Shown here: in pieces, positions 1 to 64,000 of the stretch
Position numbering within the stretch: the stretch's first letter is position 1
Layout of the letters: every line of letters starts with the position of its first letter
DNA from: Pseudomonas silesiensis
GTDB lineage: Bacteria > Pseudomonadota > Gammaproteobacteria > Pseudomonadales > Pseudomonadaceae
NCBI RefSeq assembly: GCF_001661075.1
Contig: NZ_CP014870.1
Span: 3,492,501-3,556,500, forward strand
Direction: 5' to 3'
Length of the DNA stretch: 64,000 bases
Program-made: the position numbers and the translations under genes
Notes under the pieces: model-generated
Database searches by the model: none
Seen by the model: the letters and a program-made list of their open reading frames with translations, nothing else
Told to the model about the DNA's origin: nothing

Positions 1-1134
1 TTTCCCCGCGATCATTTGATCCAGGGTCTGGAACTGGGTGCCGGTCCAGATCTCGCATTTGTTCTGGGTGATGCTGACCGTGCAGTTCAGCGGTTCCATC
101 GGCGCGTGGGCCAGGTAGGGCACGCTGTATTCGACGTCGAGGGTTTTCACCGCTTTGCCCAACGTGCCGTCGGTGTCGCCGGCCTTGCTGACTGAAACGC
201 CAGGGGTGGTGGCGAGTTTGCGGAAGTTTTCCAGCAATGCCTGACTGTCGAGCCCGCTGTTGGGCCCCGGATCCCAGTCGACGCTCAGGGCATCGCGTCC
301 CAGCTTGGCCGCCCAGTAGTGATCGGCGATCACCGCGACGCCCGTGGGCACCTGCAGGACCTTATGCACCCCCGGAATCGCCAGCGCTTCGGCGCCTTCG
401 AAGGATTTGACGCTGCCGCCGAACACCGGTGAACGGGCGACCATGGCGGTCATCAGGCCCTCGAACTGCACGTCCATGCCGAACTTGGCCTGGCCGGTTA
501 TTTTTTCCGGAGTGTCCAGGCGTTTGGTGGGTTTGCCGATGAGCTTCCAGTCCTTGGCTTCCTTGAGCTTGATCGAGGCCGGATCCGGCATCGGCAGCTT
601 GCCAGCATCATCGGCCAGCTCGCCGTAAGTGGCGCGCCGGTCACCGGCAATCACCACGCCCGATTCGGTGCGAATCCCGGATGGCGCAACGTTGAAGCGT
701 TTGGCGGCGGCCTCGATCAGCATCAACCGCGCCGTTGCGCCGGCCTGGCGGTAACGATCGAACTCCATCCAGGTCGAGGTGGAGCCGCCAGTGATCTGCA
801 TTCCGCCAAACCCGGCCAAGCCATAATCGGCGGCCGACGCGGGTGCATGTTCGACGCGAATTTTCGACCAGTCGGCGTCCAGTTCTTCGGCGATCAGCAT
901 GGTCAGGCCGGTCCAGATGCCCTGGCCCATCTCCGAATGGCCGAGCAGCACGGTGATGCTGTCGTCATTGCCGATTCGCACAAAGGCGTTGGGGGCGAAG
1001 ACCTTGCCCTGGTTCTCGGCGCCGCTGGCAAAGCGATGGGCACCGGGGATGACAAATGCCACCACCAGCCCCCCACCCAGCAACGCGCTGCCCTTGAGAA
1101 AACCCCGGCGCGATACCGGCTTGATGCTGTTCAT
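1..1134 (-). CDS. iorB: Molybdopterin-binding subunit of a xanthine dehydrogenase-family oxidoreductase (isoquinoline 1-oxidoreductase beta-like), partial
   Basis: Catalytic molybdenum subunit of a two-component hydroxylase; the family hydroxylates N-heterocycles or oxidises aldehydes. The first 378 codons are visible and the rest runs off the left edge. I translated it from the ATG at 1134. The N-terminus carries a twin-arginine signal (SRRGFLKG) followed by a hydrophobic stretch, so export as a folded cofactor-loaded enzyme is expected. A GHSEMGQGIWTGL segment is the molybdopterin-contacting motif typical of the family. It lies 25 nt downstream of the [2Fe-2S] subunit gene on the same strand, the usual iorA-iorB order. 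The substrate cannot be read from the sequence, and isoquinoline is only the name of the founding member. Confidence in family is high, in substrate low. Confidence 0.88.
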   Translation of the reverse strand, partial: MNSIKPVSRRGFLKGSALLGGGLVVAFVIPGAHRFASGAENQGKVFAPNAFVRIGNDDSITVLLGHSEMGQGIWTGLTMLIAEELDADWSKIRVEHAPASAADYGLAGFGGMQITGGSTSTWMEFDRYRQAGATARLMLIEAAAKRFNVAPSGIRTESGVVIAGDRRATYGELADDAGKLPMPDPASIKLKEAKDWKLIGKPTKRLDTPEKITGQAKFGMDVQFEGLMTAMVARSPVFGGSVKSFEGAEALAIPGVHKVLQVPTGVAVIADHYWAAKLGRDALSVDWDPGPNSGLDSQALLENFRKLATTPGVSVSKAGDTDGTLGKAVKTLDVEYSVPYLAHAPMEPLNCTVSITQNKCEIWTGTQFQTLDQMIAGK

Positions 1135-1159
1135 GGCTCAGGCTCCCGTCAACATGGCA

Positions 1160-1615
1160 TCAACCGATTTCGGCAGCGCGTTTGACTGCGGCACGGATTC
1201 TTGGATAGGTGCCGCAGCGGCAGATGTTGCCGGAAAGCGCCTGATCGATGTCGCTGTCAGTGGGTTGGGGAATTTTCGCCAGCAATGCGGCTGCCGACAT
1301 GATCTGCCCGGACTGGCAATAACCGCACTGGACCACATCGAGTTCGGCCCAGGCTCGTTGCACTGGGTGCGAGCCGTCGGTGGACAGGCCTTCGATGGTA
1401 AGAATTTTCTGCCCATGGGCCACGGTCGTGGCGGGCGTGACACAGGAGCGCAGCGGTGCACCGTCGACGTGCACGGTGCAGGCACCGCACTGGGCCATGC
1501 CACAACCGAATTTGGTACCGGTCAGGTGCGCGACATCGCGCAGCACCCAAAGCAGGGGCATGTCCGCCGGTACGTCCAGCGCCTGATCCTTGCCATTGAT
1601 GTTAAGCGTCAGCAT
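1160..1615 (-). CDS. iorA: [2Fe-2S]-binding subunit of molybdenum hydroxylase (isoquinoline 1-oxidoreductase alpha-like)
   Basis: Small electron-transfer subunit (151 aa) that pairs with the molybdopterin subunit just downstream. An N-terminal plant-ferredoxin-like domain has the cluster motif [12 protein letters not shown] plus a later Cys in RSC. The C-terminal helical domain has the second cluster motif QCGYCQSGQ and NICRCGTY. The length matches the family. The open frame extends upstream to 1726, but homologues begin near the ATG at 1615 (MLTLNINGK), and the extra 37 codons overlap a REP element, so I use the internal ATG. There is no signal peptide. Such subunits are normally carried through the Tat pathway with the catalytic partner. 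Confidence 0.9.
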
Positions 1616-1683
1616 GGCGAATGTCCTCAGACTCACGGTGTTCTGAAGGGGCTCTGTCTCTATGACGACGCCGTACGCTTTTC

Positions 1684-1776
1684 TGTAGGAGCGAAGCTTG
1701 CTCGCGAAGGCGTCAGAAATGCACACCGCGTTTTCGTTCTTCGTCGGGACGCCGTCCGGAGCAAGCTTCGCCCCTG
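1684..1776. repeat. Diverged REP inverted pair (REPIN)
   Basis: GTAGGAGCGAAGCTTGCTCG at the left end is mirrored, with several mismatches, by an arm ending near 1776. The second arm has decayed more than in the other pairs of this window. The rest of the 395-bp gap between the iorA start and the araC start holds no gene or clear operator that I can see. Confidence 0.75.
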
Positions 1777-2010
1777 CAAAGGTCGGTGGGCCTGCAGAAG
1801 CCTCGGTTTATCCCTACAGCTAAGCGCAATTTTCCCCGCGGGACTGGTTCATCGACCACCGGTCACTTGATGGTGCCACGGGCGGCCACCAACCGATGTT
1901 GTGCCAACAGCCGCATCACATGAAATAAATCTCGACATCGCTGCGCTGCAACGAGCCTTTGCCGGCGAGAGCTAATACACTGCGAAGCTGACCTGTCGAG
2001 GACGCTGACC

Positions 2011-2844
2011 TTGAAGCACTCCATCGCCAAAGACGCTGACAAGGCCCCGCGCTTCTGGCGTGATGACGCCCTGCCCTTCATCGAAGCCCGTTCCATCGCC
2101 GACGGCCGCGAAGTGTGCTACACCCGGCATGCCCACGAGCATTTTTCCATCGGGGCGATCACGGCCGGGCGCAGTACCTATATCCACGAGCAGTCGCACT
2201 TCCAGGTCGGTACCGGCACCGTGGTGCTGATGAATCCGGGCGATGTACACGCCTGCAATCCCATCGACAATCAGCCCTGGTCCTACTTGATGCTGTACGT
2301 CGACACGCCCTGGCTCACCGACTTGCAGCACCAGCTCGGGTTCAGCCACGACCTGGCGTTTCGGCGGTTTTCCATCACCCATAATCGCGACACCCTGCTG
2401 TTTGACGGCCTCAAGGCTTTATACGAAGTGCTGGTTGATCAGCAGCAGGAGGTACTGCATAAACACAGCGCGGCAGTGGAGTTTTTTTCCGAGGTGCAGC
2501 TGCGGCTCAATCCTGTCGACCCGCCGCTGCGCGAGCCCAATTTCAAGCTGGAACGGGCCGCCGACTACATCCGCGACAACTGCACGCAAATGCTCAAGCT
2601 CGAAGACATCTGCTTCGCGGCTCAATTGTCGCCGTCTTACCTGATTCGCGCGTTCAAGCAACAATACGGCATGACACCCCATGCGTTTCTCGTGAACCGG
2701 CGGATTCAGTTCGCTCAGGATCGGCTGCGCCGCGGCGAGCTGATCGCCGATGTCGCGCTGGAAGCGGGATTTGCCGATCAGGCGCATTTTCAACGGGCGT
2801 TCAAGCAGCACCTGGCGGCGACTCCGGGGCAGTATCGTGGCTGA
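2011..2844 (+). CDS. AraC-family transcriptional regulator with N-terminal cupin domain
   Basis: 277-aa regulator. Residues about 35-115 form an AraC-type cupin ligand-binding domain (HAHEHFSIGAI, VVLMNPGDVHACN). Residues about 175-277 form the double helix-turn-helix, ending in the typical AGFADQAHFQRAFKQHLAATPGQYR. The start is a TTG at 2011 with a GAGGA Shine-Dalgarno at 1999-2003; no in-frame ATG fits better. It faces a LysE-type exporter gene whose stop lies 18 nt beyond its own. AraC-cupin regulators next to LysE transporters usually respond to an amino acid or other small metabolite and control the exporter. That assignment is inference from context. Confidence 0.85.
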   Translation: MKHSIAKDADKAPRFWRDDALPFIEARSIADGREVCYTRHAHEHFSIGAITAGRSTYIHEQSHFQVGTGTVVLMNPGDVHACNPIDNQPWSYLMLYVDTPWLTDLQHQLGFSHDLAFRRFSITHNRDTLLFDGLKALYEVLVDQQQEVLHKHSAAVEFFSEVQLRLNPVDPPLREPNFKLERAADYIRDNCTQMLKLEDICFAAQLSPSYLIRAFKQQYGMTPHAFLVNRRIQFAQDRLRRGELIADVALEAGFADQAHFQRAFKQHLAATPGQYRG

Positions 2845-2862
2845 CTCGAATATCCCTGTGGA

Positions 2863-3459
2863 CTACTGTGGCGAGGGCAACACCAGATAAACCGCACTCA
2901 CCGCCAGCAACGACGCCATGATCCGGTTAAACCAACGCATACCCGCCGGATTATGCAAATAGCCGCGCAAAAAGGTCCCTGCATAAGCCCAGCAACCGAC
3001 GGACACATAGCAGATCACCAGGTACACCGCGGCAAACTGCCAGACCAGCCGCGCCTCGCCATCGGCGACAAACGCGCCCATGCCCGCTACGCAAGCCAGC
3101 CAGGCCTTCGGGTTGAGCCATTGCATGACAGCGCCGTAGAGCATTGACGGTGCGCGGCCCGGTGCCTTCGCTTCGAGATGGCCCTTGTCGACGGCGAGCT
3201 TGAACGCCATGTACAACAGGAACGCCACGCCTGCCCATTGCACCCCTTGCGTCAACGCCGGCCATCGCTGCAACAGCTCATGCAACCCCAATCCCATCAG
3301 TACCAGCAGTAACACAAAGCCGAGGGTCGCACCGGCCACATGCCGCTGACTGGCGCGAAAACCGAACCGCGCCCCCGAGCTCAACGCCACGATATTCACC
3401 GGCCCCGGCGTGATCGACGCTGCGAGGGCAAACGCCGCCATGGAAATAATCAGACTCAT
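2863..3459 (-). CDS. LysE family translocator
   Basis: 198-aa inner-membrane exporter of the LysE/RhtB superfamily, which exports amino acids or related metabolites. It has about six hydrophobic segments and the family signature near the N-terminus (ASITPGPVNIVALSSGARFG), then QWLNPKAWLACVAGMGAF in the middle. I chose the ATG at 3459 because GAAAGG lies just upstream and homologues begin MSLIISMAAF. The open frame continues to 3528 but without a good ribosome site. It converges with the araC gene and is divergent from a second LysE gene at 3628. The 168-bp space between the two exporters should hold both promoters. Confidence 0.85.
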   Translation of the reverse strand: MSLIISMAAFALAASITPGPVNIVALSSGARFGFRASQRHVAGATLGFVLLLVLMGLGLHELLQRWPALTQGVQWAGVAFLLYMAFKLAVDKGHLEAKAPGRAPSMLYGAVMQWLNPKAWLACVAGMGAFVADGEARLVWQFAAVYLVICYVSVGCWAYAGTFLRGYLHNPAGMRWFNRIMASLLAVSAVYLVLPSPQ

Positions 3460-3627
3460 CGCACCTTTCTTCCATTCAATTGAACAAGATCCCAAAGTAG
3501 AGAGCGGCGCGACGGCTGTATTGAACAAAACTCCCCTCGCCTGTACCGCGACAGACGCTCACCACTGTACGGGTCGAGCCTTCAACACCTGTGATAAAAA
3601 TATCGCACTAGTTTCAGGAGCCTCTTC

Positions 3628-4248
3628 ATGGACTTCGCCACCCTCTCCCTCTTCCTTCCCGCCTGCTTCGCCCTGAACATGGCGCCGGGCCCGAACAACC
3701 TGCTGTCGGTCAGTAATTCGACTCGCTACGGCTACCGCACGGCGTGCGTCGCCGGCATCGGCCGGCTGCTGGCGTTTGCCGGGATGATCGCCCTCGCGTC
3801 GGCGGGACTGGCGGTGGTGCTGCAAACCTCGGAGCTGCTGTTCTACGGGATCAAGATCCTCGGCGCGGCGTACCTGTTTTATCTTGCCTGGCAATTGTGG
3901 CGTGCCGATCCCGGGACACAAGACAGTGTCGCGGGAGCGCCCGTGGGCATGCTGAAATTGGCGCGGCAGGAGTTTCTGGTGGCGGCCGGCAACCCGAAAG
4001 CGATCCTGATCTTCACCGCGTTTCTGCCACAGTTCGTTGACCCGAGCCGGGCAATCACCCCGCAATTTGCCGTGTTGGGCGCCATGTTCCTGATGCTGGA
4101 ATGGATCGCGATCGGCGCCTACGCCTACATGGGCTTGCACATGCGCCGCTGGTTTGCCCAGCCTCGGGGCAAGCGGATATTCAACCGTTGCTGCGCCGGA
4201 TTGCTGTCGGCGGCGGCTTCGGTGTTGCTGCTGGCGCGGCGGGCCTGA
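3628..4248 (+). CDS. LysE/RhtB family translocator
   Basis: 206-aa inner-membrane transporter, a second superfamily member divergent from the first. It shows the signature NMAPGPNNLLSVSNSTRYG near residues 17-36, the central QEFLVAAGNPKAILIFTAFLPQFV, and six predicted membrane segments. A CAGGAG ribosome site precedes the ATG. The two neighbouring exporters share only the family signatures, so they look like separate acquisitions rather than a recent duplication. The substrate is unknown; homoserine/threonine-type export is the family norm. Confidence 0.85.
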   Translation: MDFATLSLFLPACFALNMAPGPNNLLSVSNSTRYGYRTACVAGIGRLLAFAGMIALASAGLAVVLQTSELLFYGIKILGAAYLFYLAWQLWRADPGTQDSVAGAPVGMLKLARQEFLVAAGNPKAILIFTAFLPQFVDPSRAITPQFAVLGAMFLMLEWIAIGAYAYMGLHMRRWFAQPRGKRIFNRCCAGLLSAAASVLLLARRA

Positions 4249-4368
4249 AAGCCGGCATTGGACCGGATCGGAGCCCGCCTGCGCTCAATCTGATGCCGTG
4301 GCGCCCAGCCGGAATTCCCTGTCGATTTTCCGGTGGAGGTACCGGTCGACGCGTCTTATGCTCAACCC

Positions 4369-5451
4369 ATGAACCGACAAAACGCTTTGCTGCCACCCCA
4401 CGCCGAGATGGTTCGCGCCATGCTCGAACGCGACACCGCCTACGAGGGGGTGTTCTTTACCGCGGTCAAAACCACCGGCATCTTCTGCCGCCCCGGTTGC
4501 ACCGCGCGCAAGCCCAGGCCGGAGAACGTCGAGTTCTTCGCCCATGCCGATGAATGCCTGTCGGCGGGCTACCGCGCCTGCCTGCGCTGCAAACCGCTGG
4601 ACGCGGCGGCCATCGCGCCGGACTGGGTGCAAAAGCTGCTCATCGCCGTGGATGCCAATCCCGAAGTGCGGTGGAGCGATGTACAACTGCTCGCCGAGGG
4701 CGTCGAGCCGCTGAAACTGCGGCGCTGGTTCAAGCAGCATTTCGGCATGACCTTTCATGCCTGGCTGCGGACACGGCGCCTGGGCATGGCGTTGGGCGGG
4801 ATCAAACAGGGCCACTCCATCGATCACGTCGCGTTCGATTCGGGCTACGAATCTCTCAGCGGTTTTCGCGACGCGTTTCAAAAATCCTTTCACATCACCC
4901 CTGGCCGCGCCACCCACCGTGAGCCGCTGCTGTTCAGTCGCCTGACCACGCCCCTGGGGCCGATGATCGCCATGGCCGAACGCCGTGGGCTGGTGTTGCT
5001 GGAGTTTCTTGACCGGCCGGCGCTGACCCGGGAAGTCGAAGAATTGCAACACCGTTACGGCTATGCCGTGGCGCCCGGGCACAACGGCCATTTGCGCCAG
5101 ATCGAAGAGGAACTGACGCAGTATTTCGCCGGAAAGCTGACCGGGTTCAACGTGCCATTACACCTGCCGGGCAGCGAATTCGCCCGCCAGGTATGGGCCG
5201 AGCTGGCTAAGATTCCTTACGGCCAGACCAGCACCTACGGCACCATCGCCGCGAAACTGGGCAAGCCTGGGGCGAGCCGCGCCGTGGGGCTGGCGAACGG
5301 ACACAACCGCCTTTCGATTGTCCTGCCCTGTCACCGGGTGATTGGTGCGGACGGCTCGCTGACGGGCTATGGTGGAGGACAACCGCGCAAGGCGTTTCTG
5401 CTGCGACTGGAAAAAGCCGCGGTGCAGCTCACCGAACACCTTGCGTTCTGA
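4369..5451 (+). CDS. ada: Bifunctional Ada: alkyl-phosphotriester sensor, AraC-type activator and O6-alkylguanine-DNA alkyltransferase
   Basis: Suicide DNA-repair protein and activator of the adaptive response to alkylation. Domain order: a zinc-binding Ada domain with Cys40, Cys44, Cys71 and Cys74 (FCRPGC and ACLRC), where the first Cys accepts the phosphotriester methyl group; an AraC helix-turn-helix at about residues 85-180; and a C-terminal methyltransferase domain with the active-site motif VLPCHRVIG near residue 320. The frame is open from a GTG at 4333, but the ATG at 4369 (MNRQNALLPP) fits the family start; no strong ribosome site precedes either. The next gene is a 3-methyladenine glycosylase, making a small repair operon. 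Confidence 0.93.
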   Translation: MNRQNALLPPHAEMVRAMLERDTAYEGVFFTAVKTTGIFCRPGCTARKPRPENVEFFAHADECLSAGYRACLRCKPLDAAAIAPDWVQKLLIAVDANPEVRWSDVQLLAEGVEPLKLRRWFKQHFGMTFHAWLRTRRLGMALGGIKQGHSIDHVAFDSGYESLSGFRDAFQKSFHITPGRATHREPLLFSRLTTPLGPMIAMAERRGLVLLEFLDRPALTREVEELQHRYGYAVAPGHNGHLRQIEEELTQYFAGKLTGFNVPLHLPGSEFARQVWAELAKIPYGQTSTYGTIAAKLGKPGASRAVGLANGHNRLSIVLPCHRVIGADGSLTGYGGGQPRKAFLLRLEKAAVQLTEHLAF

Positions 5452-5496
5452 TCCACGCCATTCATGAACATCATCAGGAAGGACAACCTGACTTCC

Positions 5497-6114
5497 ATGC
5501 CCGATCCGTACCTACCCGCCACGGCGTTCCTGGCGTCCATCGACGATGACTGGCGCCGCCACATCGCCGTCATCGGCCCCTGCCTGCATCAGCCCCATGC
5601 GGCTCGCGACCCCTATGAGTCGCTGGTGCGTGCAATTGCCTACCAGCAACTGCACGCCCGGGCCGGGGACGCGATTGTCGGTCGGCTGCTGGCCTTGTTT
5701 CCAGGGAAGGCATTCCCCAGGCCTGAACAGATTGTCGCGACGGACTTCGACCAACTGCGCAATTGCGGGTTCTCCGCCAGCAAGATCGCGACCATTCAGG
5801 GCATTGCCCAAGCGACACTGGACGGTGTGGTGCCAGATTACGCCACGGCGCTGGCGATGGATGACGAAGTGTTGATCGAACGCTTGATCACGTTGCGCGG
5901 GGTCGGGCGCTGGACCGTGGAGATGTTGCTGATTTACAGCCTGGAACGGCCGGATATCCTGCCGGCCGATGACTTTGGCGTGCGTGAGGGTTATCGCCGG
6001 CTCAAGGGGCTGGAGGTGCAGCCGACGCGCAAGCAGATGATTGAGATCGGGCTGGCGTGGAGCCCGTTTCGGACCGTAGCTTCCTGGTATTTGTGGCGGG
6101 TGCCTGGCCGGTAG
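5497..6114 (+). CDS. alkA: DNA-3-methyladenine glycosylase II (AlkA-like, HhH-GPD)
   Basis: Base-excision glycosylase that removes alkylated purines. The helix-hairpin-helix motif is LRGVGRWTVEMLLIYSL, followed by the catalytic Asp in DILPADDFGVREGY. It is short (205 aa), lacking the N-terminal domain of E. coli AlkA, as is common for this subfamily. Start choice is uncertain. An ATG at 5464 lies 12 nt after the ada stop but has no ribosome site. The ATG at 5497 has AGGAAGGA at 5476-5483, although the spacing is long. It is probably co-transcribed with ada and induced by methylated Ada. Confidence 0.88.
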   Translation: MPDPYLPATAFLASIDDDWRRHIAVIGPCLHQPHAARDPYESLVRAIAYQQLHARAGDAIVGRLLALFPGKAFPRPEQIVATDFDQLRNCGFSASKIATIQGIAQATLDGVVPDYATALAMDDEVLIERLITLRGVGRWTVEMLLIYSLERPDILPADDFGVREGYRRLKGLEVQPTRKQMIEIGLAWSPFRTVASWYLWRVPGR

Positions 6115-6197
6115 GCCGCGTTATCGTTCTTCGCCGGCACATTCACCACAAACCGCTAGGCTGTCCAGGATAAGCCAAAGACCTGTCGGAGGATGCC

Positions 6198-6686
6198 ATG
6201 CAGCTCGAAGGTTCCTGCCATTGCGGCGCCGTGTCATTCAGTTTGACCAGCGCCCACCCCTACCCCTACCAGCGCTGCTACTGCTCGATCTGCCGCAAGA
6301 CCCAGGGCGGGGGCGGTTATTCGATCAATATCGCAGGCGAGTCTAGCAGCCTGAAAGTGCGTGGCCGCAAACACATCGCGATTTACCACGCGCGACTCAA
6401 GGAAGAAGGCACCAAGCGCGCGCACCGTAGCACTGCCGAACGGCATTTCTGCTCCCTTTGCAGCTCAGGCTTGTGGCTGTTCAGCCCCGAATGGCCGGAA
6501 TTGATCCACCCCTTCGCATCAGCCATCGACACTCCACTGCCGGTGCCGCCGGAACACACGCACTTGTTGCTCGATTCAAGGGCGCCGTGGGTGGAAGTCG
6601 AAGTGCGTCCTGGAGACAAGCAGTTCGATGTCTACCCCGAAGAGTCGATCGCCCAGTGGCATGAACGTCTGGGTTTGAGTTGCTGA
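6198..6686 (+). CDS. GFA family (CENP-V/GFA domain) protein
   Basis: 162-aa protein of the glutathione-dependent formaldehyde-activating fold, a small beta-rich zinc-binding family. Zinc-ligand cysteines appear as CHCGAV (residues 7-9), CYCSICRK (about 27-33) and FCSLCSSG (about 92-95). The ATG is preceded by CGGAGG. Most members have no proven activity, and a formaldehyde role should not be assumed. It stands alone between the alkylation-repair genes and a secreted protease, with no overlap to either. Confidence 0.8.
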   Translation: MQLEGSCHCGAVSFSLTSAHPYPYQRCYCSICRKTQGGGGYSINIAGESSSLKVRGRKHIAIYHARLKEEGTKRAHRSTAERHFCSLCSSGLWLFSPEWPELIHPFASAIDTPLPVPPEHTHLLLDSRAPWVEVEVRPGDKQFDVYPEESIAQWHERLGLSC

Positions 6687-6911
6687 AGCGAGCGTGTCTA
6701 AAGACAGTGGCAACGATGAGGGGTGATAACGTCGTTGCCGGGCGCAGCTATACAAGTTCTGTAAAGGACCGAAATCATTCACTTCCCTGAGTTTGCCATT
6801 GCAACTTGCTGCGCAAGGCCGGAGCTCTTACTGTTTGACTCGCACGCACCTGCGTTACAAGTGCAACGCTCACTCTTTAGTTTCACCCATTGAATCGACC
6901 AAGGAATGGTT

Positions 6912-8405
6912 ATGAACAAGAAACATCTGCGCACTTCATTTTTACTAGCTGGAGCACTGTTTGTATCGACAGGCATTTACGCCGTCGATCTCGGCGAAGG
7001 CCTTGCCAATGAGTCCGACGCGCTGTTACTAAAAAATCATAACGGCAGTTATAGTCGCTGGAATGGCGTTGGAAACATTTTCTGGAACGATGAACCCAAC
7101 TGTACCGCGAGCCTACTCGATACACGCGACAAACATAATAACGCGGTCGGCCCTGCCTACTTACTTACAGCAGCACATTGTGTGGTCGATGAACAGGCTT
7201 TCGACCAGCCTGTCGAGGAAACTGTAAAGTTCAACTACTTCAATGACACAGCGAATGCCTACAAAAGCTACAAGATCAATAAGATTGTCTGGAAGGACTA
7301 TAAACATACCGATCTTGCCGTCCTGGAGCTGGACGCTACCTTGTCTACACTACTCGCGGATGGAATTAATCCGCTTCGGATGGCATCCGAATGGCCCAGG
7401 GTAACTGGAGATGTGCTTGTGGTCGGTGCACCCCAGGATCTTCAGGGGTCCGGGCTGCGTTTGGCAGCCTGCGCCCAGGAACCTACAGGGGCGACGCTGG
7501 TTGAAGACTTTCGCGCCTACCTCGACACATTGAAGAACCGCTGCAAGGAAATACGCCCCGGCTCTTCAGGAAGCCCGATGCTTGACCGCAATACCGGCCA
7601 GATACTCAGTGTTTTGACGACGAGTACCTATGACGCGAAGATTGACGAAAAATGCTTTGTGAATGCCCCCTGTGAAATCAGGCGAGGACAACCGGTGTTG
7701 TCCTCCGATACCCACTACAGCGTCCCCGTCGATTATTTATCGGGCTGTTTCAGTAATGGCGTTTTCAGCAACGACTCAAATGCGTGCGCCCCTTACACTA
7801 CGTTCAAGGTACTTGACTTGTCGTGGCCCACCCAGTACATCACCATGCCTGAGGATATCAACAGTTCGCCCCCTGCTGTACAGGTTGATTTTACATTGAG
7901 CACCCCCTACTACCGATTCAAAACAGTGCGGGATGTTGCGCTTTGCCAATCGCCTCATGACTACAGTGACACGTTCGATGCAACCGATGCTTCGCTAAAG
8001 GCGCCGATAAGTCGTGAATCCGGCATGCATTATCTTTGCATCATAGGCGTCGAATCCGCAGACCACAGGCCTAGCATCGAACTGCTGAAAAGCGCTTGGG
8101 TGACCCCTGCACAACTGATTGAGAGAACTCCGGTGCGGACACCAGAGCCGACCATTACATTGAGCGCTGACTGGAATTATCACATTAAATGGCAGTATTC
8201 AATTCCGATGTATTATGGCACGCTCTATTACACCAGTCCGGCCAAAGATACAGACTGCAATGCAATACCAGTCAAAGACTACATTGAAACATTTGAGGCT
8301 ATTACGTTTACAGCGGAAAAACTTCCTTTGACGCTGTGCAGTCGAAACAAGGATCTAAGCGACCGCTACTCTAGTGCTCGCACTGACCTGCTGGCGTTGC
8401 CGTGA
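6912..8405 (+). CDS. Secreted trypsin-like serine protease with unrecognised C-terminal half
   Basis: 497-aa exported protease. A signal peptide (MNKKHLRTSFLLAGALFVSTGIYA) is followed by a chymotrypsin-fold domain. The catalytic triad is readable: His in LLTAAHCVV, Asp in KHTDLAVLEL and Ser in RPGSSGSPML. Paired cysteines in the first half suggest disulfides. The last about 220 residues match no domain I know. I start at the second ATG (6912) because AAGGA at 6901-6905 is correctly spaced for it; the ATG at 6906 is too close. Base composition is clearly more AT-rich than the flanking genes, a sign of horizontal acquisition. It ends at a strong hairpin. Confidence 0.82.
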   Translation: MNKKHLRTSFLLAGALFVSTGIYAVDLGEGLANESDALLLKNHNGSYSRWNGVGNIFWNDEPNCTASLLDTRDKHNNAVGPAYLLTAAHCVVDEQAFDQPVEETVKFNYFNDTANAYKSYKINKIVWKDYKHTDLAVLELDATLSTLLADGINPLRMASEWPRVTGDVLVVGAPQDLQGSGLRLAACAQEPTGATLVEDFRAYLDTLKNRCKEIRPGSSGSPMLDRNTGQILSVLTTSTYDAKIDEKCFVNAPCEIRRGQPVLSSDTHYSVPVDYLSGCFSNGVFSNDSNACAPYTTFKVLDLSWPTQYITMPEDINSSPPAVQVDFTLSTPYYRFKTVRDVALCQSPHDYSDTFDATDASLKAPISRESGMHYLCIIGVESADHRPSIELLKSAWVTPAQLIERTPVRTPEPTITLSADWNYHIKWQYSIPMYYGTLYYTSPAKDTDCNAIPVKDYIETFEAITFTAEKLPLTLCSRNKDLSDRYSSARTDLLALP

Positions 8406-8431
8406 ATGCTGAGACCGGCCAAGTCAGCTTG

Positions 8432-8460
8432 ACCCGCCAGCCTGAGCGCGGCTGGCGGGT
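8432..8460. terminator. Rho-independent terminator, probably bidirectional
   Basis: An 11-bp perfect stem (ACCCGCCAGCC / GGCTGGCGGGT) with a 7-nt loop, followed by TGTTT. It lies between the protease stop and the convergent miaE stop, so it can serve both. Confidence 0.75.
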
Positions 8461-8474
8461 TGTTTCCATGTAAT

Positions 8475-9092
8475 TCAGTTCACTGCCAAGGGCGTTGGTA
8501 CGCCACTATGAAAACGGAATTCCACATCCGGCGATTCAATCAGCCCCTGCTCGGCCGCACGGACCCTGTCGATCACCTGTGCAATGTCCTTGGCGTCCCC
8601 GTACTGGCAGGCCAGTTTCAGGTATCCCTGGAAATGCCGCGCCTCGCTTTTCAGCAGGCCAAAGTAGAACTTGCCCAACTCTTCATCCAGATGCGGCACC
8701 AGCGCCTCGAAACGCTCGCAACTGCGCGCCTCGATAAACGCCCCCACCACGAGGGTGTCCACCAGCTTGACCGGTTCGTGATTGCGCACCACTTTGCGCA
8801 GGCCCGAGGCGTATCGCCCGGCGGACAGCTGACGCAATTCGACCTTGCGCTTCTTCATCAGCCGCATGACCTGTTCGTGGTGCACCAGCTCTTCCCGGGC
8901 CAGGCGCGACATCATGTTGATCAGATCGACATGGGAGTGATACTTGGCAATCAGGCTCAACGCCGTACTGGCGGCCTTGAATTCGCAGTTCTTGTGATCG
9001 ATCAGCAGGGTTTCCTGATCGGCCAGGGCGGCCTGGATCCAGCCGTCGGGGGTTCGGCAGCCGAGGAACTGGTGAATGTCGGGAAGAATCAT
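8475..9092 (-). CDS. miaE: tRNA-(ms2io6A)-hydroxylase MiaE
   Basis: 205-aa non-haem diiron monooxygenase that hydroxylates the isopentenyl group of ms2i6A37 in tRNA, an O2-dependent step. Ferritin-like helices carry the iron ligands: E in NCEFKAASTAL, the ExxH of REELVHHEQV, a later E in VGAFIEARSCERF and ExxH in KSEARHFQGYL. The ATG at 9092 begins MILPDIHQFLG, the conserved family start; the open frame runs back to a TTG at 9116. It is divergent from a universal stress gene that has an anaerobic-regulator box. Confidence 0.92.
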   Translation of the reverse strand: MILPDIHQFLGCRTPDGWIQAALADQETLLIDHKNCEFKAASTALSLIAKYHSHVDLINMMSRLAREELVHHEQVMRLMKKRKVELRQLSAGRYASGLRKVVRNHEPVKLVDTLVVGAFIEARSCERFEALVPHLDEELGKFYFGLLKSEARHFQGYLKLACQYGDAKDIAQVIDRVRAAEQGLIESPDVEFRFHSGVPTPLAVN

Positions 9093-9168
9093 GGGGCTCA
9101 CGGATAAGAGGTTCAAAACGAAGGGCGCCGATTATACCGGCCTGCCGCCAGACCACCAGCCGTGACCG

Positions 9169-9182
9169 TTGATATACATCAA
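9169..9182 (+). promoter_or_regulatory. ANR/FNR box
   Basis: TTGATATACATCAA is a perfect match to the FNR/ANR consensus TTGAT-N4-ATCAA. Its centre (9175.5) is about 42 bp upstream of the start site predicted from the -10 element at 9206-9211, the class II activation position. It predicts low-oxygen induction of the stress gene at 9252. Confidence 0.85.
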
Positions 9183-9205
9183 GTCCCGAATGTCCGGTCA
9201 GCAAC

Positions 9206-9211
9206 TATAGT
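9206..9211 (+). promoter_or_regulatory. Predicted -10 element of the universal stress gene
   Basis: TATAGT lies 24 bp after the end of the ANR box. No good -35 hexamer is present, as expected for a class II ANR-activated promoter. The predicted transcription start is near 9217-9218, leaving a leader of about 35 nt. Confidence 0.55.
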
Positions 9212-9251
9212 TGTCCAACGCAGTATTGTTACCTTCCCGGAGATCCCGATC

Positions 9252-10115
9252 ATGCAAGCCATTCGCAGCATCCTGGTGGTCATCGAGCCCGAACACTCGG
9301 AAAGCCTGGCGCTCAAACGGGCCAAATTGATTGCCGGTGTGACCCAGGCCCATCTGCACCTGTTGGTATGTGACCCCAAGCATGACCACAGCGGCATGCT
9401 GGGCGTACTCAAGGCCGCCCTGATCCAGGACGGTTTCAGCGTCACCACCGAGCAGGCCTGGAACGACAGCCTGCACGAAACCATCGTCGATGTGCAGCAG
9501 GCGGAAGGCTGCGGGCTGGTGATCAAACAGCATTTCCCCGACAGCCCGTTGAAAAAAGCCCTGCTGACCCCGGCGGACTGGAAACTGCTGCGCTACTGCC
9601 CGACCCCGGTGCTGCTGGTCAAAACCTCGAAACCCTGGACCGGTGGTGTCATTCTGGCGGCGATCGACGTCGGCAATACCGATGGCGAACACCGCACCTT
9701 GCACTCCAGCATCGTCGATCACGGTTATGACATCGCCAGCCTGGCCAAGGCCCGTCTGCATGTGGTGAGCGCCCATCCGTCGCCGATGCTGTCGGCGGCT
9801 GATCCGACGTTGCAACTGAGCGAAACCATCGAGGCCCGCTATCGCGAGCAGTGCAAGGCCTTTCAGGCCGAGTTCGACATCGATGACGAGCACCTGCATA
9901 TCGCGGAAGGCCCGGCGGATGTGTTGATTCCGTATATGGTGCACAAGCTGGGTGCGTCGGTGACGGTGATTGGCACGGTTGCGCGGTCCGGGTTATCCGG
10001 GGCGTTGATCGGGAATACGGCGGAAGTGGTGCTGGATGCGGTGGAGAGTGACGTGCTGGTATTGAAGCCGGATACGATCATGGATCATCTGGAGGAGATT
10101 GTGACGCAGCATTGA
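9252..10115 (+). CDS. Universal stress protein, tandem UspA domains (UspE-like)
   Basis: 287-aa cytoplasmic protein with two Usp domains, the arrangement of UspE. The first (about 1-140) begins MQAIRSILVVIEPEHSES and the second (about 145-285) ends with the nucleotide-loop-like GTVARSGLSGALIGNTAEVVLD, which resembles the ATP-binding G-2x-G-9x-G-(S/T) motif. The open frame starts at 9162 but includes the operator; the ATG at 9252 with GGAG upstream is the sensible start. In pseudomonads several such proteins support anaerobic survival under ANR, which fits the perfect ANR box upstream. Confidence 0.88.
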   Translation: MQAIRSILVVIEPEHSESLALKRAKLIAGVTQAHLHLLVCDPKHDHSGMLGVLKAALIQDGFSVTTEQAWNDSLHETIVDVQQAEGCGLVIKQHFPDSPLKKALLTPADWKLLRYCPTPVLLVKTSKPWTGGVILAAIDVGNTDGEHRTLHSSIVDHGYDIASLAKARLHVVSAHPSPMLSAADPTLQLSETIEARYREQCKAFQAEFDIDDEHLHIAEGPADVLIPYMVHKLGASVTVIGTVARSGLSGALIGNTAEVVLDAVESDVLVLKPDTIMDHLEEIVTQH

Positions 10116-10169
10116 GGTTTGCGCTGTTGGTTAGACCGCCTTCGCTGCGATGCAGCGAAGCTTTTAAAA

Positions 10170-10640
10170 TCAACCGCCGAACGCATCCCTGAGAAAACCC
10201 GGTGCAATGTAGCGCTGGTAATGCGCCTCGGAGAGCAAAAAGAACTCCCGGTCAATGGCATCTCGCAGTTCCGGCAGGTTCCAGTCGCGAAACTCCGGCA
10301 TCAACACCATCCCGTAGGCTTCCAGATTGTTGATCACCCGCGCGCCACGGGCGATCAGCTGATAAGCCCAGCAATATTGCGACTGATGCGGCACAAAGCG
10401 GATCTTGCGCTGCTCCAGCTGCAATCGCAGGCGCTGGGGATCGAAAACCTCCAGCTTGCTGGCCATCACCTGGGACAGCAGCTGCTCGAGACGCAGCCAC
10501 ACCGCGCGCTTTTGTTCCTCGTTGTAACCGTTCCAGTTGATCACTTCATGGTGGAATCGCTTGCAGCCACGGCACACCAGATCACCGTAAACAGTGGAGC
10601 AAAGGCCGACGCAGGGGGTCTTGATGGTCTGATTGGGCAT
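10170..10640 (-). CDS. DUF1289 domain-containing protein
   Basis: 156-aa cytoplasmic protein of unknown function. The N-terminal DUF1289 module has the conserved cysteine pattern KTPCVGLCSTVYGDLVCRGCKRF, presumably a metal or Fe-S site. The C-terminal part is rich in charged helices. The chosen start is the ATG at 10640 (MPNQTIKTPC), because the 19 codons upstream are not family-like. An inverted repeat ATGTTAG/CTAACAT at 10676-10697 lies just upstream and might be part of its promoter. Convergent with the stress gene. Confidence 0.8.
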   Translation of the reverse strand: MPNQTIKTPCVGLCSTVYGDLVCRGCKRFHHEVINWNGYNEEQKRAVWLRLEQLLSQVMASKLEVFDPQRLRLQLEQRKIRFVPHQSQYCWAYQLIARGARVINNLEAYGMVLMPEFRDWNLPELRDAIDREFFLLSEAHYQRYIAPGFLRDAFGG

Positions 10641-10835
10641 AGTCAGGAGAGCACGGGAAAGCAGAACAGGTGGCCATGTTAGCCCTTTGTCTAACATTCA
10701 TCACCCCTCAAAATTCAGGGCTGAACTTACCTTTAATTTTTTTTTCCCGTAGAATCAGCCAGCCTTTTAAGGCGCCAATGTCCGTTAGAAGCTGTTTTCA
10801 AAGCGTCACGAGCACAGTCGTTCCTTCAGAGCGGT

Positions 10836-10878
10836 GTTGGCGGAGGGTTTTTCCAGCGGGGAAAAGCCCAACGCCAAC
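10836..10878 (+). promoter_or_regulatory. Structured leader hairpin upstream of acnB
   Basis: GTTGGCG and CGCCAAC close an outer stem, and GGGTTTTTCC pairs with GGGAAAAGCCC (one G-U) inside it, with loop AGCG. No T-run follows, so it is not a simple terminator. It sits about 170 nt before the acnB start codon in a 406-bp gap. The gap also holds a 9-T tract near 10736-10744, but no gene that I can see. Confidence 0.45.
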
Positions 10879-11046
10879 CCTCATCAGCTCCCGTTCTGCA
10901 GGCGTAAAACTTTGAAAGCAGCTTCTGTAAGGAATTGTCGGTAATTCTGGCTAAGTGGCCCACAACGCCACGCAGCGCATGAGTACGGCAATTTCGGGAT
11001 GAGCGTCCCGGACACCCAGATGGGACCACTGATGAGGGTAATAACT

Positions 11047-13647
11047 GTGCTTGAAGCCTACCGCAAACATATCGAAGAGCGCGCAGCACTGGGTATCGTT
11101 CCCCAGCCGCTTAACGCCGAACAAACTGCAGGCCTGGTCGAGCTGCTGAAGAACCCCCCGGCTGGCGAAGAAGCTTTCCTCGTTGACCTGATCACCAATC
11201 GCGTTCCGCCTGGCGTGGACGAGGCGGCCTATGTAAAGGCCGGTTTCCTCTCTGCCCTGGCCAAAGGCGAAGCCACCTCCCCTCTGATCGACAAGAAGCG
11301 CGCTGTTGAACTGCTCGGCACCATGCAGGGCGGCTACAACATCGTGACCCTGGTCAACCTGCTGGACGACGCCGAACTGGCGCCAGTAGCGGCCGAAGAA
11401 CTCAAGCACACCCTGCTGATGTTCGATGCATTCCACGATGTTGCCGAAAGAGCCAAGAACGGCAACGTTCACGCCAAAGGCGTCCTGCAGTCCTGGGCCG
11501 ACGGCGAGTGGTTCAAGAACCGCCCTGTGCTGGCCGACAAGATCAGCCTGCGCGTGTTCAAGGTGACTGGCGAGACCAACACCGACGACCTGTCCCCTGC
11601 TCCTGATGCCTGGTCCCGCCCGGACATCCCGCTGCACGCCCTGGCCATGCTGAAAATGGCCCGCGACGGCATCGTGCCGGACGTACAAGGCTCCATCGGC
11701 CCGATGAAGCAGATCGAAGAAATGCGCAACTCCGGCTTCCCGATCGCCTACGTCGGTGACGTGGTCGGTACCGGTTCGTCGCGTAAATCGGCCACCAACT
11801 CGGTGCTGTGGTTCTTCGGCGACGACGTTCCTTTCGTGCCGAACAAGCGCGCTGGCGGCTTCTGCTTCGGCAGCAAGATCGCTCCGATCTTCTACAACAC
11901 CATGGAAGACGCCGGCGCACTGCCGATCGAATTCGATGTAACCAACATAAACATGGGCGACGTGATCGACCTGTACCCGCACGCTGGCAAAGTCTGCAAG
12001 CACGGTACCGAAGAAGTCATCACCACCTTCGAAATGAAGACCCCTGTGCTGTTGGACGAAGTCCGTGCCGGCGGTCGTATTCCGCTGATCATCGGCCGCG
12101 GCCTGACCGACAAGGCTCGCGCCGAACTGGGCCTGCCAGCGTTCGACCTGTTCAAGAAACCGGATGTCCCGGTCGAAAGCACCAAGGGTTTCACCCTGGC
12201 GCAGAAAATGGTCGGCAAGGCGTGCGGCGTAGCCGGTGTGCGTCCAGGTACCTACTGCGAACCGAAGATGACCACCGTCGGTTCCCAGGACACCACCGGT
12301 CCGATGACCCGTGACGAACTGAAAGACCTGGCGTGCCTGGGCTTCTCCGCCGACCTGGTAATGCAGTCGTTCTGCCACACCGCGGCTTATCCAAAGCCGA
12401 TCGACGTGACCACCCACCACACCCTGCCAGACTTCATGATGACCCGCGGCGGCGTTTCCCTGCGTCCGGGCGACGGCATCATCCACAGCTGGCTGAACCG
12501 CATGCTGCTGCCGGACACCGTCGGTACCGGTGGTGACTCCCACACCCGTTTCCCGATGGGCATTTCGTTCCCGGCCGGTTCGGGCCTGGTCGCGTTCGCT
12601 GCTGCCACCGGCGTGATGCCGCTGGACATGCCGGAATCGATCCTGGTGCGCTTCAAAGGCAAGATGCAACCGGGCGTCACCCTGCGTGACCTGGTTCACG
12701 CCATTCCTTACTTCGCGATTCAGGCCGGCCTGCTGACCGTCGAGAAGAAAGGCAAGAAAAACGCCTTCTCCGGCCGCATCCTGGAAATCGAAGGCCTGGA
12801 CAACCTGAGCATCGAGCAAGCTTTCGAGCTGTCCGACGCTTCGGCCGAACGTTCGGCTGCCGGTTGCACCATCAAGCTGTCGAAAGAGTCGATCACCGAG
12901 TACCTGAGCTCCAACATCACCCTGCTGCGCTGGATGATCGGTGAAGGCTACGGCGATGTGCGCACCCTGGAACGTCGTGCGCAAGCGATGGAAGCCTGGA
13001 TCGCCAACCCTGAGTTGATGGTTGCCGATGCTGACGCCGAATACGCGGAAATCATCGAAATCGACCTGGCCGACATCAAGGAGCCTGTGCTCTGCGCGCC
13101 GAACGATCCGGACGACGCCCGTCTGCTGTCCAGCGTGGCTGGCGAGAAGATCGACGAAGTGTTCATCGGTTCGTGCATGACCAACATCGGTCACTTCCGC
13201 GCGGCCGGCAAGTTGCTGGAACAGGTCAAGGGTCAGCTGCCAACCCGTCTGTGGCTGTCGCCGCCGACCAAGATGGACGCTCACCAGCTGACCGAGGAAG
13301 GCTACTACGGCATCTACGGCAAGGCTGGCGCTCGCATGGAAATGCCGGGTTGCTCGCTGTGCATGGGTAACCAGGCACGCGTAGAGCCGAATTCGACTGT
13401 GGTGTCGACTTCGACCCGTAACTTCCCGAACCGTCTGGGTGACGGCGCGAACGTTTACCTGGCTTCGGCCGAGTTGGCGTCCGTGGCTTCCATCCTGGGT
13501 CGCCTGCCGACCGTCGAGGAATACATGGAATACGCGGGCAAGATCGACAGCATGGCGGCCGATGTCTACCGCTACCTGTCCTTCGACCAGATCGCCGAGT
13601 TCCGTGAGGCTGCTGCGAACGCCAACATCCCGGTCGTTCAAGCCTAA
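11047..13647 (+). CDS. acnB: Bifunctional aconitate hydratase 2 / 2-methylisocitrate dehydratase
   Basis: TCA-cycle enzyme converting citrate to isocitrate, and in the methylcitrate cycle dehydrating 2-methylisocitrate. At 866 aa it matches AcnB length. Order: N-terminal HEAT-like helical domain, swivelling domain, then the [4Fe-4S] catalytic domains. Cluster ligands are Cys710 ([10 protein letters not shown]), Cys769 and Cys772 (GCSLCMGNQ), the same numbers as in E. coli AcnB. The start is a GTG at 11047 with GAGGG at 11034-11038; homologues begin at the same [15 protein letters not shown]. It is monocistronic, ending at a strong terminator. AcnB is a known target of Fur-dependent small RNAs in pseudomonads. 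Confidence 0.97.
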
Positions 13648-13661
13648 GGCTGCAACGCAAT

Positions 13662-13701
13662 AAAAAACGCCGCCCATCGTGAGATGAGCGGCGTTTTTTT
13701 T
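13662..13701 (+). terminator. Rho-independent terminator of acnB
   Basis: The stem AACGCCGC/GCGGCGTT is flanked by an A-run before and eight T residues after, a classic bidirectional intrinsic terminator. It starts 15 nt after the acnB stop. Confidence 0.92.
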
Positions 13702-13710
13702 ATGAGCCCC

Positions 13711-13800
13711 TGTAGGAGCGAGGCTTGCCCGCGAAGAACGATAACGCGGTCCAGCCGTTTGTCCGCGTGATGGCCTTCGCGGGCAAGCCTCGCTCCTACG
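13711..13800. repeat. REP inverted pair (REPIN)
   Basis: TGTAGGAGCGAGGCTTGCCC and its near-perfect mirror enclose a spacer of about 35 bp. It lies between the acnB terminator and the stop of the convergent permease gene. Confidence 0.85.
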
Positions 13801-13806
13801 GGTCTC

Positions 13807-15087
13807 TCAAGCACTCAGCGAATAGATCAACGCCGAAATCGCCACCAGGCCTACTGCCGTCACGAAGACGTTGGAAGCCTGACCGCGATAACGCGCCATC
13901 GCTGGCACCTTGCGAATCGCATACATCGGCATCAAAAACAGTATCGCCGCAATGATCGGGCCACCCAGGGTTTCGATCATCCCGAGAATGCTCGGGTTCA
14001 GGGTGGCAACAATCCAGCACACCACCAGCATGAAGGCCGCCGTCATGCGGTCCAGCGTCTTCGGCGCCGGACGCTTGCCGCTCTTGACGATCAGCCCCTT
14101 CAAGCCTTCGCTGGCACCAATGTAGTGACCGAGGAACGACTTGGAAATCGCCACGAACGCAATCAACGGCGCCGCAAAGGCGATGGTCGGATTGCTGAAG
14201 TGGTTAGCCAGGTAGGACAGGATCGACAGGTTCTGCGCCTTGGCCTCGGCCAGTTGCGCCGGCGACAGGGTCAGCACGCAGCTGAAGACGAAGAACAGCA
14301 CCATCACCACCATCAAGGCGTGGGCCCGGGACAGGATCTGCGAGCTGCGCTCCTGGGCGTGGTCGCCGTAACGACGTTTCTGGTCCACCGCAAACGCCGA
14401 AATGATCGGCGAGTGGTTGAACGAAAACACCATCACCGGAATCGCCAGCCACAAGGTGTGCAGTAAGGCCGAGGGTTCAGGCACCGTGGACGCGGTGGCG
14501 AGGATGCCGCCGTTCCAGTGCGGAATCAGGAACACCGCGAGAAACAGCAGCGCCACGATGAACGGGTAGACCATCAGGCTCATGGCCTTGATGATCGCTT
14601 GCTCGCCGCAGCGCACCACGGCCAGCAGGCCGAGGATCAGCACCAGCGACAGTACGGCGCGCGGTGGCGGCATGATGTGCAGTTGATGTTCGAGAAAACT
14701 GCCCACGGTGTTGGTCAGCGCCACACTGTATATCAGCAGTATCGGGAAGATCGCAAAGAAGTAGAGCAAGGTGATCAATGCACCGGCCTTGATTCCGAAG
14801 TGCTCTTCAACCACTTCGGTAATGTCCGCGCCCTCGCGGCCGGACAGCACGAAGCGGGTCAGGCCACGGTGTGCGTAAAACGTCATCGGGAACGCCAACA
14901 CTGCCAGGATCAGCAACGGCCAGAAGCCGCCCAGCCCTGCATTGATCGGCAAAAACAGCGTGCCAGCCCCGATGGCCGTGCCAAACAGGCCCAGCATCCA
15001 GGTGGTGTCATGGCGATTCCAGCGGGTAAGGCTTGCTGGTGTCGCCGCTACATAGCGTTCGTCGACGCTATTGGCCTGATCATTCAT
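13807..15087 (-). CDS. HAAAP family amino-acid permease (SdaC-like serine/threonine transporter)
   Basis: 426-aa inner-membrane proton symporter of the hydroxy/aromatic amino acid permease family, with about eleven membrane segments. The N-terminal helix-break motif MLGLFGTAIGAGTLFLPINAG is characteristic. LAIPVMVFSFNHSPIISAFAVDQ is the second conserved segment and matches SdaC-type members more than aromatic permeases. The start at 15087 has GGAG ten bases upstream; a start at 15114 would add nine unlike residues. The substrate (serine or threonine) is inferred from family. It stands alone, with no serine deaminase beside it. Confidence 0.83.
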   Translation of the reverse strand: MNDQANSVDERYVAATPASLTRWNRHDTTWMLGLFGTAIGAGTLFLPINAGLGGFWPLLILAVLAFPMTFYAHRGLTRFVLSGREGADITEVVEEHFGIKAGALITLLYFFAIFPILLIYSVALTNTVGSFLEHQLHIMPPPRAVLSLVLILGLLAVVRCGEQAIIKAMSLMVYPFIVALLFLAVFLIPHWNGGILATASTVPEPSALLHTLWLAIPVMVFSFNHSPIISAFAVDQKRRYGDHAQERSSQILSRAHALMVVMVLFFVFSCVLTLSPAQLAEAKAQNLSILSYLANHFSNPTIAFAAPLIAFVAISKSFLGHYIGASEGLKGLIVKSGKRPAPKTLDRMTAAFMLVVCWIVATLNPSILGMIETLGGPIIAAILFLMPMYAIRKVPAMARYRGQASNVFVTAVGLVAISALIYSLSA

Positions 15088-15234
15088 CCGGTGGGATCTC
15101 CGCATTCCGGTCATTTGCTACCCGGTCAGGACGAGTCGGAAAAAACCGACAGGCAGCGCCCTGACCGAAACAGGGGCGCGATTGTCCGGGATTAATCAAC
15201 AGAAGCAAAGACTTAGCTGAGGAGCGGTGGTGCG

Positions 15235-15439
15235 GATCAGACAATCCGCACCGACAACCTGGTGGTGATCCAAATCACGCTGAGCGAAGGTCGCACCGTC
15301 GAACAGAAAAAGCTGCTCAATAAAACCATTGTTGACAGTTTGAATGCGCAACTGGCGGTTCGACTGGTTCATCAATCTGGTAGAAGTGAAAAAAGAGAAC
15401 TGGTCGTTCGGAAACTGCGTTGCCCAGTACGCCTTCTGA
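15235..15439 (+). pseudogene. Frameshifted, truncated tautomerase-family remnant
   Basis: The frame containing 15262 reads VVIQITLSEGRTVEQKKLL, a core segment of the 4-oxalocrotonate-tautomerase-like (Tautomerase_2) family. About 100 bp on, the family continues in the next frame as WFINLVEVKKENWSFGNCVAQ and stops at 15437. So there is a frameshift near 15350, and the normal first 60 or so residues, including the catalytic Pro1, are missing upstream. It is not expressed as a functional enzyme. It lies in an AT-rich stretch together with two orphan exported proteins. Confidence 0.8.
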
Positions 15440-15703
15440 TCTGCGCATGCCTGTTTTAGCGGACAGGAGTGGTCACTGAAAATCGATATTGCTCCTCATG
15501 CAATATCTGCAAACAGGAAAACTCCTACAGACAACACATCGATAAACAAGTACGACAAACTATTTCTTAAACATTAGAAGCCTGAATTGTTACAAGCAAC
15601 TACCCACCATTGAACAACTCACATTTCCAGATTATATTTTTCCAGCATTGAATCTGAATGATTAATAGCGCGCGACTCCCCCATTAACCATGGAGTTATC
15701 CGT

Positions 15704-16225
15704 ATGCAAAAAAATAATATTACGTCCACACTCCTGCTTGCCGCGGCATTGTTGTGCCCCCTCGGCAGCTTCGCGCAACAAGCCCCTGCCACTGGCGATG
15801 CTCGGGACCTGGCCTCCTCTCCTCGGTGGCTGACCACCAAGGTGTATATAGAGGGCGCTCCACAAACGGATGTAAAAGATAAATATCCCGGGGTGGTCGG
15901 AATATCGACCTGGGACCCCGAACGCAATCGCTATGAGTTCTTTTACACCGACACGGGAGAATCAAAATACAACAATGGAGGTGGCGGATACTTTTTTGTC
16001 ACCGGCGATAAAAAAACCCACGTTTTAGTGCCCGATGTCGGGCCAACCAAAGCCATGGCCAGACGATTGGAAACGTTGAATACCAATGAATTCACCTATT
16101 CTCGCGAAGTGCCCCGCGATATGGTAAACAACAACCCTCTGGTGCGCATCTATGTCGTTCATGCCCCCTACACCGGCACAGTAGTTACAAAATCCGCCAT
16201 CAAACCAAATTCCGATACCCACTGA
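15704..16225 (+). CDS. Exported DUF4822-like protein of unknown function
   Basis: 173 aa with a clear signal peptide (LLLAAALLCPLGSFAQ, cleavage about residue 24). The mature part is beta-rich and reads like the DUF4822 lipocalin-type pattern, with W-TTK at its start, a central FFYTDTGE and FTYSREVP near the end. The ATG follows CATGGAG with proper spacing. Codon usage is AT-rich relative to the core genes. The next gene is also a small exported protein. The role is unknown; a periplasmic ligand-binding or stress role is only a guess. Confidence 0.68.
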   Translation: MQKNNITSTLLLAAALLCPLGSFAQQAPATGDARDLASSPRWLTTKVYIEGAPQTDVKDKYPGVVGISTWDPERNRYEFFYTDTGESKYNNGGGGYFFVTGDKKTHVLVPDVGPTKAMARRLETLNTNEFTYSREVPRDMVNNNPLVRIYVVHAPYTGTVVTKSAIKPNSDTH

Positions 16226-16326
16226 AACCACTCAGACTGAACGGCACCCACAATTTAACTCGCCACCTCCAACGCAGCGTTGGCGTTTAAATATATCTTG
16301 CCATCTATAAAACATGGAGTTTCAAT

Positions 16327-16764
16327 ATGCAAAAAACTCTCAAAACGTTACTGCTATCTACGGTACTGATCGCCTCGACGTTCTCCGTTGCCAACGCGCA
16401 ACCCACTACGCCCTCCCCGGCAAAAAATGCCGTTGCCACGCCAGACAATGCCATCATGCTGACCGTCTTTCTAAAGCACGATCAATCACGATCTTTGCCT
16501 GAACTGAAGACCCAACTTGAAAAGCAAGGATACTACGAGGCCTTTCCACCTGAGGGGGTAGAAGTCGTCAGTTGGAATACCGTGATGGGTATCGGCCAAA
16601 TCGTCACATTGCGTTTCCCGGCCTCCCGCCTGATAGAAGTAAATCTTGCATTCGAAAGAACAGCATGGGGAAGTTTCAAGACCGAGTTCTATCCGACCTA
16701 TGATGCCAAAGCTATTGCACTGGCGGAACGAGACAGAGTACTAAAGCAGCGAACTGCCCAGTGA
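16327..16764 (+). CDS. Small exported protein, unknown family
   Basis: 145 aa, signal peptide MQKTLKTLLLSTVLIASTFSVANA, then a short Pro/Ala linker and a compact domain of about 100 residues (IMLTVFLKHDQSRSLPELKTQLEKQG). CATGGAG is again the ribosome site, as for the gene 100 bp upstream, and both proteins begin MQK. I recognise no domain. The ferredoxin-like length and beta-alpha-beta feel are too weak to name. Probably periplasmic. Confidence 0.65.
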   Translation: MQKTLKTLLLSTVLIASTFSVANAQPTTPSPAKNAVATPDNAIMLTVFLKHDQSRSLPELKTQLEKQGYYEAFPPEGVEVVSWNTVMGIGQIVTLRFPASRLIEVNLAFERTAWGSFKTEFYPTYDAKAIALAERDRVLKQRTAQ

Positions 16765-16770
16765 CGCTGC

Positions 16771-16800
16771 GGCAGCACACTGTATTTGCAGTGTGCTGCC
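16771..16800 (+). terminator. Hairpin after the small exported gene
   Basis: A perfect 12-bp stem GGCAGCACACTG/CAGTGTGCTGCC with a 6-nt loop starts 7 nt after the stop codon. It lacks a T-run, so it may be a weak terminator or an mRNA 3' stabiliser. Confidence 0.5.
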
Positions 16801-16973
16801 CAGTGACGTGACATCGGCTCCGTCTGCCCTCAACCACGAGTTTGCTTCTTTCAGGAAGCGGTCCAGACTAAAAACACCGTCTCCGGGATTGGCGACCATT
16901 GCCAATCCGCTTGGGAATCAGCACCCTGAAAATGTTTTTCACGCCGACACGTCACGATCACAGGAGCCGCGTA

Positions 16974-17939
16974 ATGCCCGCAACCGTTCTGGTACTGGTT
17001 GAAACCATCAATGATTACCTGCCGATTCTCGAGCATCAAGGCTTCCACCTGATTCTGGCCCCGACGCCCGCCGAACGTGCTGCAGCCATCACCCGGCACG
17101 GCGGCCAGATCGATGCGGTGCTGACTCGCGGTCCTTTGGGGCTGTATGCCGATGAAATCGCCGCCCTGCCCAATCTCAAGATTATCTGCGTGATCGGCGC
17201 AGGCTACGAACAGGTCGACCTTCAAGCCGCCGCCGACCGGGGCCTCACGGTCACCAACGGCGCCGGGGTCAACGCGTCATCGGTGGCCGACCACGCCATG
17301 GCCATGCTCCTGGCACTGGTGCGCGACATTCCCCGCTGCGACGCCGCCGTGCGCCGCGGCGAATGGCCAAAAATCATGCGCCCTTCCCTGGCGGGCAAAC
17401 GCCTGGGCATCCTTGGCCTCGGCGCAGTCGGCATGGCCATTGCGAAACGCGCGGCACACGGCTTCGACATGACGGTGAGCTACCACAACCGCCAGCATCG
17501 CAGCGACGTGCCCTACAGTTTCTGCTCGACGCCCACCGAGCTGGCGCGTGCGTCGGACTTTCTGATCGTCGCCACCCCCGGCGGCCTGGGCACCAAACAC
17601 CTGATCAACAAACAAGTGCTCGATGCCTTGGGCCCCAAAGGCTTTGTCGTCAACATCGCCCGGGCCAGCGTCGTCGTCACCGCGGATCTGATCAGCGCGT
17701 TGGAACAGCGTCGAATTGCCGGTGCCGCACTGGATGTCTTCGATGCCGAACCCCGTGTGCCGGATGCATTCAAGGCACTGGCCAATGTGATCCTGACGCC
17801 GCACGTCGCCGGTTTGTCGCCTGAGGCAACCCAGGGAACCGTGGAGCTGGTGGGTCGCAATCTGGTGGCGTTCTTTTCCGGAAACCCGGTGCTCACCCCT
17901 ATCGATCTGCCAGCTACCCGGACCAAGGCAGCGCTTTAG
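16974..17939 (+). CDS. D-isomer-specific 2-hydroxyacid dehydrogenase (glyoxylate/hydroxypyruvate reductase-like)
   Basis: 321-aa NAD(P)H-dependent reductase of 2-oxoacids. The Rossmann motif is LGILGLGAVGMAIAK. The catalytic Arg lies in NIARASVV, the Glu in LDVFDAEPRVP and the His in ILTPHVAG. The start at 16974 is preceded by CAGGAG; 25 upstream codons in frame are not family-like. It stands alone. The substrate within the family (glyoxylate, hydroxypyruvate or 2-ketogluconate) cannot be settled by reading. Confidence 0.87.
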   Translation: MPATVLVLVETINDYLPILEHQGFHLILAPTPAERAAAITRHGGQIDAVLTRGPLGLYADEIAALPNLKIICVIGAGYEQVDLQAAADRGLTVTNGAGVNASSVADHAMAMLLALVRDIPRCDAAVRRGEWPKIMRPSLAGKRLGILGLGAVGMAIAKRAAHGFDMTVSYHNRQHRSDVPYSFCSTPTELARASDFLIVATPGGLGTKHLINKQVLDALGPKGFVVNIARASVVVTADLISALEQRRIAGAALDVFDAEPRVPDAFKALANVILTPHVAGLSPEATQGTVELVGRNLVAFFSGNPVLTPIDLPATRTKAAL

Positions 17940-18084
17940 GCCATCATTCAAACAGTTGTATCAAAAGCAATGATTGCCCGGCAACACGCTCACCTATAAG
18001 GGCTGCTCGTGGTTGTGGGTGTCGGGTGTGCGCATTAGATTAGCCAATAGTTTCAGGCCTCCAGAATAAGCAGAAGGGATAAGC

Positions 18085-19152
18085 ATGGCGCTTACTGACC
18101 AGTCCACCCGTATCCGCTCCGGCGAAGAACTCGATGCCAGCCTGATCGATCCGTACCTCAAGGCTCATATTCCTGGCCTCAGTGGCCAGCCTGCCATCAG
18201 CCAGTTTCCCGGCGGTGCGTCCAACCTCACCTACTTGCTGGAATACCCCGAACAGGAATTCGTCCTGCGTCGACCGCCATTCGGCCACAAGGCCAAGTCT
18301 GCCCACGACATGGGCCGTGAGTTCCGGATCCTCAATCAGCTCCGGGACGGTTTTCCGTACTGTCCTAAAGCCTACGTGCACTGCACCGATGAATCGGTGA
18401 TCGGCGCCGAGTTCTATGTGATGGAACGGGTCAAGGGCATCATCCTGCGCGCTGAACTGCCACCGGAGCTGGGACTGGATTCGGCAAAGACCGAAACCCT
18501 GTGCAAGAGCTTCATCGACAAATTCGTCGAACTGCATCAGGTCGATTACAACGCCTATGGCCTTGGCGACCTCGGCAAACCTGAAGGTTACGTCGCGCGG
18601 CAGATCAAAGGCTGGGGCGAACGCTACGAAAAAGCCCTGACCCCGGACGCACCGCAGTGGCAAGCGGTCAAGGCCTGGCTAAACGACAAAATGCCGGCCG
18701 ATCACCCTACGTCGAGCATCGTGCACAACGACTACCGCTTCGATAACGTGATCCTCGACCCGAACAATCCGATGCAGATCATCGGCGTGCTCGACTGGGA
18801 ATTGACCACACTTGGCGACCCGTTGATGGACCTGGGCAACACTCTCGCCTACTGGATCGAAGCCGACGACCCGGCGCCGGTGCAGTTGATGCGTCGCCAA
18901 CCGAGCCACGCCCCAGGCATGCTGACCCGCCGCGAATTCGTCGATTACTACGCTCAACGTTCAGGCATCAAAATCGACAATTTCGATTTCTACTATACCT
19001 ACGGCCTGTTCCGCCTGGCCGGTATCGTGCAGCAGATCTACTACCGCTTCTTCCATGGTCAGACCCAGGACAAACGCTTCGCACAGTTCATTCACATGAA
19101 CAAACTGCTGGAGCAGATGAGTCTGCAGGTCATTCACAAATCCAGCCTCTGA
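18085..19152 (+). CDS. APH-fold phosphotransferase family protein (ACAD10/11-like kinase domain)
   Basis: 355-aa kinase-like protein of the aminoglycoside-phosphotransferase fold. The catalytic loop is IVHNDYRFDNVIL and the metal-binding DWELTTLGDPLMDLG replaces DFG. This subfamily is not a resistance enzyme. In bacteria its genes sit with SDR and acyl-CoA dehydrogenase genes, and related proteins phosphorylate 4-hydroxyacyl-CoAs (for example LvaA and the ACAD10/11 kinase domain). The SDR gene follows after a REP pair. A role in hydroxy-fatty-acid or lactone breakdown is inference. Confidence 0.82.
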   Translation: MALTDQSTRIRSGEELDASLIDPYLKAHIPGLSGQPAISQFPGGASNLTYLLEYPEQEFVLRRPPFGHKAKSAHDMGREFRILNQLRDGFPYCPKAYVHCTDESVIGAEFYVMERVKGIILRAELPPELGLDSAKTETLCKSFIDKFVELHQVDYNAYGLGDLGKPEGYVARQIKGWGERYEKALTPDAPQWQAVKAWLNDKMPADHPTSSIVHNDYRFDNVILDPNNPMQIIGVLDWELTTLGDPLMDLGNTLAYWIEADDPAPVQLMRRQPSHAPGMLTRREFVDYYAQRSGIKIDNFDFYYTYGLFRLAGIVQQIYYRFFHGQTQDKRFAQFIHMNKLLEQMSLQVIHKSSL

Positions 19153-19168
19153 TAACAACACAGGACTC

Positions 19169-19233
19169 GTAGGAGCCAGGCTTGCCGGCGAAGCGAATTC
19201 AAGTACGCCTTCGCCGGCAAGCCTGGCTCCTAC
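19169..19233. repeat. REP inverted pair (REPIN), compact
   Basis: GTAGGAGCCAGGCTTGCCGG and its exact mirror are separated by only about 15 bp. It belongs to the CCAGGCTTGCCGGCGAA subtype, also seen at 40173 and 56261, and lies between two genes of one likely operon. Confidence 0.85.
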
Positions 19234-19264
19234 AAACATCAGGCCACCCTAACAAGGAAAACCC

Positions 19265-20032
19265 ATGTCCAAGACCCAATTGTTCGACCTCGACGGCAAG
19301 ATCGCTTTCGTTTCCGGTGCCAGCCGCGGCATTGGTGAAGCCATCGCGAAGTTGCTGGCCCAGCAAGGCGCCCACGTCATCGTCTCGAGCCGCAAGCTCG
19401 AGGGCTGCCAGCACGTGGCCGACGCCATCATCGCTGCCGGCGGCAAAGCCACCGCGATCGCTTGCCATATCGGCGAAATGGAACAGATCAGCCAGGTCTT
19501 CGCCGGCATCAAGGAACAGTTCGGGCGCCTGGACATCCTGGTCAACAACGCCGCCACCAACCCGCAATTCTGCAACGTACTGGACACTGACCTCGGCGCC
19601 TTTCAGAAAACCGTGGACGTCAACATCCGCGGCTACTTCTTCATGTCGGTGGAAGCCGGCAAGCTAATGCGCGAGAACGGCGGCGGCAGCATCATCAACG
19701 TGGCTTCAATCAACGGCGTATCGCCGGGGATCTTCCAGGGCATCTACTCGGTGACCAAGGCCGCAGTGATCAACATGACCAAGGTATTCGCCAAGGAGTG
19801 CGCGCAGTTCGGCATCCGCTGCAATGCCCTGCTGCCAGGTCTGACGGATACCAAGTTCGCTTCGGCGCTGGTGAAGAACGAGACGATCCTGAACACCGCG
19901 TTGCAGCAGATTCCGCTCAAGCGTGTGGCGGATCCGAGCGAGATGGCCGGGGCCGTGCTTTACCTGGCCAGCGATGCGTCGAGTTACACCACGGGTGTGT
20001 CGTTGAATGTGGATGGCGGTTTCCTGTCCTGA
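19265..20032 (+). CDS. SDR family oxidoreductase
   Basis: 255-aa classical short-chain dehydrogenase. The cofactor motif is VSGASRGIGEAIAK, then NNAATNP and the active-site segment NVASINGVSPGIFQGIYSVTKAA with YxxxK. The C-terminus ends in the conserved YTTGVSLNVDGGF. AACAAGGA precedes the ATG. Close coupling with the APH-fold kinase suggests oxidation of a hydroxyacyl intermediate in the same pathway. The substrate is unknown. Confidence 0.85.
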   Translation: MSKTQLFDLDGKIAFVSGASRGIGEAIAKLLAQQGAHVIVSSRKLEGCQHVADAIIAAGGKATAIACHIGEMEQISQVFAGIKEQFGRLDILVNNAATNPQFCNVLDTDLGAFQKTVDVNIRGYFFMSVEAGKLMRENGGGSIINVASINGVSPGIFQGIYSVTKAAVINMTKVFAKECAQFGIRCNALLPGLTDTKFASALVKNETILNTALQQIPLKRVADPSEMAGAVLYLASDASSYTTGVSLNVDGGFLS

Positions 20033-20077
20033 TACGGAGTTGCTGTCATCGAACAGGATCGACGAGCTCTGAGCGAA

Positions 20078-20106
20078 ACCGCCAGCGACACAGTGCCACT
20101 GGCGGT
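20078..20106 (+). terminator. Possible terminator hairpin after the SDR gene
   Basis: ACCGCCAG and CTGGCGGT form an 8-bp stem about 45 nt past the stop. No T-run follows, so assignment is tentative. Confidence 0.35.
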
Positions 20107-20126
20107 ACCCGCAAACACAGCGGTGC

Positions 20127-20348
20127 TTACTGCGTGATGCACCGAGTGAGCGTCGTGTGACGGGTCACCTGCCCCTCAGCCCTCATATCACCTTGCACCT
20201 CGGTGTTTTCCGAGGTCTGGCAAGTGCGTTCAGGGGGTGGCGGCGGTGCGGCGGGAGGGGGTGGTGGCGGACTGGCACAGCCCCCCAGAATCGCGGTAAA
20301 GAATGCCAACGACAGTGGCGCTACAATGCGTTTCCCAAGACTTTTCAT
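20127..20348 (-). CDS. Small proline-rich lipoprotein
   Basis: 73-aa protein. A signal sequence ends in a lipobox (FFTAILGGC), so lipidation at the Cys near residue 24 is expected, with Ala-Ser at +2/+3 favouring the outer membrane. A run of prolines broken by Ala-Ala follows, then a short tail with two more cysteines. I start at the ATG at 20348 (MKSLGKRIV) rather than 20378. It matches no family I recognise, and real expression is probable but not proven. Confidence 0.55.
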   Translation of the reverse strand: MKSLGKRIVAPLSLAFFTAILGGCASPPPPPPAAPPPPPERTCQTSENTEVQGDMRAEGQVTRHTTLTRCITQ

Positions 20349-20498
20349 AGGCTGACCCGCGGTAAGTGATCGACACATTTCCGCAACACAGGAACTCCAC
20401 CGCCATCCCGCGGACCGGTCACAGAAAAAATACTCTCGTATTCCTTATAGACCAGTCGCCCGCCAATGCCAGTCCGACGCCCGTAAACCTGGCGATTC

Positions 20499-20750
20499 CT
20501 ATACCACCGGATCAGACCGATGCAGACCGTTGCTTTCCAGTTCATAGCGTAATTCTTCGATCAGGGCGACAACCGCCTCGGGCGTGCGCAGCGCCGCTAC
20601 GGTCAATCCGCTGACCACCAGGTCCACCTGCCCCGACACCGGGTGATAAAGCTTCACGGTCAGCGAACTGTCACCTGACATAGTGCATTCGCAGGCCAAT
20701 GGCGAAAAACTGTGCTCCAGTTCCGCGCGCAATTGCGACAGATAAATCAT
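20499..20750 (-). CDS. DUF1652 domain-containing protein
   Basis: 83-aa cytoplasmic protein of a family found almost only in Pseudomonas, function unknown. The recognisable core is RAELEHSFSPLACECTMS at the N-terminus and a C-terminal helix VVALIEELRYELES. It stands alone between the small lipoprotein and the PAS-LuxR gene. The 186 bp upstream show nothing beyond an unassigned promoter region. Confidence 0.75.
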   Translation of the reverse strand: MIYLSQLRAELEHSFSPLACECTMSGDSSLTVKLYHPVSGQVDLVVSGLTVAALRTPEAVVALIEELRYELESNGLHRSDPVV

Positions 20751-20936
20751 CGCAACTCACCGTGCAGCGGCACAACCGCACCCTCGAACTTTTGATGACC
20801 CATGTGACTGTTCCTTGAATGTTCCAAAGGGGACGCGATAACCCTCCGAAGACTCGTATCGCACCCTTACAGGCTACGAACTGTCGCCCGTGGCCAGAAC
20901 ATCCATTTGCACCGTCCCAACTAGTGCATTTGCACC

Positions 20937-22433
20937 TTAACGATGCCCTTTGGGCCGCCACTCGCCAGAGAACAACCCGCGCTCGCGGGCCCAGACAATC
21001 GCCTCGCTGCGACTGTGCACATCCAGCTTGGAATATACCGTCGACACATGATTGCGCACCGTGTTGGTCGCCAGCTTCAGCCTCACCGCGATTTCCTTGT
21101 CGGCCAGCCCTTCACAGATCAGGCCGAGCACATCGCGTTCCCGGGCAGTCAGGTCGGTGAAGGAGACGCGGGGCAATGTCGGCGAACTGACCTTCTTCAC
21201 GTTGGCGAGCTTCTCGATCAGCGTACGGCTGAACCAGGAGGCATCTTTCATCACCTCTTCGATGGCCGATATCAGTTCAAGCTCCGTGCGTTTACGTTCT
21301 GTGACGTCCATCAATACCAGCAGGTAGCAAAGGCCATCCTGAATGGCCACGGTATCGGCCGACACCGCGCAATCGATCAATTCGCCGTCTTTTCGACGGA
21401 CGCGAACATCAATGCGATCCAGGCTTGCGGTTTTTTCCAGTGTTGCAAACAGCCGGGTGCGTGCGCCCTTGTCATGGATGAAATCGATCTGCGCGATGGT
21501 CCTGCCGAAGACCTCTTCACCGGGGTACGCAAAGGTATCGAGAAAGGCTTTATTGACGTCCATCACCACCTGATCATGGGCGCCACACACCAGGATCGGT
21601 ACCGGGCTCAGGCGAAACGCCTTGGCAAAACGCTCCTCACTCTGGCGCAGAGCGATTTCGGCCTTGTGCCGCGGCTCCATGTCGACAAATGAAAACAGCA
21701 TGCAGGCTTCGTCGTTGAGTTCAAGGGGTTGGCCGGCAACGATGACCTGTCTGCAACCACCGTCGGATAATTGCAGCTGCGCCGACATTTGCGGAATGGT
21801 CGCTCCTTCGCGCAACCGCTGTTTGGCCAGGTCCTTGTTTTCGGCCCCATCCAGCACGTCCAGTTCATAGGTCGTGGTGCCGATAACCTGATCACGGGCA
21901 TAGCCGGTCATCTCGAGGAAGCCGGGGTTGACTTTGATGTAGCGCAAATCGCTGAGACGGCAGATCACCGCGGGAGCCGGATTGGCGTTGAAGGTCTTTT
22001 CGAAACGCTGCTCGGCACTGGCCCACTCGGTGACATCGTCCATGATCAACACCAACGACTCCGGTTCGCCAGCATTGTCGGTCAGGACCATGCTGCGCAC
22101 GTTGTGCACCCAGGAGCGCTCTTCGTCGCCAGTCGGTATCACCTCGACCAGGACGTCACTGAAGGTCTCGCCGCGAGCCACTCGGCTGATCGGGTAATGG
22201 TCGGCCGGGACCGGATGATTATTGCGATAGCGCAAGGTGAAACGCCTGGCGTAATCCCTGGCATCGCGGCCCAGGTCACCCATCCGGCTGACACCGTGCA
22301 TGGCCAGCGCGGCCTCGTTGGCCCAGAGAATGGTCTGGTCGAGTTCCAGCAGAATCACCCCGTCGGACAGCCCCGCGATGATCTGCTGCAACTGCCGGCG
22401 ATTGGTTTCGGTGGTCAGGACGTCCTGGCTCAT
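20937..22433 (-). CDS. PAS-domain LuxR-type transcriptional regulator
   Basis: 498-aa cytoplasmic regulator with three PAS modules in series (about 10-130, 135-260, 265-385), each with typical S-box wording (DGVILLELDQTILWANEAAL, VNPGFLEMTGYARDQVIGTT, MDVNKAFLDTFAYPGEEVFG). A C-terminal LuxR helix-turn-helix (LTARERDVLGLICEGLADKE, TVRNHVSTVYSKL) lies at about 420-485. It has no kinase or receiver domain, so it senses directly through PAS, probably redox or a small ligand. The start at 22433 has GGAGA five bases upstream. It is next to the pyrimidine genes, but no link is shown by sequence. Confidence 0.85.
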   Translation of the reverse strand: MSQDVLTTETNRRQLQQIIAGLSDGVILLELDQTILWANEAALAMHGVSRMGDLGRDARDYARRFTLRYRNNHPVPADHYPISRVARGETFSDVLVEVIPTGDEERSWVHNVRSMVLTDNAGEPESLVLIMDDVTEWASAEQRFEKTFNANPAPAVICRLSDLRYIKVNPGFLEMTGYARDQVIGTTTYELDVLDGAENKDLAKQRLREGATIPQMSAQLQLSDGGCRQVIVAGQPLELNDEACMLFSFVDMEPRHKAEIALRQSEERFAKAFRLSPVPILVCGAHDQVVMDVNKAFLDTFAYPGEEVFGRTIAQIDFIHDKGARTRLFATLEKTASLDRIDVRVRRKDGELIDCAVSADTVAIQDGLCYLLVLMDVTERKRTELELISAIEEVMKDASWFSRTLIEKLANVKKVSSPTLPRVSFTDLTARERDVLGLICEGLADKEIAVRLKLATNTVRNHVSTVYSKLDVHSRSEAIVWARERGLFSGEWRPKGHR

Positions 22434-22565
22434 TGCATCTCCACGGTATAACGGCGCGTTTGCGTGCGGCCTGTGAAGATTACGACCGCTGGCGAGCCTG
22501 ATCGTGCAGAGCCTGTTCATGGGCATGCCGGGTATAAGGCCAATTTAGCTGCAATCTTTTGCGCT

Positions 22566-23849
22566 TCAGGCCGCCAGTTTTCCAGATGCGATGGCGGCGG
22601 ACGCCGCCAGCATCGCGCGCAACAGCACCGCACAACCGGCCGCCAGGTCATCCGGCGCGGCGTTCTCGATTTCGTTGTGGCTGATGCCGCCTTCGCAAGG
22701 CACGAAGATCATCCCGGCCGGGCCGAGTTCGGCGAGGAAGATTGCGTCGTGCCCTGCCCCGCTGACGATGTCCATGTGCGACAGGCCCAGCCCTTGGGCG
22801 GCACCGCGTACCGCTTCCACGCAACCCTGATCGAAATACAAGGGTGGGAAATCGGCAGTGGGCGTCAGCTCATAAGTCAGGCCGTGGGTCTGGCAGGTGG
22901 TTTCGATCACCTCACGGACCTCGGCAATCATTGAATCCAGGCGTGCCGGTTCCAGATGACGGAAGTCCAGGGTCATGCGAACTTCACCGGGGATGACGTT
23001 GCGTGAGCCGGGGTAGGCTTGCAGGCAACCGACGGTGCCGCAGGCATGGGGTTGGTGGCCGAGGGCGGCGCGGTTGACGGCGCCGACGATAATCGAGGCG
23101 CCGACCAGGGCGTCCTTGCGCAAGTGCATCGGGGTCGGGCCGGCGTGGGCTTCGACGCCGCGCAGTTTCAGGTCGAACCATTTTTGCCCGAGGGCGCCCA
23201 TGACGACGCCAATGGTCTTGTGTTCGTCTTCAAGGATCGGGCCTTGCTCGATGTGCGCTTCGAAGTAGGCACCGACCGCGTGACCGCTGACCTTGCGCGG
23301 GCCGGCGTAGCCGATGGCATTCAGCGCTTCGCCGACTGTGACACCTTCGGCATCGACCTTGGCCAGGGTTTCTTCCAGGGTGAATTTTTCCGCGAACACA
23401 CCGGAGCCCATCATGCAGGGGGCGAAGCGCGAGCCTTCTTCGTTGGTCCAGACCACCACTTCCAGCGGTGCTTCGGTTTCCACCCCCAGGTCGTTGAGGG
23501 TGCGCAGGACTTCGACGCCCGCCAGCACACCGAAGCAGCCATCGAACTTGCCGCCGGTGGGTTGGGTGTCGATATGGCTGCCGGTCATGACCGGTGGCAA
23601 GTCCGGATTGCGCCCGGGGCGGCGGGCGAAGATGTTGCCCACGGCGTCGATGCTGACGGTGCACCCGGCCTCCTCGCACCACCGCACGAAAATATCCCGG
23701 GCCTGGCGGTCGAGGTCGGTCAGGGCCAGGCGACAGACGCCGCCCTTGACCGTGGCGCCGAGTTGGGCCAGTTCCATGAGCGACTGCCACAGGCGGTCGC
23801 GGTTGATGTGCTGATGGGTGGATTGCAGAACGTCGATGGCAGCGTTCAT
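22566..23849 (-). CDS. pydC: Zn-dependent N-carbamoyl-beta-alanine amidohydrolase (beta-ureidopropionase)
   Basis: 427-aa M20-family hydrolase that performs the last step of reductive pyrimidine breakdown, N-carbamoyl-beta-alanine to beta-alanine, CO2 and ammonia. Metal and substrate motifs are readable: GSHIDTQPTGGKFDGCFG (His and Asp), the Glu pair in WTNEEGSRF, EAHIEQGPILE, and the C-terminal SGAGHDAIFLAELGP. GAGGAG precedes the ATG. Family members also act on allantoate or hydantoins. The dihydropyrimidinase, PreTA and NCS1 genes alongside decide in favour of ureidopropionase. Confidence 0.9.
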   Translation of the reverse strand: MNAAIDVLQSTHQHINRDRLWQSLMELAQLGATVKGGVCRLALTDLDRQARDIFVRWCEEAGCTVSIDAVGNIFARRPGRNPDLPPVMTGSHIDTQPTGGKFDGCFGVLAGVEVLRTLNDLGVETEAPLEVVVWTNEEGSRFAPCMMGSGVFAEKFTLEETLAKVDAEGVTVGEALNAIGYAGPRKVSGHAVGAYFEAHIEQGPILEDEHKTIGVVMGALGQKWFDLKLRGVEAHAGPTPMHLRKDALVGASIIVGAVNRAALGHQPHACGTVGCLQAYPGSRNVIPGEVRMTLDFRHLEPARLDSMIAEVREVIETTCQTHGLTYELTPTADFPPLYFDQGCVEAVRGAAQGLGLSHMDIVSGAGHDAIFLAELGPAGMIFVPCEGGISHNEIENAAPDDLAAGCAVLLRAMLAASAAIASGKLAA

Positions 23850-23911
23850 GATGATCTCCTCAGGCAGTTGTTATAGGTTTCTTCAGGCAGTTCTTTGTCG
23901 TTCATGAGGCC

Positions 23912-23936
23912 GCCTTCGCTGGCTTGCCAGCGAAAG
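23912..23936. repeat. Single REP-like hairpin
   Basis: CTTCGCTGG-CTTG-CCAGCGAA is one palindrome of the GCTGGCAAGCCAGC subtype, without a partner, between the NCS1 transporter and amidohydrolase genes. Confidence 0.6.
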
Positions 23937-23945
23937 GGCCCTCCC

Positions 23946-25430
23946 TCACACCGCAGATTTCACCGCAGTGGGACTCGGCCGCATCGCACTCAACCCGTAA
24001 TAAATCAACCCGCCGAGTGCCGATCCGGTAAACCAGCCATAGCTGTAGAACCAGCTGAACGCATCACTGCCAAGCGACAACAACGTCAACACCACCGGCA
24101 CCCCGAAGGCGATAAACCCGAACCAGTTCCAGGCCGGGTAAACGTCATCCCGATACAGCCCGGCCAGGTCCAGTTGCTGCTTCTTGATCAGGAAATAGTC
24201 CACCACCATGATCCCGGCGATCGGGCCCAGCAAACTGGAGTAACCCAGCAACCAGTTGGAATAGACCGTTTCCAGGCTCAGATCGGAAACGATCAGCCCA
24301 AGCTTTTTCAGCAGTTCATGCCCCATCAGCACCAGCCCGACCAGTCCGGTGAGCATCACCGCCTTGGTCCGGTTGATGACCTTGGGCGCGATGTTCTGAA
24401 AGTCGTTGGTCGGCGAAACGATGTTGGCTGCGGTGTTGGTCGACAGCGTGGCGATGATGATCAGCGCCATGGCCAGTGCAACCCACACCGGGCTCTGGAT
24501 ATGACCGATCAGGGTGACCGGATCGGAGACGGTGACGCCCACCAGTTTCACGGACGCGGCCGTCATTACCACACCGAGGGAGGCGAACAGGAACATGGTC
24601 AGGGGCAAGCCGATGATCTGCCCGACAATCTGGTCCTTCTGGCTTTTCGCATAGCGGCTGAAGTCCGGGATGTTCAACGACAAGGTGGCCCAGAACCCGA
24701 CCATCGCGGTCAGCCCGGCGGCGAAGTAACTGACCACGCTCGCCCCTTCCGGACGCTTGGGCGGGATCGCCAGCAACTCGGTCATCGACACATTCGGCAT
24801 CGCCCACACCAGCAGCCCCACACCGACCAGCACCAGCAGCGGTGCCGACAGGGTTTCCAGCCACTTTATCGATTCGGCCCCACGAATCACCACCCACAGG
24901 TTCAGCACCCAGAACACCATGAAGCCGATGACTTCACCGGTACCGCCCAGTGACTTCCAGCCCTCGAACACCGATCCCAGGAACAGATGGATCGCCAATC
25001 CGCCGAACATTGTCTGGATACCGAACCAGCCGCAGGCCACCAACGCGCGGATCAGGCACGGGATGTTAGAGCCGAGGATGCCGAAGGACGAACGCAGCAG
25101 CACCGGAAACGGAATACCGTATTTAGTACCGGGGAACGCGTTAAGCGTCAGCGGGACCAGGACGATGATGTTGGCAAACAGGATCGCCAGCAACGCCTCG
25201 CCCACGCTCAGGCCGAAGTAGGCGGTGAGTACGCCCCCCAGGGTATAGGTCGGCACGCAGATCGCCATGCCGACCCACAAGGCGGTGATGTGCCATTTGT
25301 TCCAGGTTCGCTCGCGCACCTTGGTCGGTGCCATGTCGTGGTTGTAACGGGGACTGTCGAGAACGTCGCTGCCGGCTTCGAGCTCGAACAAGCCGTCGCG
25401 CTCGGTCACTTGCGATCTGATCTGTTGCAT
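23946..25430 (-). CDS. pydP: NCS1 family nucleobase:cation symporter (pyrimidine/dihydropyrimidine uptake)
   Basis: 494-aa inner-membrane transporter with about twelve segments. NCS1 signatures include WNKWHITALWVGMAICVPTY at the N-terminus, the LRSSFGILGSNIPCLIRALV region, and NIPDFSRYAKS. It likely imports uracil, thymine or related rings for the enzymes encoded around it. It is divergent from dihydropyrimidinase and co-directional with pydC, 96 nt apart. Hydantoin is an alternative substrate, because the same family carries hydantoin permeases. Confidence 0.88.
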   Translation of the reverse strand: MQQIRSQVTERDGLFELEAGSDVLDSPRYNHDMAPTKVRERTWNKWHITALWVGMAICVPTYTLGGVLTAYFGLSVGEALLAILFANIIVLVPLTLNAFPGTKYGIPFPVLLRSSFGILGSNIPCLIRALVACGWFGIQTMFGGLAIHLFLGSVFEGWKSLGGTGEVIGFMVFWVLNLWVVIRGAESIKWLETLSAPLLVLVGVGLLVWAMPNVSMTELLAIPPKRPEGASVVSYFAAGLTAMVGFWATLSLNIPDFSRYAKSQKDQIVGQIIGLPLTMFLFASLGVVMTAASVKLVGVTVSDPVTLIGHIQSPVWVALAMALIIIATLSTNTAANIVSPTNDFQNIAPKVINRTKAVMLTGLVGLVLMGHELLKKLGLIVSDLSLETVYSNWLLGYSSLLGPIAGIMVVDYFLIKKQQLDLAGLYRDDVYPAWNWFGFIAFGVPVVLTLLSLGSDAFSWFYSYGWFTGSALGGLIYYGLSAMRPSPTAVKSAV

Positions 25431-25546
25431 GGCCGCTCCACTGTTCTTTGAATTATTTTTTGCTCATCAGGGGCCGATGGCATCAATAACCGTGCCGGGC
25501 ACCCCGCCTGTGCATCGGGCAGTTCCATAAAAACTTTGTAAGCCAC

Positions 25547-25558
25547 TGATGTACATCA
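25547..25558. promoter_or_regulatory. Palindrome in the divergent pyd promoter region
   Basis: TGATGTACATCA is a perfect 12-bp palindrome about 117 nt before the NCS1 start codon. It is operator-like, but no regulator can be assigned. Confidence 0.35.
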
Positions 25559-25756
25559 TTTTTAATTATCAGAATATGAATTCTCGTTTACTTGTCATAC
25601 CCGTTGGGCTGACTATCCGACACATCGTCCAAACAGCCAGGACTCAATCTGGTGCAGCTGTTTTTTTCAAGCTTGCGCATCAACCATAGACCATCCTTCA
25701 AGCGGCTGATTTCACATAGAAATCTCGTTCATTTTCAGAACCTGTCAAGTGCGTCA

Positions 25757-25780
25757 AAATGGTGAGAGGCCTCACCATTT
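25757..25780. promoter_or_regulatory. Long inverted repeat, candidate operator of the divergent pyrimidine genes
   Basis: Perfect 10-bp arms AAATGGTGAG and CTCACCATTT with a 4-bp centre, in a 548-bp AT-rich gap between the NCS1 and dihydropyrimidinase genes. The size and symmetry suit a dimeric TetR-type repressor, and a RutR-like gene lies at 31612. A further perfect palindrome, TATAAGCTTATA, sits at 25828-25839. No gene is seen in the gap. Confidence 0.55.
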
Positions 25781-25939
25781 CAGTGAACTTGTTAATTTAT
25801 CTTTCAATATCAACACTTTAATAAATGTATAAGCTTATAAAAATATTCTTGCCCAATTCCCAAACTGCAGCTAGCGTCTATTCTTGACAGCACTGACAGG
25901 AATACACCTGTTGGTGCCCGCTTCATATAAAACATTTAG

Positions 25940-27418
<1,479 letters not shown>

Positions 27419-27436
27419 GAGCGGCCTTCGGCCTAT

Positions 27437-27497
27437 CGCGGGCAAGCCTCGCTCCTACAGTTGAAATGCATTCCCCTGTAGGAGCGAGGCTTGTCGG
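27437..27497. repeat. REP inverted pair, tail to tail
   Basis: GGCAAGCCTCGCTCCTACAG followed by its mirror CTGTAGGAGCGAGGCTTG, opposite in orientation to the other pairs. It sits inside the pyrimidine operon, between hydA and preT. Confidence 0.8.
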
Positions 27498-27589
27498 ATC
27501 GCCGCACCGCCGCGAAGAGGCCGGCCCAGACAACAAAAAAACCAATGCCCACCAGAGGCAATACCTCAAATAACCGTGAGGCCAACACC

Positions 27590-28957
27590 GTGATCAAGAC
27601 CCTGAACCACCTCCCGCATCCCCATGAGAATGCGGCCGCCCTCGCCAGCCATTTCACCGACCTGGCCCCGCCACTCAACGACCGCCAGGCCCATCTGGAA
27701 GCCTCGCGTTGTCTGTATTGCTACGACGCGCCCTGCGTGAATGCCTGTCCGAGCGACATCGACATTCCCTCGTTCATCCGCAACATCCACCAGGAAAACG
27801 TGCAGGGTGCCGCGCAGAAAATCCTCTCGGCCAATATCCTCGGCGGCAGTTGCGCGCGGGTGTGCCCGACGGAAATCCTCTGCCAGCAAGCCTGTGTGCG
27901 CAACAACGCCGAGGAATGCGCCCCGGTGCTGATCGGCCTGTTGCAACGGTACGCGGTGGACAACGCGCACTTCAGCGCACACCCGTTCCAGCGCGCCGCG
28001 GCTACGGGCAAGCGCATCGCTGTGGTCGGTGCCGGCCCCGCCGGCTTGTCCTGCGCTCACCGCAGCGCCATGCACGGGCATGACGTGGTGATATTCGAGG
28101 CCCGGGAAAAGGCTGGCGGCCTCAATGAATACGGGATCGCCAAGTACAAACTGGTGGACGATTACGCGCAGAAGGAGCTCGAATTCCTACTGCAGATCGG
28201 TGGCATCGACATCCGCTACGGGCAAAAACTGGGAGAGAACCTGACCTTGAGCGACCTGCACCAACAATTCGATGCGGTGTTCCTCGGGCTCGGGTTGGCG
28301 GCCAGCAAGCAACTGGGGTTGCCTCACGAAGACGCACCCGGTCTGCTCGCCGCCACCGACTACATCCGCGAATTGCGCCAGGCCGATGACCTGAGCCTGC
28401 TGCCCCTGGCGGATCGCTGCATCGTCCTCGGTGCCGGCAACACCGCCATCGACATGGCCGTGCAAATGGCCCGTCTCGGTGCGCGCGACGTCAACCTGGT
28501 GTATCGCCGCGGTGTCGAGGACATGGGTGCCACCGGCCACGAACAGGACATCGCCAAGGCCAATCAGGTGCGCTTGTTGACGTGGGCACAACCGGAACAA
28601 GTCTTGCTCGACGACCTGGGCCAGGTGCGCGGCATGCGCTTCGCCCGCACCCACCTGGTAGAAGGTCGCCTGCAAACCACCGGGGAAACCTTCGAACTGG
28701 CCGCCGACGCCATTTTCAAAGCCATCGGCCAGGCCTTCGACGCCAGCGCCCTCGCCGATCCGCTGGCCCGTGAACTCAAGCGCCAGGGCGAGCGAATCCT
28801 GGTGGACGAACAGCTGCGCACCAGCATCCCCGGGGTGTATGCCGGCGGCGATTGCACCAGCCTCGATCAGGACCTCACCGTACAGGCCGTTCAGCACGGC
28901 AAACTGGCCGCCGAAGCCATCAACGCCCAACTCATGCTCAACGTGGAGGCTGCGTAA
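27590..28957 (+). CDS. preT: NAD(P)-dependent dihydropyrimidine dehydrogenase, PreT subunit
   Basis: 455-aa flavin/Fe-S subunit of the two-part enzyme that reduces uracil and thymine. The N-terminal Fe-S domain has CLYCYDAPCVNACP and CARVCPTEILCQQAC. An FAD site IAVVGAGPAGLSCAH and an NAD(P) site CIVLGAGNTAIDMAVQM follow, and the C-terminus carries the conserved GVYAGGDC. I use the GTG at 27590 with GAGG eight bases upstream, since homologues start at IKTLNHLPHPHE. The open frame runs back to 27491 through REP-derived sequence. Its stop abuts the preA start. Confidence 0.93.
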   Translation: MIKTLNHLPHPHENAAALASHFTDLAPPLNDRQAHLEASRCLYCYDAPCVNACPSDIDIPSFIRNIHQENVQGAAQKILSANILGGSCARVCPTEILCQQACVRNNAEECAPVLIGLLQRYAVDNAHFSAHPFQRAAATGKRIAVVGAGPAGLSCAHRSAMHGHDVVIFEAREKAGGLNEYGIAKYKLVDDYAQKELEFLLQIGGIDIRYGQKLGENLTLSDLHQQFDAVFLGLGLAASKQLGLPHEDAPGLLAATDYIRELRQADDLSLLPLADRCIVLGAGNTAIDMAVQMARLGARDVNLVYRRGVEDMGATGHEQDIAKANQVRLLTWAQPEQVLLDDLGQVRGMRFARTHLVEGRLQTTGETFELAADAIFKAIGQAFDASALADPLARELKRQGERILVDEQLRTSIPGVYAGGDCTSLDQDLTVQAVQHGKLAAEAINAQLMLNVEAA

Positions 28958-30232
28958 ATGGCCGATCTCTCGATTGTCTTCGCCGGCATCAAAGCCCCCA
29001 ACCCGTTCTGGCTGGCCTCCGCGCCACCGACCGACAAGGCCTACAACGTGGTCCGCGCCTTCGAGGCGGGTTGGGGCGGCGTGGTCTGGAAAACCCTGGG
29101 AGAAGACCCGGCGGCGGTCAACGTCTCGTCGCGCTACTCCGCGCATTTCGGGCCCAACCGTGAAGTAGTGGGCTTCAACAACATCGAACTGATCACCGAT
29201 CGGTCGTTGGAGATAAACCTGCGGGAAATCACCCAGGTCAAAAAAGACTGGCCGGACCGCGCGCTAATCGTCTCGTTGATGGTGCCCTGCGTGGAAGAGT
29301 CATGGAAATTCATCCTGCCGCTGGTGGAAGCCACCGGTGCCGACGGCATCGAGCTGAATTTCGGCTGCCCCCACGGCATGCCGGAACGGGGCATGGGCGC
29401 AGCGGTCGGCCAAGTGCCGGAGTATGTCGAGCAAGTCACCCGCTGGTGCAAGACGTATTGCTCGCTGCCAGTCATCGTCAAGCTCACGCCGAACATCACC
29501 GACATCCGCGTCGCCGCCCGCGCAGCCCATCGTGGCGGCGCCGATGCCGTATCGCTGATCAACACCATCAACTCGATCACCAGCGTCAACCTGGAACGCA
29601 TGGTCGCCAATCCCGCCGTCGGCAGCCAGAGCACCCACGGCGGTTATTGCGGGTCGGCGGTCAAGCCGATCGCGTTGAACATGGTCGCCGAAATCGCCCG
29701 CGACCCGCAGACCCAGGGCCTGCCGATTTGCGGCATCGGCGGGATTGGCAGCTGGCGCGACGCGGCGGAATTCATCGCCCTGGGCAGCGGCGCGGTGCAG
29801 GTGTGCACGGCGGCGATGCTGCATGGTTTCCGGATAGTCGACGAGATGAAGGATGGCTTGTCACGCTGGATGGACAGTCAGGGTTATGCCAGCGTCGCCG
29901 ATTTTTCAGGACGTGCGGTGGGCAACACCACGGACTGGAAGTATCTTGATATCAACTATCAGGTGATCGCGAAGATTGATCAGGAAGCCTGCATCGGCTG
30001 CGGTCGCTGTCATATCGCCTGCGAAGACACCTCGCACCAGGCGGTGGCCAGCCTCAAACAGGCGGACGGCACGCACAGGTATGAAGTGATCGATGAGGAG
30101 TGCGTGGGCTGCAACCTGTGCCAGATCACTTGTCCGGTGCAGGATTGCATCGAGATGGTACCGATGGAGAACGGCAAGCCGTTTCTGGATTGGGATCATG
30201 ATCCGAGGAATCCTTATCATGTTGCCGTTTAA
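28958..30232 (+). CDS. preA: NAD-dependent dihydropyrimidine dehydrogenase, PreA subunit
   Basis: 424-aa catalytic subunit. An FMN-binding dihydroorotate-dehydrogenase-like barrel fills about residues 1-330 (NPFWLASAPPTDK, LNFGCPHGMPERGMG, with the catalytic Cys in this segment). A ferredoxin domain at the end has two [4Fe-4S] motifs, CIGCGRCHIAC and CVGCNLCQITC. The ATG immediately follows the preT TAA, so translation is coupled. With hydA and pydC this completes uracil to beta-alanine. Confidence 0.95.
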   Translation: MADLSIVFAGIKAPNPFWLASAPPTDKAYNVVRAFEAGWGGVVWKTLGEDPAAVNVSSRYSAHFGPNREVVGFNNIELITDRSLEINLREITQVKKDWPDRALIVSLMVPCVEESWKFILPLVEATGADGIELNFGCPHGMPERGMGAAVGQVPEYVEQVTRWCKTYCSLPVIVKLTPNITDIRVAARAAHRGGADAVSLINTINSITSVNLERMVANPAVGSQSTHGGYCGSAVKPIALNMVAEIARDPQTQGLPICGIGGIGSWRDAAEFIALGSGAVQVCTAAMLHGFRIVDEMKDGLSRWMDSQGYASVADFSGRAVGNTTDWKYLDINYQVIAKIDQEACIGCGRCHIACEDTSHQAVASLKQADGTHRYEVIDEECVGCNLCQITCPVQDCIEMVPMENGKPFLDWDHDPRNPYHVAV

Positions 30233-30255
30233 GGCAGGCGCTGACTGAACTGACG

Positions 30256-30352
30256 CCTTCGCGGGCAAGCCTCGCTCCTACAGAGTTCTTTGGCGTACAC
30301 AGGATTTGTGTACGACATAAATCCCTGTAGGAGCGAGGCTTGCCCGCGAAGA
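30256..30352. repeat. REP inverted pair, tail to tail
   Basis: CTTCGCGGGCAAGCCTCGCT at the left is mirrored at the right, with about 40 bp between arms. It follows the preA stop and precedes the left copy of the 18-bp repeat that borders the Rhs gene. Confidence 0.85.
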
Positions 30353-30379
30353 GGCCAGCAGCCCCACCGAAATCCTCAA

Positions 30380-30397
30380 GGCTCCAACCCAATCCCC
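30380..30397. repeat. 18-bp direct repeat, left copy (relic of a tetR 3' end)
   Basis: GGCTCCAACCCAATCCCC is identical to 31616-31633. Read on the minus strand it encodes GIGLEP followed by a stop (TGA), just as the real tetR end does (TAG). The two copies bracket the Rhs gene. Copy divergence begins just outside, with at most one more match after a 1-base gap. Confidence 0.7.
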
Positions 30398-30495
30398 GCC
30401 CGACGTCCATCCAACCTATCAGTTCTGCTAGTAGACGACTCGCCCCATATCTCCGAAGCTGACACCCATCCAATTCGCCAGCGAAGGACCGCACC

Positions 30496-31554
30496 ATGTC
30501 AACCTCATCCTTGAAGATGCTGTGCCGCTATCAATACGACCCACTGGACCGTCTCACGGGCGTGGGGGTTCTGGAGGGAGCCCGCAACCAGCGCTTTTAC
30601 CAGGAGGACCATCTGACTACCAAACTGGGAGAGCAGACGCAACGAACCATCTTCCGCCATGAAGCCCAACCGCTGGCGCAGCTACACATCGCAGCCGGCG
30701 GCACCGAAACCACACTTCTAGCCACCGACCAAGCCGACTCGCTGCTGCAGGCGGTCCGGGGTACAAACCCGCAACAATTGGCCTACACCGCCTACGGCCA
30801 TCACCCGGCAGAAAGGGGTCTGAGCCGTTTGCTTGGGTTTAATGGTGAATGCCCCGACTCGATCACTGGGCACTATTTACTGGGCCAGGGCAAGCGGGCT
30901 TTTAATCCGGTTTTGATGCGTTTTAACAGTCCGGATGAGTTGAGCCCGTTTGGTGCAGGGGGGATAAATCCATATGCATATTGCGAGGGCGACCCCATCA
31001 ATTTTTCGGATCCATCCGGAAACGGAAAATTCAAAATAATATTAGATCTGGCTGAACGTACCGCTAGACGTACCAAATTAGCACTTACCAACACCCCACT
31101 AAATACAACACACCGCTCCTCCCACTCCATAGCCCGGGCCGCTCGCTCAGCATCAACGTCCAATCCAATTGTTGATACCGCTACTCCGATTGCCTCTCCT
31201 ATAAAAACTCAAAGATCAAAACTGCCGCCTGAAAAAAAGGCAAAAAGAACAAGAACAGAAGGAAATCCCGCACGAACTAAACACCAACAACAAGCATATG
31301 AAAAAGAAAGTAAATTAGCTGCCGACGCACGCAAATATGACGCACGTGAAGATAACCCAAGCAATTATGAAAATACGGAATTGCGAAATAAATTTGACGT
31401 ACTAAACCAAGAACTAAGTGATATCAGAGCGCGACGGGCTCCATATGAACAGGTCGAGATGGTACGCAAGCGCGCTGGTTATGCTCGAAGAATTGCCAAG
31501 CAAAGCGCTATTACAAGTATTGAGAATCAAGCCAAAACAATTAGAAACAAATAG
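30496..31554 (+). CDS. Orphan RHS repeat-associated core protein with variable C-terminal tail (candidate polymorphic toxin)
   Basis: 352 aa. Residues 1 to about 175 are the end of an Rhs barrel: YDPLDRLTG, then the core hallmark LGFNGECPDSITGHYLLGQG, RAFNPVLMRFNSPDELSPFG and INPYAYCEGDPINFSDPSG. After DPSG the sequence changes abruptly to an AT-rich, Lys/Arg/Glu-rich tail of about 175 residues that I cannot assign. This is the layout of polymorphic toxins. It lacks a signal peptide and the long Rhs repeat body. GAAGGA precedes the ATG. No immunity gene fits in the 57 nt before the convergent tetR stop. Secretion route and activity are unknown. Confidence 0.75.
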   Translation: MSTSSLKMLCRYQYDPLDRLTGVGVLEGARNQRFYQEDHLTTKLGEQTQRTIFRHEAQPLAQLHIAAGGTETTLLATDQADSLLQAVRGTNPQQLAYTAYGHHPAERGLSRLLGFNGECPDSITGHYLLGQGKRAFNPVLMRFNSPDELSPFGAGGINPYAYCEGDPINFSDPSGNGKFKIILDLAERTARRTKLALTNTPLNTTHRSSHSIARAARSASTSNPIVDTATPIASPIKTQRSKLPPEKKAKRTRTEGNPARTKHQQQAYEKESKLAADARKYDAREDNPSNYENTELRNKFDVLNQELSDIRARRAPYEQVEMVRKRAGYARRIAKQSAITSIENQAKTIRNK

Positions 31555-31611
31555 AGCAAAACTAACGTTGCTACAACTTCATACCCAAGCACCATAACTT
31601 CGGCGCGCAGA

Positions 31612-32232
31612 CTACGGCTCCAACCCAATCCCCCGCAATATCACACTGGTCACCGTCTGTACCGCCCGCTCGAACTGCATATCCGACAACGGCTGATGAT
31701 CATTGAGAATATTCACCTGATGATCAAAGTCAGCATAATGTTGAGTCGATGCCCAAATCATATAAAGCAGGCTCGAAGGCTCCACCGGCAAAATGCGTTT
31801 GTCCTCCACCCACTGGCGGATTTTCGCTTCTTTCATCTTGGCCCAGTCGTACAGGCTCGCATCCAGTTTCTCACCCAGGGTCGGCGCGCCGTGGATGATT
31901 TCGTTGGCCCAGACTTTTGACCCGTAAGGCCGGCTGCGGGAGTGGTTCATCTTGGCGCGGATGTAGCTGCTGAGTACCACCCGTGGGTCGTCGAACATCT
32001 CGAAGCACAGGGCGTCCTGTTTCCAGACTTCGAGCAGGTCGAAAAGCACGGCGCTGTACAGCTCGCTCTTGGTGCTGAAGTAGTAATGCAGGTTGGAACG
32101 CGGCAGCTGGACCTCGGCGGCGATGTCGGCCATGGCGGTGCTGCCGAAGCCTTTTTCGGCGAAGACCTTTTCGGCTCCCAGCAGAATTTTCTCGACGTTA
32201 CTGCGGCGGATTTCGATCTTGTGATTGCCCAT
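31612..32232 (-). CDS. rutR: TetR family regulator, RutR-like
   Basis: 206-aa repressor. The N-terminal TetR helix-turn-helix is AEKVFAEKGFGSTAMADIAA and QLPRSNLHYYFSTKSELYSAV. The C-terminal ligand domain is of the YcdC/RutR type (SYIRAKMNHSRSRPYGSKVWANE, IWASTQHYADFDHQVN). RutR binds uracil or thymine in E. coli and controls pyrimidine breakdown, so control of the divergent pyd genes is likely. The open frame extends to 32706 on the minus strand across copC, but the ATG at 32232 with GGGAG upstream is the true start. Its last 18 coding bases match a repeat copy at 30380. Confidence 0.85.
   Translation of the reverse strand: MGNHKIEIRRSNVEKILLGAEKVFAEKGFGSTAMADIAAEVQLPRSNLHYYFSTKSELYSAVLFDLLEVWKQDALCFEMFDDPRVVLSSYIRAKMNHSRSRPYGSKVWANEIIHGAPTLGEKLDASLYDWAKMKEAKIRQWVEDKRILPVEPSSLLYMIWASTQHYADFDHQVNILNDHQPLSDMQFERAVQTVTSVILRGIGLEP
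31616..31633. repeat. 18-bp direct repeat, right copy (within tetR 3' end)
   Basis: Identical to 30380-30397. It is the coding sequence for the last residues (GIGLEP) of the TetR regulator, an attachment-site-like position at a gene end. Confidence 0.7.
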
Positions 32233-32377
32233 GAGGGCTCCCTGACACCAGCGTTGCTCAAGACTAGCATCCGCTCTACTTCGGGGCGACAGGGGAAAAC
32301 GAATCTTCCTACGCCCGGTTTCATGCTCATGCAGGTAAACTGCCCGCCTCTTCGAACCTGCCTCTGAGGTATCCACG

Positions 32378-32743
32378 ATGCTGCTCAAGAACGCCCTGAC
32401 CACCGCCGCCCTCCTCGGCTCACTGTTCGCCGCCTCATCGGTGTTGGCCCATGCCCATTTGAAAAGCCAGACTCCGGCTGCGGACAGCACGGTGAGCGCA
32501 CCGGCGGAACTGCGCCTGGTGTTTTCCGAAGGCGTGGAAGCGACCTTTACCAAAGTCAGCATCAGCAAGGACGGCGCCCCAGTCCCGGTGAAAAGCCTGG
32601 CCACCGAAGGCAGCGATAAAAAGACCCTGGTCGTGACTCCCGCGGCGCCATTGGCGGCCGGTGCGTACAAAGTCGAGTGGCATGCGGTGTCGGTCGATAC
32701 CCACAAAAGCGAAGGCGCCTACGGCTTCAAGGTTGGCCAGTAA
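32378..32743 (+). CDS. copC: Copper resistance protein CopC
   Basis: 121-aa periplasmic copper-binding protein. The signal peptide ends VLA, so the mature N-terminus is His25 (HAHLKSQTPA), the first Cu(II) ligand. The other CopC ligands are the Asp and His of VDTHKSEG near the C-terminus. No Met-rich Cu(I) loop is visible, so this is the Cu(II)-only type. It is followed 3 nt later by copD. CopA and CopB are absent here, which points to copper uptake or supply rather than resistance. Confidence 0.9.
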   Translation: MLLKNALTTAALLGSLFAASSVLAHAHLKSQTPAADSTVSAPAELRLVFSEGVEATFTKVSISKDGAPVPVKSLATEGSDKKTLVVTPAAPLAAGAYKVEWHAVSVDTHKSEGAYGFKVGQ

Positions 32744-32746
32744 TTC

Positions 32747-33604
32747 ATGATCAGTGCGATGGTGCTGTGCCGTTTCCTGCATTTCACCGTGGTGTTGATG
32801 CTGTTTGGGGCCTGGGTATTCAAGCCTTTGCTGTCAGGCCGTGAAACCGCGCTGGATCGACCTCTGGCGCGGGTATGCCAGTGGCTTGCCGGGGTGGCGT
32901 TGTTCAGCGGTGTCGGCTGGTTGCTGCTGATCGCTGCCAGCATGGCCGGTAGCTGGGCGGCGGCATTCGATCCGTCGACCCTGGGCCTGGTGTTGGGCAA
33001 GACGTTTTTCGGTCAGGTCTGGCGCTGGCATTTGCTGCTCAATCTGCTGTTGCTGGTGTTGCTGCTGACGCCGCTGCGCGACAACCTCCCCTGGCGAATC
33101 GTCTTGAGTGGCCTGTTGCTGGCGACATTGGCCCCGGTGGGCCATGGCGCCATGCTTGACGGCAACGAAGGCCGGTTGCTGATCCTTAACCAGATCATCC
33201 ATCTGATCTGCGTCGGTGCCTGGCTCGGGGGGTTGATGGTGCTGGTGATGATCCTCCTGCGACCGGACACACACGCCGTCAAAGCGATCTTGCAACGCTT
33301 CAGCGGTGTCGGTTATGCATTGGTGGCGGGGCTGGTGATCACGGGGCTGATCAATGTGCGGGTCCTGACCGGGCAATTCTGGCCTACGCCACTGCTGTCG
33401 GGTTTCGCACTGATTCTGCTGATCAAGGTGGTGCTGGTCGCCGCCATGTCGGGACTGGCGCTGTTCAACCGACTGCGGATCAAGGATTGCGAACAGCGGC
33501 AGTCAACCCTGAAAACAAGTGTGATCCTGGAATGGTTGCTGGGGATTGGGGCGGTGGCGGCGGTATCGCTGCTGGGGACCCTGCCGCCAATGATCATGAG
33601 CTGA
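32747..33604 (+). CDS. copD: Copper resistance/import membrane protein CopD
   Basis: 285-aa inner-membrane protein with about eight segments and the CopD domain. Conserved His positions occur in CRFLHFTVVLMLFGAWVF, GHGAML and NQIIHLICVGAWLGGL. It acts with CopC in moving copper across the inner membrane. Coupled to copC by a 3-nt gap. Ends before a REPIN. Confidence 0.88.
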   Translation: MISAMVLCRFLHFTVVLMLFGAWVFKPLLSGRETALDRPLARVCQWLAGVALFSGVGWLLLIAASMAGSWAAAFDPSTLGLVLGKTFFGQVWRWHLLLNLLLLVLLLTPLRDNLPWRIVLSGLLLATLAPVGHGAMLDGNEGRLLILNQIIHLICVGAWLGGLMVLVMILLRPDTHAVKAILQRFSGVGYALVAGLVITGLINVRVLTGQFWPTPLLSGFALILLIKVVLVAAMSGLALFNRLRIKDCEQRQSTLKTSVILEWLLGIGAVAAVSLLGTLPPMIMS

Positions 33605-33615
33605 AATACGCCCCC

Positions 33616-33717
33616 CTGTAGGAGCGAGCTTGCTCGCGAAGAACCTGAGAGTGCCGCCGGGTGTCAGGTTTCCAGCGTTATCGTTGACGTCCATCGCGAG
33701 CAAGCTCGCTCCTACAG
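33616..33717. repeat. REPIN with conserved spacer
   Basis: CTGTAGGAGCGAGCTTGCTC and mirror arm. The spacer contains AACCTGAGAGTGCCGCC and GCGTTATCGTTGACG, recurring in related form at 48722, 48861, 50931 and 57075. Confidence 0.88.
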
Positions 33718-33804
33718 AGTTCACCGACATACGACCAAAGTCGTTAAGTCATCGTATAACTTCTAATTGACAATCCCCGGAATCCTCGCAAATAATCGCC
33801 CTAT

Positions 33805-33830
33805 GTTGTACGACGACGTATGACGACAAT
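33805..33830. promoter_or_regulatory. Operator-like repeat upstream of the OprD porin gene
   Basis: GTTGTACGAC followed by GACGTATGACGACAAT. The first part on the minus strand reads GTCGTACAAC, nearly the GTCGTACGAC palindrome at 35392 before udh. Palindromes of this size suit FadR-type GntR regulators, common for sugar-acid genes; no such regulator is in the window. It lies 31-56 nt before the start codon. Confidence 0.5.
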
Positions 33831-33860
33831 AAAAACAAAAAAGTAAACGGGAGCGTCACA

Positions 33861-35156
33861 GTGAGCAAGCTCGTCCGCAATTCCTCCGTCAGCACCCCTC
33901 GTCCTACCTTCGCACGCCGTCATGCCCTGGGCCTCATCAGCTTCAGCAGCCTGGCTTTCGCCCTGCCCCTGACCGCCAACGCCGAGGGCTTCGTCGATGA
34001 TGCCAAGGCCACGTTGAACTTGCGCAACGCCTATTTCAATCGCAACTTCACCAACCCGGCCAACGCCCAGGGCAAGGCTGAAGAGTGGACGCAAAGTTTC
34101 ATCCTCGACGCGAAGTCAGGGTTCACCCCGGGGCCAGTCGGTTTTGGCGTAGACGTACTGGGTATGTACTCGCAGAAGCTTGACGGTGGTAAAGGCACCG
34201 GCGGCACGCAGTTGTTGCCGATCCATGACGACGGTCGCCCCGCGGACAATTTCGGGCGGCTGGGTGTGGCGCTGAAAGGCAAAATCTCGAAGACTGAAGT
34301 AAAGGTTGGCGAATGGATGCCGGTGTTGCCGATCCTGCGCTCCGACGACGGCCGCTCCCTGCCCCAGACCTTCCGCGGTGGCCAGGTGACCTCCACCGAG
34401 ATCAGCGGCCTGACGCTCTACGGCGGTCAGTTTCGCGCCAACAGCCCGCGCAACGACGCGAGCATGGAAGACATGTTCATGAACGGCAAGGCTGCCTTTA
34501 CCACCGACCGGTTCAACTTCGGCGGCGGTGAGTACGCGTTCAACGAAAAGCGCACCCAGGTCGGTGTCTGGTACTCGGAACTCAGCGACATCTATCAGCA
34601 GCAGTATTTCAACCTGAGCCACAGCCAGCCCATCGGCGACTGGACCCTGGGCGCCAACCTCGGGTACTTCATCGGCAAGGAAGACGGCAGCGCCCTGGCC
34701 GGCGACCTCGACAACAAAACCGCATTCGCCCTGCTCTCGGCCAAATACGGCGGCAACACCTTCTACGTCGGCCTGCAAAAGCTCAGCGGCGACGATGTCT
34801 GGATGCGGGTCAACGGCACCAGCGGCGGCACCCTGGCCAACGATAGCTTCAACTCGAGCTACGACAACGCCAAGGAAAAATCCTGGCAGCTGCGCCACGA
34901 CTACAACTTCGTCGCCCTCGGCATTCCGGGCCTGACGATGATGAACCGCTACATCAGCGGCGATAACGTGCACACCGGCGCGATCACCGACGGCAAGGAA
35001 TGGGGTCGCGAATCGGAACTGGCCTACACCGTGCAGAGCGGCGCGCTGAAGAACCTTAACGTCAAATGGCGCAACGCGACCATCCGCCGGGATTTCAGTA
35101 CCAACGAATTCGATGAAAACCGGATTTTTATCAGCTATCCGCTTTCGTTGCTTTAA
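33861..35156 (+). CDS. OprD family outer-membrane porin
   Basis: 431-aa substrate-specific porin. A long signal (to ...LTANA, about residue 41) is followed by GFVDDAKATLNLRNAYFNRNF, the typical OprD mature start. The barrel ends in the C-terminal ...FISYPLSLL, with an aromatic/hydrophobic pattern of outer-membrane proteins. The start is a GTG at 33861 with CGGGAG upstream. Placement before udh and a TRAP transporter suggests uptake of glucuronate or galacturonate; substrate by context only. Confidence 0.9.
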   Translation: MSKLVRNSSVSTPRPTFARRHALGLISFSSLAFALPLTANAEGFVDDAKATLNLRNAYFNRNFTNPANAQGKAEEWTQSFILDAKSGFTPGPVGFGVDVLGMYSQKLDGGKGTGGTQLLPIHDDGRPADNFGRLGVALKGKISKTEVKVGEWMPVLPILRSDDGRSLPQTFRGGQVTSTEISGLTLYGGQFRANSPRNDASMEDMFMNGKAAFTTDRFNFGGGEYAFNEKRTQVGVWYSELSDIYQQQYFNLSHSQPIGDWTLGANLGYFIGKEDGSALAGDLDNKTAFALLSAKYGGNTFYVGLQKLSGDDVWMRVNGTSGGTLANDSFNSSYDNAKEKSWQLRHDYNFVALGIPGLTMMNRYISGDNVHTGAITDGKEWGRESELAYTVQSGALKNLNVKWRNATIRRDFSTNEFDENRIFISYPLSLL

Positions 35157-35199
35157 GGCGTTTTTTGGCTGGCAAATACCTCGGTGCAACACACGTCCC

Positions 35200-35302
35200 C
35201 TGTAGGAGCGCAGCTTGCTCGCGGTGGTTTCAAGAGCGCCGTGTATCCAATCAGCGCGCGTCATCGTTAACGTCCATCGCGAGCAAGCTTCGCTCCTACG
35301 GG
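35200..35302. repeat. REPIN
   Basis: TGTAGGAGCGCAGCTTGCTC and its mirror with a spacer of about 55 bp. It separates oprD from the udh promoter and operator-like site. Confidence 0.85.
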
Positions 35303-35391
35303 GGTAGGTCTGCCGGAAAAGATAACCCCCCGTCAATTTCACCCAAAGTCGCGTTGACAAAACCCGGGAAGCCTAACGATACTTTGACCAA

Positions 35392-35401
35392 GTCGTACGA
35401 C
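35392..35401. promoter_or_regulatory. Operator-like palindrome upstream of udh
   Basis: GTCGTACGAC, a perfect 10-bp palindrome 44 nt before the udh ATG, extended by ACAAC, and preceded by TTGACC (35385) that could act as a -35. Related to the site before oprD. Confidence 0.5.
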
Positions 35402-35445
35402 AACCTACAACGCACCCTAACAATAACTGCTGTCCAGGGACTTCC

Positions 35446-36264
35446 ATGACTACTACTCAAACAGCCCCTTTCAATCGCCTGCTGCTAACCGGTGCCGCCG
35501 GCGGCCTCGGTAAAGTGCTGCGCGAAACGCTGCGGCCTTATGCCAACGTGATTCGCCTGTCGGACATTGCCGACATCGCCCCGGCCATCGATGACCGGGA
35601 AGAAGTCGTCACCTGCGACCTTTCCGACAAACAAGCGGTGCATCGACTGGTCGAAGGCGTGGACGCCATCCTGCACTTCGGCGGCGTGTCGGTAGAGCGC
35701 TCGTTCGAAGAAATCCTCGGCGCCAACATCTGCGGCGTGTTCCACATCTACGAAGCGGCGCGCCGGCATGGCGTCAAGCGCGTGATTTTCGCCAGCTCCA
35801 ACCATGTGATCGGCTTCTACAAGCAGGACCAGGTCATCGACGCACACTCCCCGCGTCGCCCGGACAGTTACTACGGCTTGTCCAAGTCCTACGGCGAAGA
35901 CATGGCCACGTTCTACTTCGATCGTTATGGCATCGAGACCGTCAGCATCCGCATTGGCTCCTCGTTCCCGGAACCGCAAAACCGCCGGATGATGAGCACC
36001 TGGCTGAGCTTCGGCGATCTCACGCAATTGCTCGAGCGTGCGTTGCTCACCCCAGGCGTCGGTCACACCGTGGTGTATGGCATGTCCGATAACAAGGATA
36101 TCTGGTGGGATAACCGATTCGCGACCGCCCTGGGCTATGCCCCCAAAGACAGCTCCGAAGTGTTCCGCGGCAAGGTCGAAGCCCAGCCGATGCCCGCCGC
36201 TGATGATCCTGCGCGTGTCTATCAGGGTGGCGCCTTCTGTGCGGCCGGCCCGTTCGGCGACTGA
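35446..36264 (+). CDS. udh: Uronate dehydrogenase
   Basis: 272-aa NAD-dependent SDR that oxidises glucuronate or galacturonate to the aldaro-lactone. The Rossmann start is LLLTGAAGGLGKVLRE. The active-site Tyr/Lys lie in SYYGLSKSYGED, and SVERSFEEILGANI is a Udh-specific substrate loop. The length equals characterised Udh proteins. It heads the uronate transcript, followed by a lactonase and TRAP transporter. Confidence 0.92.
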   Translation: MTTTQTAPFNRLLLTGAAGGLGKVLRETLRPYANVIRLSDIADIAPAIDDREEVVTCDLSDKQAVHRLVEGVDAILHFGGVSVERSFEEILGANICGVFHIYEAARRHGVKRVIFASSNHVIGFYKQDQVIDAHSPRRPDSYYGLSKSYGEDMATFYFDRYGIETVSIRIGSSFPEPQNRRMMSTWLSFGDLTQLLERALLTPGVGHTVVYGMSDNKDIWWDNRFATALGYAPKDSSEVFRGKVEAQPMPAADDPARVYQGGAFCAAGPFGD

Positions 36265-36309
36265 ACCCGCAACGATCCCAACCATAACAGCCCAAGGGAA
36301 TGAGTCGCC

Positions 36310-37203
36310 ATGCACGCCGAATTGATTGTCGATGCCCGTAACGCGGTGGGTGAAAGCCCGGTCTGGGTCGCCGAGGAAAATGCCCTGTACTGGGTCGATA
36401 TTCCCGCTGGCGGCCTGCAACGCTGGCGTGCCGACAGCGGTCATGTCGATGCCTGGACCGCCCCGCAAATGCTTGCCTGCATCGCACGTCAAGGCAATGG
36501 ACGCTGGGTGGCCGGCATGGAAAGCGGCTTCTTTGAGCTGCACCCGCATAACGACGGCAGCCTCGACAGCGAACTGCTGGCCGGCGTGAATCACGCTCGC
36601 CCCGACATGCGCCTCAACGACGGTCGTTGCGATCGTCAGGGGCGCTTCTGGGCCGGGAGCATGGTGCTGAACATGGGCGCCAATGCTGCCGAGGGCAGGC
36701 TCTATCGCTACAGCGCCGGGCAACCGGGGCCGCTCGAGGCGCAACTCGGCGGGTTCATCGTGCCCAACGGCCTGGGCTTCAGCCCGGATGGCCGCACGAT
36801 GTACCTGTCGGATTCCCATCCCCTGGTCCAGCAGATCTGGGCCTTCGATTACGACATCGACACCGGCACGCCGTCCAGGCGCCGGCTGTTCGTCGACATG
36901 CATCAGTTCCCCGGGCGTCCCGACGGCGCCGCGGTGGATGCCGAAGGCTGCTACTGGATCTGCGCCAACGACGCCGGGCTGATCCATCGTTTCACCCCTG
37001 ATGGCCGACTGGACCGCTCCCTCGCGGTCCCGGTGAAAAAACCCACCATGTGCGCCTTTGGTGGCAGTCGACTGGACACGCTGTTCGTGACCTCGATCCG
37101 CCCCGGTGACGACCGGGACGAACAGTCCCTGGCCGGCGGTGTATTTGCCCTGAATCCCGGGGTGAAAGGTTTGCCGGAACCTGCGTTCAACCCATTGCCG
37201 TAA
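36310..37203 (+). CDS. SMP-30/gluconolactonase family lactonase (uronolactonase)
   Basis: 297-aa six-bladed beta-propeller metalloenzyme. It carries the metal ligands of the family: Glu in VGESPVWV, Asn in RPDMRLNDGRCDRQGRFWAG and VPNGLGFSPDG, and Asp in HQFPGRPDGAAVD. It follows udh by 45 nt, so it very likely hydrolyses the galactaro- or glucaro-lactone made by Udh. No signal peptide, so cytoplasmic. Confidence 0.88.
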   Translation: MHAELIVDARNAVGESPVWVAEENALYWVDIPAGGLQRWRADSGHVDAWTAPQMLACIARQGNGRWVAGMESGFFELHPHNDGSLDSELLAGVNHARPDMRLNDGRCDRQGRFWAGSMVLNMGANAAEGRLYRYSAGQPGPLEAQLGGFIVPNGLGFSPDGRTMYLSDSHPLVQQIWAFDYDIDTGTPSRRRLFVDMHQFPGRPDGAAVDAEGCYWICANDAGLIHRFTPDGRLDRSLAVPVKKPTMCAFGGSRLDTLFVTSIRPGDDRDEQSLAGGVFALNPGVKGLPEPAFNPLP

Positions 37204-37263
37204 CCGCTTGTGCTGCACCGCTGCGCCTTGAAAACAACAATAACAAGACTGGAGACACAACCC

Positions 37264-38235
37264 ATGGACTTCAAACGCACCTTGCTCGCCGCTGCACTCC
37301 CCTTCGTTTTCACCCTCAGCAGTACCGCCCACGCGCTGGAAATCAAATTTGCCGACATCCATCCCGCCGGTTACCCGACCGTGGTGGCGGAAGAACAGTT
37401 GGGCAAGACTCTGGTGGCCGACAGTAACGGCAAGTTGACGTTCAAGATGTTCGCCGGCGGTGTGCTCGGCTCGGAAAAAGAAGTGGTGGAACAGGCCCAG
37501 GTCGGCGCCATCCAGATGGCCCGGGTCAGCCTGGGCATCGTCGGGCCGGTGGTGCCGGACGTGAACGTGTTCAACATGCCGTTTGTATTCCGCGACCAGG
37601 CGCACATGCGCAAAGTCATTGACGGTGAAGTCGGCGACGAGATCCTGGCGAAAATCACCGATTCCGAATTCGGCCTGGTCGCCCTGGCCTGGATGGACGG
37701 CGGCACGCGCAACATCTACACCAAGAAACCGGTGCGCAGCCTCGCCGACCTCAAGGGCATGAAGATTCGCGTGCAAGGCAACCCGATGTTCATCGAAACC
37801 ATCAACGCCATGGGCGGCAACGGCATTGCGATGGACACCGGCGAGATCTTCAGTGCGTTGCAGACCGGGGTGATCGACGGTGCGGAAAACAACCCGCCGA
37901 CCCTGCTCGAACACAACCACTACCAGAACGCCAAGTTCTACAGCTTGACCGGGCACCTGATCCTGCCCGAGCCGATCGTGATGTCGAAAATCACCTGGGA
38001 CAAACTCACCCCCGAGCAACAAGTGCTGGTGAAGAAAACCGCCAAGGCGGCACAGGCCCAGGAACGCACGTTGTGGGACGCAAAATCCACCAGCAGCGAA
38101 GAGAAACTCAAGGCGGCCGGCGTCGAGTTCATCACCGTCGACAAAAAACCTTTCTATGAGGCCACCGCCTCGGTCCGGGAAAAATACGGCGCGCCCTACG
38201 CCGATCTGATCAAGCGCATCGAAGCCGTTCAGTAA
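37264..38235 (+). CDS. dctP: TRAP transporter periplasmic binding subunit DctP
   Basis: 323-aa periplasmic solute receptor with a signal peptide ending in AHA. DctP hallmarks are GTRNIYTKKPVRSLADLKGMKIRVQGNP, where the Arg binds the ligand carboxylate, and TGVIDGAENNPPTLLEHNHY. The ATG at 37264 follows CTGGAGACACAACCC. With the DctQ and DctM genes directly downstream it forms an Na+-coupled TRAP system, presumably for hexuronates. Confidence 0.93.
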   Translation: MDFKRTLLAAALPFVFTLSSTAHALEIKFADIHPAGYPTVVAEEQLGKTLVADSNGKLTFKMFAGGVLGSEKEVVEQAQVGAIQMARVSLGIVGPVVPDVNVFNMPFVFRDQAHMRKVIDGEVGDEILAKITDSEFGLVALAWMDGGTRNIYTKKPVRSLADLKGMKIRVQGNPMFIETINAMGGNGIAMDTGEIFSALQTGVIDGAENNPPTLLEHNHYQNAKFYSLTGHLILPEPIVMSKITWDKLTPEQQVLVKKTAKAAQAQERTLWDAKSTSSEEKLKAAGVEFITVDKKPFYEATASVREKYGAPYADLIKRIEAVQ

Positions 38236-38313
38236 CCCTCCCTGCATTCATGAAAGGCCCGGCGCCGCTGACGTTGGTGTAGGTCAGCGCGCGCCCGGTT
38301 ACGGTGGAACCCG

Positions 38314-38841
38314 ATGAAGAATCTGCTGCTGCGTATCAACGACAGGATTTACATGACCTGCATCTGGGTCGCGGGGATGTCAGTCCTGGCCATTTCCCTG
38401 ATCATTCCCTGGGGCGTGTTTGCCCGTTACATCCTCGGCACGGGCTCGAGCTGGCCGGAGCCCACCGCCATCCTGCTGATGATGGTCTTCACCTTCATCG
38501 GTGCCGCCGCCAGCTATCGCGCCGGCGCGCACATGGCCGTGGCCATGCTGACGGATCGCATGACGCCGCACCTTCGCAGGACCATGAGCATCGTCTCGCA
38601 ACTGCTGATGGCAACGATCTGCCTGTTCATGACGGTCTGGGGCACCAAGCTGTGCATCTCCACCTGGAACCAGTTCATGAGCGCCCTGCCCACCCTGCGA
38701 GTCGGCATCACTTACATGCCGATCCCCGTCGGCGGTCTGCTGACGCTGATCTTTGTCCTGGAAAAACTCTTGCTCGGTGACCAGAGCAACCGTCGGGTCG
38801 TGCGATTCGACCTGGTTGAAGAAAACGAAGGTGCCGCCTGA
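38314..38841 (+). CDS. dctQ: TRAP transporter small permease DctQ
   Basis: 175-aa inner-membrane subunit with four membrane segments and the family motif FARYILGTGSSWPEPTAILLM. Its TGA touches the ATG of dctM, so the two are translationally coupled. Confidence 0.9.
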   Translation: MKNLLLRINDRIYMTCIWVAGMSVLAISLIIPWGVFARYILGTGSSWPEPTAILLMMVFTFIGAAASYRAGAHMAVAMLTDRMTPHLRRTMSIVSQLLMATICLFMTVWGTKLCISTWNQFMSALPTLRVGITYMPIPVGGLLTLIFVLEKLLLGDQSNRRVVRFDLVEENEGAA

Positions 38842-40122
38842 ATGGACGCTCTGATTCTGCTGGGCAGTTTTATCGCTTTGATCCTGATCGGCATGCCGGT
38901 CGCCTACGCCCTGGGCCTTTCCGCCCTGATCGGCGCCTGGTGGATCGACATACCGTTCCAGGCCCTGATGATTCAGGTCGCCGGTGGCGTCAACAAATTC
39001 TCCCTGCTGGCGATCCCGTTTTTCGTCCTGGCGGGCGCGATCATGGCCGAGGGCGGCATGTCCCGGCGGCTGGTCGCGTTTGCCGGTGTGTTGGTGGGTT
39101 TCGTGCGCGGCGGATTATCGCTGGTCAACATCATGGCCTCGACCTTCTTCGGTGCGATCTCCGGTTCCTCGGTGGCGGACACCGCGTCGGTGGGCTCGGT
39201 GCTGATTCCAGAGATGGAACGGCGCGGCTATCCCCGGGAATTCGCCACGGCGGTCACCGTCAGCGGCTCGGTGCAAGCGCTGCTGACCCCGCCCAGCCAC
39301 AACTCGGTACTCTACTCGCTGGCTGCCGGCGGCACGGTGTCCATTGCTTCGTTGTTCATGGCTGGCGTAGTTCCGGGCCTGTTGATGAGCGCGTGCCTGA
39401 TGGTGCTGTGCCTGATCTTCGCCAAAAAGCGCAACTACCCCAAGGGCGAAGTCATTCCCATGCGGCAGGCGCTGAAGATCTGCGGCGAAGCGATGTGGGG
39501 CCTGATGGCCATGGTGATCATCCTCGGCGGCATTCTTTCGGGGATCTTCACCGCGACTGAATCGGCGGCCATTGCGGTGTTGTGGTCGTTCTTCGTCACC
39601 ATGTTCATCTACCGCGACTACAAGTGGAGCGAGCTGCCAAAGCTGATGCACCGCACGGTACGGACGATTTCGATTGTGATGATCCTGATCGGTTTTGCCG
39701 CCAGCTTCGGCTACATCATGACCCTGATGCAGATCCCGTCGAAGATCACCACGATGTTCCTGACGCTGTCGGACAATCGCTATGTGATTCTGATGTGCAT
39801 CAACGTCATGCTGCTGTTGCTTGGCACGGTGATGGACATGGCGCCGCTGATCCTGATCCTGACACCGATTTTGATGCCGGTGATCCTGGGCATTGGCGTG
39901 GACCCGGTGCAGTTCGGCATGATCATGCTGGTGAACCTGGGGATTGGTTTGATCACGCCGCCGGTGGGTGCGGTGCTGTTTGTGGGGTCGGCGGTGGGTA
40001 AAGTCAGTATCGAGAAGACCGTGAAGGCGCTGCTGCCGTTCTATGCCGTGCTGTTCCTGGTGCTGATGGCCGTGACCTACATTCCGGCGCTGTCGCTGTG
40101 GTTGCCGCATTTGGTGTTGTAG
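38842..40122 (+). CDS. dctM: TRAP transporter large permease DctM
   Basis: 426-aa transport subunit with about twelve segments. Typical passages are NKFSLLAIPFFVLAGAIMAEG, STFFGAISGSSVADTASVGS, the TPPSHN substrate loop and NLGIGLITPPVGAVLFVG near the end. Together with DctPQ it imports the uronate. It ends before a tandem REP array. Confidence 0.93.
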   Translation: MDALILLGSFIALILIGMPVAYALGLSALIGAWWIDIPFQALMIQVAGGVNKFSLLAIPFFVLAGAIMAEGGMSRRLVAFAGVLVGFVRGGLSLVNIMASTFFGAISGSSVADTASVGSVLIPEMERRGYPREFATAVTVSGSVQALLTPPSHNSVLYSLAAGGTVSIASLFMAGVVPGLLMSACLMVLCLIFAKKRNYPKGEVIPMRQALKICGEAMWGLMAMVIILGGILSGIFTATESAAIAVLWSFFVTMFIYRDYKWSELPKLMHRTVRTISIVMILIGFAASFGYIMTLMQIPSKITTMFLTLSDNRYVILMCINVMLLLLGTVMDMAPLILILTPILMPVILGIGVDPVQFGMIMLVNLGIGLITPPVGAVLFVGSAVGKVSIEKTVKALLPFYAVLFLVLMAVTYIPALSLWLPHLVL

Positions 40123-40172
40123 AACGCGGGTCCCGGCCCTGGCAAAAACATTCGCAACTGTAAAACGCAATG

Positions 40173-40390
40173 CCTGTAGGAGCCAGGCTTGCCGGCGAAG
40201 GCGTATTTGAGATCGTCTTCGCCGGCAAGCCTGGCTCCTACAAGCGAAGGCGTATTTGAGATCGTCTTCGCCGGCAAGCCTGGCTCCTACAGACGAAGGC
40301 GTATTTGAGATCGTCTTCGCCGGCAAGCCTGGCTCCTACAGGCGAAGGCGTATTTGAGATCGCCTTCGCCGGCAAGCCTGGCTCCTACAG
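40173..40390. repeat. REP element expanded into a 4 x 49-bp tandem array
   Basis: A left REP arm GTAGGAGCCAGGCTTGCCGG is followed by four near-identical head-to-tail units of 49 bp beginning at 40195, 40244, 40293 and 40342. Each carries GCGAAGGCGTATTTGAGATC and then the right REP arm. Units differ at only a few positions, indicating recent slippage or unequal exchange. It fills most of the gap before the epimerase. Confidence 0.92.
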
Positions 40391-40415
40391 GTACTCATTC
40401 ATATCGCGGGGCAAC

Positions 40416-41288
40416 ATGACGCCAACACTCCTCGAACTCAAAGACGACCTCACCCACCTCACCCTCGCCCCCGAACTCGGCGGCAGCATCGTCAACTGGA
40501 CAGTGCGCAGCACCGGCCAACCGCTGCTGCGCCACAGCGACGCCCACGCGCTGAACACCGGTCTGCCGGGCAAACTCGGCTGCTTTCCCTTGGCCCCTTG
40601 GTCAAACCGTATTTCCGAAGGGGGATTCGACCGCCCCGACGGCTGGCTGGCACTGACGCCCAACAGCCTCACCGATCCCCTGCCGATCCACGGCAGTGCC
40701 TGGCAACAGCCGTGGCAGGTGGTGTCGCACACTCAGGATGAAGTGGTCCTGCAACTCGACAGCACCACGCCCTTCACTTATCGCGCCAGGCAACGTTTCC
40801 AACTGAGCGAGGGCAAGCTGAGCATCGGTTTGCACGTCACCCACCTGGCCGAACTCGCCGCCTGGCATGGCCTGGGGTTTCATCCCTACTTGCCGCGCAC
40901 GGCGGGCACTCGACTGCAGGCACGGGCCCGACAAGTCTGGTTATGCGATGGGGTAAAACTACCGACAAAATTGACGTCGGTGCCCGCCGAATGGGATTTC
41001 CAGCACCTCAAAGGCTTGCCCGACACCCTGGTCGACAACGGTTTCTGCGAGTGGGACGGTCAGTGCCTGATCCAGCAACCGGACCTCGGTTATGAATTGC
41101 AATGCCAGGCCACCGACAGCGATTTCTACCTGCTCTATTGTCCGGTAGATTTGAAATTTTTCTGCATCGAACCGGTGAGTCACCCGGTCAATGCTCATCA
41201 TCTGCCCGGGCGTCCGGGACTGGTGTTGCTCGAGCAAGGCCAGTCCACCGAGCTGGGGTTCAACCTGCAGTATCGCGAACTCGGCTAG
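40416..41288 (+). CDS. Aldose 1-epimerase (mutarotase) family protein
   Basis: 290-aa galactose-mutarotase-like beta-sandwich protein. Recognisable parts are LGCFPLAPWSNRISEGGF, the His of LPIHGSAWQQPW, GLGFHPYLPR and the Glu-containing C-terminal FCIEPVSHPVNAHH. The open frame reaches back to 40305 inside the tandem REP array, so I use the ATG at 40416 after CGGGG. It may interconvert uronate anomers for Udh. Its stop shares the palindrome GGCTAGCC with the stop of the convergent kinase gene (4-bp tail overlap). Confidence 0.82.
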   Translation: MTPTLLELKDDLTHLTLAPELGGSIVNWTVRSTGQPLLRHSDAHALNTGLPGKLGCFPLAPWSNRISEGGFDRPDGWLALTPNSLTDPLPIHGSAWQQPWQVVSHTQDEVVLQLDSTTPFTYRARQRFQLSEGKLSIGLHVTHLAELAAWHGLGFHPYLPRTAGTRLQARARQVWLCDGVKLPTKLTSVPAEWDFQHLKGLPDTLVDNGFCEWDGQCLIQQPDLGYELQCQATDSDFYLLYCPVDLKFFCIEPVSHPVNAHHLPGRPGLVLLEQGQSTELGFNLQYRELG

Positions 41289-43012
41289 CCCAGTATCTGG
41301 CTCAACACCGCGCGCAACTTGCCGGGCTTCACCGGTTTGTTCAGCAGCGGTGCCTCGAGCCTTTGCAAGGCGCTGCGACACTGGTCGGTGCGATCCGCGG
41401 TGATGATCACCGCGGGAATCACCAGGCCGAAATGCTGACGCAAATGCCGGACCACCTCACAGCCCACCACCCCGTGATCGAGGTGGTAGTCGGCCAGGAT
41501 CAGTTCCGGTGCCTGGCCCTCCAAGGCTGTCAGCGCGGAGGCTTCATCAGTGGCGACCACCACGTCGCAGCCCCACTGCCCCAGCAACGCACTCATGCTT
41601 TCAAGGATGCTGACTTCGTTGTCCAGCACCAGCAATCGCCGCCCTGGCAGCGGGTTGCCCGCACCCGGCTGGGGCGCGGCTTGACTGATCGGCAACGGGA
41701 CCTCATGGGAAATCGGCACGTCGATGCTGAACATCGATCCACGCCCCGGCCGCGAATGCACCTGGATCCTGTAGTCGAGAATTTTCGCGATGCGCTCGAC
41801 AATCGCCAACCCCAGGCCGACACCCTTGCGATCGGCGGCACGGCCGACGTCCAGCTGGTTGAACTCGAGGAAGATCGAATCCAGCCGGTCAGCGGCAATC
41901 CCGCGTCCGGTGTCCCAGACTTCCAGGCGCAGCATCGTACCGCGCCGCCGGGCCCCCAGCAGGATGCTGCCCGCGTCGGTGTAACGGCAGGCGTTGCTGA
42001 GAAAGTTGCGCAAGATCCGCGTCATCAGCCGCAAGTCGGTATTGATGGCGTAGTCGCCCATGTGCACGCGCAGGTTCAATCCGGCGGCTTCGGCCACCGA
42101 GCGGAATTCCGACACCAGCGGACCGAGCAATTCATCAAGGCGGTACAGGGCAATGTCCGGTTTGACCGCGGCCTGATCGAGCCGGGATATGTCGAGCAGA
42201 TCGGTGAGCAAATCTTCGGCCCCTTCCAGGGCCTGGTGCGTACGCTCCACCAGCACCTGTTCGACCTCGGGCAGTCTGCGCTCACGCAAGGTCGAGATCA
42301 GCAAGCGCGCGGCGTTGAGGGGTTGCAGCAGATCATGGCTGGCGGCGGCGAGGTACTTGTCCTTGCTGCGATTGGCGGCCTCGGCCGCGTCCCGGGCATC
42401 GCGCAAGGCTTCGGCGATCTGTTTACGCTGGGTGATTTGCTGCTGCAGGTTGCGGTTGGCTTCGAGCAATTCGTCGGTGCGCGCCGTGACCCGCTGCTCC
42501 AGTTGGTCATTGAGCTGTTGCAGGCGCTGCTGGGCGAGTTTGCGTTCGGTGATATCGGCGACAAAACCTTCGACCAATTCTTCCTGATCGGGTTTGAGCA
42601 GCAGGTTCATCAGCACGTCGAGACGGCTGCCGTCCTTGCGCCGCAATTGGGTTTCGTAACCATTCAGGCTGCCTTGGTGCCTGAGGATTTCGCCAATGTT
42701 TTCCAGCTCCCGTGCCCCGCCGACAAACAGGTTGCTGGCCAGGTCCGCCAGCGAGAACAACACCTCCTGCGGATTCTGATAGCCGAGCATCCGCGCCAGT
42801 GCCGGGTTGGCGGCGCGCATGCCTTCGAGCAAGCTGGCCTGGAAGATCCCGTGCACCGCGTTTTCGAACAGCCACTTGTAGCGATTACGCTCGGCTTCCA
42901 GCTCATCCAGGCGCGCGGCCAGTTCCGGGTAATGACTCTTGCGCGCCGAATGGCTGCCTAACCCGAGCAGTCCTGCCAGCGCCCGTTGTTGCTCGTCAGA
43001 GGGCTTCGCCAT
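41285..43012 (-). CDS. PAS-containing hybrid histidine kinase (ErcS'-like)
   Basis: 575-aa cytoplasmic kinase. Order: PAS (about 55-165), coiled coil (about 165-225), HisKA with the phospho-His in KYLAAASHDLLQPLNAARLL, HATPase (NACRYTDAGSI, WDTGRGIAADRLDSIFLEF, GVGLGLAIVERIA), then a receiver with Asp in ELILADYHLDHG. No membrane segment. It overlaps the 3' end of the iron ADH gene by 17 bp, so the two are coupled. The orthologous position in the erc/ped regulon is an ethanol-oxidation regulator; its partner is not in the window. I chose the ATG at 43012, not 43153. Confidence 0.88.
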   Translation of the reverse strand: MAKPSDEQQRALAGLLGLGSHSARKSHYPELAARLDELEAERNRYKWLFENAVHGIFQASLLEGMRAANPALARMLGYQNPQEVLFSLADLASNLFVGGARELENIGEILRHQGSLNGYETQLRRKDGSRLDVLMNLLLKPDQEELVEGFVADITERKLAQQRLQQLNDQLEQRVTARTDELLEANRNLQQQITQRKQIAEALRDARDAAEAANRSKDKYLAAASHDLLQPLNAARLLISTLRERRLPEVEQVLVERTHQALEGAEDLLTDLLDISRLDQAAVKPDIALYRLDELLGPLVSEFRSVAEAAGLNLRVHMGDYAINTDLRLMTRILRNFLSNACRYTDAGSILLGARRRGTMLRLEVWDTGRGIAADRLDSIFLEFNQLDVGRAADRKGVGLGLAIVERIAKILDYRIQVHSRPGRGSMFSIDVPISHEVPLPISQAAPQPGAGNPLPGRRLLVLDNEVSILESMSALLGQWGCDVVVATDEASALTALEGQAPELILADYHLDHGVVGCEVVRHLRQHFGLVIPAVIITADRTDQCRSALQRLEAPLLNKPVKPGKLRAVLSQILG

Positions 43013-44159
43013 AGACGACCTCGACATCACGCTGGCTGGACTCGCGCGGGTTGGTGAGAATGCACGGGTCGTGCATGGCGTGCTGCGACAGGAATGGAAT
43101 ATCCGCGGTGCTGACCCCATGCAAGCCGAGGGTTTCATGGAAGCCGATCGCATGCTTGAGGGCGATCAGGTGCTCCACCAGGCGCCCGCAGATCTGCCGG
43201 TGATTGAGGCCCCGGCAGTCAATGCCGAAGGTCTCGGCGATCACCTTGAAGCGGTCAGGCGCCGAGTTGTAGTTGAACGCCACCACGTGTTCCACCAGTA
43301 CCGCGTTGCACAGGCCGTGCGGCAGGTCGAGAAAGCCACCGAGGCTGTGGGACATCGCGTGCACCGCACCGAGAATCGCGTTGGAGAACGCCAGCCCGGC
43401 CTGCATGCTGCCGAGCATGATTTTCTCGCGTAGCGCGATGTCGCCGGGATTGGCGATCATCTGCACCAGGTTGCCGTTGATCAGGCGCATGGCTTCCAGC
43501 GCATGGGGATCGGTCAAGGGGCCATGACCGGTAGAAACGAAGGCCTCGATGGCATGTACCAGGGCGTCGATACCGGTACAGGCCGACAGGAACGGGTCCA
43601 TGCTCAGGGTGGTTTCCGGGTCGATCAGCGACACGTCCGGCACCACGGCCTTGCTGACGATGGAGAATTTCATCCGTTCTTGCTGATTGGAAATGATCAC
43701 GAATTGCGAGACGTCCGCCGAAGTGCCAGCGGTGGTCGGAATCAGGATCAGCGGCGGGCTGGGCACGCGGATGGTGTCCACCCCCTCGAACTCGAGGATG
43801 CTGCGCCCATGGGCGACGACGATGCCGATGCCCTTGCCGCAATCCATCGGGCTGCCGCCGCCGACGGCGACGATCACATCGCAGTGGTTCTCCCGGTACA
43901 GCTCGGCGCCGAGCATGACTTCTTCGACCCGCGGGTTGGGCGACACGTCGCTGTACAGGAAGTAGTCGATGCCCTGGGCTTGCAGGCTGGCCTCGACATC
44001 GGCCACCCATCCGGCGGCAATCACCCCGGGATCGCTGACCACCAGCACCTTGCGGGCACCGAAGGTCTTGGCGCAGTTGCCGACGTTGTGCCGGCAACCG
44101 GCACCAAAGATGATTTCAGGTGAAACGAATTTACGCAGCTGGCTGAGACTCTGGCTCAT
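42996..44159 (-). CDS. ercA: Iron-containing alcohol dehydrogenase ErcA
   Basis: 387-aa group III alcohol dehydrogenase. NAD-site and metal residues: GGGSPMDCGKGIG, PTTAGTSADVSQFV, and the metal ligands in ACTGIDALVHAIEAFVS, GAVHAMSHSLGGFLDLPHG. ErcA is linked to regulation of the quinoprotein ethanol oxidation system in Pseudomonas rather than being the main catabolic enzyme. It sits directly upstream of the hybrid kinase, as in the erc cluster. Confidence 0.92.
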   Translation of the reverse strand: MSQSLSQLRKFVSPEIIFGAGCRHNVGNCAKTFGARKVLVVSDPGVIAAGWVADVEASLQAQGIDYFLYSDVSPNPRVEEVMLGAELYRENHCDVIVAVGGGSPMDCGKGIGIVVAHGRSILEFEGVDTIRVPSPPLILIPTTAGTSADVSQFVIISNQQERMKFSIVSKAVVPDVSLIDPETTLSMDPFLSACTGIDALVHAIEAFVSTGHGPLTDPHALEAMRLINGNLVQMIANPGDIALREKIMLGSMQAGLAFSNAILGAVHAMSHSLGGFLDLPHGLCNAVLVEHVVAFNYNSAPDRFKVIAETFGIDCRGLNHRQICGRLVEHLIALKHAIGFHETLGLHGVSTADIPFLSQHAMHDPCILTNPRESSQRDVEVVYGEAL

Positions 44160-44281
44160 TGGAAAGCCTGTTTTTTATTGTTTTGGAAGGTAAAGCCACA
44201 CTAACGCATCCGGCGGTGAATGCAATCAGACCAATGGTGTAGCAGGCTGCGGCTACTCAAATCTTGTATCCACCGCAGCCC

Positions 44282-44375
44282 CCTGTGGGAGCGAGCTTGC
44301 TCGCGATAGCGGAGTGTCAGGCAACATCATTACTTCTGGAAGTCCGCTATCGCGAGCAAGTTCGCTCCCACAGGG
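44282..44375. repeat. REPIN (GTGGGAGCGAGCTTGCTCGCGATAGC subtype)
   Basis: The arms extend to CGCTATCGCGAGCAAG on the right, giving an almost perfect 30-bp inverted repeat around a 30-bp spacer. It separates ercA from pqqE and may attenuate read-through. Confidence 0.85.
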
Positions 44376-44391
44376 GATTTGTGTCGCTTGA

Positions 44392-45534
44392 TTATCCGCG
44401 ATAGATCAGCCTGGAAGCCTTTTCATTGCGCAACGTCAGGTGTTCCATGCCCGACCCCGGCGCATCGGCCTCCTCCCGGGCCTTGAGGATCACCCCATGG
44501 TGCGGCGACTTGCTGCACACCGGGTCGGCATTTTCCGCATCGCCGGTCAACATGAACGCCTGGCAGCGGCAACCGCCCAGGTCCTTGTGCTTTTCATCGC
44601 AGGAGCGGCACGGCTCCTTCATCCAGTCATCGCCGCGAAAGCGGTTGAACCCAAACGAATCGGTCCAGATGTGCTCGATGCTGTGCTCGCGCACGTTGGG
44701 AAACTGCACCGGCAACTGCCGCGCGCTGTGGCAAGGCAGCGCCGTGCCGTCCGGGGTGATGTCGAGAAACAGGTTGGCCCAGCCGTTCATGCAGGTCTTG
44801 GGGCGTTCTTCGTAGTAGTCCGGCGTGACGAAAATCAGCTTGCACGGATGACCCTGGGCCTCCAGACGCTCGCGGTACTCGTTGGTGATGCGCTCGGCTC
44901 GCTGCAATTGTTCACGGGTCGGCAACAGGCCAACGCGGTTGAGTTCGGCCCAACCGTAGAACTGGCAGGTGGCCAATTCGACGAAATCCGCCTCCAGCTC
45001 CAGGCACAGGTCGATGATCTTCGCGATCTCGTCGATGTTGTGTCGATGGGTAACGAAGTTCAGCACCATCGGATAGCCCTGGGCTTTCACCGCCCGGGCC
45101 ATCGCCAGCTTCTGGGCGAATGCCTTGCGCGAGCCGGCAAGCATGTTGTTCACCGCTTCGTCGGCGGCCTGGAAGCTGATCTGGATATGGTCCAGCCCGG
45201 CGACCTTGAAGTCGCGAACTTTCTGCTCGGTCAGGCCGATGCCGGAGGTGATCAGGTTGGTGTAGTAGCCCATGTCCCGGGCCGCCTTGATCAACTCGGC
45301 CAGGTCTTGCCGTACCAACGGCTCGCCGCCGGAAAAGCCCAGTTGCGCGGCCCCCATGTCCCGGGCTTCGCGGAACACCCGAATCCATTCTGCGGTGCTC
45401 AACTCTTCACCTGCCTGGGCAAAGTCCAGCGGATTGGAGCAATACGGGCATTGCAGCGGGCAACGATAAGTCAGCTCCGCAAGTAGCCACAGCGGCGGCC
45501 CGGGCGGCGAGTCATTCGATCCAGAATTGCGCAT
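44392..45534 (-). CDS. pqqE: PQQ biosynthesis radical SAM protein PqqE
   Basis: 380-aa enzyme that joins Glu and Tyr of PqqA by a C-C bond. The radical SAM cluster motif is [10 protein letters not shown] (CxxxCxxC) and the SAM segment is [13 protein letters not shown]-terminal SPASM domain has CHSARQL and [20 protein letters not shown], and a later Cys in [11 protein letters not shown]. The ATG at 45534 lies inside the pqqD end with an ideal GGAGGT ribosome site, so the genes overlap by 23 bp. It works with PqqD as peptide chaperone. Confidence 0.96.
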
Positions 45535-45784
45535 GGGCCACCTCCAGGAACGCCAGCACGTCCTCGTCGATCCCCGGCACCCCAGGGAAGTTCTCGGACA
45601 GCAGATCGATGATCGCCGCCACGCTGCGCCGGCCGTCCAGCAGGTCTAGGATCTGCCCGGCACTGACGTTGAGCTTGATCATGCCTTCAGGGTACAGCAG
45701 CACGTGACAGTCCTGACGCGGCTCCCATTGCAGGCGAAACCCTTGGCGCAGGGTCGGAGCCTGATCGCGTTTGATCGGGCTCAC
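45512..45784 (-). CDS. pqqD: PqqA-binding chaperone PqqD
   Basis: 90-aa protein that binds PqqA and delivers it to PqqE. Family motifs are [24 protein letters not shown] and a helical C-terminus. It starts with a GTG (45784) overlapping the pqqC TGA as GTGA, typical of coupled translation. The open frame extends far upstream through pqqC in another phase, which is not real. Confidence 0.93.
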
Positions 45785-46533
45785 AGGGCGATCCCCCGGT
45801 GCCAGACTTTCTCCGTCGTCACCGTGTGATACGGCGGACGTTCCAGCTCGTAGGCCATGCTCATGGCGTCGAGCATGCTCCAGAGCACGTCGAGTTTGAA
45901 CTGCAGAATCTCCAGCATGCGTTGCTGGCCCTCGAAGGTCACGTAATGCGCCAGGGTGATGCGCAACCCGTGCTCGACATCGCGCCGCGCCTGGCTCAGG
46001 CGAGTGCGGAAGTAGTCGTAGCCGGCGGCATCGATCCACGGGTAATGGCTCGGCCAGGCGTCGAGTCGGGACTGGTGGATCTGTGGCGCGAACAGTTCGG
46101 TCAGGGAACTGCTGGCCGCTTCCTGCCAGCAGGCGCGGCGGGCGAAATTGACGTAGGCGTCCACGGCGAAGCGTACGCCCGGCAGTACCAGCTCTTGCGA
46201 GAGGATTTGTTCGCGATCGAGGCCCACGGCTTCGCCCAGGCGTAGCCAGGCTTCGATGCCGCCTTCGCTGCCAGGCTCGCCGTCGTGGTCGAGAATCCGT
46301 TGCAGCCATTCCCGGCGTACCTCGCGGTCGGGGCAGTTGGCGAGGATCGCGGCATCCTTGAGCGGGATGTTCACCTGGTAATAGAAACGATTGGCGACCC
46401 AACCCTGGATCTGCTCGCGGCTGGCGCGGCCGGCGTACATGGCTTGGTGGAAGGGGTGGTGGATATGGTAGTAGGCGCCTTTGGCGCGCAGGGCCTGCTC
46501 GAATTCGGTGGGGGTCAGCGGGGTGTCGGTCAT
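45781..46533 (-). CDS. pqqC: Pyrroloquinoline-quinone synthase PqqC
   Basis: 250-aa oxidase of the last PQQ step, ring closure and eight-electron oxidation without a metal. Conserved passages are [32 protein letters not shown], split here by position about 20-52, with active-site His and Tyr, and [19 protein letters not shown] near residue 195. The start at 46533 ([13 protein letters not shown]) is the family start. No pqqB lies between it and pqqA. Confidence 0.95.
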
Positions 46534-46567
46534 TGCGGTTCTCCAGGGTTCTGCGGTGTCTGACCTG

Positions 46568-46672
46568 GCCTCTTCGCGGGCAAGCCCGCTCCCACAAGGA
46601 CCTGTGGTGTACACAAGGATCTGTGGTTGTACACACAACCCCCTGTGGGAGCGGGCTTGCCCGCGATGGGGC
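46568..46672. repeat. REP inverted pair within the pqqA-pqqC gap
   Basis: TCTTCGCGGGCAAGCCCGCT and its mirror surround a spacer containing CTGTGG-TGTACACA twice. It occupies the place where pqqB normally lies. Confidence 0.82.
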
Positions 46673-46758
46673 CATCAGCTACAGCACAAATGCTCATGCC
46701 GTCATAAGCCACCTCTATCCCCCGCCGCTCCAGCTACGCCCGCTCGGCCGAGGCAGGC

Positions 46759-46782
46759 CCGGCCAACGCCACGGCTGGCCGG
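46759..46782 (-). terminator. Attenuator-like hairpin after pqqA
   Basis: CCGGCCA and TGGCCGG form a 7-bp GC stem with a 10-nt loop, starting 8 nt past the pqqA stop. No T-run. In pqq operons a hairpin here keeps the pqqA peptide mRNA far more abundant than the enzyme genes. Confidence 0.6.
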
Positions 46783-46790
46783 GTGGACAA

Positions 46791-46862
46791 TCAGCGGTTG
46801 GCGAAATACATCGTCACTTCGAAGCCAATGCGCAGATCGGTAAACGCGGGTTTAGTCCACAT
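46791..46862 (-). CDS. pqqA: PQQ precursor peptide PqqA
   Basis: 23-residue peptide read from the ATG at 46862. It begins MWTKPAFTDLRIGF and carries the essential Glu and Tyr in EVTMY, the residues that become PQQ, then ends FANR. AGAGGA lies at the right distance upstream. It is far too short for standard gene finders. It is followed by a GC hairpin and then pqqC, not pqqB. Confidence 0.95.
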   Translation of the reverse strand: MWTKPAFTDLRIGFEVTMYFANR

Positions 46863-46995
46863 GGGTCAATCCTCTTCTTGTGCCGGACGATTCCGGTAAG
46901 GCCATTAATGCACGGGGTGCGGGGCGACCGAATGCTACTTTCGAAGGAGGTGGCGGCGTGCGTTGGTAGGGGGTGTAGCGGGGTGTCAGACACGG

Positions 46996-47066
46996 CCATT
47001 CGCGGGCAAGCCTCGCTCCTACAGATCACCTGTACCTGTAGGAGCGAGGCTTGCCCGCGAAAGCCA
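46996..47066. repeat. REP pair between pqqA and the aldehyde dehydrogenase
   Basis: CATTCGCGGGCAAGCCTCGC and the mirror TGTAGGAGCGAGGCTTGCCC separated by about 17 bp, in tail-to-tail orientation. Confidence 0.8.
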
Positions 47067-47086
47067 TCACACGGTTTCGTGTCGAA

Positions 47087-48607
47087 TCAAAAGAATCCCA
47101 GCGGATTGATGTCATAGCTCACCAGCAGGTTTTTGGTCTGCTGATAATGGTCGAGCATCATCTTGTGATTCTCACGGCCGACACCGGACTTCTTGTAGCC
47201 ACCGAACGCCGCATGGGCCGGGTACAGGTGATAGCAGTTGGTCCATACGCGACCGGCCTTGATCGCCCGGCCCATGCGGTAGGCGCGGTTGATGTCGCGG
47301 GTCCACAGGCCCGCACCGAGGCCGAACTCGCTGTCGTTGGCAATGGCCAAGGCTTCGGCTTCGTCCTTGAAGGTGGTGATACCCACCACCGGGCCGAAGA
47401 TTTCTTCCTGGAACACGCGCATCTTGTTGTGGCCCTTGAGCAGGGTCGGCTGGATGTAATAACCCGTCGACAAATCCCCCTCAAGATGCTCGGCCGCGCC
47501 GCCGGTGAGCAGCTCGGCACCCTCCTCCTGAGCGATCTTAAGGTACGAGAGGATCTTGTCGTACTGCTGCTCGGACGCCTGGGCGCCGACCATGGTTTCA
47601 GTGTCCAGCGGGTTGCCGCGCTTGATCTTGACGATCTTCTTCATCACCACTTTCATGAAGTCGTCGTAGATCGACTCCTGCACCAGCGCTCGCGATGGAC
47701 AGGTGCAGACCTCGCCCTGATTGAAGAATGCCAGCACCAGGCCTTCGGCAGCCTTCTCGATGAACTGCGGCTCGGCTTGCATGATGTCTTCGAAGAAAAT
47801 GTTCGGCGACTTGCCGCCCAGTTCGACAGTGCTCGGAATGATGTTCTCGGCCGCGCATTTCATGATGTGCGCGCCAATCGGGGTGGAACCGGTGAAGGCG
47901 ATCTTGGCGATGCGCTTGCTGGTGGCCAGCGCCTCGCCCGCTTCGCGACCGAAACCCTGGACGATGTTCAGCACGCCGGCCGGCAGCAAATCGGCGATCA
48001 GCTCGGCAAAGACCATGATCGACAGCGGCGTCTGTTCGGCAGGCTTGAGTACCACGCAGTTGCCGGCGGCCAGGGCCGGCGCGAGTTTCCAGGCGGCCAT
48101 GAGCAGCGGGAAATTCCACGGGATGATCTGCCCGACCACGCCCAGGGGTTCGTGGAAGTGATAGGCGGTGGTCAGCTCGTTGATCTCGGCGGCGCCGCCT
48201 TCCTGGGCGCGAATGCAGCCGGCGAAGTAGCGGAAATGGTCGGCGGCCAGGGGCACGTCAGCGTTCAGGGTTTCGCGCACGGCCTTGCCGTTGTCCCAGG
48301 TTTCGGTGACAGCGAGTATCTCCAGGTTCTCCTCGATGCGGTCGGCGATTCTCAGCAGCACCCGCGAGCGGTCCTGCGCCGAGGTCTTGCCCCAGGCATC
48401 GGCGGCGGCATGCGCTGCGTCGAGGGCTTTTTCGATGTCGGCGGCGCTGGAACGAGGGAATTCGGCGATCACTTCACCGGTGACCGGCGAAGAGTTGGTG
48501 AAGTACTCACCATTGACCGGGGCGACGAACTCGCCGCCGATGAAGTTGCCGTAGCGCGCCTTGAACGTCACGACGGCGCCTGGTGTTCCGGGTTGTGCGT
48601 AGATCAT
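47087..48607 (-). CDS. exaC: NAD-dependent acetaldehyde/aldehyde dehydrogenase (ExaC/AldB-type)
   Basis: 506-aa aldehyde dehydrogenase. NAD site [13 protein letters not shown], catalytic Glu in [11 protein letters not shown] and catalytic Cys in [15 protein letters not shown], the tandem-Cys pattern of the AldB/ExaC group. It oxidises the aldehydes formed by the neighbouring quinoprotein alcohol dehydrogenases, in the cytoplasm. The ATG at 48607 is chosen over an upstream frame start at 48643. Corresponds by position to pedI of P. putida. Confidence 0.93.
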
Positions 48608-48721
48608 GGTGGGCCTCTGTCTGGGTCGATGCCTGTCGGGCAAACAGGCGATGGATCGATAGTAGAGAGCTCCGCGTGCCAGACGAATGCGCCGTTGGCA
48701 GGGGGATTCTCGTTATTTGGT

Positions 48722-48834
48722 AGTAGGAGCAAGCTTGCTAGCGATGGTCGCCAACGATAACGCTGGTGACCTGACACCCCGCGGTGCTCTCAGGTTTTTC
48801 GCGAGCAAGCCCGCTCCCACAGGGGTAAAGGGTG
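48722..48834. repeat. REPIN, first of a duplicated pair
   Basis: GTAGGAGCAAGCTTGCTAGC arm with spacer CCAACGATAACGCTGGTGAC and CTGACACCCCGCGGTG, then the mirror arm. The 378-bp gap between the aldehyde dehydrogenase and pedH consists almost only of this and the next element. Confidence 0.85.
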
Positions 48835-48860
48835 CTGTTTAAATAGCGCACGACGCAGTC

Positions 48861-48966
48861 TTTGTAGGAGCAAGCTTGCTCGCGATGGTCGTCAACGATA
48901 ACGCTGGCGACCTGACACCCCGTGGTGTTCTCAGGCTTTTCGCGAGCAAGCTCGCTCCTACAGGGG
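48861..48966. repeat. REPIN, second of a duplicated pair
   Basis: About 85-90 percent like the preceding element, including the spacer (TCAACGATAACGCTGGCGAC), so a whole-REPIN duplication. It ends 20 nt before the pedH stop. Confidence 0.85.
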
Positions 48967-48985
48967 TTATGCGGTGGATTCAGGG

Positions 48986-50764
48986 TTAGTGTTTGGCCAC
49001 GACCAGGTCTTTAGGCAACTTGAAGGTCCAGAGCATCCCGCCCTGGTTGAAGTCCTTGATCCGCTTGGCCACTTCGCCACCCCACAGCGGTACCGCACCG
49101 CCCCAGCCCGAGAGCACCGAGACGTACTGTTCGCCGTCCATTTCCCAGGTCACAGGCGAACCGAGCACACCGGAGCCGGTCTGGAATTCCCAGACTTTTT
49201 CGCCGGTCTTGGCATTGAACGCCTGCAGGAAACCTTCCGGCGTGCCGGTGAACACCAGGTTGCCCTTGGTGGTCAGCACCCCGCCCCACAGCGGCGCAAA
49301 GTTCTTGTGGCGCCAGACTTCCTTGCCGGTTTTCGGGTCGATGGCCCGCAGCACGCCGATGTAATCTTCATTCAATGGCTTGATGGTGAACCCGGCACCG
49401 AGGAACGCCGCGCCTTTCTTGTAGGCGATGCCTTCGTTCCAGATGTCCATGCCCCATTCGTTGGACGGCACGTAGAACAGCCCGGTGTCCTTGTTGTAGG
49501 CCATCGGCATCCAGTTTTTCGCGCCGAGGAACGCCGGGGCGACGAATACCGAACTGCCTTTGGCTTCCGTGCCCGGCGCACCTGGACGGCTGGCTTCGTT
49601 GTAGATCGGCCGGCCCTCTTTATCGAGGCCGGTGGCCCAGGTGATCTTGTCCACGAACGGGAAGCCGCGGATGAATTTGCCGTTGGTGCGGTCGAGCACG
49701 TAGAAGAAGCCGTTACGGTCGGCAGTGGCGGCCGCTTTTATCTCTTTGCCGCCCTCGCTGTAGTTGAACGACACCAGCTCGTTGACGCCGTCATAGTCCC
49801 AACCGTCGTGGGGCGTGCTCTGGAAGTGCCACTTGATGGTGCCATCGTCCGGGTTGAGCGCCAGGCGCGACGACGAGTAGAGGTTGTCGCCAGGACGCAG
49901 GTGCGAGTTCCACGGGGCCGGGTTACCGGTGCCGAACAGCAGAAGATTGGTTTCCGGGTCGTAGTAGCCGCCGAGCCAGGGCGCGGCGCCACCGGTCTTC
50001 CACAGATCGCCGGGCCAGGTCTTGCCTGCTTCACCGCCGGAGATGCCGTTTTCTACCGCCTTGCCGTCCTTGTAGACGTAACCCATGTGGCCTTCGACGG
50101 TTGGGCGGCTCCACAACAGGTCACCGTTTTTCGGGTCGTAGGCTTCGATCTTGCCGACCACCCCGAACTCGCCACCGGCCACCCCGGTGATCAGCTTGCC
50201 GTTGATCACCAGTGGCGCGGCGCTGATCGAATAGCCTTCCTTGTGGTCGGCGACTTTCTTGCTCCAGACCACTTTGCCGGTGTCCTTGTTCAGGGCCACG
50301 AGCTTGGCGTCGAGGGTGCCGAAGAACACCAGGTCGCCGTACAGCGCGACACCCCGGTTGATCACGTCGCAGCACGGACGGATGTCATCGGGCAAGCGCG
50401 CATCGTATTGCCACAGTTTCTTGCCGGTGCGCGCATCCACCGCAAACACCCGGGAATAGGAGCCGGTCAGGTACATCACGCCGTCCTTGATCATCGGCTG
50501 TGCTTGCTGACCGCGTTGTTTTTCGCCGCCGAACGAGAACGCCCAGACCGGTCGCAAGTCCTTCACGTTACTGACGTTGAGGGTGTCCAGCGGGCTGTAG
50601 CGCTGACCCTGGACGCCCAGACCGTTGGTGACGATCTGCTCCGGGTTCTTGGGGTCCTGGAGAATATCCTGGTCGGTGACGGCGGCCGATGCCGGGCCGG
50701 ACAGCAGCATGGCACTGAGCAGCGCGCTGAGGACCAAGGGGTGGCGACGTGCGGGTTGGGTCAT
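48986..50764 (-). CDS. pedH: Lanthanide-type PQQ-dependent alcohol dehydrogenase (PedH-like)
   Basis: 592-aa periplasmic quinoprotein, an eight-bladed propeller that oxidises alcohols and passes electrons to cytochrome c. It has a signal peptide to about residue 28, the vicinal disulfide Cys131-Cys132 ([10 protein letters not shown]), and repeated tryptophan-docking motifs. The metal loop reads [13 protein letters not shown], with catalytic Asp323 and a second Asp325 two residues on. That extra Asp is the accepted marker of rare-earth-dependent enzymes (XoxF, PedH). GAGGAAG precedes the ATG. Lanthanide use is inferred from this residue. Confidence 0.94.
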
Positions 50765-50793
50765 GACGGCTTCCTCTGCGGTTTTTGTTATAC

Positions 50794-50810
50794 CCGGGAA
50801 ATTTTCCCGG
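50794..50810. promoter_or_regulatory. Palindrome upstream of pedH, shared with the pedE promoter
   Basis: CCGGGAAATTTTCCCGG is an 8+1+8 perfect inverted repeat, 30-46 nt before the pedH start codon. The core GGGAA...TTTTCCCGG recurs at 54260-54274 before pedE. Confidence 0.6.
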
Positions 50811-50930
50811 TCTGGTGCAGATTCTTGGCCGCTACCGTCCTGGCAACAATTGCCCGCAGTGTCTAGATTGCTAGTTCCTTAGTAGCGGGTCGCAGGGTAT
50901 GAACACCGGATTTCGCGACCAACACCGCCC

Positions 50931-51037
50931 CCTGTAGGAGCGAGCTTGCTCGCGAAGAACCTGAGAGCGCCGCATTCCTCCAGCCAACCCTCGTCATCGT
51001 TGACCTCCTTCGCTGGCAAGCCAGCTCCTACAGGGGG
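50931..51037. repeat. Chimeric REPIN
   Basis: The left arm is the GAGCGAGCTTGCTCGCGAAG subtype, but the right arm is CTTCGCTGGCAAGCCAGCTC, a different REP subtype. Apparently formed by recombination or drift. Confidence 0.75.
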
Positions 51038-51047
51038 CCGGTGTTGG

Positions 51048-51986
51048 TCATTTGATTGCGGCGGAATCGACTCGGGTCATTTGTGCGCGTTCGTAGCGTG
51101 GGTAGAGATGACTGACACTGCGGATCAGCTCATAGCGGCTCAGGCTGATCCCGGTAAACCGTTCGGGAATCGGGCTGCGGATCATCTCGGCCATGTCGCT
51201 GCCGCTGGCGGCACCGTCGCGCATCAGTTGATCGAGCCAACCCAGGTAATCTCGCATCTGCTCGAACGGCTTTGCATCCGTGGCCACCGGGCCATGCCCA
51301 GGCACGATCAGCGTCCAGGGCAACCCTTGCAGGGTCGCTATGTCCGACAGCCAGACAGCAAGCCCCGGACTGTTGGGCGTGGTTAGCGCCCGTTGGTAAA
51401 ACACCAGATCCCCGGCAAACAGCACGCCGGTTTTCCGGTCGAGAATAACCAGATCCGCACCGGTGTGCCCACCCAGGCTCAGCAGGTGCAAATCGTGATT
51501 CCCAAAACCTTGCACCCCGGGCGTCAGCGTCCGGGTTGGCAATACCACCTCGGTGCCGCGCATCCAGTCGCCCACCAGTCGATACATGTTCTCGGCCATC
51601 GCATCGCCCTGCTGCCGCAACAGCTCGGTGGTGCCGGCCAACGCGCCGATCGGCACGTCGGTGAAAGCCTGGTTGCCCAGCACATGATCGGGGTGGTGAT
51701 GGGTCAGCAGGACCTGGATCACCGGTTTATCGGTGATCGCGGCAATAGCCTTGCGCATCGCCTCGCCGTAACGTTTCGATGGCCCTGTGTCGATCACCAC
51801 CACCCCAGGTTCGGTAACGATGAACGCGGTATTGACGATGTTGCCGCCGTTGGCCTTGGCGAAGTTGTCGGTGCTGCCTTCCAGCAACCAGGTGTCCTCG
51901 GCGATCTGCCGGGGCTTGAGTGAGTAGTCGAGCTCGGCCAGGGCCGGCAGGCTCAGGCTCATGAACAACAGCAGCATCCAGTGCAT
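51048..51986 (-). CDS. Quinoprotein relay system zinc metallohydrolase (MBL fold)
   Basis: 312-aa exported metallo-beta-lactamase-fold protein. A short signal (to ...PALA) precedes the domain. The zinc motif HHHPDH lies at residues 96-101 (LLTHHHPDHVLGNQ), then GGHTGADLVI and GDLVFYQ with the later His/Asp ligands, and PGHGPV. Members of this subgroup occur only beside PQQ dehydrogenase genes; the reaction is unknown. AAGGAG precedes the ATG at 51986. Last gene of the pedF-led minus-strand operon. Confidence 0.86.
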   Translation of the reverse strand: MHWMLLLFMSLSLPALAELDYSLKPRQIAEDTWLLEGSTDNFAKANGGNIVNTAFIVTEPGVVVIDTGPSKRYGEAMRKAIAAITDKPVIQVLLTHHHPDHVLGNQAFTDVPIGALAGTTELLRQQGDAMAENMYRLVGDWMRGTEVVLPTRTLTPGVQGFGNHDLHLLSLGGHTGADLVILDRKTGVLFAGDLVFYQRALTTPNSPGLAVWLSDIATLQGLPWTLIVPGHGPVATDAKPFEQMRDYLGWLDQLMRDGAASGSDMAEMIRSPIPERFTGISLSRYELIRSVSHLYPRYERAQMTRVDSAAIK

Positions 51987-52002
51987 GACGCGCTCCTTGG
52001 GG

Positions 52003-52764
52003 TCAGGGTATGGCCGCATCGAATTGATTGCCGCTGTTGTCGCGCAGCAACAGGCGCGTCTGCCCTGCCCCTTCGATATCGAAGGCCAGGTTGGGGTTTT
52101 CGCTGACGGCGGGAAACAGCTCGAGACGGGCCAGCAGTTGATCATTACCGTCGCGCAATTCGGCATGGTTGATGAAGAATTCGGGAATGCCGCCGACCAT
52201 GCCGTTGTCCATCGGGTGTGCCACTTGCAAGCGCAAACGGCTGAATTCGCCACGGGGATAACGACCGCCGAGCACTTCGCCAATGTGCTCCTCCCAACCC
52301 GGCTGGGTCCGCACTACGCTGGGTGCCGTACACCCGCCGCCTGCGGCATCGATCAGGGTCGAGCCGACATGCCACAGGCCATCGCGGGTCAGTACCGCGG
52401 CGCGCAGGGGCGTGGCTTGCTCAATACGGATGCGCAACGACAGCCATGGCAGCACCCGATCCAGCGGCTGGAAATCGACGATTTTCGGCAAGGGATTGAG
52501 TTCGGCCCAGGCGAGGATTTTCACCACTTCGCCCTTGAAGGCCCGGGCGTCGATTTCCAGCGGCACTTGCCGGGCGTCTTCGGCGAACGGCGGCGCGTGC
52601 AGCTTGACCCGATCGTCAAACACGAACGGCGCGTCGCCGAGCATTTGTTTGTGGTAGAAGGCCCACATCACCGAGGGCACCGGGTCCTTGCCCGGCTCGA
52701 TGCCTACCGCATGCGCGGCCATCGGCAGCCAGCAGGCCAGCAGACAACTCGCTCGCCAGTTCAC
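52003..52764 (-). CDS. Quinoprotein dehydrogenase-associated SoxYZ-like carrier
   Basis: 253-aa periplasmic protein. The signal peptide is followed by a SoxY-like domain containing AAGGGCTAPS, which resembles the SoxY carrier-Cys motif, and then a SoxZ-like Ig fold (RLRLQVAHPMDNG, EFFINHAEL). In Sox systems the Cys carries sulfur covalently; here the cargo is unknown but may be part of an electron or cofactor relay. It starts with a GTG that overlaps the stop of the preceding gene (GTGA). Confidence 0.84.
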   Translation of the reverse strand: MNWRASCLLACWLPMAAHAVGIEPGKDPVPSVMWAFYHKQMLGDAPFVFDDRVKLHAPPFAEDARQVPLEIDARAFKGEVVKILAWAELNPLPKIVDFQPLDRVLPWLSLRIRIEQATPLRAAVLTRDGLWHVGSTLIDAAGGGCTAPSVVRTQPGWEEHIGEVLGGRYPRGEFSRLRLQVAHPMDNGMVGGIPEFFINHAELRDGNDQLLARLELFPAVSENPNLAFDIEGAGQTRLLLRDNSGNQFDAAIP

Positions 52765-53639
52765 TGTTGATACATCTCGGGCACGTCATAGCGCAGGCCG
52801 TAATGGCCATAAATGGCGTTGACCGAGCCGTCGCGAATCAAGGCTTCCAGCGCTTCCTCCACGGCGTAAGCCAACTGCCGGTTGCTTTCATGCACCGCCA
52901 TGCCGATCTCCCAGAGTTGCTTGCCCATGTTCGGGTAGGCGTTTTCCGCCAGCGCCACCTGCGGGTCCGCCGCCTGGTGAACCTGCCAGTCGATCTCGCC
53001 GCGCATGGCCATCACCGCATCGATTTCGCCGGCCTTCATCGCGGCGAACGCCTGGGGCACGCCAGGGTAATGATGAGTCTTGCCGGCGAGCATGCCGTTG
53101 AACACCGACGTCAGGTAGAACGACGGCACACTATCGACCTCGACGCCGATCGGGTGGTGCTCGAACACGGCGACACTGCCCACCTTGTCCAGCCGTCGGC
53201 GGTCATAGGCGACTTGCCATTGTTCGTTCTGGTACGGCCCGAACATCACCACATGGCCGTTCTCCAGTTCGCCCAACTCGTTGCGTTTACGGGCGTAGTC
53301 CTGATCGTAGGGCACGCGCATCATCAGGTCGGCCAGTTGCAGGTCGTGCAACTGGCTGGCACGCCAGATGTAGTCGCGCAGGTCGTCGTCGAGCTTCTCG
53401 CCGGCCGGTGCCCAGATCAACGCCAGGCGCACGTCAAGCGCCCGGGCCAAGGCCTGGGCGAGTTCGACGTCGACACCGCGCGGCTGGCCGGCGTCTTCAA
53501 AACTGTAGGGGGCGAAGTCCTTGTAGACCGCCACTTTCAGTTCCCCGGCGGCGATCATTTCGTCATAGGTGCGGACCTGCGCCTGCGCCACCTGGCAACA
53601 CAGCAACACAGCGCTGAACAACACAGCGAGCAGGCGCAT
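52761..53639 (-). CDS. Quinoprotein dehydrogenase-associated periplasmic substrate-binding protein
   Basis: 292 aa, signal peptide (to ...VAQAQ), then an amino-acid-receptor (SBP_bac_3) fold: AVYKDFAPYSFEDAGQPRGV, DVELAQALARAL. Related to MoxJ/XoxJ, which are thought to help mature methanol dehydrogenases instead of importing solute. No ABC membrane genes are next to it. Three nucleotides separate it from cytochrome gene pedF. Confidence 0.87.
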   Translation of the reverse strand: MRLLAVLFSAVLLCCQVAQAQVRTYDEMIAAGELKVAVYKDFAPYSFEDAGQPRGVDVELAQALARALDVRLALIWAPAGEKLDDDLRDYIWRASQLHDLQLADLMMRVPYDQDYARKRNELGELENGHVVMFGPYQNEQWQVAYDRRRLDKVGSVAVFEHHPIGVEVDSVPSFYLTSVFNGMLAGKTHHYPGVPQAFAAMKAGEIDAVMAMRGEIDWQVHQAADPQVALAENAYPNMGKQLWEIGMAVHESNRQLAYAVEEALEALIRDGSVNAIYGHYGLRYDVPEMYQQ

Positions 53640-53642
53640 GGG

Positions 53643-54104
53643 TCATTCCTCGACGTGAACGCTATCCAGATAAGTGCGTACCGCCCACAAGGCTTCCTGG
53701 CTCAGGTAGTCGGCCATCTTCGGCATGTACACCCGGCCATCGCGCACGGCGCCGTGGCGGACCCGTTCGACGAACCATTCATCTCCGGCCTCGCCGACAT
53801 CGAGCATGCGCAGGTCGGGAGCGATGCCGCCGGACTTGGCTTCCAGGCCATGGCAGGCCGCACAGTTCTGGTTGTAGGCCGACGAGCCGATTTCCACCGC
53901 CTTGTCATGTTCCGGGGTGGTGCGGTACGGGTTCACCGCCGCCCAGCCATCGGCATCGACCGGCACGCCGGCGTCCTTGATCGGGGTCAGGCCCTGGGTT
54001 GCGACGGCCTGGGGCACGACGTTGCCGTGGGCCCAGACGGAACCTGCACTGATAAAGCCGGCCAGCAGTCCGGCTACGAGTAAGGCGTTGCGTTTTGTTG
54101 TCAT
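53643..54104 (-). CDS. pedF: Cytochrome c550 (PedF/ExaB-like)
   Basis: 153-aa periplasmic c-type cytochrome that accepts electrons from the quinoprotein ethanol dehydrogenases. The signal peptide is up to about residue 25. Haem site CAACH at residues 81-85 and the likely Met ligand in [11 protein letters not shown]. It is first of a four-gene minus-strand operon and divergent from pedE, with which it shares a 254-bp control region. Confidence 0.92.
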
Positions 54105-54210
54105 TGTTATGCCCTCGAGGTTGCACGCAAAACCTCTTTGAAGAGGCTATGGCACCCATCTTGGGACAGGCTTGGCGTACGCCCCATGCTGCTTTGGTGT
54201 CCGCCACCCG

Positions 54211-54224
54211 GTACCTTGGTAGTA
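54211..54224 (-). promoter_or_regulatory. TACTAC-N4-GTAC motif, pedF-pedE intergenic copy
   Basis: On the minus strand TACTACCAAGGTAC. The same 14-bp form appears at 59282 and 63235, always in promoters of this locus. A dyad (GTACC-TT-GGTAG) inside suggests a LuxR-type response regulator site. It is 107-120 nt from the pedF start. Confidence 0.55.
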
Positions 54225-54259
54225 GGGCTTGTGGCGCACGCCCAAATCAGGTGCCCCAT

Positions 54260-54293
54260 GGGAATTTTTCCCGGCAACAGCGGGACTTTTTCC
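54260..54293. promoter_or_regulatory. Tandem GGGA-TTTTTCC repeats upstream of pedE
   Basis: GGGAATTTTTCCC (perfect palindrome, 54260-54272) and a near copy GGGACTTTTTCC (54282-54293) are spaced by 22 bp, two helical turns. The first extends to match the palindrome before pedH. Confidence 0.6.
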
Positions 54294-54358
54294 GTATCCG
54301 GCAACACACCGGGCGCACCACCCTGTGCAGGCCAAAACCTCCACTGGGAACTGCAACC

Positions 54359-56251
54359 ATGACAATAAGATCGCTACCCGCCCTTTCCCCGCTGACCCTT
54401 GCCGTGCAGGCATTTTTGCTGGTGGGCACCTTGTCCCTGGGCACTGCCAGCTACGCCGCAACCGCCCCCGCGGCCCCCACCCGCAACGTGACCTGGGAAG
54501 ACATTGCCAACGATCACCTGACCACCAAGGACGTGCTGCAGTACGGCATGGGCACCAACGCCCAGCGCTGGAGCCCGCTGGCCCAGGTCAACGACAAGAA
54601 CGTGTTCAAGCTGACACCGGCCTGGTCCTATTCGTTCGGCGACGAGAAGCAGCGCGGCCAGGAATCCCAGGCGATCGTCAGCGACGGTGTGGTGTACGTC
54701 ACCGGTTCCTATTCCCGGGTATTCGCCCTGGACGCCAAGACCGGCAAGCGGCTGTGGACCTACAACCATCGCCTGCCGGACAACATTCGTCCGTGCTGCG
54801 ACGTGGTCAATCGCGGGGCCGCCATCTATGGCGACAAGATCTATTTCGGCACCCTCGACGCGCGACTGGTCGCCCTGGACAAGAACACCGGCAAAGTGGT
54901 GTGGAACAAGAAGTTCGGCGACCACGCCGCGGGCTACACCATGACCGGCGCCCCGGTACTGATCAAGGACAAGACCAGCGGCAAGGTGCTGCTGATCCAT
55001 GGCAGCTCCGGCGACGAGTTCGGCGTGGTCGGGCAGCTCTTTGCCCGCGACCCGGACACCGGCGAAGAAGTCTGGATGCGACCTTTCGTCGAGGGTCACA
55101 TGGGCCGCTTGAACGGCAAGGACAGCACCACCACCGGTGACGTCAAGGCGCCGTCCTGGCCGGATGACCCGACCACCGAAACCGGCAAGGTCGAAGCCTG
55201 GAGCCACGGCGGCGGCGCCCCTTGGCAGAGCGCCAGTTTCGATCCGGAGACCAACACCATCATCGTCGGCGCCGGCAACCCCGGCCCGTGGAATACCTGG
55301 GCGCGCACGTCCAAGGACGGCAATCCCCACGACTACGACAGCCTCTACACCTCGGGCCAGGTCGGCGTCGACCCGAGCACTGGCGAAGTAAAATGGTTCT
55401 ACCAGCACACGCCGAACGACGCCTGGGATTTCTCCGGCAACAACGAGCTGGTGCTGTTCGACTACAAGGACAAGGACGGCAAGACGGTCAAGGCCACCGG
55501 TCACGCGGATCGCAACGGCTTCTTCTACGTGGTCGATCGCAACAACGGCAAACTGCAGAACGCCTTCCCCTTCGTCGACAACATCACCTGGGCCAGCCAC
55601 ATCGATCTCAAGACCGGCAAGCCGGTGGAGAATCCCGGTCAGCGTCCGGCCAAACCGTTGCCCGGCGAAACCAAGGGCAAATCCGTGGAAGTGTCGCCGC
55701 CGTTCCTGGGTGGCAAGAACTGGAACCCGATGGCGTACAGCCAGGACACCGGGCTGTTCTACATTCCGGGCAATCATTGGAAGGAGGAGTACTGGACCGA
55801 GGAGGTCAACTACAAGAAAGGCTCGGCCTATCTGGGCATGGGCTTTCGCATCAAGCGCATGTACGACGATCACGTCGGCAGCCTGCGCGCCATGAACCCG
55901 ACCACGGGCAAGGTGGTCTGGGAGCACAAGGAAGCGTTGCCACTGTGGGCCGGCGTACTGGCGACCAAAGGCAACCTGGTGTTCACCGGTACCGGCGACG
56001 GTTTCCTCAAGGCCTTCGACGCGAAAACCGGTGCCGAGCTGTGGAAGTTCCAGACCGGCAGCGGCATCGTCTCGCCGCCGATTACCTGGGAACAGGATGG
56101 CGAGCAGTACGTGGGTGTGACCGTCGGGTACGGCGGCGCGGTGCCGTTGTGGGGTGGTGACATGGCCGAACTGACCAAGCCGGTGGCTCAGGGCGGGTCG
56201 TTCTGGGTGTTCAAGATTCCGAGTTGGGATAACAAAACCGCGAAACGCTGA
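54359..56251 (+). CDS. pedE: Calcium-type PQQ-dependent ethanol dehydrogenase (PedE/ExaA-like)
   Basis: 630-aa periplasmic quinoprotein oxidising primary alcohols. The signal peptide ends near residue 34, the vicinal disulfide is Cys146-Cys147 ([10 protein letters not shown]), and the propeller W-motifs repeat throughout. The metal loop is [13 protein letters not shown]: catalytic Asp357, but Ser359 where lanthanide enzymes have Asp, so a Ca2+ enzyme is expected. The open frame begins at 54095, but the ATG at 54359 starts the signal peptide, with GGGAA as ribosome site. Electrons go to the divergent pedF cytochrome. Confidence 0.95.
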
Positions 56252-56260
56252 TACCCCCTT

Positions 56261-56365
56261 CGCTGTAGGAGCCAGGCTTGCCGGCGAACGGGACGCCACG
56301 GTGTATCACGGTGTATCTGTTGCACCGCGGCGTCCCGTTCGCCGGCAAGCCTGGCTCCTACAGCG
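56261..56365. repeat. REPIN with 37-bp perfect arms
   Basis: Both arms (56261-56297 and 56329-56365) match exactly over 37 bp around a 31-bp centre, much longer than the REP core. It starts 10 nt after the pedE stop and may act as a terminator or mRNA end stabiliser. Confidence 0.92.
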
Positions 56366-56396
56366 AAAGCGCCCACCCACACGACGAGAACCCACC

Positions 56397-57047
56397 ATGA
56401 AATACTTGCCTCTTGTGCTGTTGCTGACCACCCTCCCGGCATTCGCCACCGACACCGACCAAGACACCCCACTGATCATCAACGGCTGCACCATCGCCGC
56501 CCACAGCCAATGCCCCGGCGCCAATCTCAAAGGCGCTAACCTGAGCAATCAGGACCTGCGCAACATGAACCTCAGCGGCGCCGACCTGCGCGGTGCAGAC
56601 CTGCGTCACGCCCGCCTCGACCTTGCCAACCTGGAGAAAGCCCAACTTCAGGGCGCCAACCTGACCCGAGCCAGCCTGCAACAAAGCAACCTGCGTGTGG
56701 CGGACTTCACTGGCGCGACACTGATGGCGATCCAGGGTTGGGGGCTGTTTGCCCAGGGCGCGCAGTTCCAGGATGCCAACCTCAGCGGCGCCTACCTGCA
56801 ATTCGCCCGCCTCTCCGGCGCCAGGTTGCACAACGCCGATTTGCGGGCTGCGGATCTGGAAATGACCTGGCTGAGCAAGGCCGATCTCAAAGGTGCCAAC
56901 CTGGGTGATGCCAATCTGCAGGAAGCCAAGTTTGGTGAGAGCAATCTGGAGCAGGCGAACCTCAGCGGGTCGCGCCAGCATTATGCGAACTTTCAGGATG
57001 CGAACATGGAGGGGTGTACGGGGTGTCCGACCAGCTGGAATAAGTGA
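56397..57047 (+). CDS. Exported pentapeptide-repeat protein
   Basis: 216 aa. Signal peptide MKYLPLVLLLTTLPAFA, a short region with two cysteines (INGCTIAAHSQCPG), then about 30 pentapeptide repeats of the A(N/D)LxG type (GANLKGANLSNQDL) that form a right-handed square helix. The end contains another CxxC (EGCTGCPTS). Similar exported members occur at this place in ped/exa clusters, but no function is known. Not the gyrase-protecting MfpA/Qnr type, which is cytoplasmic. Confidence 0.85.
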   Translation: MKYLPLVLLLTTLPAFATDTDQDTPLIINGCTIAAHSQCPGANLKGANLSNQDLRNMNLSGADLRGADLRHARLDLANLEKAQLQGANLTRASLQQSNLRVADFTGATLMAIQGWGLFAQGAQFQDANLSGAYLQFARLSGARLHNADLRAADLEMTWLSKADLKGANLGDANLQEAKFGESNLEQANLSGSRQHYANFQDANMEGCTGCPTSWNK

Positions 57048-57074
57048 CCCCCTCTACCGGTTGACGGATAACCC

Positions 57075-57177
57075 TATGGGAGCGAGCTTGCTCGCGATGC
57101 ACCTGAGAACGCCACTGGGTGTCAGGCTACCCGCGTTATCGTTGACGACCATCGCGAGCAAGCTCGCTCCTACAGGG
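57075..57177. repeat. REPIN with conserved spacer
   Basis: TATGGGAGCGAGCTTGCTCG and mirror; the spacer holds CACCTGAGAACGCCACTGGG and GCGTTATCGTTGACG, homologous to the 33616 element. Confidence 0.85.
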
Positions 57178-57194
57178 TCTGGCGGTGGATTGAA

Positions 57195-57833
57195 TCAATT
57201 CGCCACCCGCACCACCCCCATATCAATCCCCAGATGCACCAGCTCGGCATGGGAACTGACCTGCAACTTGCTCTTGAGCAACGTCAGGTGATTGGAAACA
57301 GTCTTGCTGCTGATGCTCAACTGCTCGGCAATCACCCGCGCTGGCGTCCCCTTGGCGAGCATCACGAAAATCTCCAGCTCGCGCTGGGTCATGCTCTGCA
57401 ACCGCGGATCGCTGGCGTCCTGTTGCGGATGGCACGCCAGTTGGGTGGCCAGCGGCTGTTCGATATAGGCATGCCCCGCCAGGATCCGTCGCACAGCTTC
57501 AATCAGCACCTGCGGCGCCGAGCTTTTGGTCAGGTAACCCGACGCCCCTGCATCCAGTGCCTGGCGCACCAGCGGCAACTCATCGTGCATGCTGAAAAAC
57601 AGCACCCGCAATTGCGGCAGGCGCTGGCGCAGCCGGCGGGTCGTTTCCAGGCCACTGATCCCCGGCAGGCCAAAATCCATGATCACCAGGTTCGGCACAG
57701 CTTCTTGAACCCGCGCCAACGCCTCTTCCCCCGTGGCCGCCTCACGGACTTCCATCGCCGGCAGCAGCGCCCGCAACAGACTGGCATAGCCCTGGCGGAC
57801 CACCGCATGGTCATCGACCAGCAAAATATTCAT
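57195..57833 (-). CDS. pedR2: LuxR/NarL-family response regulator (PedR2-like)
   Basis: 212 aa. Receiver domain with acidic pocket LLVDDHAVVR, phospho-acceptor Asp53 (VIMDFGLPGISG) and Lys in GYLTKSS. A LuxR helix-turn-helix follows (MTQRELEIFVMLAKGTPARV, SISSKTVSNHLTLLKSKL). The ATG overlaps the kinase stop as ATGA. In P. putida the pair at this position, PedS2/PedR2, carries out the lanthanide switch between pedE and pedH; the same role is inferred here. Confidence 0.88.
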   Translation of the reverse strand: MNILLVDDHAVVRQGYASLLRALLPAMEVREAATGEEALARVQEAVPNLVIMDFGLPGISGLETTRRLRQRLPQLRVLFFSMHDELPLVRQALDAGASGYLTKSSAPQVLIEAVRRILAGHAYIEQPLATQLACHPQQDASDPRLQSMTQRELEIFVMLAKGTPARVIAEQLSISSKTVSNHLTLLKSKLQVSSHAELVHLGIDMGVVRVAN

Positions 57834-59092
57834 GACGCCTCCAAAGGCATGCTCAAGGCCAGTGCCCAACCGGCACCGGGATGGCTGATGATTCGCAACT
57901 CGCCGCCCAGGCTGCGGGCGCGTTCGAACATCGAATACAACCCGACGCCGGGCCGCTGTGGCTGTTGTGCGCCGCGACCGTTGTCGCGAATCAGCAAGCG
58001 CAGATGCCCGCCGCGATAGTGCAGGCGCACCCTCACTGCGCTTGCACCGGCATGCCGGGCGACGTTGGTCAAAGCCTCCTGCAACAGGCGGTAGAGATGG
58101 GTTTTGTCCGGCCCGGACAGCGGCGGCAAGTGTGGGCTGACTCGAAGCTGGCAATCGATGCCCTGCCGGTCCTGCCATTGTTCCACCAGCAATCCGAACG
58201 CTTCCGCCAGCGGCAGGTGCTGCAACACCACCGGGTAGAGATCGTGCACCAACGCCCGAAAGCCGTGTTGCAGATGCTCGCAGTTGTGCTCGAGCTCGCG
58301 CGCGGTGCGTTCTACCGCCACCGGTTGATCCGCCACCAGCCGCAACAGACAGGCCTGGGCGCGAATGCCGGCCAGGTACTGACCGAGGTCATCGTGCAGG
58401 GTTTGCGCCAGATGAGTGCGTTCCTGCTCCTGCACCGCCAGCAAGGTCCGGGTCAGCCGGGTGTTATCGCCACGCGCCTGTTCCAACGCTTGGGTCATGT
58501 GATTGAAATGCAGCGCCAGTTGCCGCGCCTCCGGCATGCCTTCGGTGCGCAGCCGCACGTTCAGTTGGCCTCCGGACACCTGCTGCAACGCCCGCAGCAA
58601 GTCATCAAGCAGCCCCATGCCCCGGCGCACGGCCCAGCGGATGGTCAACAGGCTCAACAATAACGCCAGGCCACACAGGCTCAACAACTGTTGCAGCGAG
58701 TCCCAGACCTCATCGATTTCATCCCGCGGATCGACCGCGATCTGTACCCGCCGCCCATCCTGCAAATCCAGCACCCGCGCACTGTGCGGGGTTTGGGCGA
58801 ATAACAGCCGCCCGAGCCAGGCATCCAGCCCGTCCCGGACCGGCAGCCGCGCCACCTCGCCCGGCTCCAGCCAGCTCACCCGCACATGACGCAAGCTGCC
58901 GGTCAGCCGTGGCTGCAGGCTGGCGGGATTGCGCTCGGCGGTTTCGCTCAAGTACTCCACCACCGCTTCGGCCGATTGCAGCTCGCGCTCCACGTCCGCC
59001 AGCGCCTGGTGCACCAGCAAGCCCATGCACGCCAGGGTCACCAGGGCAAAAAATCCGCACACCCACAGGTTGATCCGCCACAGGGCCGACAC
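57830..59092 (-). CDS. pedS2: Membrane sensor histidine kinase (PedS2-like)
   Basis: 420-aa kinase. Two membrane segments (about 8-30 and 135-153) flank a periplasmic sensor region of about 100 residues. Then HAMP, HisKA_3 with phospho-His233 (ERTHLAQTLHDDLGQYLAGI), and a HATPase (LYRLLQEALTNVARHA, IRDNGRGAQQ, GVGLYSMFERA). The frame is open to 59335, but the stretch upstream of the GTG at 59092 overlaps a separate small gene with a far better ribosome site. The GTG follows that gene's TGA by 2 nt. Periplasmic lanthanide sensing is inferred from the PedS2 position. Confidence 0.85.
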   Translation of the reverse strand: MSALWRINLWVCGFFALVTLACMGLLVHQALADVERELQSAEAVVEYLSETAERNPASLQPRLTGSLRHVRVSWLEPGEVARLPVRDGLDAWLGRLLFAQTPHSARVLDLQDGRRVQIAVDPRDEIDEVWDSLQQLLSLCGLALLLSLLTIRWAVRRGMGLLDDLLRALQQVSGGQLNVRLRTEGMPEARQLALHFNHMTQALEQARGDNTRLTRTLLAVQEQERTHLAQTLHDDLGQYLAGIRAQACLLRLVADQPVAVERTARELEHNCEHLQHGFRALVHDLYPVVLQHLPLAEAFGLLVEQWQDRQGIDCQLRVSPHLPPLSGPDKTHLYRLLQEALTNVARHAGASAVRVRLHYRGGHLRLLIRDNGRGAQQPQRPGVGLYSMFERARSLGGELRIISHPGAGWALALSMPLEAS

Positions 59093-59094
59093 GG

Positions 59095-59217
59095 TCAGCG
59101 ACCCGGGGTCGCGGGCATCACCGGCAACAGTGCCGGGCGCGGGCCGTGAAGCTTGTCGACTCCGATCAGGGTCAGGATCAGCAGCAACGGCAGGAGCAAC
59201 GCCTTGAGAATACGCAT
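59095..59217 (-). CDS. Small membrane peptide coupled to the sensor kinase
   Basis: 40-codon gene read from the ATG at 59217 to TGA at 59095. AGGAGGAG stands at the ideal distance upstream, the strongest ribosome site of this part of the locus. The product starts MRILKALLLPLLLILTLIGV, a single membrane segment or uncleaved signal, then a short Pro-rich tail (HGPRPALLPVMP). The kinase GTG comes 2 nt after its stop, so translation is coupled. No family is recognised. It could be a sensor accessory or a leader peptide. Confidence 0.6.
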   Translation of the reverse strand: MRILKALLLPLLLILTLIGVDKLHGPRPALLPVMPATPGR

Positions 59218-59281
59218 GGTCAAACTCCTCCTGAGTGATGGCCGTATTGCCCATGCTAAAACCGCGCCGGCCGGAGCGAGT

Positions 59282-59295
59282 TACTACCTTGGTAC
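59282..59295 (+). promoter_or_regulatory. TACTAC-N4-GTAC motif, kinase / binding-protein divergent promoter
   Basis: TACTACCTTGGTAC, 79 nt before the ABC binding-protein start and 65 nt before the small peptide start on the other strand. Compare 54211 and 63235. Confidence 0.55.
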
Positions 59296-59373
59296 TGGCT
59301 GACTGGTACTTTCTGCATATTTCATCCCTGTCCAAGGGTTCCTATGCTGGCGCTACCTGTAAAGGAGTGCCTT

Positions 59374-60558
59374 ATGCGCCAGCTTGCCCCTTACGCCCTG
59401 ATCTACCTGCTGGCGATTGCCTGCGCTGCCGGGCTGGCCACCCAAAGTCAGGCCGCGGACCCGCCGTTACAGGTGCAGATCGGTTACCTGGGCTATCGCC
59501 CCGACCCGGGCCCGCTGTTGTCGAACGTCATTCCCGAGCCGGTCGATGCCGGGTTGCGTGGCGCCGAGCTGGCGATTACCGACAGCAACAGCACCGGGCG
59601 TTTTCTCAACCACAGCTACCGCCTGAGCAGCGCCAGCGCCGACAGTCCCGAAGCCCTGCTCGACGAGGCCAAAGCCCAGCACGAGCAAGGCCTGCGCCTG
59701 TTCGTGGTGAATGCACCGGCTGCGAGCCTGCGCCAACTCAGTGCCGCCCTGCCCGACAGCCTGTTGTTCAACGCCGGCAGCCCCGACGACAGCCTGCGCA
59801 CCACCGACTGCCTGCCGAACGTGCTGCACAGCCTGCCAAGCCGCGCGATGCTGGCCGATGCGCTGGCGCAATTTCTGGTGGTGCGCAAATGGCAACGGGC
59901 GTTGCTGATCGTTGGCCCGACCCCGGACGATCAAGCCTATGCTGCCGCCCTGCGGCGCGCCGCCAAACGTTTCGGCCTCAAACTGGTGGCGGAAAAAGCC
60001 TGGAGCTTCGACAACGACCAACGCCGCAGCGCCCAGGCCGACATGCCGCTGTTCACCCAGACCGCCGAGTACGACGTGGTGCTGGTGGCCGATGAACGCG
60101 GCGACTTCGGCGAATACGTGCCCTACCAGACCTGGTACCCGCGGCCGGTTGCCGGCACCCAGGGACTGACCCCGGTGGGCTGGCACAAGACCGTGGAAAC
60201 CTACGGCGCCGCGCAGTTGCAGAAACGTTTCGAAGCCCTGGCCGGACGCTGGATGAACGACCGCGATTTCGCCGCCTGGATCGCCGTGCGCAGCATCGCC
60301 AGCGCGGTGAGCAAATTGCGCCAGGTCGATCCGGTGGCGATCCGTACGCTTGAGACCGGCGATCAATTGCCGCTGGACGGCTTCAAGGGGCGCAAGCTCA
60401 GTTATCGCCCATGGAACGGCCAGTTGCGCCAGCCGATCCCCATCGTGCAACCCCGGGCGCTGGTCAGCACCTCGCCGCAAGACGGTTTCCTGCACCCCTT
60501 CAACGAAATGGACAGCCTTGGGTATGACAAGCCCGAGGTCAGCTGCCGCTTTCCCTGA
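59374..60558 (+). CDS. PQQ-associated ABC transporter substrate-binding protein
   Basis: 394-aa periplasmic protein with signal peptide (to about residue 29, ...SQAA) and a branched-chain-amino-acid receptor (type I) fold. It belongs to the group found only in PQQ alcohol-oxidation loci. AAAGGAG precedes the ATG at 59374. It starts a rightward operon with the beta-propeller, ABC ATPase and permease genes. The ligand is unknown, and binding of alcohol or acid intermediates is a guess. Confidence 0.87.
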   Translation: MRQLAPYALIYLLAIACAAGLATQSQAADPPLQVQIGYLGYRPDPGPLLSNVIPEPVDAGLRGAELAITDSNSTGRFLNHSYRLSSASADSPEALLDEAKAQHEQGLRLFVVNAPAASLRQLSAALPDSLLFNAGSPDDSLRTTDCLPNVLHSLPSRAMLADALAQFLVVRKWQRALLIVGPTPDDQAYAAALRRAAKRFGLKLVAEKAWSFDNDQRRSAQADMPLFTQTAEYDVVLVADERGDFGEYVPYQTWYPRPVAGTQGLTPVGWHKTVETYGAAQLQKRFEALAGRWMNDRDFAAWIAVRSIASAVSKLRQVDPVAIRTLETGDQLPLDGFKGRKLSYRPWNGQLRQPIPIVQPRALVSTSPQDGFLHPFNEMDSLGYDKPEVSCRFP

Positions 60559-60591
60559 CCCTCCAATCACAACAACAATAAGGAATCCGCC

Positions 60592-61566
60592 ATGCGCCGC
60601 ACCCTGCTTTGCCGCTCCCTGCTTACTGGGGCCCTGCTGCTCGCCGCCGGGCACGCCGGCGCCACTACCGCCTGGGTTTCCAACGAAAAAGACAACAGCC
60701 TGAGCCTGATCGACCTGCAGACCCTGCAAGTCACCGACACCCTGGCCGTCGGCCAGCGTCCGCGTGGTTTGCTGCTGTCCCACGACAACAAGCTGCTGTA
60801 CATCTGCGCCAGCGACTCGGATCGGGTCCAGGTGATGGACGTCGCCACGCGCAAGATCATCAAGGAGCTGCCCTCAGGCAAAGACCCCGAGCAGTTCGCC
60901 CTGCACCCGAACAATCGCTGGCTGTATGTCTCCAACGAAGATGACGCGCTGGTGACGGTGATCGACACCGAAACCTCCAAGGTGCTGAGCCAGATCAGCG
61001 TCGGCGTCGAACCCGAAGGCATGGCCGTCAGCCCCGACGGCAAGTGGGCGGTGAACACCAGCGAAACCACCAACATGCTGCACTGGATCGACACCGCCAC
61101 CCAGACCCTGGCGGACAGCACCCTGGTGGATCAGCGGCCGCGCTTCGTCGAGTTCACGCCCGATGGCTCCAGGCTCTGGGCCTCGGCGGAGATCGGCGGC
61201 ACGGTGACGATTCTCGACGTCGCCAGCCGCCAGGTCCTCAAGACCCTGACCTTCCAGATCAAGGGCGTGCACCCGGATAAAGTCCAGCCGGTGGGCATCA
61301 AGCTCAGCGCCGACGGCAAGTACGGATTCGTCGCCCTTGGCCCGGCCAACCATGTGGCGGTGATCGATGCCAAGACCTTCGAGATTCTTGATTATCTGTT
61401 GGTCGGGCGTCGGGTCTGGCAGATGGCGTTTACCCCGGATCAGAAGCAACTGCTGGCCACCAATGGCGTCAGCGGCGATGTGTCGGTGATCGATATCGAC
61501 AGCCTCAAGGTGGTCAAATCGGTCAAGGTCGGCCGTTATCCGTGGGGTGTGGTGGTGACGCCATGA
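60592..61566 (+). CDS. PQQ-dependent catabolism-associated beta-propeller protein
   Basis: 324-aa periplasmic YVTN-type seven-bladed propeller. Signal peptide (to ...GHAGA), then repeats such as TAWVSNEKDNSLSLIDLQTL and LYICASDSDRVQVMDVATRK. It has no cofactor motif, so a protein-contact role with the dehydrogenases or the ABC system is likely. AAGGAA precedes the ATG. Its stop overlaps the ATPase start (ATGA). Confidence 0.88.
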   Translation: MRRTLLCRSLLTGALLLAAGHAGATTAWVSNEKDNSLSLIDLQTLQVTDTLAVGQRPRGLLLSHDNKLLYICASDSDRVQVMDVATRKIIKELPSGKDPEQFALHPNNRWLYVSNEDDALVTVIDTETSKVLSQISVGVEPEGMAVSPDGKWAVNTSETTNMLHWIDTATQTLADSTLVDQRPRFVEFTPDGSRLWASAEIGGTVTILDVASRQVLKTLTFQIKGVHPDKVQPVGIKLSADGKYGFVALGPANHVAVIDAKTFEILDYLLVGRRVWQMAFTPDQKQLLATNGVSGDVSVIDIDSLKVVKSVKVGRYPWGVVVTP

Positions 61567-62294
61567 ACGCCCTGGACGTCAGCGACCTGAGTTTTGCCTA
61601 TGGCGCGCGGGAGGCGTTGCGCCAAGTCAGTTTCAGCCTGGCACCCGGGCGATTTGCGGCGCTGCTGGGACCCAACGGCGCGGGCAAATCAACGCTGATC
61701 GCCCTGCTCACCCGGCTCTATGAGGTGCAGCGTGGCGACATCCGGGTCGGCGGTTGTTCCTTGCGCGACGCGCCGCGCCCGGCACTCAAGCAATTGGGCG
61801 TAGTGTTCCAGCAAAGCACCCTCGACCTGGACCTCAGCGTCGAGCAGAACCTGCGTTATCACGCCGCGCTGCATGGGATGTCGCGGCGTCAGACCGGCCT
61901 GCGGGTCGACGCCGAACTGGCCCGGCAGACCCTGACCGAACGCCGTCGCGAGCGGGTGCGCGAGCTCAATGGCGGCCATCGGCGCCGGGTGGAAATCGCC
62001 CGGGCCTTGCTGCATGAACCGCGCCTGCTGCTGCTCGACGAAGCCAGCGTCGGCCTCGACCCGGCCAGTCGCCTGGCGCTCAACCAGCACATCCGCAGCC
62101 TGTGCCGCGAGCAGCACCTCAGCGTGCTCTGGACCACCCATTTGCTCGATGAAGTGCACGCCAGCGACGACTTGCTGATTCTCCATCAGGGCCGGCTGGT
62201 GGCCAGCGGACAGGCTGATGCCCTGAGCCTGGAACATGGTGGCGACCTTGGGTCGGCTTTCGCTCGCCTGACGACCACTGGAGTCGCCCCATGA
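61563..62294 (+). CDS. ABC transporter ATP-binding protein, PQQ alcohol-oxidation system
   Basis: 243-aa ATPase. Walker A GPNGAGKSTLI, signature ELNGGHRRRVEIARALL (LNGGH instead of LSGGQ), Walker B RLLLLDEASVGLDP and the switch His in WTTHLLDE. It is of the ABC-2 (exporter) class and overlaps both neighbours by ATGA, so it is tightly coupled with the permease. Confidence 0.92.
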   Translation: MNALDVSDLSFAYGAREALRQVSFSLAPGRFAALLGPNGAGKSTLIALLTRLYEVQRGDIRVGGCSLRDAPRPALKQLGVVFQQSTLDLDLSVEQNLRYHAALHGMSRRQTGLRVDAELARQTLTERRRERVRELNGGHRRRVEIARALLHEPRLLLLDEASVGLDPASRLALNQHIRSLCREQHLSVLWTTHLLDEVHASDDLLILHQGRLVASGQADALSLEHGGDLGSAFARLTTTGVAP

Positions 62295-63082
62295 ATGCTT
62301 ACTGGCAGTGTTTCAGCGGCATCGTATTGCGCGAGTGGCTGCGTTTTGTATTGCAGCGCACCCGATTCCTCAGCGCACTGGTGCGGCCGCTGCTGTGGCT
62401 ACTGGTGTTCGCCGCCGGCTTTCGCGCGGCACTCGGGATCGCGATCATCGCGCCTTACGACACCTACATTCCCTATGAGGTCTACATCGTCCCTGGGCTG
62501 GCCTGCATGATCCTGCTGTTCAATGGCATGCAAGGGTCACTTTCGATGGTTTACGACCGGGAAATGGGCAGCATGCGCGTACTGCTGACCAGCCCCCTGC
62601 CCCGGACCTTCCTGCTGTGCAGCAAGCTGCTGGCCACTGCGTTGATTTCGCTGTTGCAGGTGTATGCCTTTCTGGCGATCGCCTGGGTGTACGGCGTGCA
62701 GCCACCGGCCATGGGTTTGCTGATGGCGCTGCCGGCGCTGTTGCTGGTGGCGTTGATGCTCAGCGCGCTGGGTTTGCTGCTGTCCAACGCTATTCGCCAG
62801 CTGGAGAACTTTGCCGGGGTGATGAACTTCGTGATCTTCCCGCTGTTTTTCCTGTCGTCGGCGCTGTATCCGCTGTGGAAGATGCGCGATTCCAGCGAGT
62901 GGTTGTACTGGTTGTGCGCGTTGAACCCTTTCAGCCATGCGGTGGAGCTGGTGCGGTTTGCCTTGTACGAGCGCTTCAATCCATTGGCGCTGGCGGTATG
63001 CGTGGGGCTGACGCTGGTGTTCGCCCTGCTCGCCGTCCTCACCTTCAACCCGCAACACGCCGCCCTGCGCAAATCCACCTGA
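62291..63082 (+). CDS. pedC: ABC-2 type permease, PQQ alcohol-oxidation system (PedC-like)
   Basis: 263-aa inner-membrane subunit with six segments and the ABC-2 motif (FAAGFRAALGIAIIAPYDTY, then MEFNGM-like LFNGMQGSLSMVYDREMGSMR). Probably an exporter together with the ATPase. P. putida U mutants in the pedABC type genes affect phenylethanol use, so export or tolerance of an alcohol intermediate has been considered. The presence of a receptor (59374) next to an ABC-2 exporter is unusual. Confidence 0.88.
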   Translation: MNAYWQCFSGIVLREWLRFVLQRTRFLSALVRPLLWLLVFAAGFRAALGIAIIAPYDTYIPYEVYIVPGLACMILLFNGMQGSLSMVYDREMGSMRVLLTSPLPRTFLLCSKLLATALISLLQVYAFLAIAWVYGVQPPAMGLLMALPALLLVALMLSALGLLLSNAIRQLENFAGVMNFVIFPLFFLSSALYPLWKMRDSSEWLYWLCALNPFSHAVELVRFALYERFNPLALAVCVGLTLVFALLAVLTFNPQHAALRKST

Positions 63083-63096
63083 CACCACAAATGCCC

Positions 63097-63189
63097 CCTG
63101 TGGGAGCGGGCTTGCTCGCGAAGGCTGCTTCTCATTCAACATTTACGTTGGCTGATACACCGCCTTCGCGAGCAAGCCCGCTCCCACAT
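63097..63189. repeat. REPIN (GTGGGAGCGGGCTTGCTCGCGAAGG subtype)
   Basis: TGTGGGAGCGGGCTTGCTCG and mirror with a 40-bp spacer, directly after the permease gene; it may end the ABC transcript. Confidence 0.85.
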
Positions 63190-63234
63190 TTGGCCATCGC
63201 CGACTTCAGGATTGGTGCATGCAGCAGGTAAATT

Positions 63235-63248
63235 TACTACTTTAGTAC
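63235..63248 (+). promoter_or_regulatory. TACTAC-N4-GTAC motif upstream of the CXXCW gene
   Basis: TACTACTTTAGTAC, 81 nt before the start of the gene at 63329. Third copy of the motif in this locus. Confidence 0.5.
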
Positions 63249-63328
63249 TGCTTCACCTGTCCATCGTCGCATTCCATTCGCACCGCCACTGGCATGTAAT
63301 AGGTTCATAACTATAAGGATCGAACCCC

Positions 63329-63886
63329 ATGCCGCGTGCCCGACCCTGTCTGCTACGCCCTTCTCTCGCTGCGCTGTCGCTGAGCCTGTTGCTGGGCGTC
63401 GCCCAGGCCGACACGCCGCTGTTTTCAGCCGACGGCTATCGCATCGGTCTCTACCGCAGCCCGACCCCGAATCAACTGCAGGGTGGGGCCATCATCGACA
63501 CGCCCGCCCTGCAAACCCTGCTCAGCCAAACGCCGCGCCCGCTGCTGATCGACGTCTACCGGCGCCAATGGCTGCACGGCCGTTTCATCGAAGATCAGCC
63601 CCACGAGAACCTGCCCGGCAGCCATTGGCTGGCCAATACCGGTGACGGTGATCTGCCACCCGCCTGGCAGGACTATTTTGCGCGTAACCTGAACACATTG
63701 ACCGCCGGTGACCTGGCGCGACCGCTGGTCTTCTACTGCCGCTCCGATTGCTGGCTGAGCTGGAACGCGGTCAAGCGTGCCGCCGCCATGGGCTATAAGA
63801 CACTGTATTGGTACCGCGACGGCCTGGATGCCTGGCAAGCGGCGAATCTGCCCGTGACCCCGGCCCAACCCGAGCCCTTTCCCTGA
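63329..63886 (+). CDS. PQQ-dependent catabolism-associated CXXCW motif protein (rhodanese-like)
   Basis: 185-aa exported protein. Signal peptide (to ...GVAQA), then a rhodanese-like fold with VFYCRSDCWLSWNAVKRA in place of the active-site loop, the defining Cys pair and Trp of the family. Always near PQQ alcohol dehydrogenase genes. A thiol or sulfur-relay role together with the SoxYZ-like carrier is conceivable, but untested. Confidence 0.87.
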   Translation: MPRARPCLLRPSLAALSLSLLLGVAQADTPLFSADGYRIGLYRSPTPNQLQGGAIIDTPALQTLLSQTPRPLLIDVYRRQWLHGRFIEDQPHENLPGSHWLANTGDGDLPPAWQDYFARNLNTLTAGDLARPLVFYCRSDCWLSWNAVKRAAAMGYKTLYWYRDGLDAWQAANLPVTPAQPEPFP

Positions 63887-63942
63887 TCTTTACGCTTGCG
63901 CGTTATTGCCACACCATAATCAAAATAATGAGGTGAAAGGCC

Positions 63943-64000
63943 ATGTACAAAATCCTGATTGCCGACGATCACCCGCTGTTTCGCGAAGCCATTCATAACG
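63943..64000 (+). CDS. agmR: Response regulator, partial (AgmR/ExaE/PedR1-like)
   Basis: First 19 codons, cut by the right edge. MYKILIADDHPLFREAIHN is the start of a NarL-type receiver domain with the acidic pair and is typical for AgmR/ExaE, the activator of quinoprotein ethanol oxidation. GAGGTG precedes the ATG. Family is sure, but identity rests on position. Confidence 0.8.
   Translation, partial: MYKILIADDHPLFREAIHN

What the first reader, a model, noticed from the sequence alone, without database searches (positions are those of the whole stretch)
30380..31633. Orphan Rhs gene bounded by an 18-bp direct repeat derived from the tetR 3' end
GGCTCCAACCCAATCCCC occurs at 30380 and at 31616. 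The right copy codes for the last residues of TetR; the left copy still reads GIGLEP-stop on the minus strand. The enclosed 1.2 kb holds only the Rhs gene. This looks like insertion of a toxin module at a gene end with regeneration of the target, like an attachment site but without an integrase.
Basis: seen in the sequence. Interest (0 to 1): 0.72.

Follow-up and report, generated by a model that had tools for sequence, protein, structure and literature searches.

The report
Small Rhs gene inserted beside tetR
A small toxin-like Rhs gene, one of a scattered family in this Pseudomonas that shares a quorum-sensing-type promoter site, landed at the end of a neighbouring gene and left a duplicated scrap of that gene's end behind.

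Summary
The 18-bp direct repeat is real, but it is no attachment core. It is the remaining scrap of a longer duplication of the tetR 3' end (31 bp in G088, about 42 bp in P. fluorescens PS723). All 25 empty relatives examined have one copy, and the left copy continues into the native preA-tetR junction: the geometry of an insertion that duplicated its target. Five Rhs copies from this site form one clade, so the insertion is old.

The pattern recurs. Small Rhs genes at about nine other gene ends have such duplications, 33 to about 315 bp; at two of them relatives show the native ends.

A lux-box-type dyad (CT-N12-AG) lies about 80 bp before the start of all 14 small Rhs genes of this genome, and a whole-genome search with up to 3 mismatches found it nowhere else. 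In relatives it also precedes a few non-Rhs genes. This is probably a dispersed regulon of single-gene effectors under a LuxR-type regulator. Regulator, delivery and insertion mechanism are inferred.

The parts
28958..30232 (+). preA, left neighbour
   Evidence: NF006183 PreA, 704.8 bits, cut-off 335
30250..30358 (.). REP-like inverted repeat (arms 52 nt, 85% complementary); the name REP is recalled
   Evidence: pair I1
30380..30397 (-). left copy of the 18-mer: relic of the native tetR 3' end
   Evidence: longer relic in L032 and L278
30414..30433 (+). lux-box-type dyad ACCTATCAGTTCTGCTAGTA, 80 bp before the start codon (CT to ATG)
30496..31554 (+). small Rhs gene, 352 aa: conserved N-terminal part with Rhs-associated core, variable C-terminal part
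31616..31633 (-). right copy of the 18-mer: working end of tetR
31612..32235 (-). TetR family regulator gene (TetR_N and TetR_C_3; related to RutR but below that family's cut-off)

Best explanation
The gene belongs to a dispersed family of small Rhs genes, each made of a lux-box-type promoter dyad, a leader of about 80 bp, a conserved N-terminal part with the Rhs core, and a variable C-terminal part. An ancestral insertion put such a gene into the tetR 3' end of a lineage of the P. fluorescens group and duplicated at least 31-42 bp of that end. The copy on tetR stayed in use; the copy on the preA side became a relic that is eroded to 18 bp here and to nothing in some species. The gene is most likely transcribed under a LuxR-type regulator and makes an effector without a linked immunity gene. 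Shown: the repeat, single-copy empty sites, native left junction, one clade at this site, recurrent gene-end duplications, exclusive linkage of the dyad to the 14 small Rhs genes of this genome, purifying selection on the N-terminal part. Inferred: control by a LuxR-type protein, effector function, and the way of insertion (repair- or recombination-borne capture that duplicates the target, without a recombinase of its own).
For: 25 of 25 empty relatives have one copy. 20 of these 25 read TCAAGG or TCAGGG at the junction, as the left copy does (CTCAAGG); the right copy follows CTACGG, as in 9 of 11 occupied genomes and in none of the 25 empty ones. Longer relics in L032 and L278. Five tetR-site Rhs copies form one clade, 100/97. 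Gene-end duplications at other sites, two with native ends known. 14 of 14 small Rhs genes have the dyad and it is found at no other place within 3 mismatches. Median dN/dS 0.144, 17 of 21 pairs.
Against: Left copy not recognisable in 5 of 11 occupied genomes. The tetR gene tree does not group the occupied loci: 4 changes, 106 of 500 shuffles as low. No flank duplication found at L003, L007, L008, L009, L013 of this genome. At 3 mismatches the reversed dyad pattern gives 17 hits in the genome, so only placement and the stricter search count. No regulator is shown to bind.
Confidence: 0.65

Rival explanations
1. The gene came on DNA of a relative that already had Rhs beside the same gene end and was taken up by homologous recombination, for instance one crossover of a circle. 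The repeats are then stretches of homology, not a target duplication made on insertion.
For: The repeats have variable length and identity from 72 to 100%; the same gene ends, tetR and an fdhA-like gene, are occupied in several species.
Against: It needs a first insertion at the same site elsewhere. At the lysR-like gene the relic keeps an end like that of the nearest relative G021 and the working gene has a new end that none of 29 relatives shows, so no donor end is seen.
Confidence: 0.25
2. Tandem duplication of Rhs plus the neighbouring gene end, followed by loss of one Rhs copy, left the relic.
For: Such tandems exist: an fdhA-like end between two Rhs genes in G000, a TetR-like end between two in G094, a 201-bp preA fragment between two in P. 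lini.
Against: At the tetR site the relic is joined to the native intergenic sequence, not to an Rhs end.
Confidence: 0.1
3. The Rhs gene is the remnant of a genomic island that a site-specific integrase put into the gene end.
For: Islands use gene ends and restore them (recalled).
Against: Only one clear gene lies between the copies; the host genes and repeats differ at each site.
Confidence: 0.06
4. On function: the small genes are silent cassettes that lend C-terminal parts to full-length Rhs or Tc proteins by recombination.
For: Standalone toxin cassettes are described for polymorphic toxins (PMC3482391, passages). Full-length frames of about 1600 aa with the same core exist in the genus. 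C-terminal parts at the one tetR site differ strongly.
Against: Own dyad at a near-constant distance, own start codon, N-terminal part under purifying selection. The dyad also serves a few non-Rhs genes.
Confidence: 0.25
5. The 18-mer is a chance match.
For: Short, and two of 13 control pairs reach the same score.
Against: Exact match at both insert borders, longer relics in relatives, single copies in empty sites.
Confidence: 0.02

Closest known systems
Orphan rhs-CT modules of enterobacteria, such as Salmonella LT2 (PMC3967940, passages seen)
   Same: Short Rhs pieces with some conserved N-terminal sequence and a variable C-terminal part.
   Different: Those lie behind a main rhs gene, are linked to an immunity gene and usually lack initiation signals. 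Here the genes are scattered, have their own dyad and start codon, and no gene fits between this Rhs gene and tetR.
TcC proteins and orphan TcC of Tc toxins (PMC7861908, passages seen)
   Same: Rhs core followed by a hypervariable C-terminal part, away from TcA/TcB.
   Different: Orphan TcC were defined at 851-1050 aa; here 322-381 aa in this genome, too short for the Rhs shell. TcB is found in only 3 of the 8 dyad genomes.
Lux boxes and LuxR solo regulons (PMC4338825 and PMC8546723, passages seen)
   Same: Palindrome of 20 bp with CT(N12)AG in promoters.
   Different: No binding data. The target set, scattered Rhs genes, was not found in print in the searches made.
Islands integrated at gene 3' ends (recalled)
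   Same: Gene end restored, displaced copy at the far border.
   Different: No integrase; another host gene and repeat at each site; lengths from tens to hundreds of bp.

Membership tests
Rhs / YD-repeat proteins | Rhs-associated core domain over the curated cut-off | tested here: met
   TIGR03696, 70 bits, cut-off 32.5
Rhs / YD-repeat proteins | Long repeat array forming the shell | tested here: not met
   352 aa, no Pfam match at 0.001
Orphan rhs-CT toxin/immunity modules | Linked immunity gene | tested here: not met
   61 bp between the Rhs stop and the right 18-mer copy at the tetR end
TcC subunits of Tc toxins | Size of 851-1050 aa | tested here: not met
   352 aa; criterion from PMC7861908
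Site-specific integrative element | Integrase gene inside | tested here: not met
   One clear gene between the copies, the Rhs gene
Site-specific integrative element | Same attachment core at each site | tested here: not met
   Different gene ends and repeats
Transposon with fixed target duplication | Same duplication length at each site | tested here: not met
   33, 49, 53, 66, 74, 144 and about 315 bp
Gene-end insertion with target duplication (geometry only) | One copy in empty sites, two around the insert | tested here: met
   25 of 25 empty loci have one copy. Two copies in 6 of 11 occupied genomes; in 5 the left one is gone.
lux box | CT(N12)AG in a palindrome of about 20 bp upstream of a gene | tested here: met
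   definition from PMC4338825
lux box | Bound by a LuxR-type protein | not testable with these tools
   One Autoind_bind protein in the genome is a candidate

The most novel reading that the evidence does not exclude
Pseudomonas of the P. fluorescens group keep a dispersed arsenal of single-gene, shell-less Rhs effectors under one LuxR-type regulator. The genes reach new gene ends by a recombinase-free process that duplicates the end, sometimes with the terminator, of the host gene, so that each new copy arrives with its own promoter, leaves the host gene working and may gain a terminator.
Probability: 0.3. Interest if true: 0.8.

Novelty: new variant of a known kind. Interest (0 to 1): 0.6.

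Why it matters
Orphan Rhs pieces are mostly seen as silent leftovers bound to an rhs locus. Here they share a promoter dyad and spacing, the N-terminal part at one site is under purifying selection, and they are scattered over the chromosome, so they look like a working regulon. The dyad gives a direct handle: one binding or reporter test would tell whether quorum-type signalling switches on many effectors at once. The gene-end duplications give a second handle, on how single genes without mobility functions reach new sites.

Tried and rejected
Attachment-core reading: dropped, because relics in relatives are longer and each site has its own repeat. The dyad as the left end of a mobile element: L002 and L004 share sequence from the dyad onward and differ before it, but the dyad also precedes non-Rhs genes, so I read it as a promoter element. 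Dependence on Tc toxins: PF12256 in 3 of the 8 dyad genomes, so no requirement. The subgroup-A-type LuxR solo as the regulator: not established; relatives of it occur with and without the dyad, and the G088 copy is listed in two frames. A constant duplication length near 70 bp: considered after 74 and 66 bp, dropped because of the other lengths. Known toxin domain at the C-terminus: no Pfam match for the window protein; nine other proteins of this genome gave only matches below the curated cut-offs.

Print: searches listed no paper that I recognised as describing this dyad with Rhs genes; only titles and abstract starts were seen, plus passages of PMC7048289, PMC8546723, PMC7861908, PMC5006985, PMC3482391, PMC4338825, PMC3967940 and PMC2703642. 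Papers outside the held library were not searched.

Names of host genes such as lysR-like, YCII-like, cbpM-like, FKBP-type isomerase, fdhA-like, ferredoxin-NADP reductase, pdxB and the name REP are read from the sequence or recalled; no family search was run on them.

Full report
OBSERVATION. The 18-mer lies at 30380-30397 and 31616-31633 and at no other place in the window within 3 mismatches. Between the copies lies one clear gene, 30496-31554, 352 aa, with the Rhs-associated core at residues 97-175 and no Pfam match at 0.001. Left of it is preA, right of it a TetR family gene on the minus strand whose last codons are the right copy. 61 bp separate the Rhs stop from the right copy, so no immunity gene fits there.

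EMPTY SITES. The tetR gene was searched in 119 Pseudomonas genomes; 109 had a match of any strength, and the 30 best loci were fetched, the own locus included. Of these 29 relatives, 4 carry Rhs at the same place (G038, G088, G039, G107) and 25 do not. All 25 have exactly one copy of the 18-mer within 5 mismatches in the stretch before tetR; in one of them preA is off the contig. 20 of the 25 read TCAAGG or TCAGGG at the junction, 2 read TCACGG, 3 differ otherwise. The left copy in the window reads CTCAAGG and follows REP-like sequence; the right copy follows CTACGG, which is seen in 9 of 11 occupied genomes and in none of the 25 empty ones. So the left copy keeps the native junction, and the insert lies inside a duplication.

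LENGTH OF THE DUPLICATION. G088 (L032) keeps 31 bp, 29 identical. P. fluorescens PS723 (L278) keeps TCAAGG to GGTCAC, about 42 bp with one short gap; beyond that the alignment is unsure. In the window itself the alignment beyond the 18 bp does not exceed the best of 300 shuffles. A scan of named genomes with the Rhs protein gave 23 loci, 8 of them at this tetR site: P. fluorescens PS862, PS833 and PS723, P. lini CC269, Irchel s3h17, P. mandelii RIT-562, P. violetae TNT19 and Irchel 3A7. P. violetae has the contig length of the G038 contig, and Irchel 3A7 agrees with G088 in the stretches compared, so I count each pair once: 11 distinct occupied genomes. The left copy is recognisable (2 mismatches or fewer) in 6: the window genome, G088, PS862, PS833, P. 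lini (first of two), PS723. It is not in 5: G038, G039, G107, Irchel s3h17, P. mandelii.

HISTORY AT THIS SITE. In a tree of 73 Rhs core segments the five tetR-site copies included (G000, G038, G088, G039, G107) form one group, 100/97; the later named loci were not in that tree. The tetR tree scatters the occupied loci: 4 changes, 106 of 500 shuffles as low, weak support; one gain with losses, or exchange of the locus, both fit. C-terminal parts at this site range from 71% identical (PS862 and the second P. lini copy) to no BLASTP hit at E 1; 10 of 12 loci gave a sequence for this. The N-terminal part is under purifying selection: median dN/dS 0.144 over 17 of 21 pairs, 4 being undefined; 7 sequences from 6 of the 11 loci given. 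P. lini has a tandem: preA, relic, dyad, Rhs, a 201-bp preA fragment 86.5% like its own preA, relic, dyad, Rhs, tetR.

THE SAME PATTERN ELSEWHERE. The genome (6.82 Mb, one contig) has 14 matches to the Rhs protein, each a small gene. Flank comparison there gave: tetR 18 bp (score 18; two of 13 control pairs also 18), lysR-like 66 bp (41; best control 12.5), FKBP-like 53 bp (43; 14), YCII-like 33 bp (20.5; 13; a paralogue is not excluded), cbpM-like 52 bp (17; 14; weak), and an fdhA-like 125 bp at the tandem L005-L006. L002 matched REP-like sequence, L004 a transposase-like repeat, L005 its tandem neighbour. L003, L007, L008, L009 and L013 gave nothing. Over 53 sites in the fetched loci 15 score 17 or more, against 2.7% of 2730 mismatched pairs. 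Nine of the 15 are gene-end duplications (L001, L006, L010, L011, L012, L032, L170, L200, L202); six are REP-like, transposase-like or Rhs-tandem repeats (L002, L004, L005, L183, L193, L206). 38 of 53 show none. A second scan of 74 sites, some of them reverse readings of the dyad, added 144 bp in G079, 49 bp in G088 and fdhA-like relics in G094 and G106; its mismatched pairs had 18.8 as 98th percentile, so the 18 bp of the window do not stand out there either. In L006, L170 and L173 the relic lies between tandem Rhs genes, where tandem duplication explains it as well.

WHICH COPY IS NATIVE. At the lysR-like gene 29 relatives were compared. The closest, G021, ends LLTRKVEPLKP, as the relic beyond the Rhs gene does; the working gene here ends LLTYKAESIG, which none of the 29 has. 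Over the 66 bp itself the working copy is nearer to G021 than the relic (0.92 against 0.86), as expected if the relic decays. In G038 the last codons and terminator of a short gene before pdxB are duplicated over 74 bp without a difference; the left copy continues from the gene, the right one into the REP-like and pdxB side. Of 29 relatives, 9 have one match over 53 bp or more of the 74, 7 have shorter matches (one of them, L256, two overlapping parts of the repeat) and 13 none at that threshold. With tetR these are the three sites that speak for duplication of the target; lengths differ, so an ordinary transposase is not indicated.

THE PROMOTER DYAD. CCTAGCAGTTCTGCTAGT with up to 3 mismatches occurs at 14 places in the genome, each before one of the 14 small Rhs genes. 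The reversed-pattern control gave 17 hits at that looseness, so the count alone is no evidence; the placement is. With CTANCAGWTCTGMTAG and no mismatch this genome has 13 sites and the control none; 8 of 119 genomes have any, 2 to 13 sites each, and the control had one hit in all. Of 55 strand-specific readings in the loci at hand 45 have an Rhs frame downstream on the same strand, 42 of them 54-128 bp away. The 10 others are 6 sites without Rhs and 4 reverse readings of a dyad. The 6 sites lead to a 473-aa protein in G079 and in G006, a divergent 330-aa protein in G006 (start read from the frame, its end cut by the contig), an 875-aa protein with fibronectin III domains and a divergent 148-aa protein in G107; at the G038 and G002 sites no clear gene was seen. 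Genomes without the exact pattern have variants such as CTAGCAGTTTTGCTAG or CTGATAGTTCTGTCAG. In 76 boxes, collected with CT and AG required, the inner positions are conserved too and 64 lie 400-429 bp before the core. CT(N12)AG is called typical of lux boxes, which are 20-bp palindromes (PMC4338825, passages).

REGULATOR. This genome has one Autoind_bind protein, 244 aa, beside a gene that I read as ferredoxin-NADP reductase, one of the two neighbours described for subgroup A LuxR solos (PMC8546723, passages). 116 of 119 genomes have some relative of it; in G018, G022, G026, G056, G066 and G094, which have small Rhs genes, only distant or partial matches are listed. It is a candidate, no more.

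COMPARISON. Orphan rhs genes of Salmonella lie behind a main rhs gene, are linked to immunity genes and usually lack initiation signals (PMC3967940, passages). Orphan TcC were defined at 851-1050 aa (PMC7861908, passages). The genes here share the core and differ in size, promoter, dispersal and, for the window gene, the missing immunity gene. TcB (PF12256) is found in 49 of 119 genomes and in 3 of the 8 dyad genomes.

VERDICT. Observation confirmed; interpretation partly supported. Insertion with duplication of the target is well supported here and at two other sites. The lux-type regulon is the more interesting part and rests on sequence alone.

Noticed in passing
window 30414-30433; 14 places in G000: Lux-box-type dyad before all 14 small Rhs genes and at no other place of the genome within 3 mismatches.
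   Followed up: partly
L159 (G107:C23), around 2741: The dyad stands between an 875-aa protein with fibronectin III domains and a divergent 148-aa protein; no Rhs.
   Followed up: partly
L195 (G006:C153), around 1090-1126; L150 (G079:C105), 1290: Two divergent dyads before a 473-aa and a 330-aa protein without Pfam match; the 473-aa protein recurs in G079 behind a dyad.
   Followed up: partly
L274 (P. lini CC269), 594-4133: Tandem of two units of relic, dyad and Rhs with a 201-bp preA fragment between them.
   Followed up: yes
L006, L202, L173, L181: The end of an fdhA-like gene carries small Rhs genes and relics in G000, G038, G094 and G106, so it is a recurrent site like tetR; in G000 both pieces look like fragments.
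   Followed up: partly
L002-L004-L007 (G000:C1:4897900-4904100): Three Rhs genes in a row with a repeated transposase-like gene between them (the RAYT label is recalled).
   Followed up: no
L012, L013, L200, L160: A subgroup with a shorter N-terminal part (dyad to core about 260 bp in L012, L013 and L200) groups apart in the core tree, 100/100; L200 has the exact 74-bp duplication.
   Followed up: partly
G088:C21:117465-118185: The LuxR-type relative is listed in two frames in G088, which keeps 8 dyad sites.
   Followed up: no
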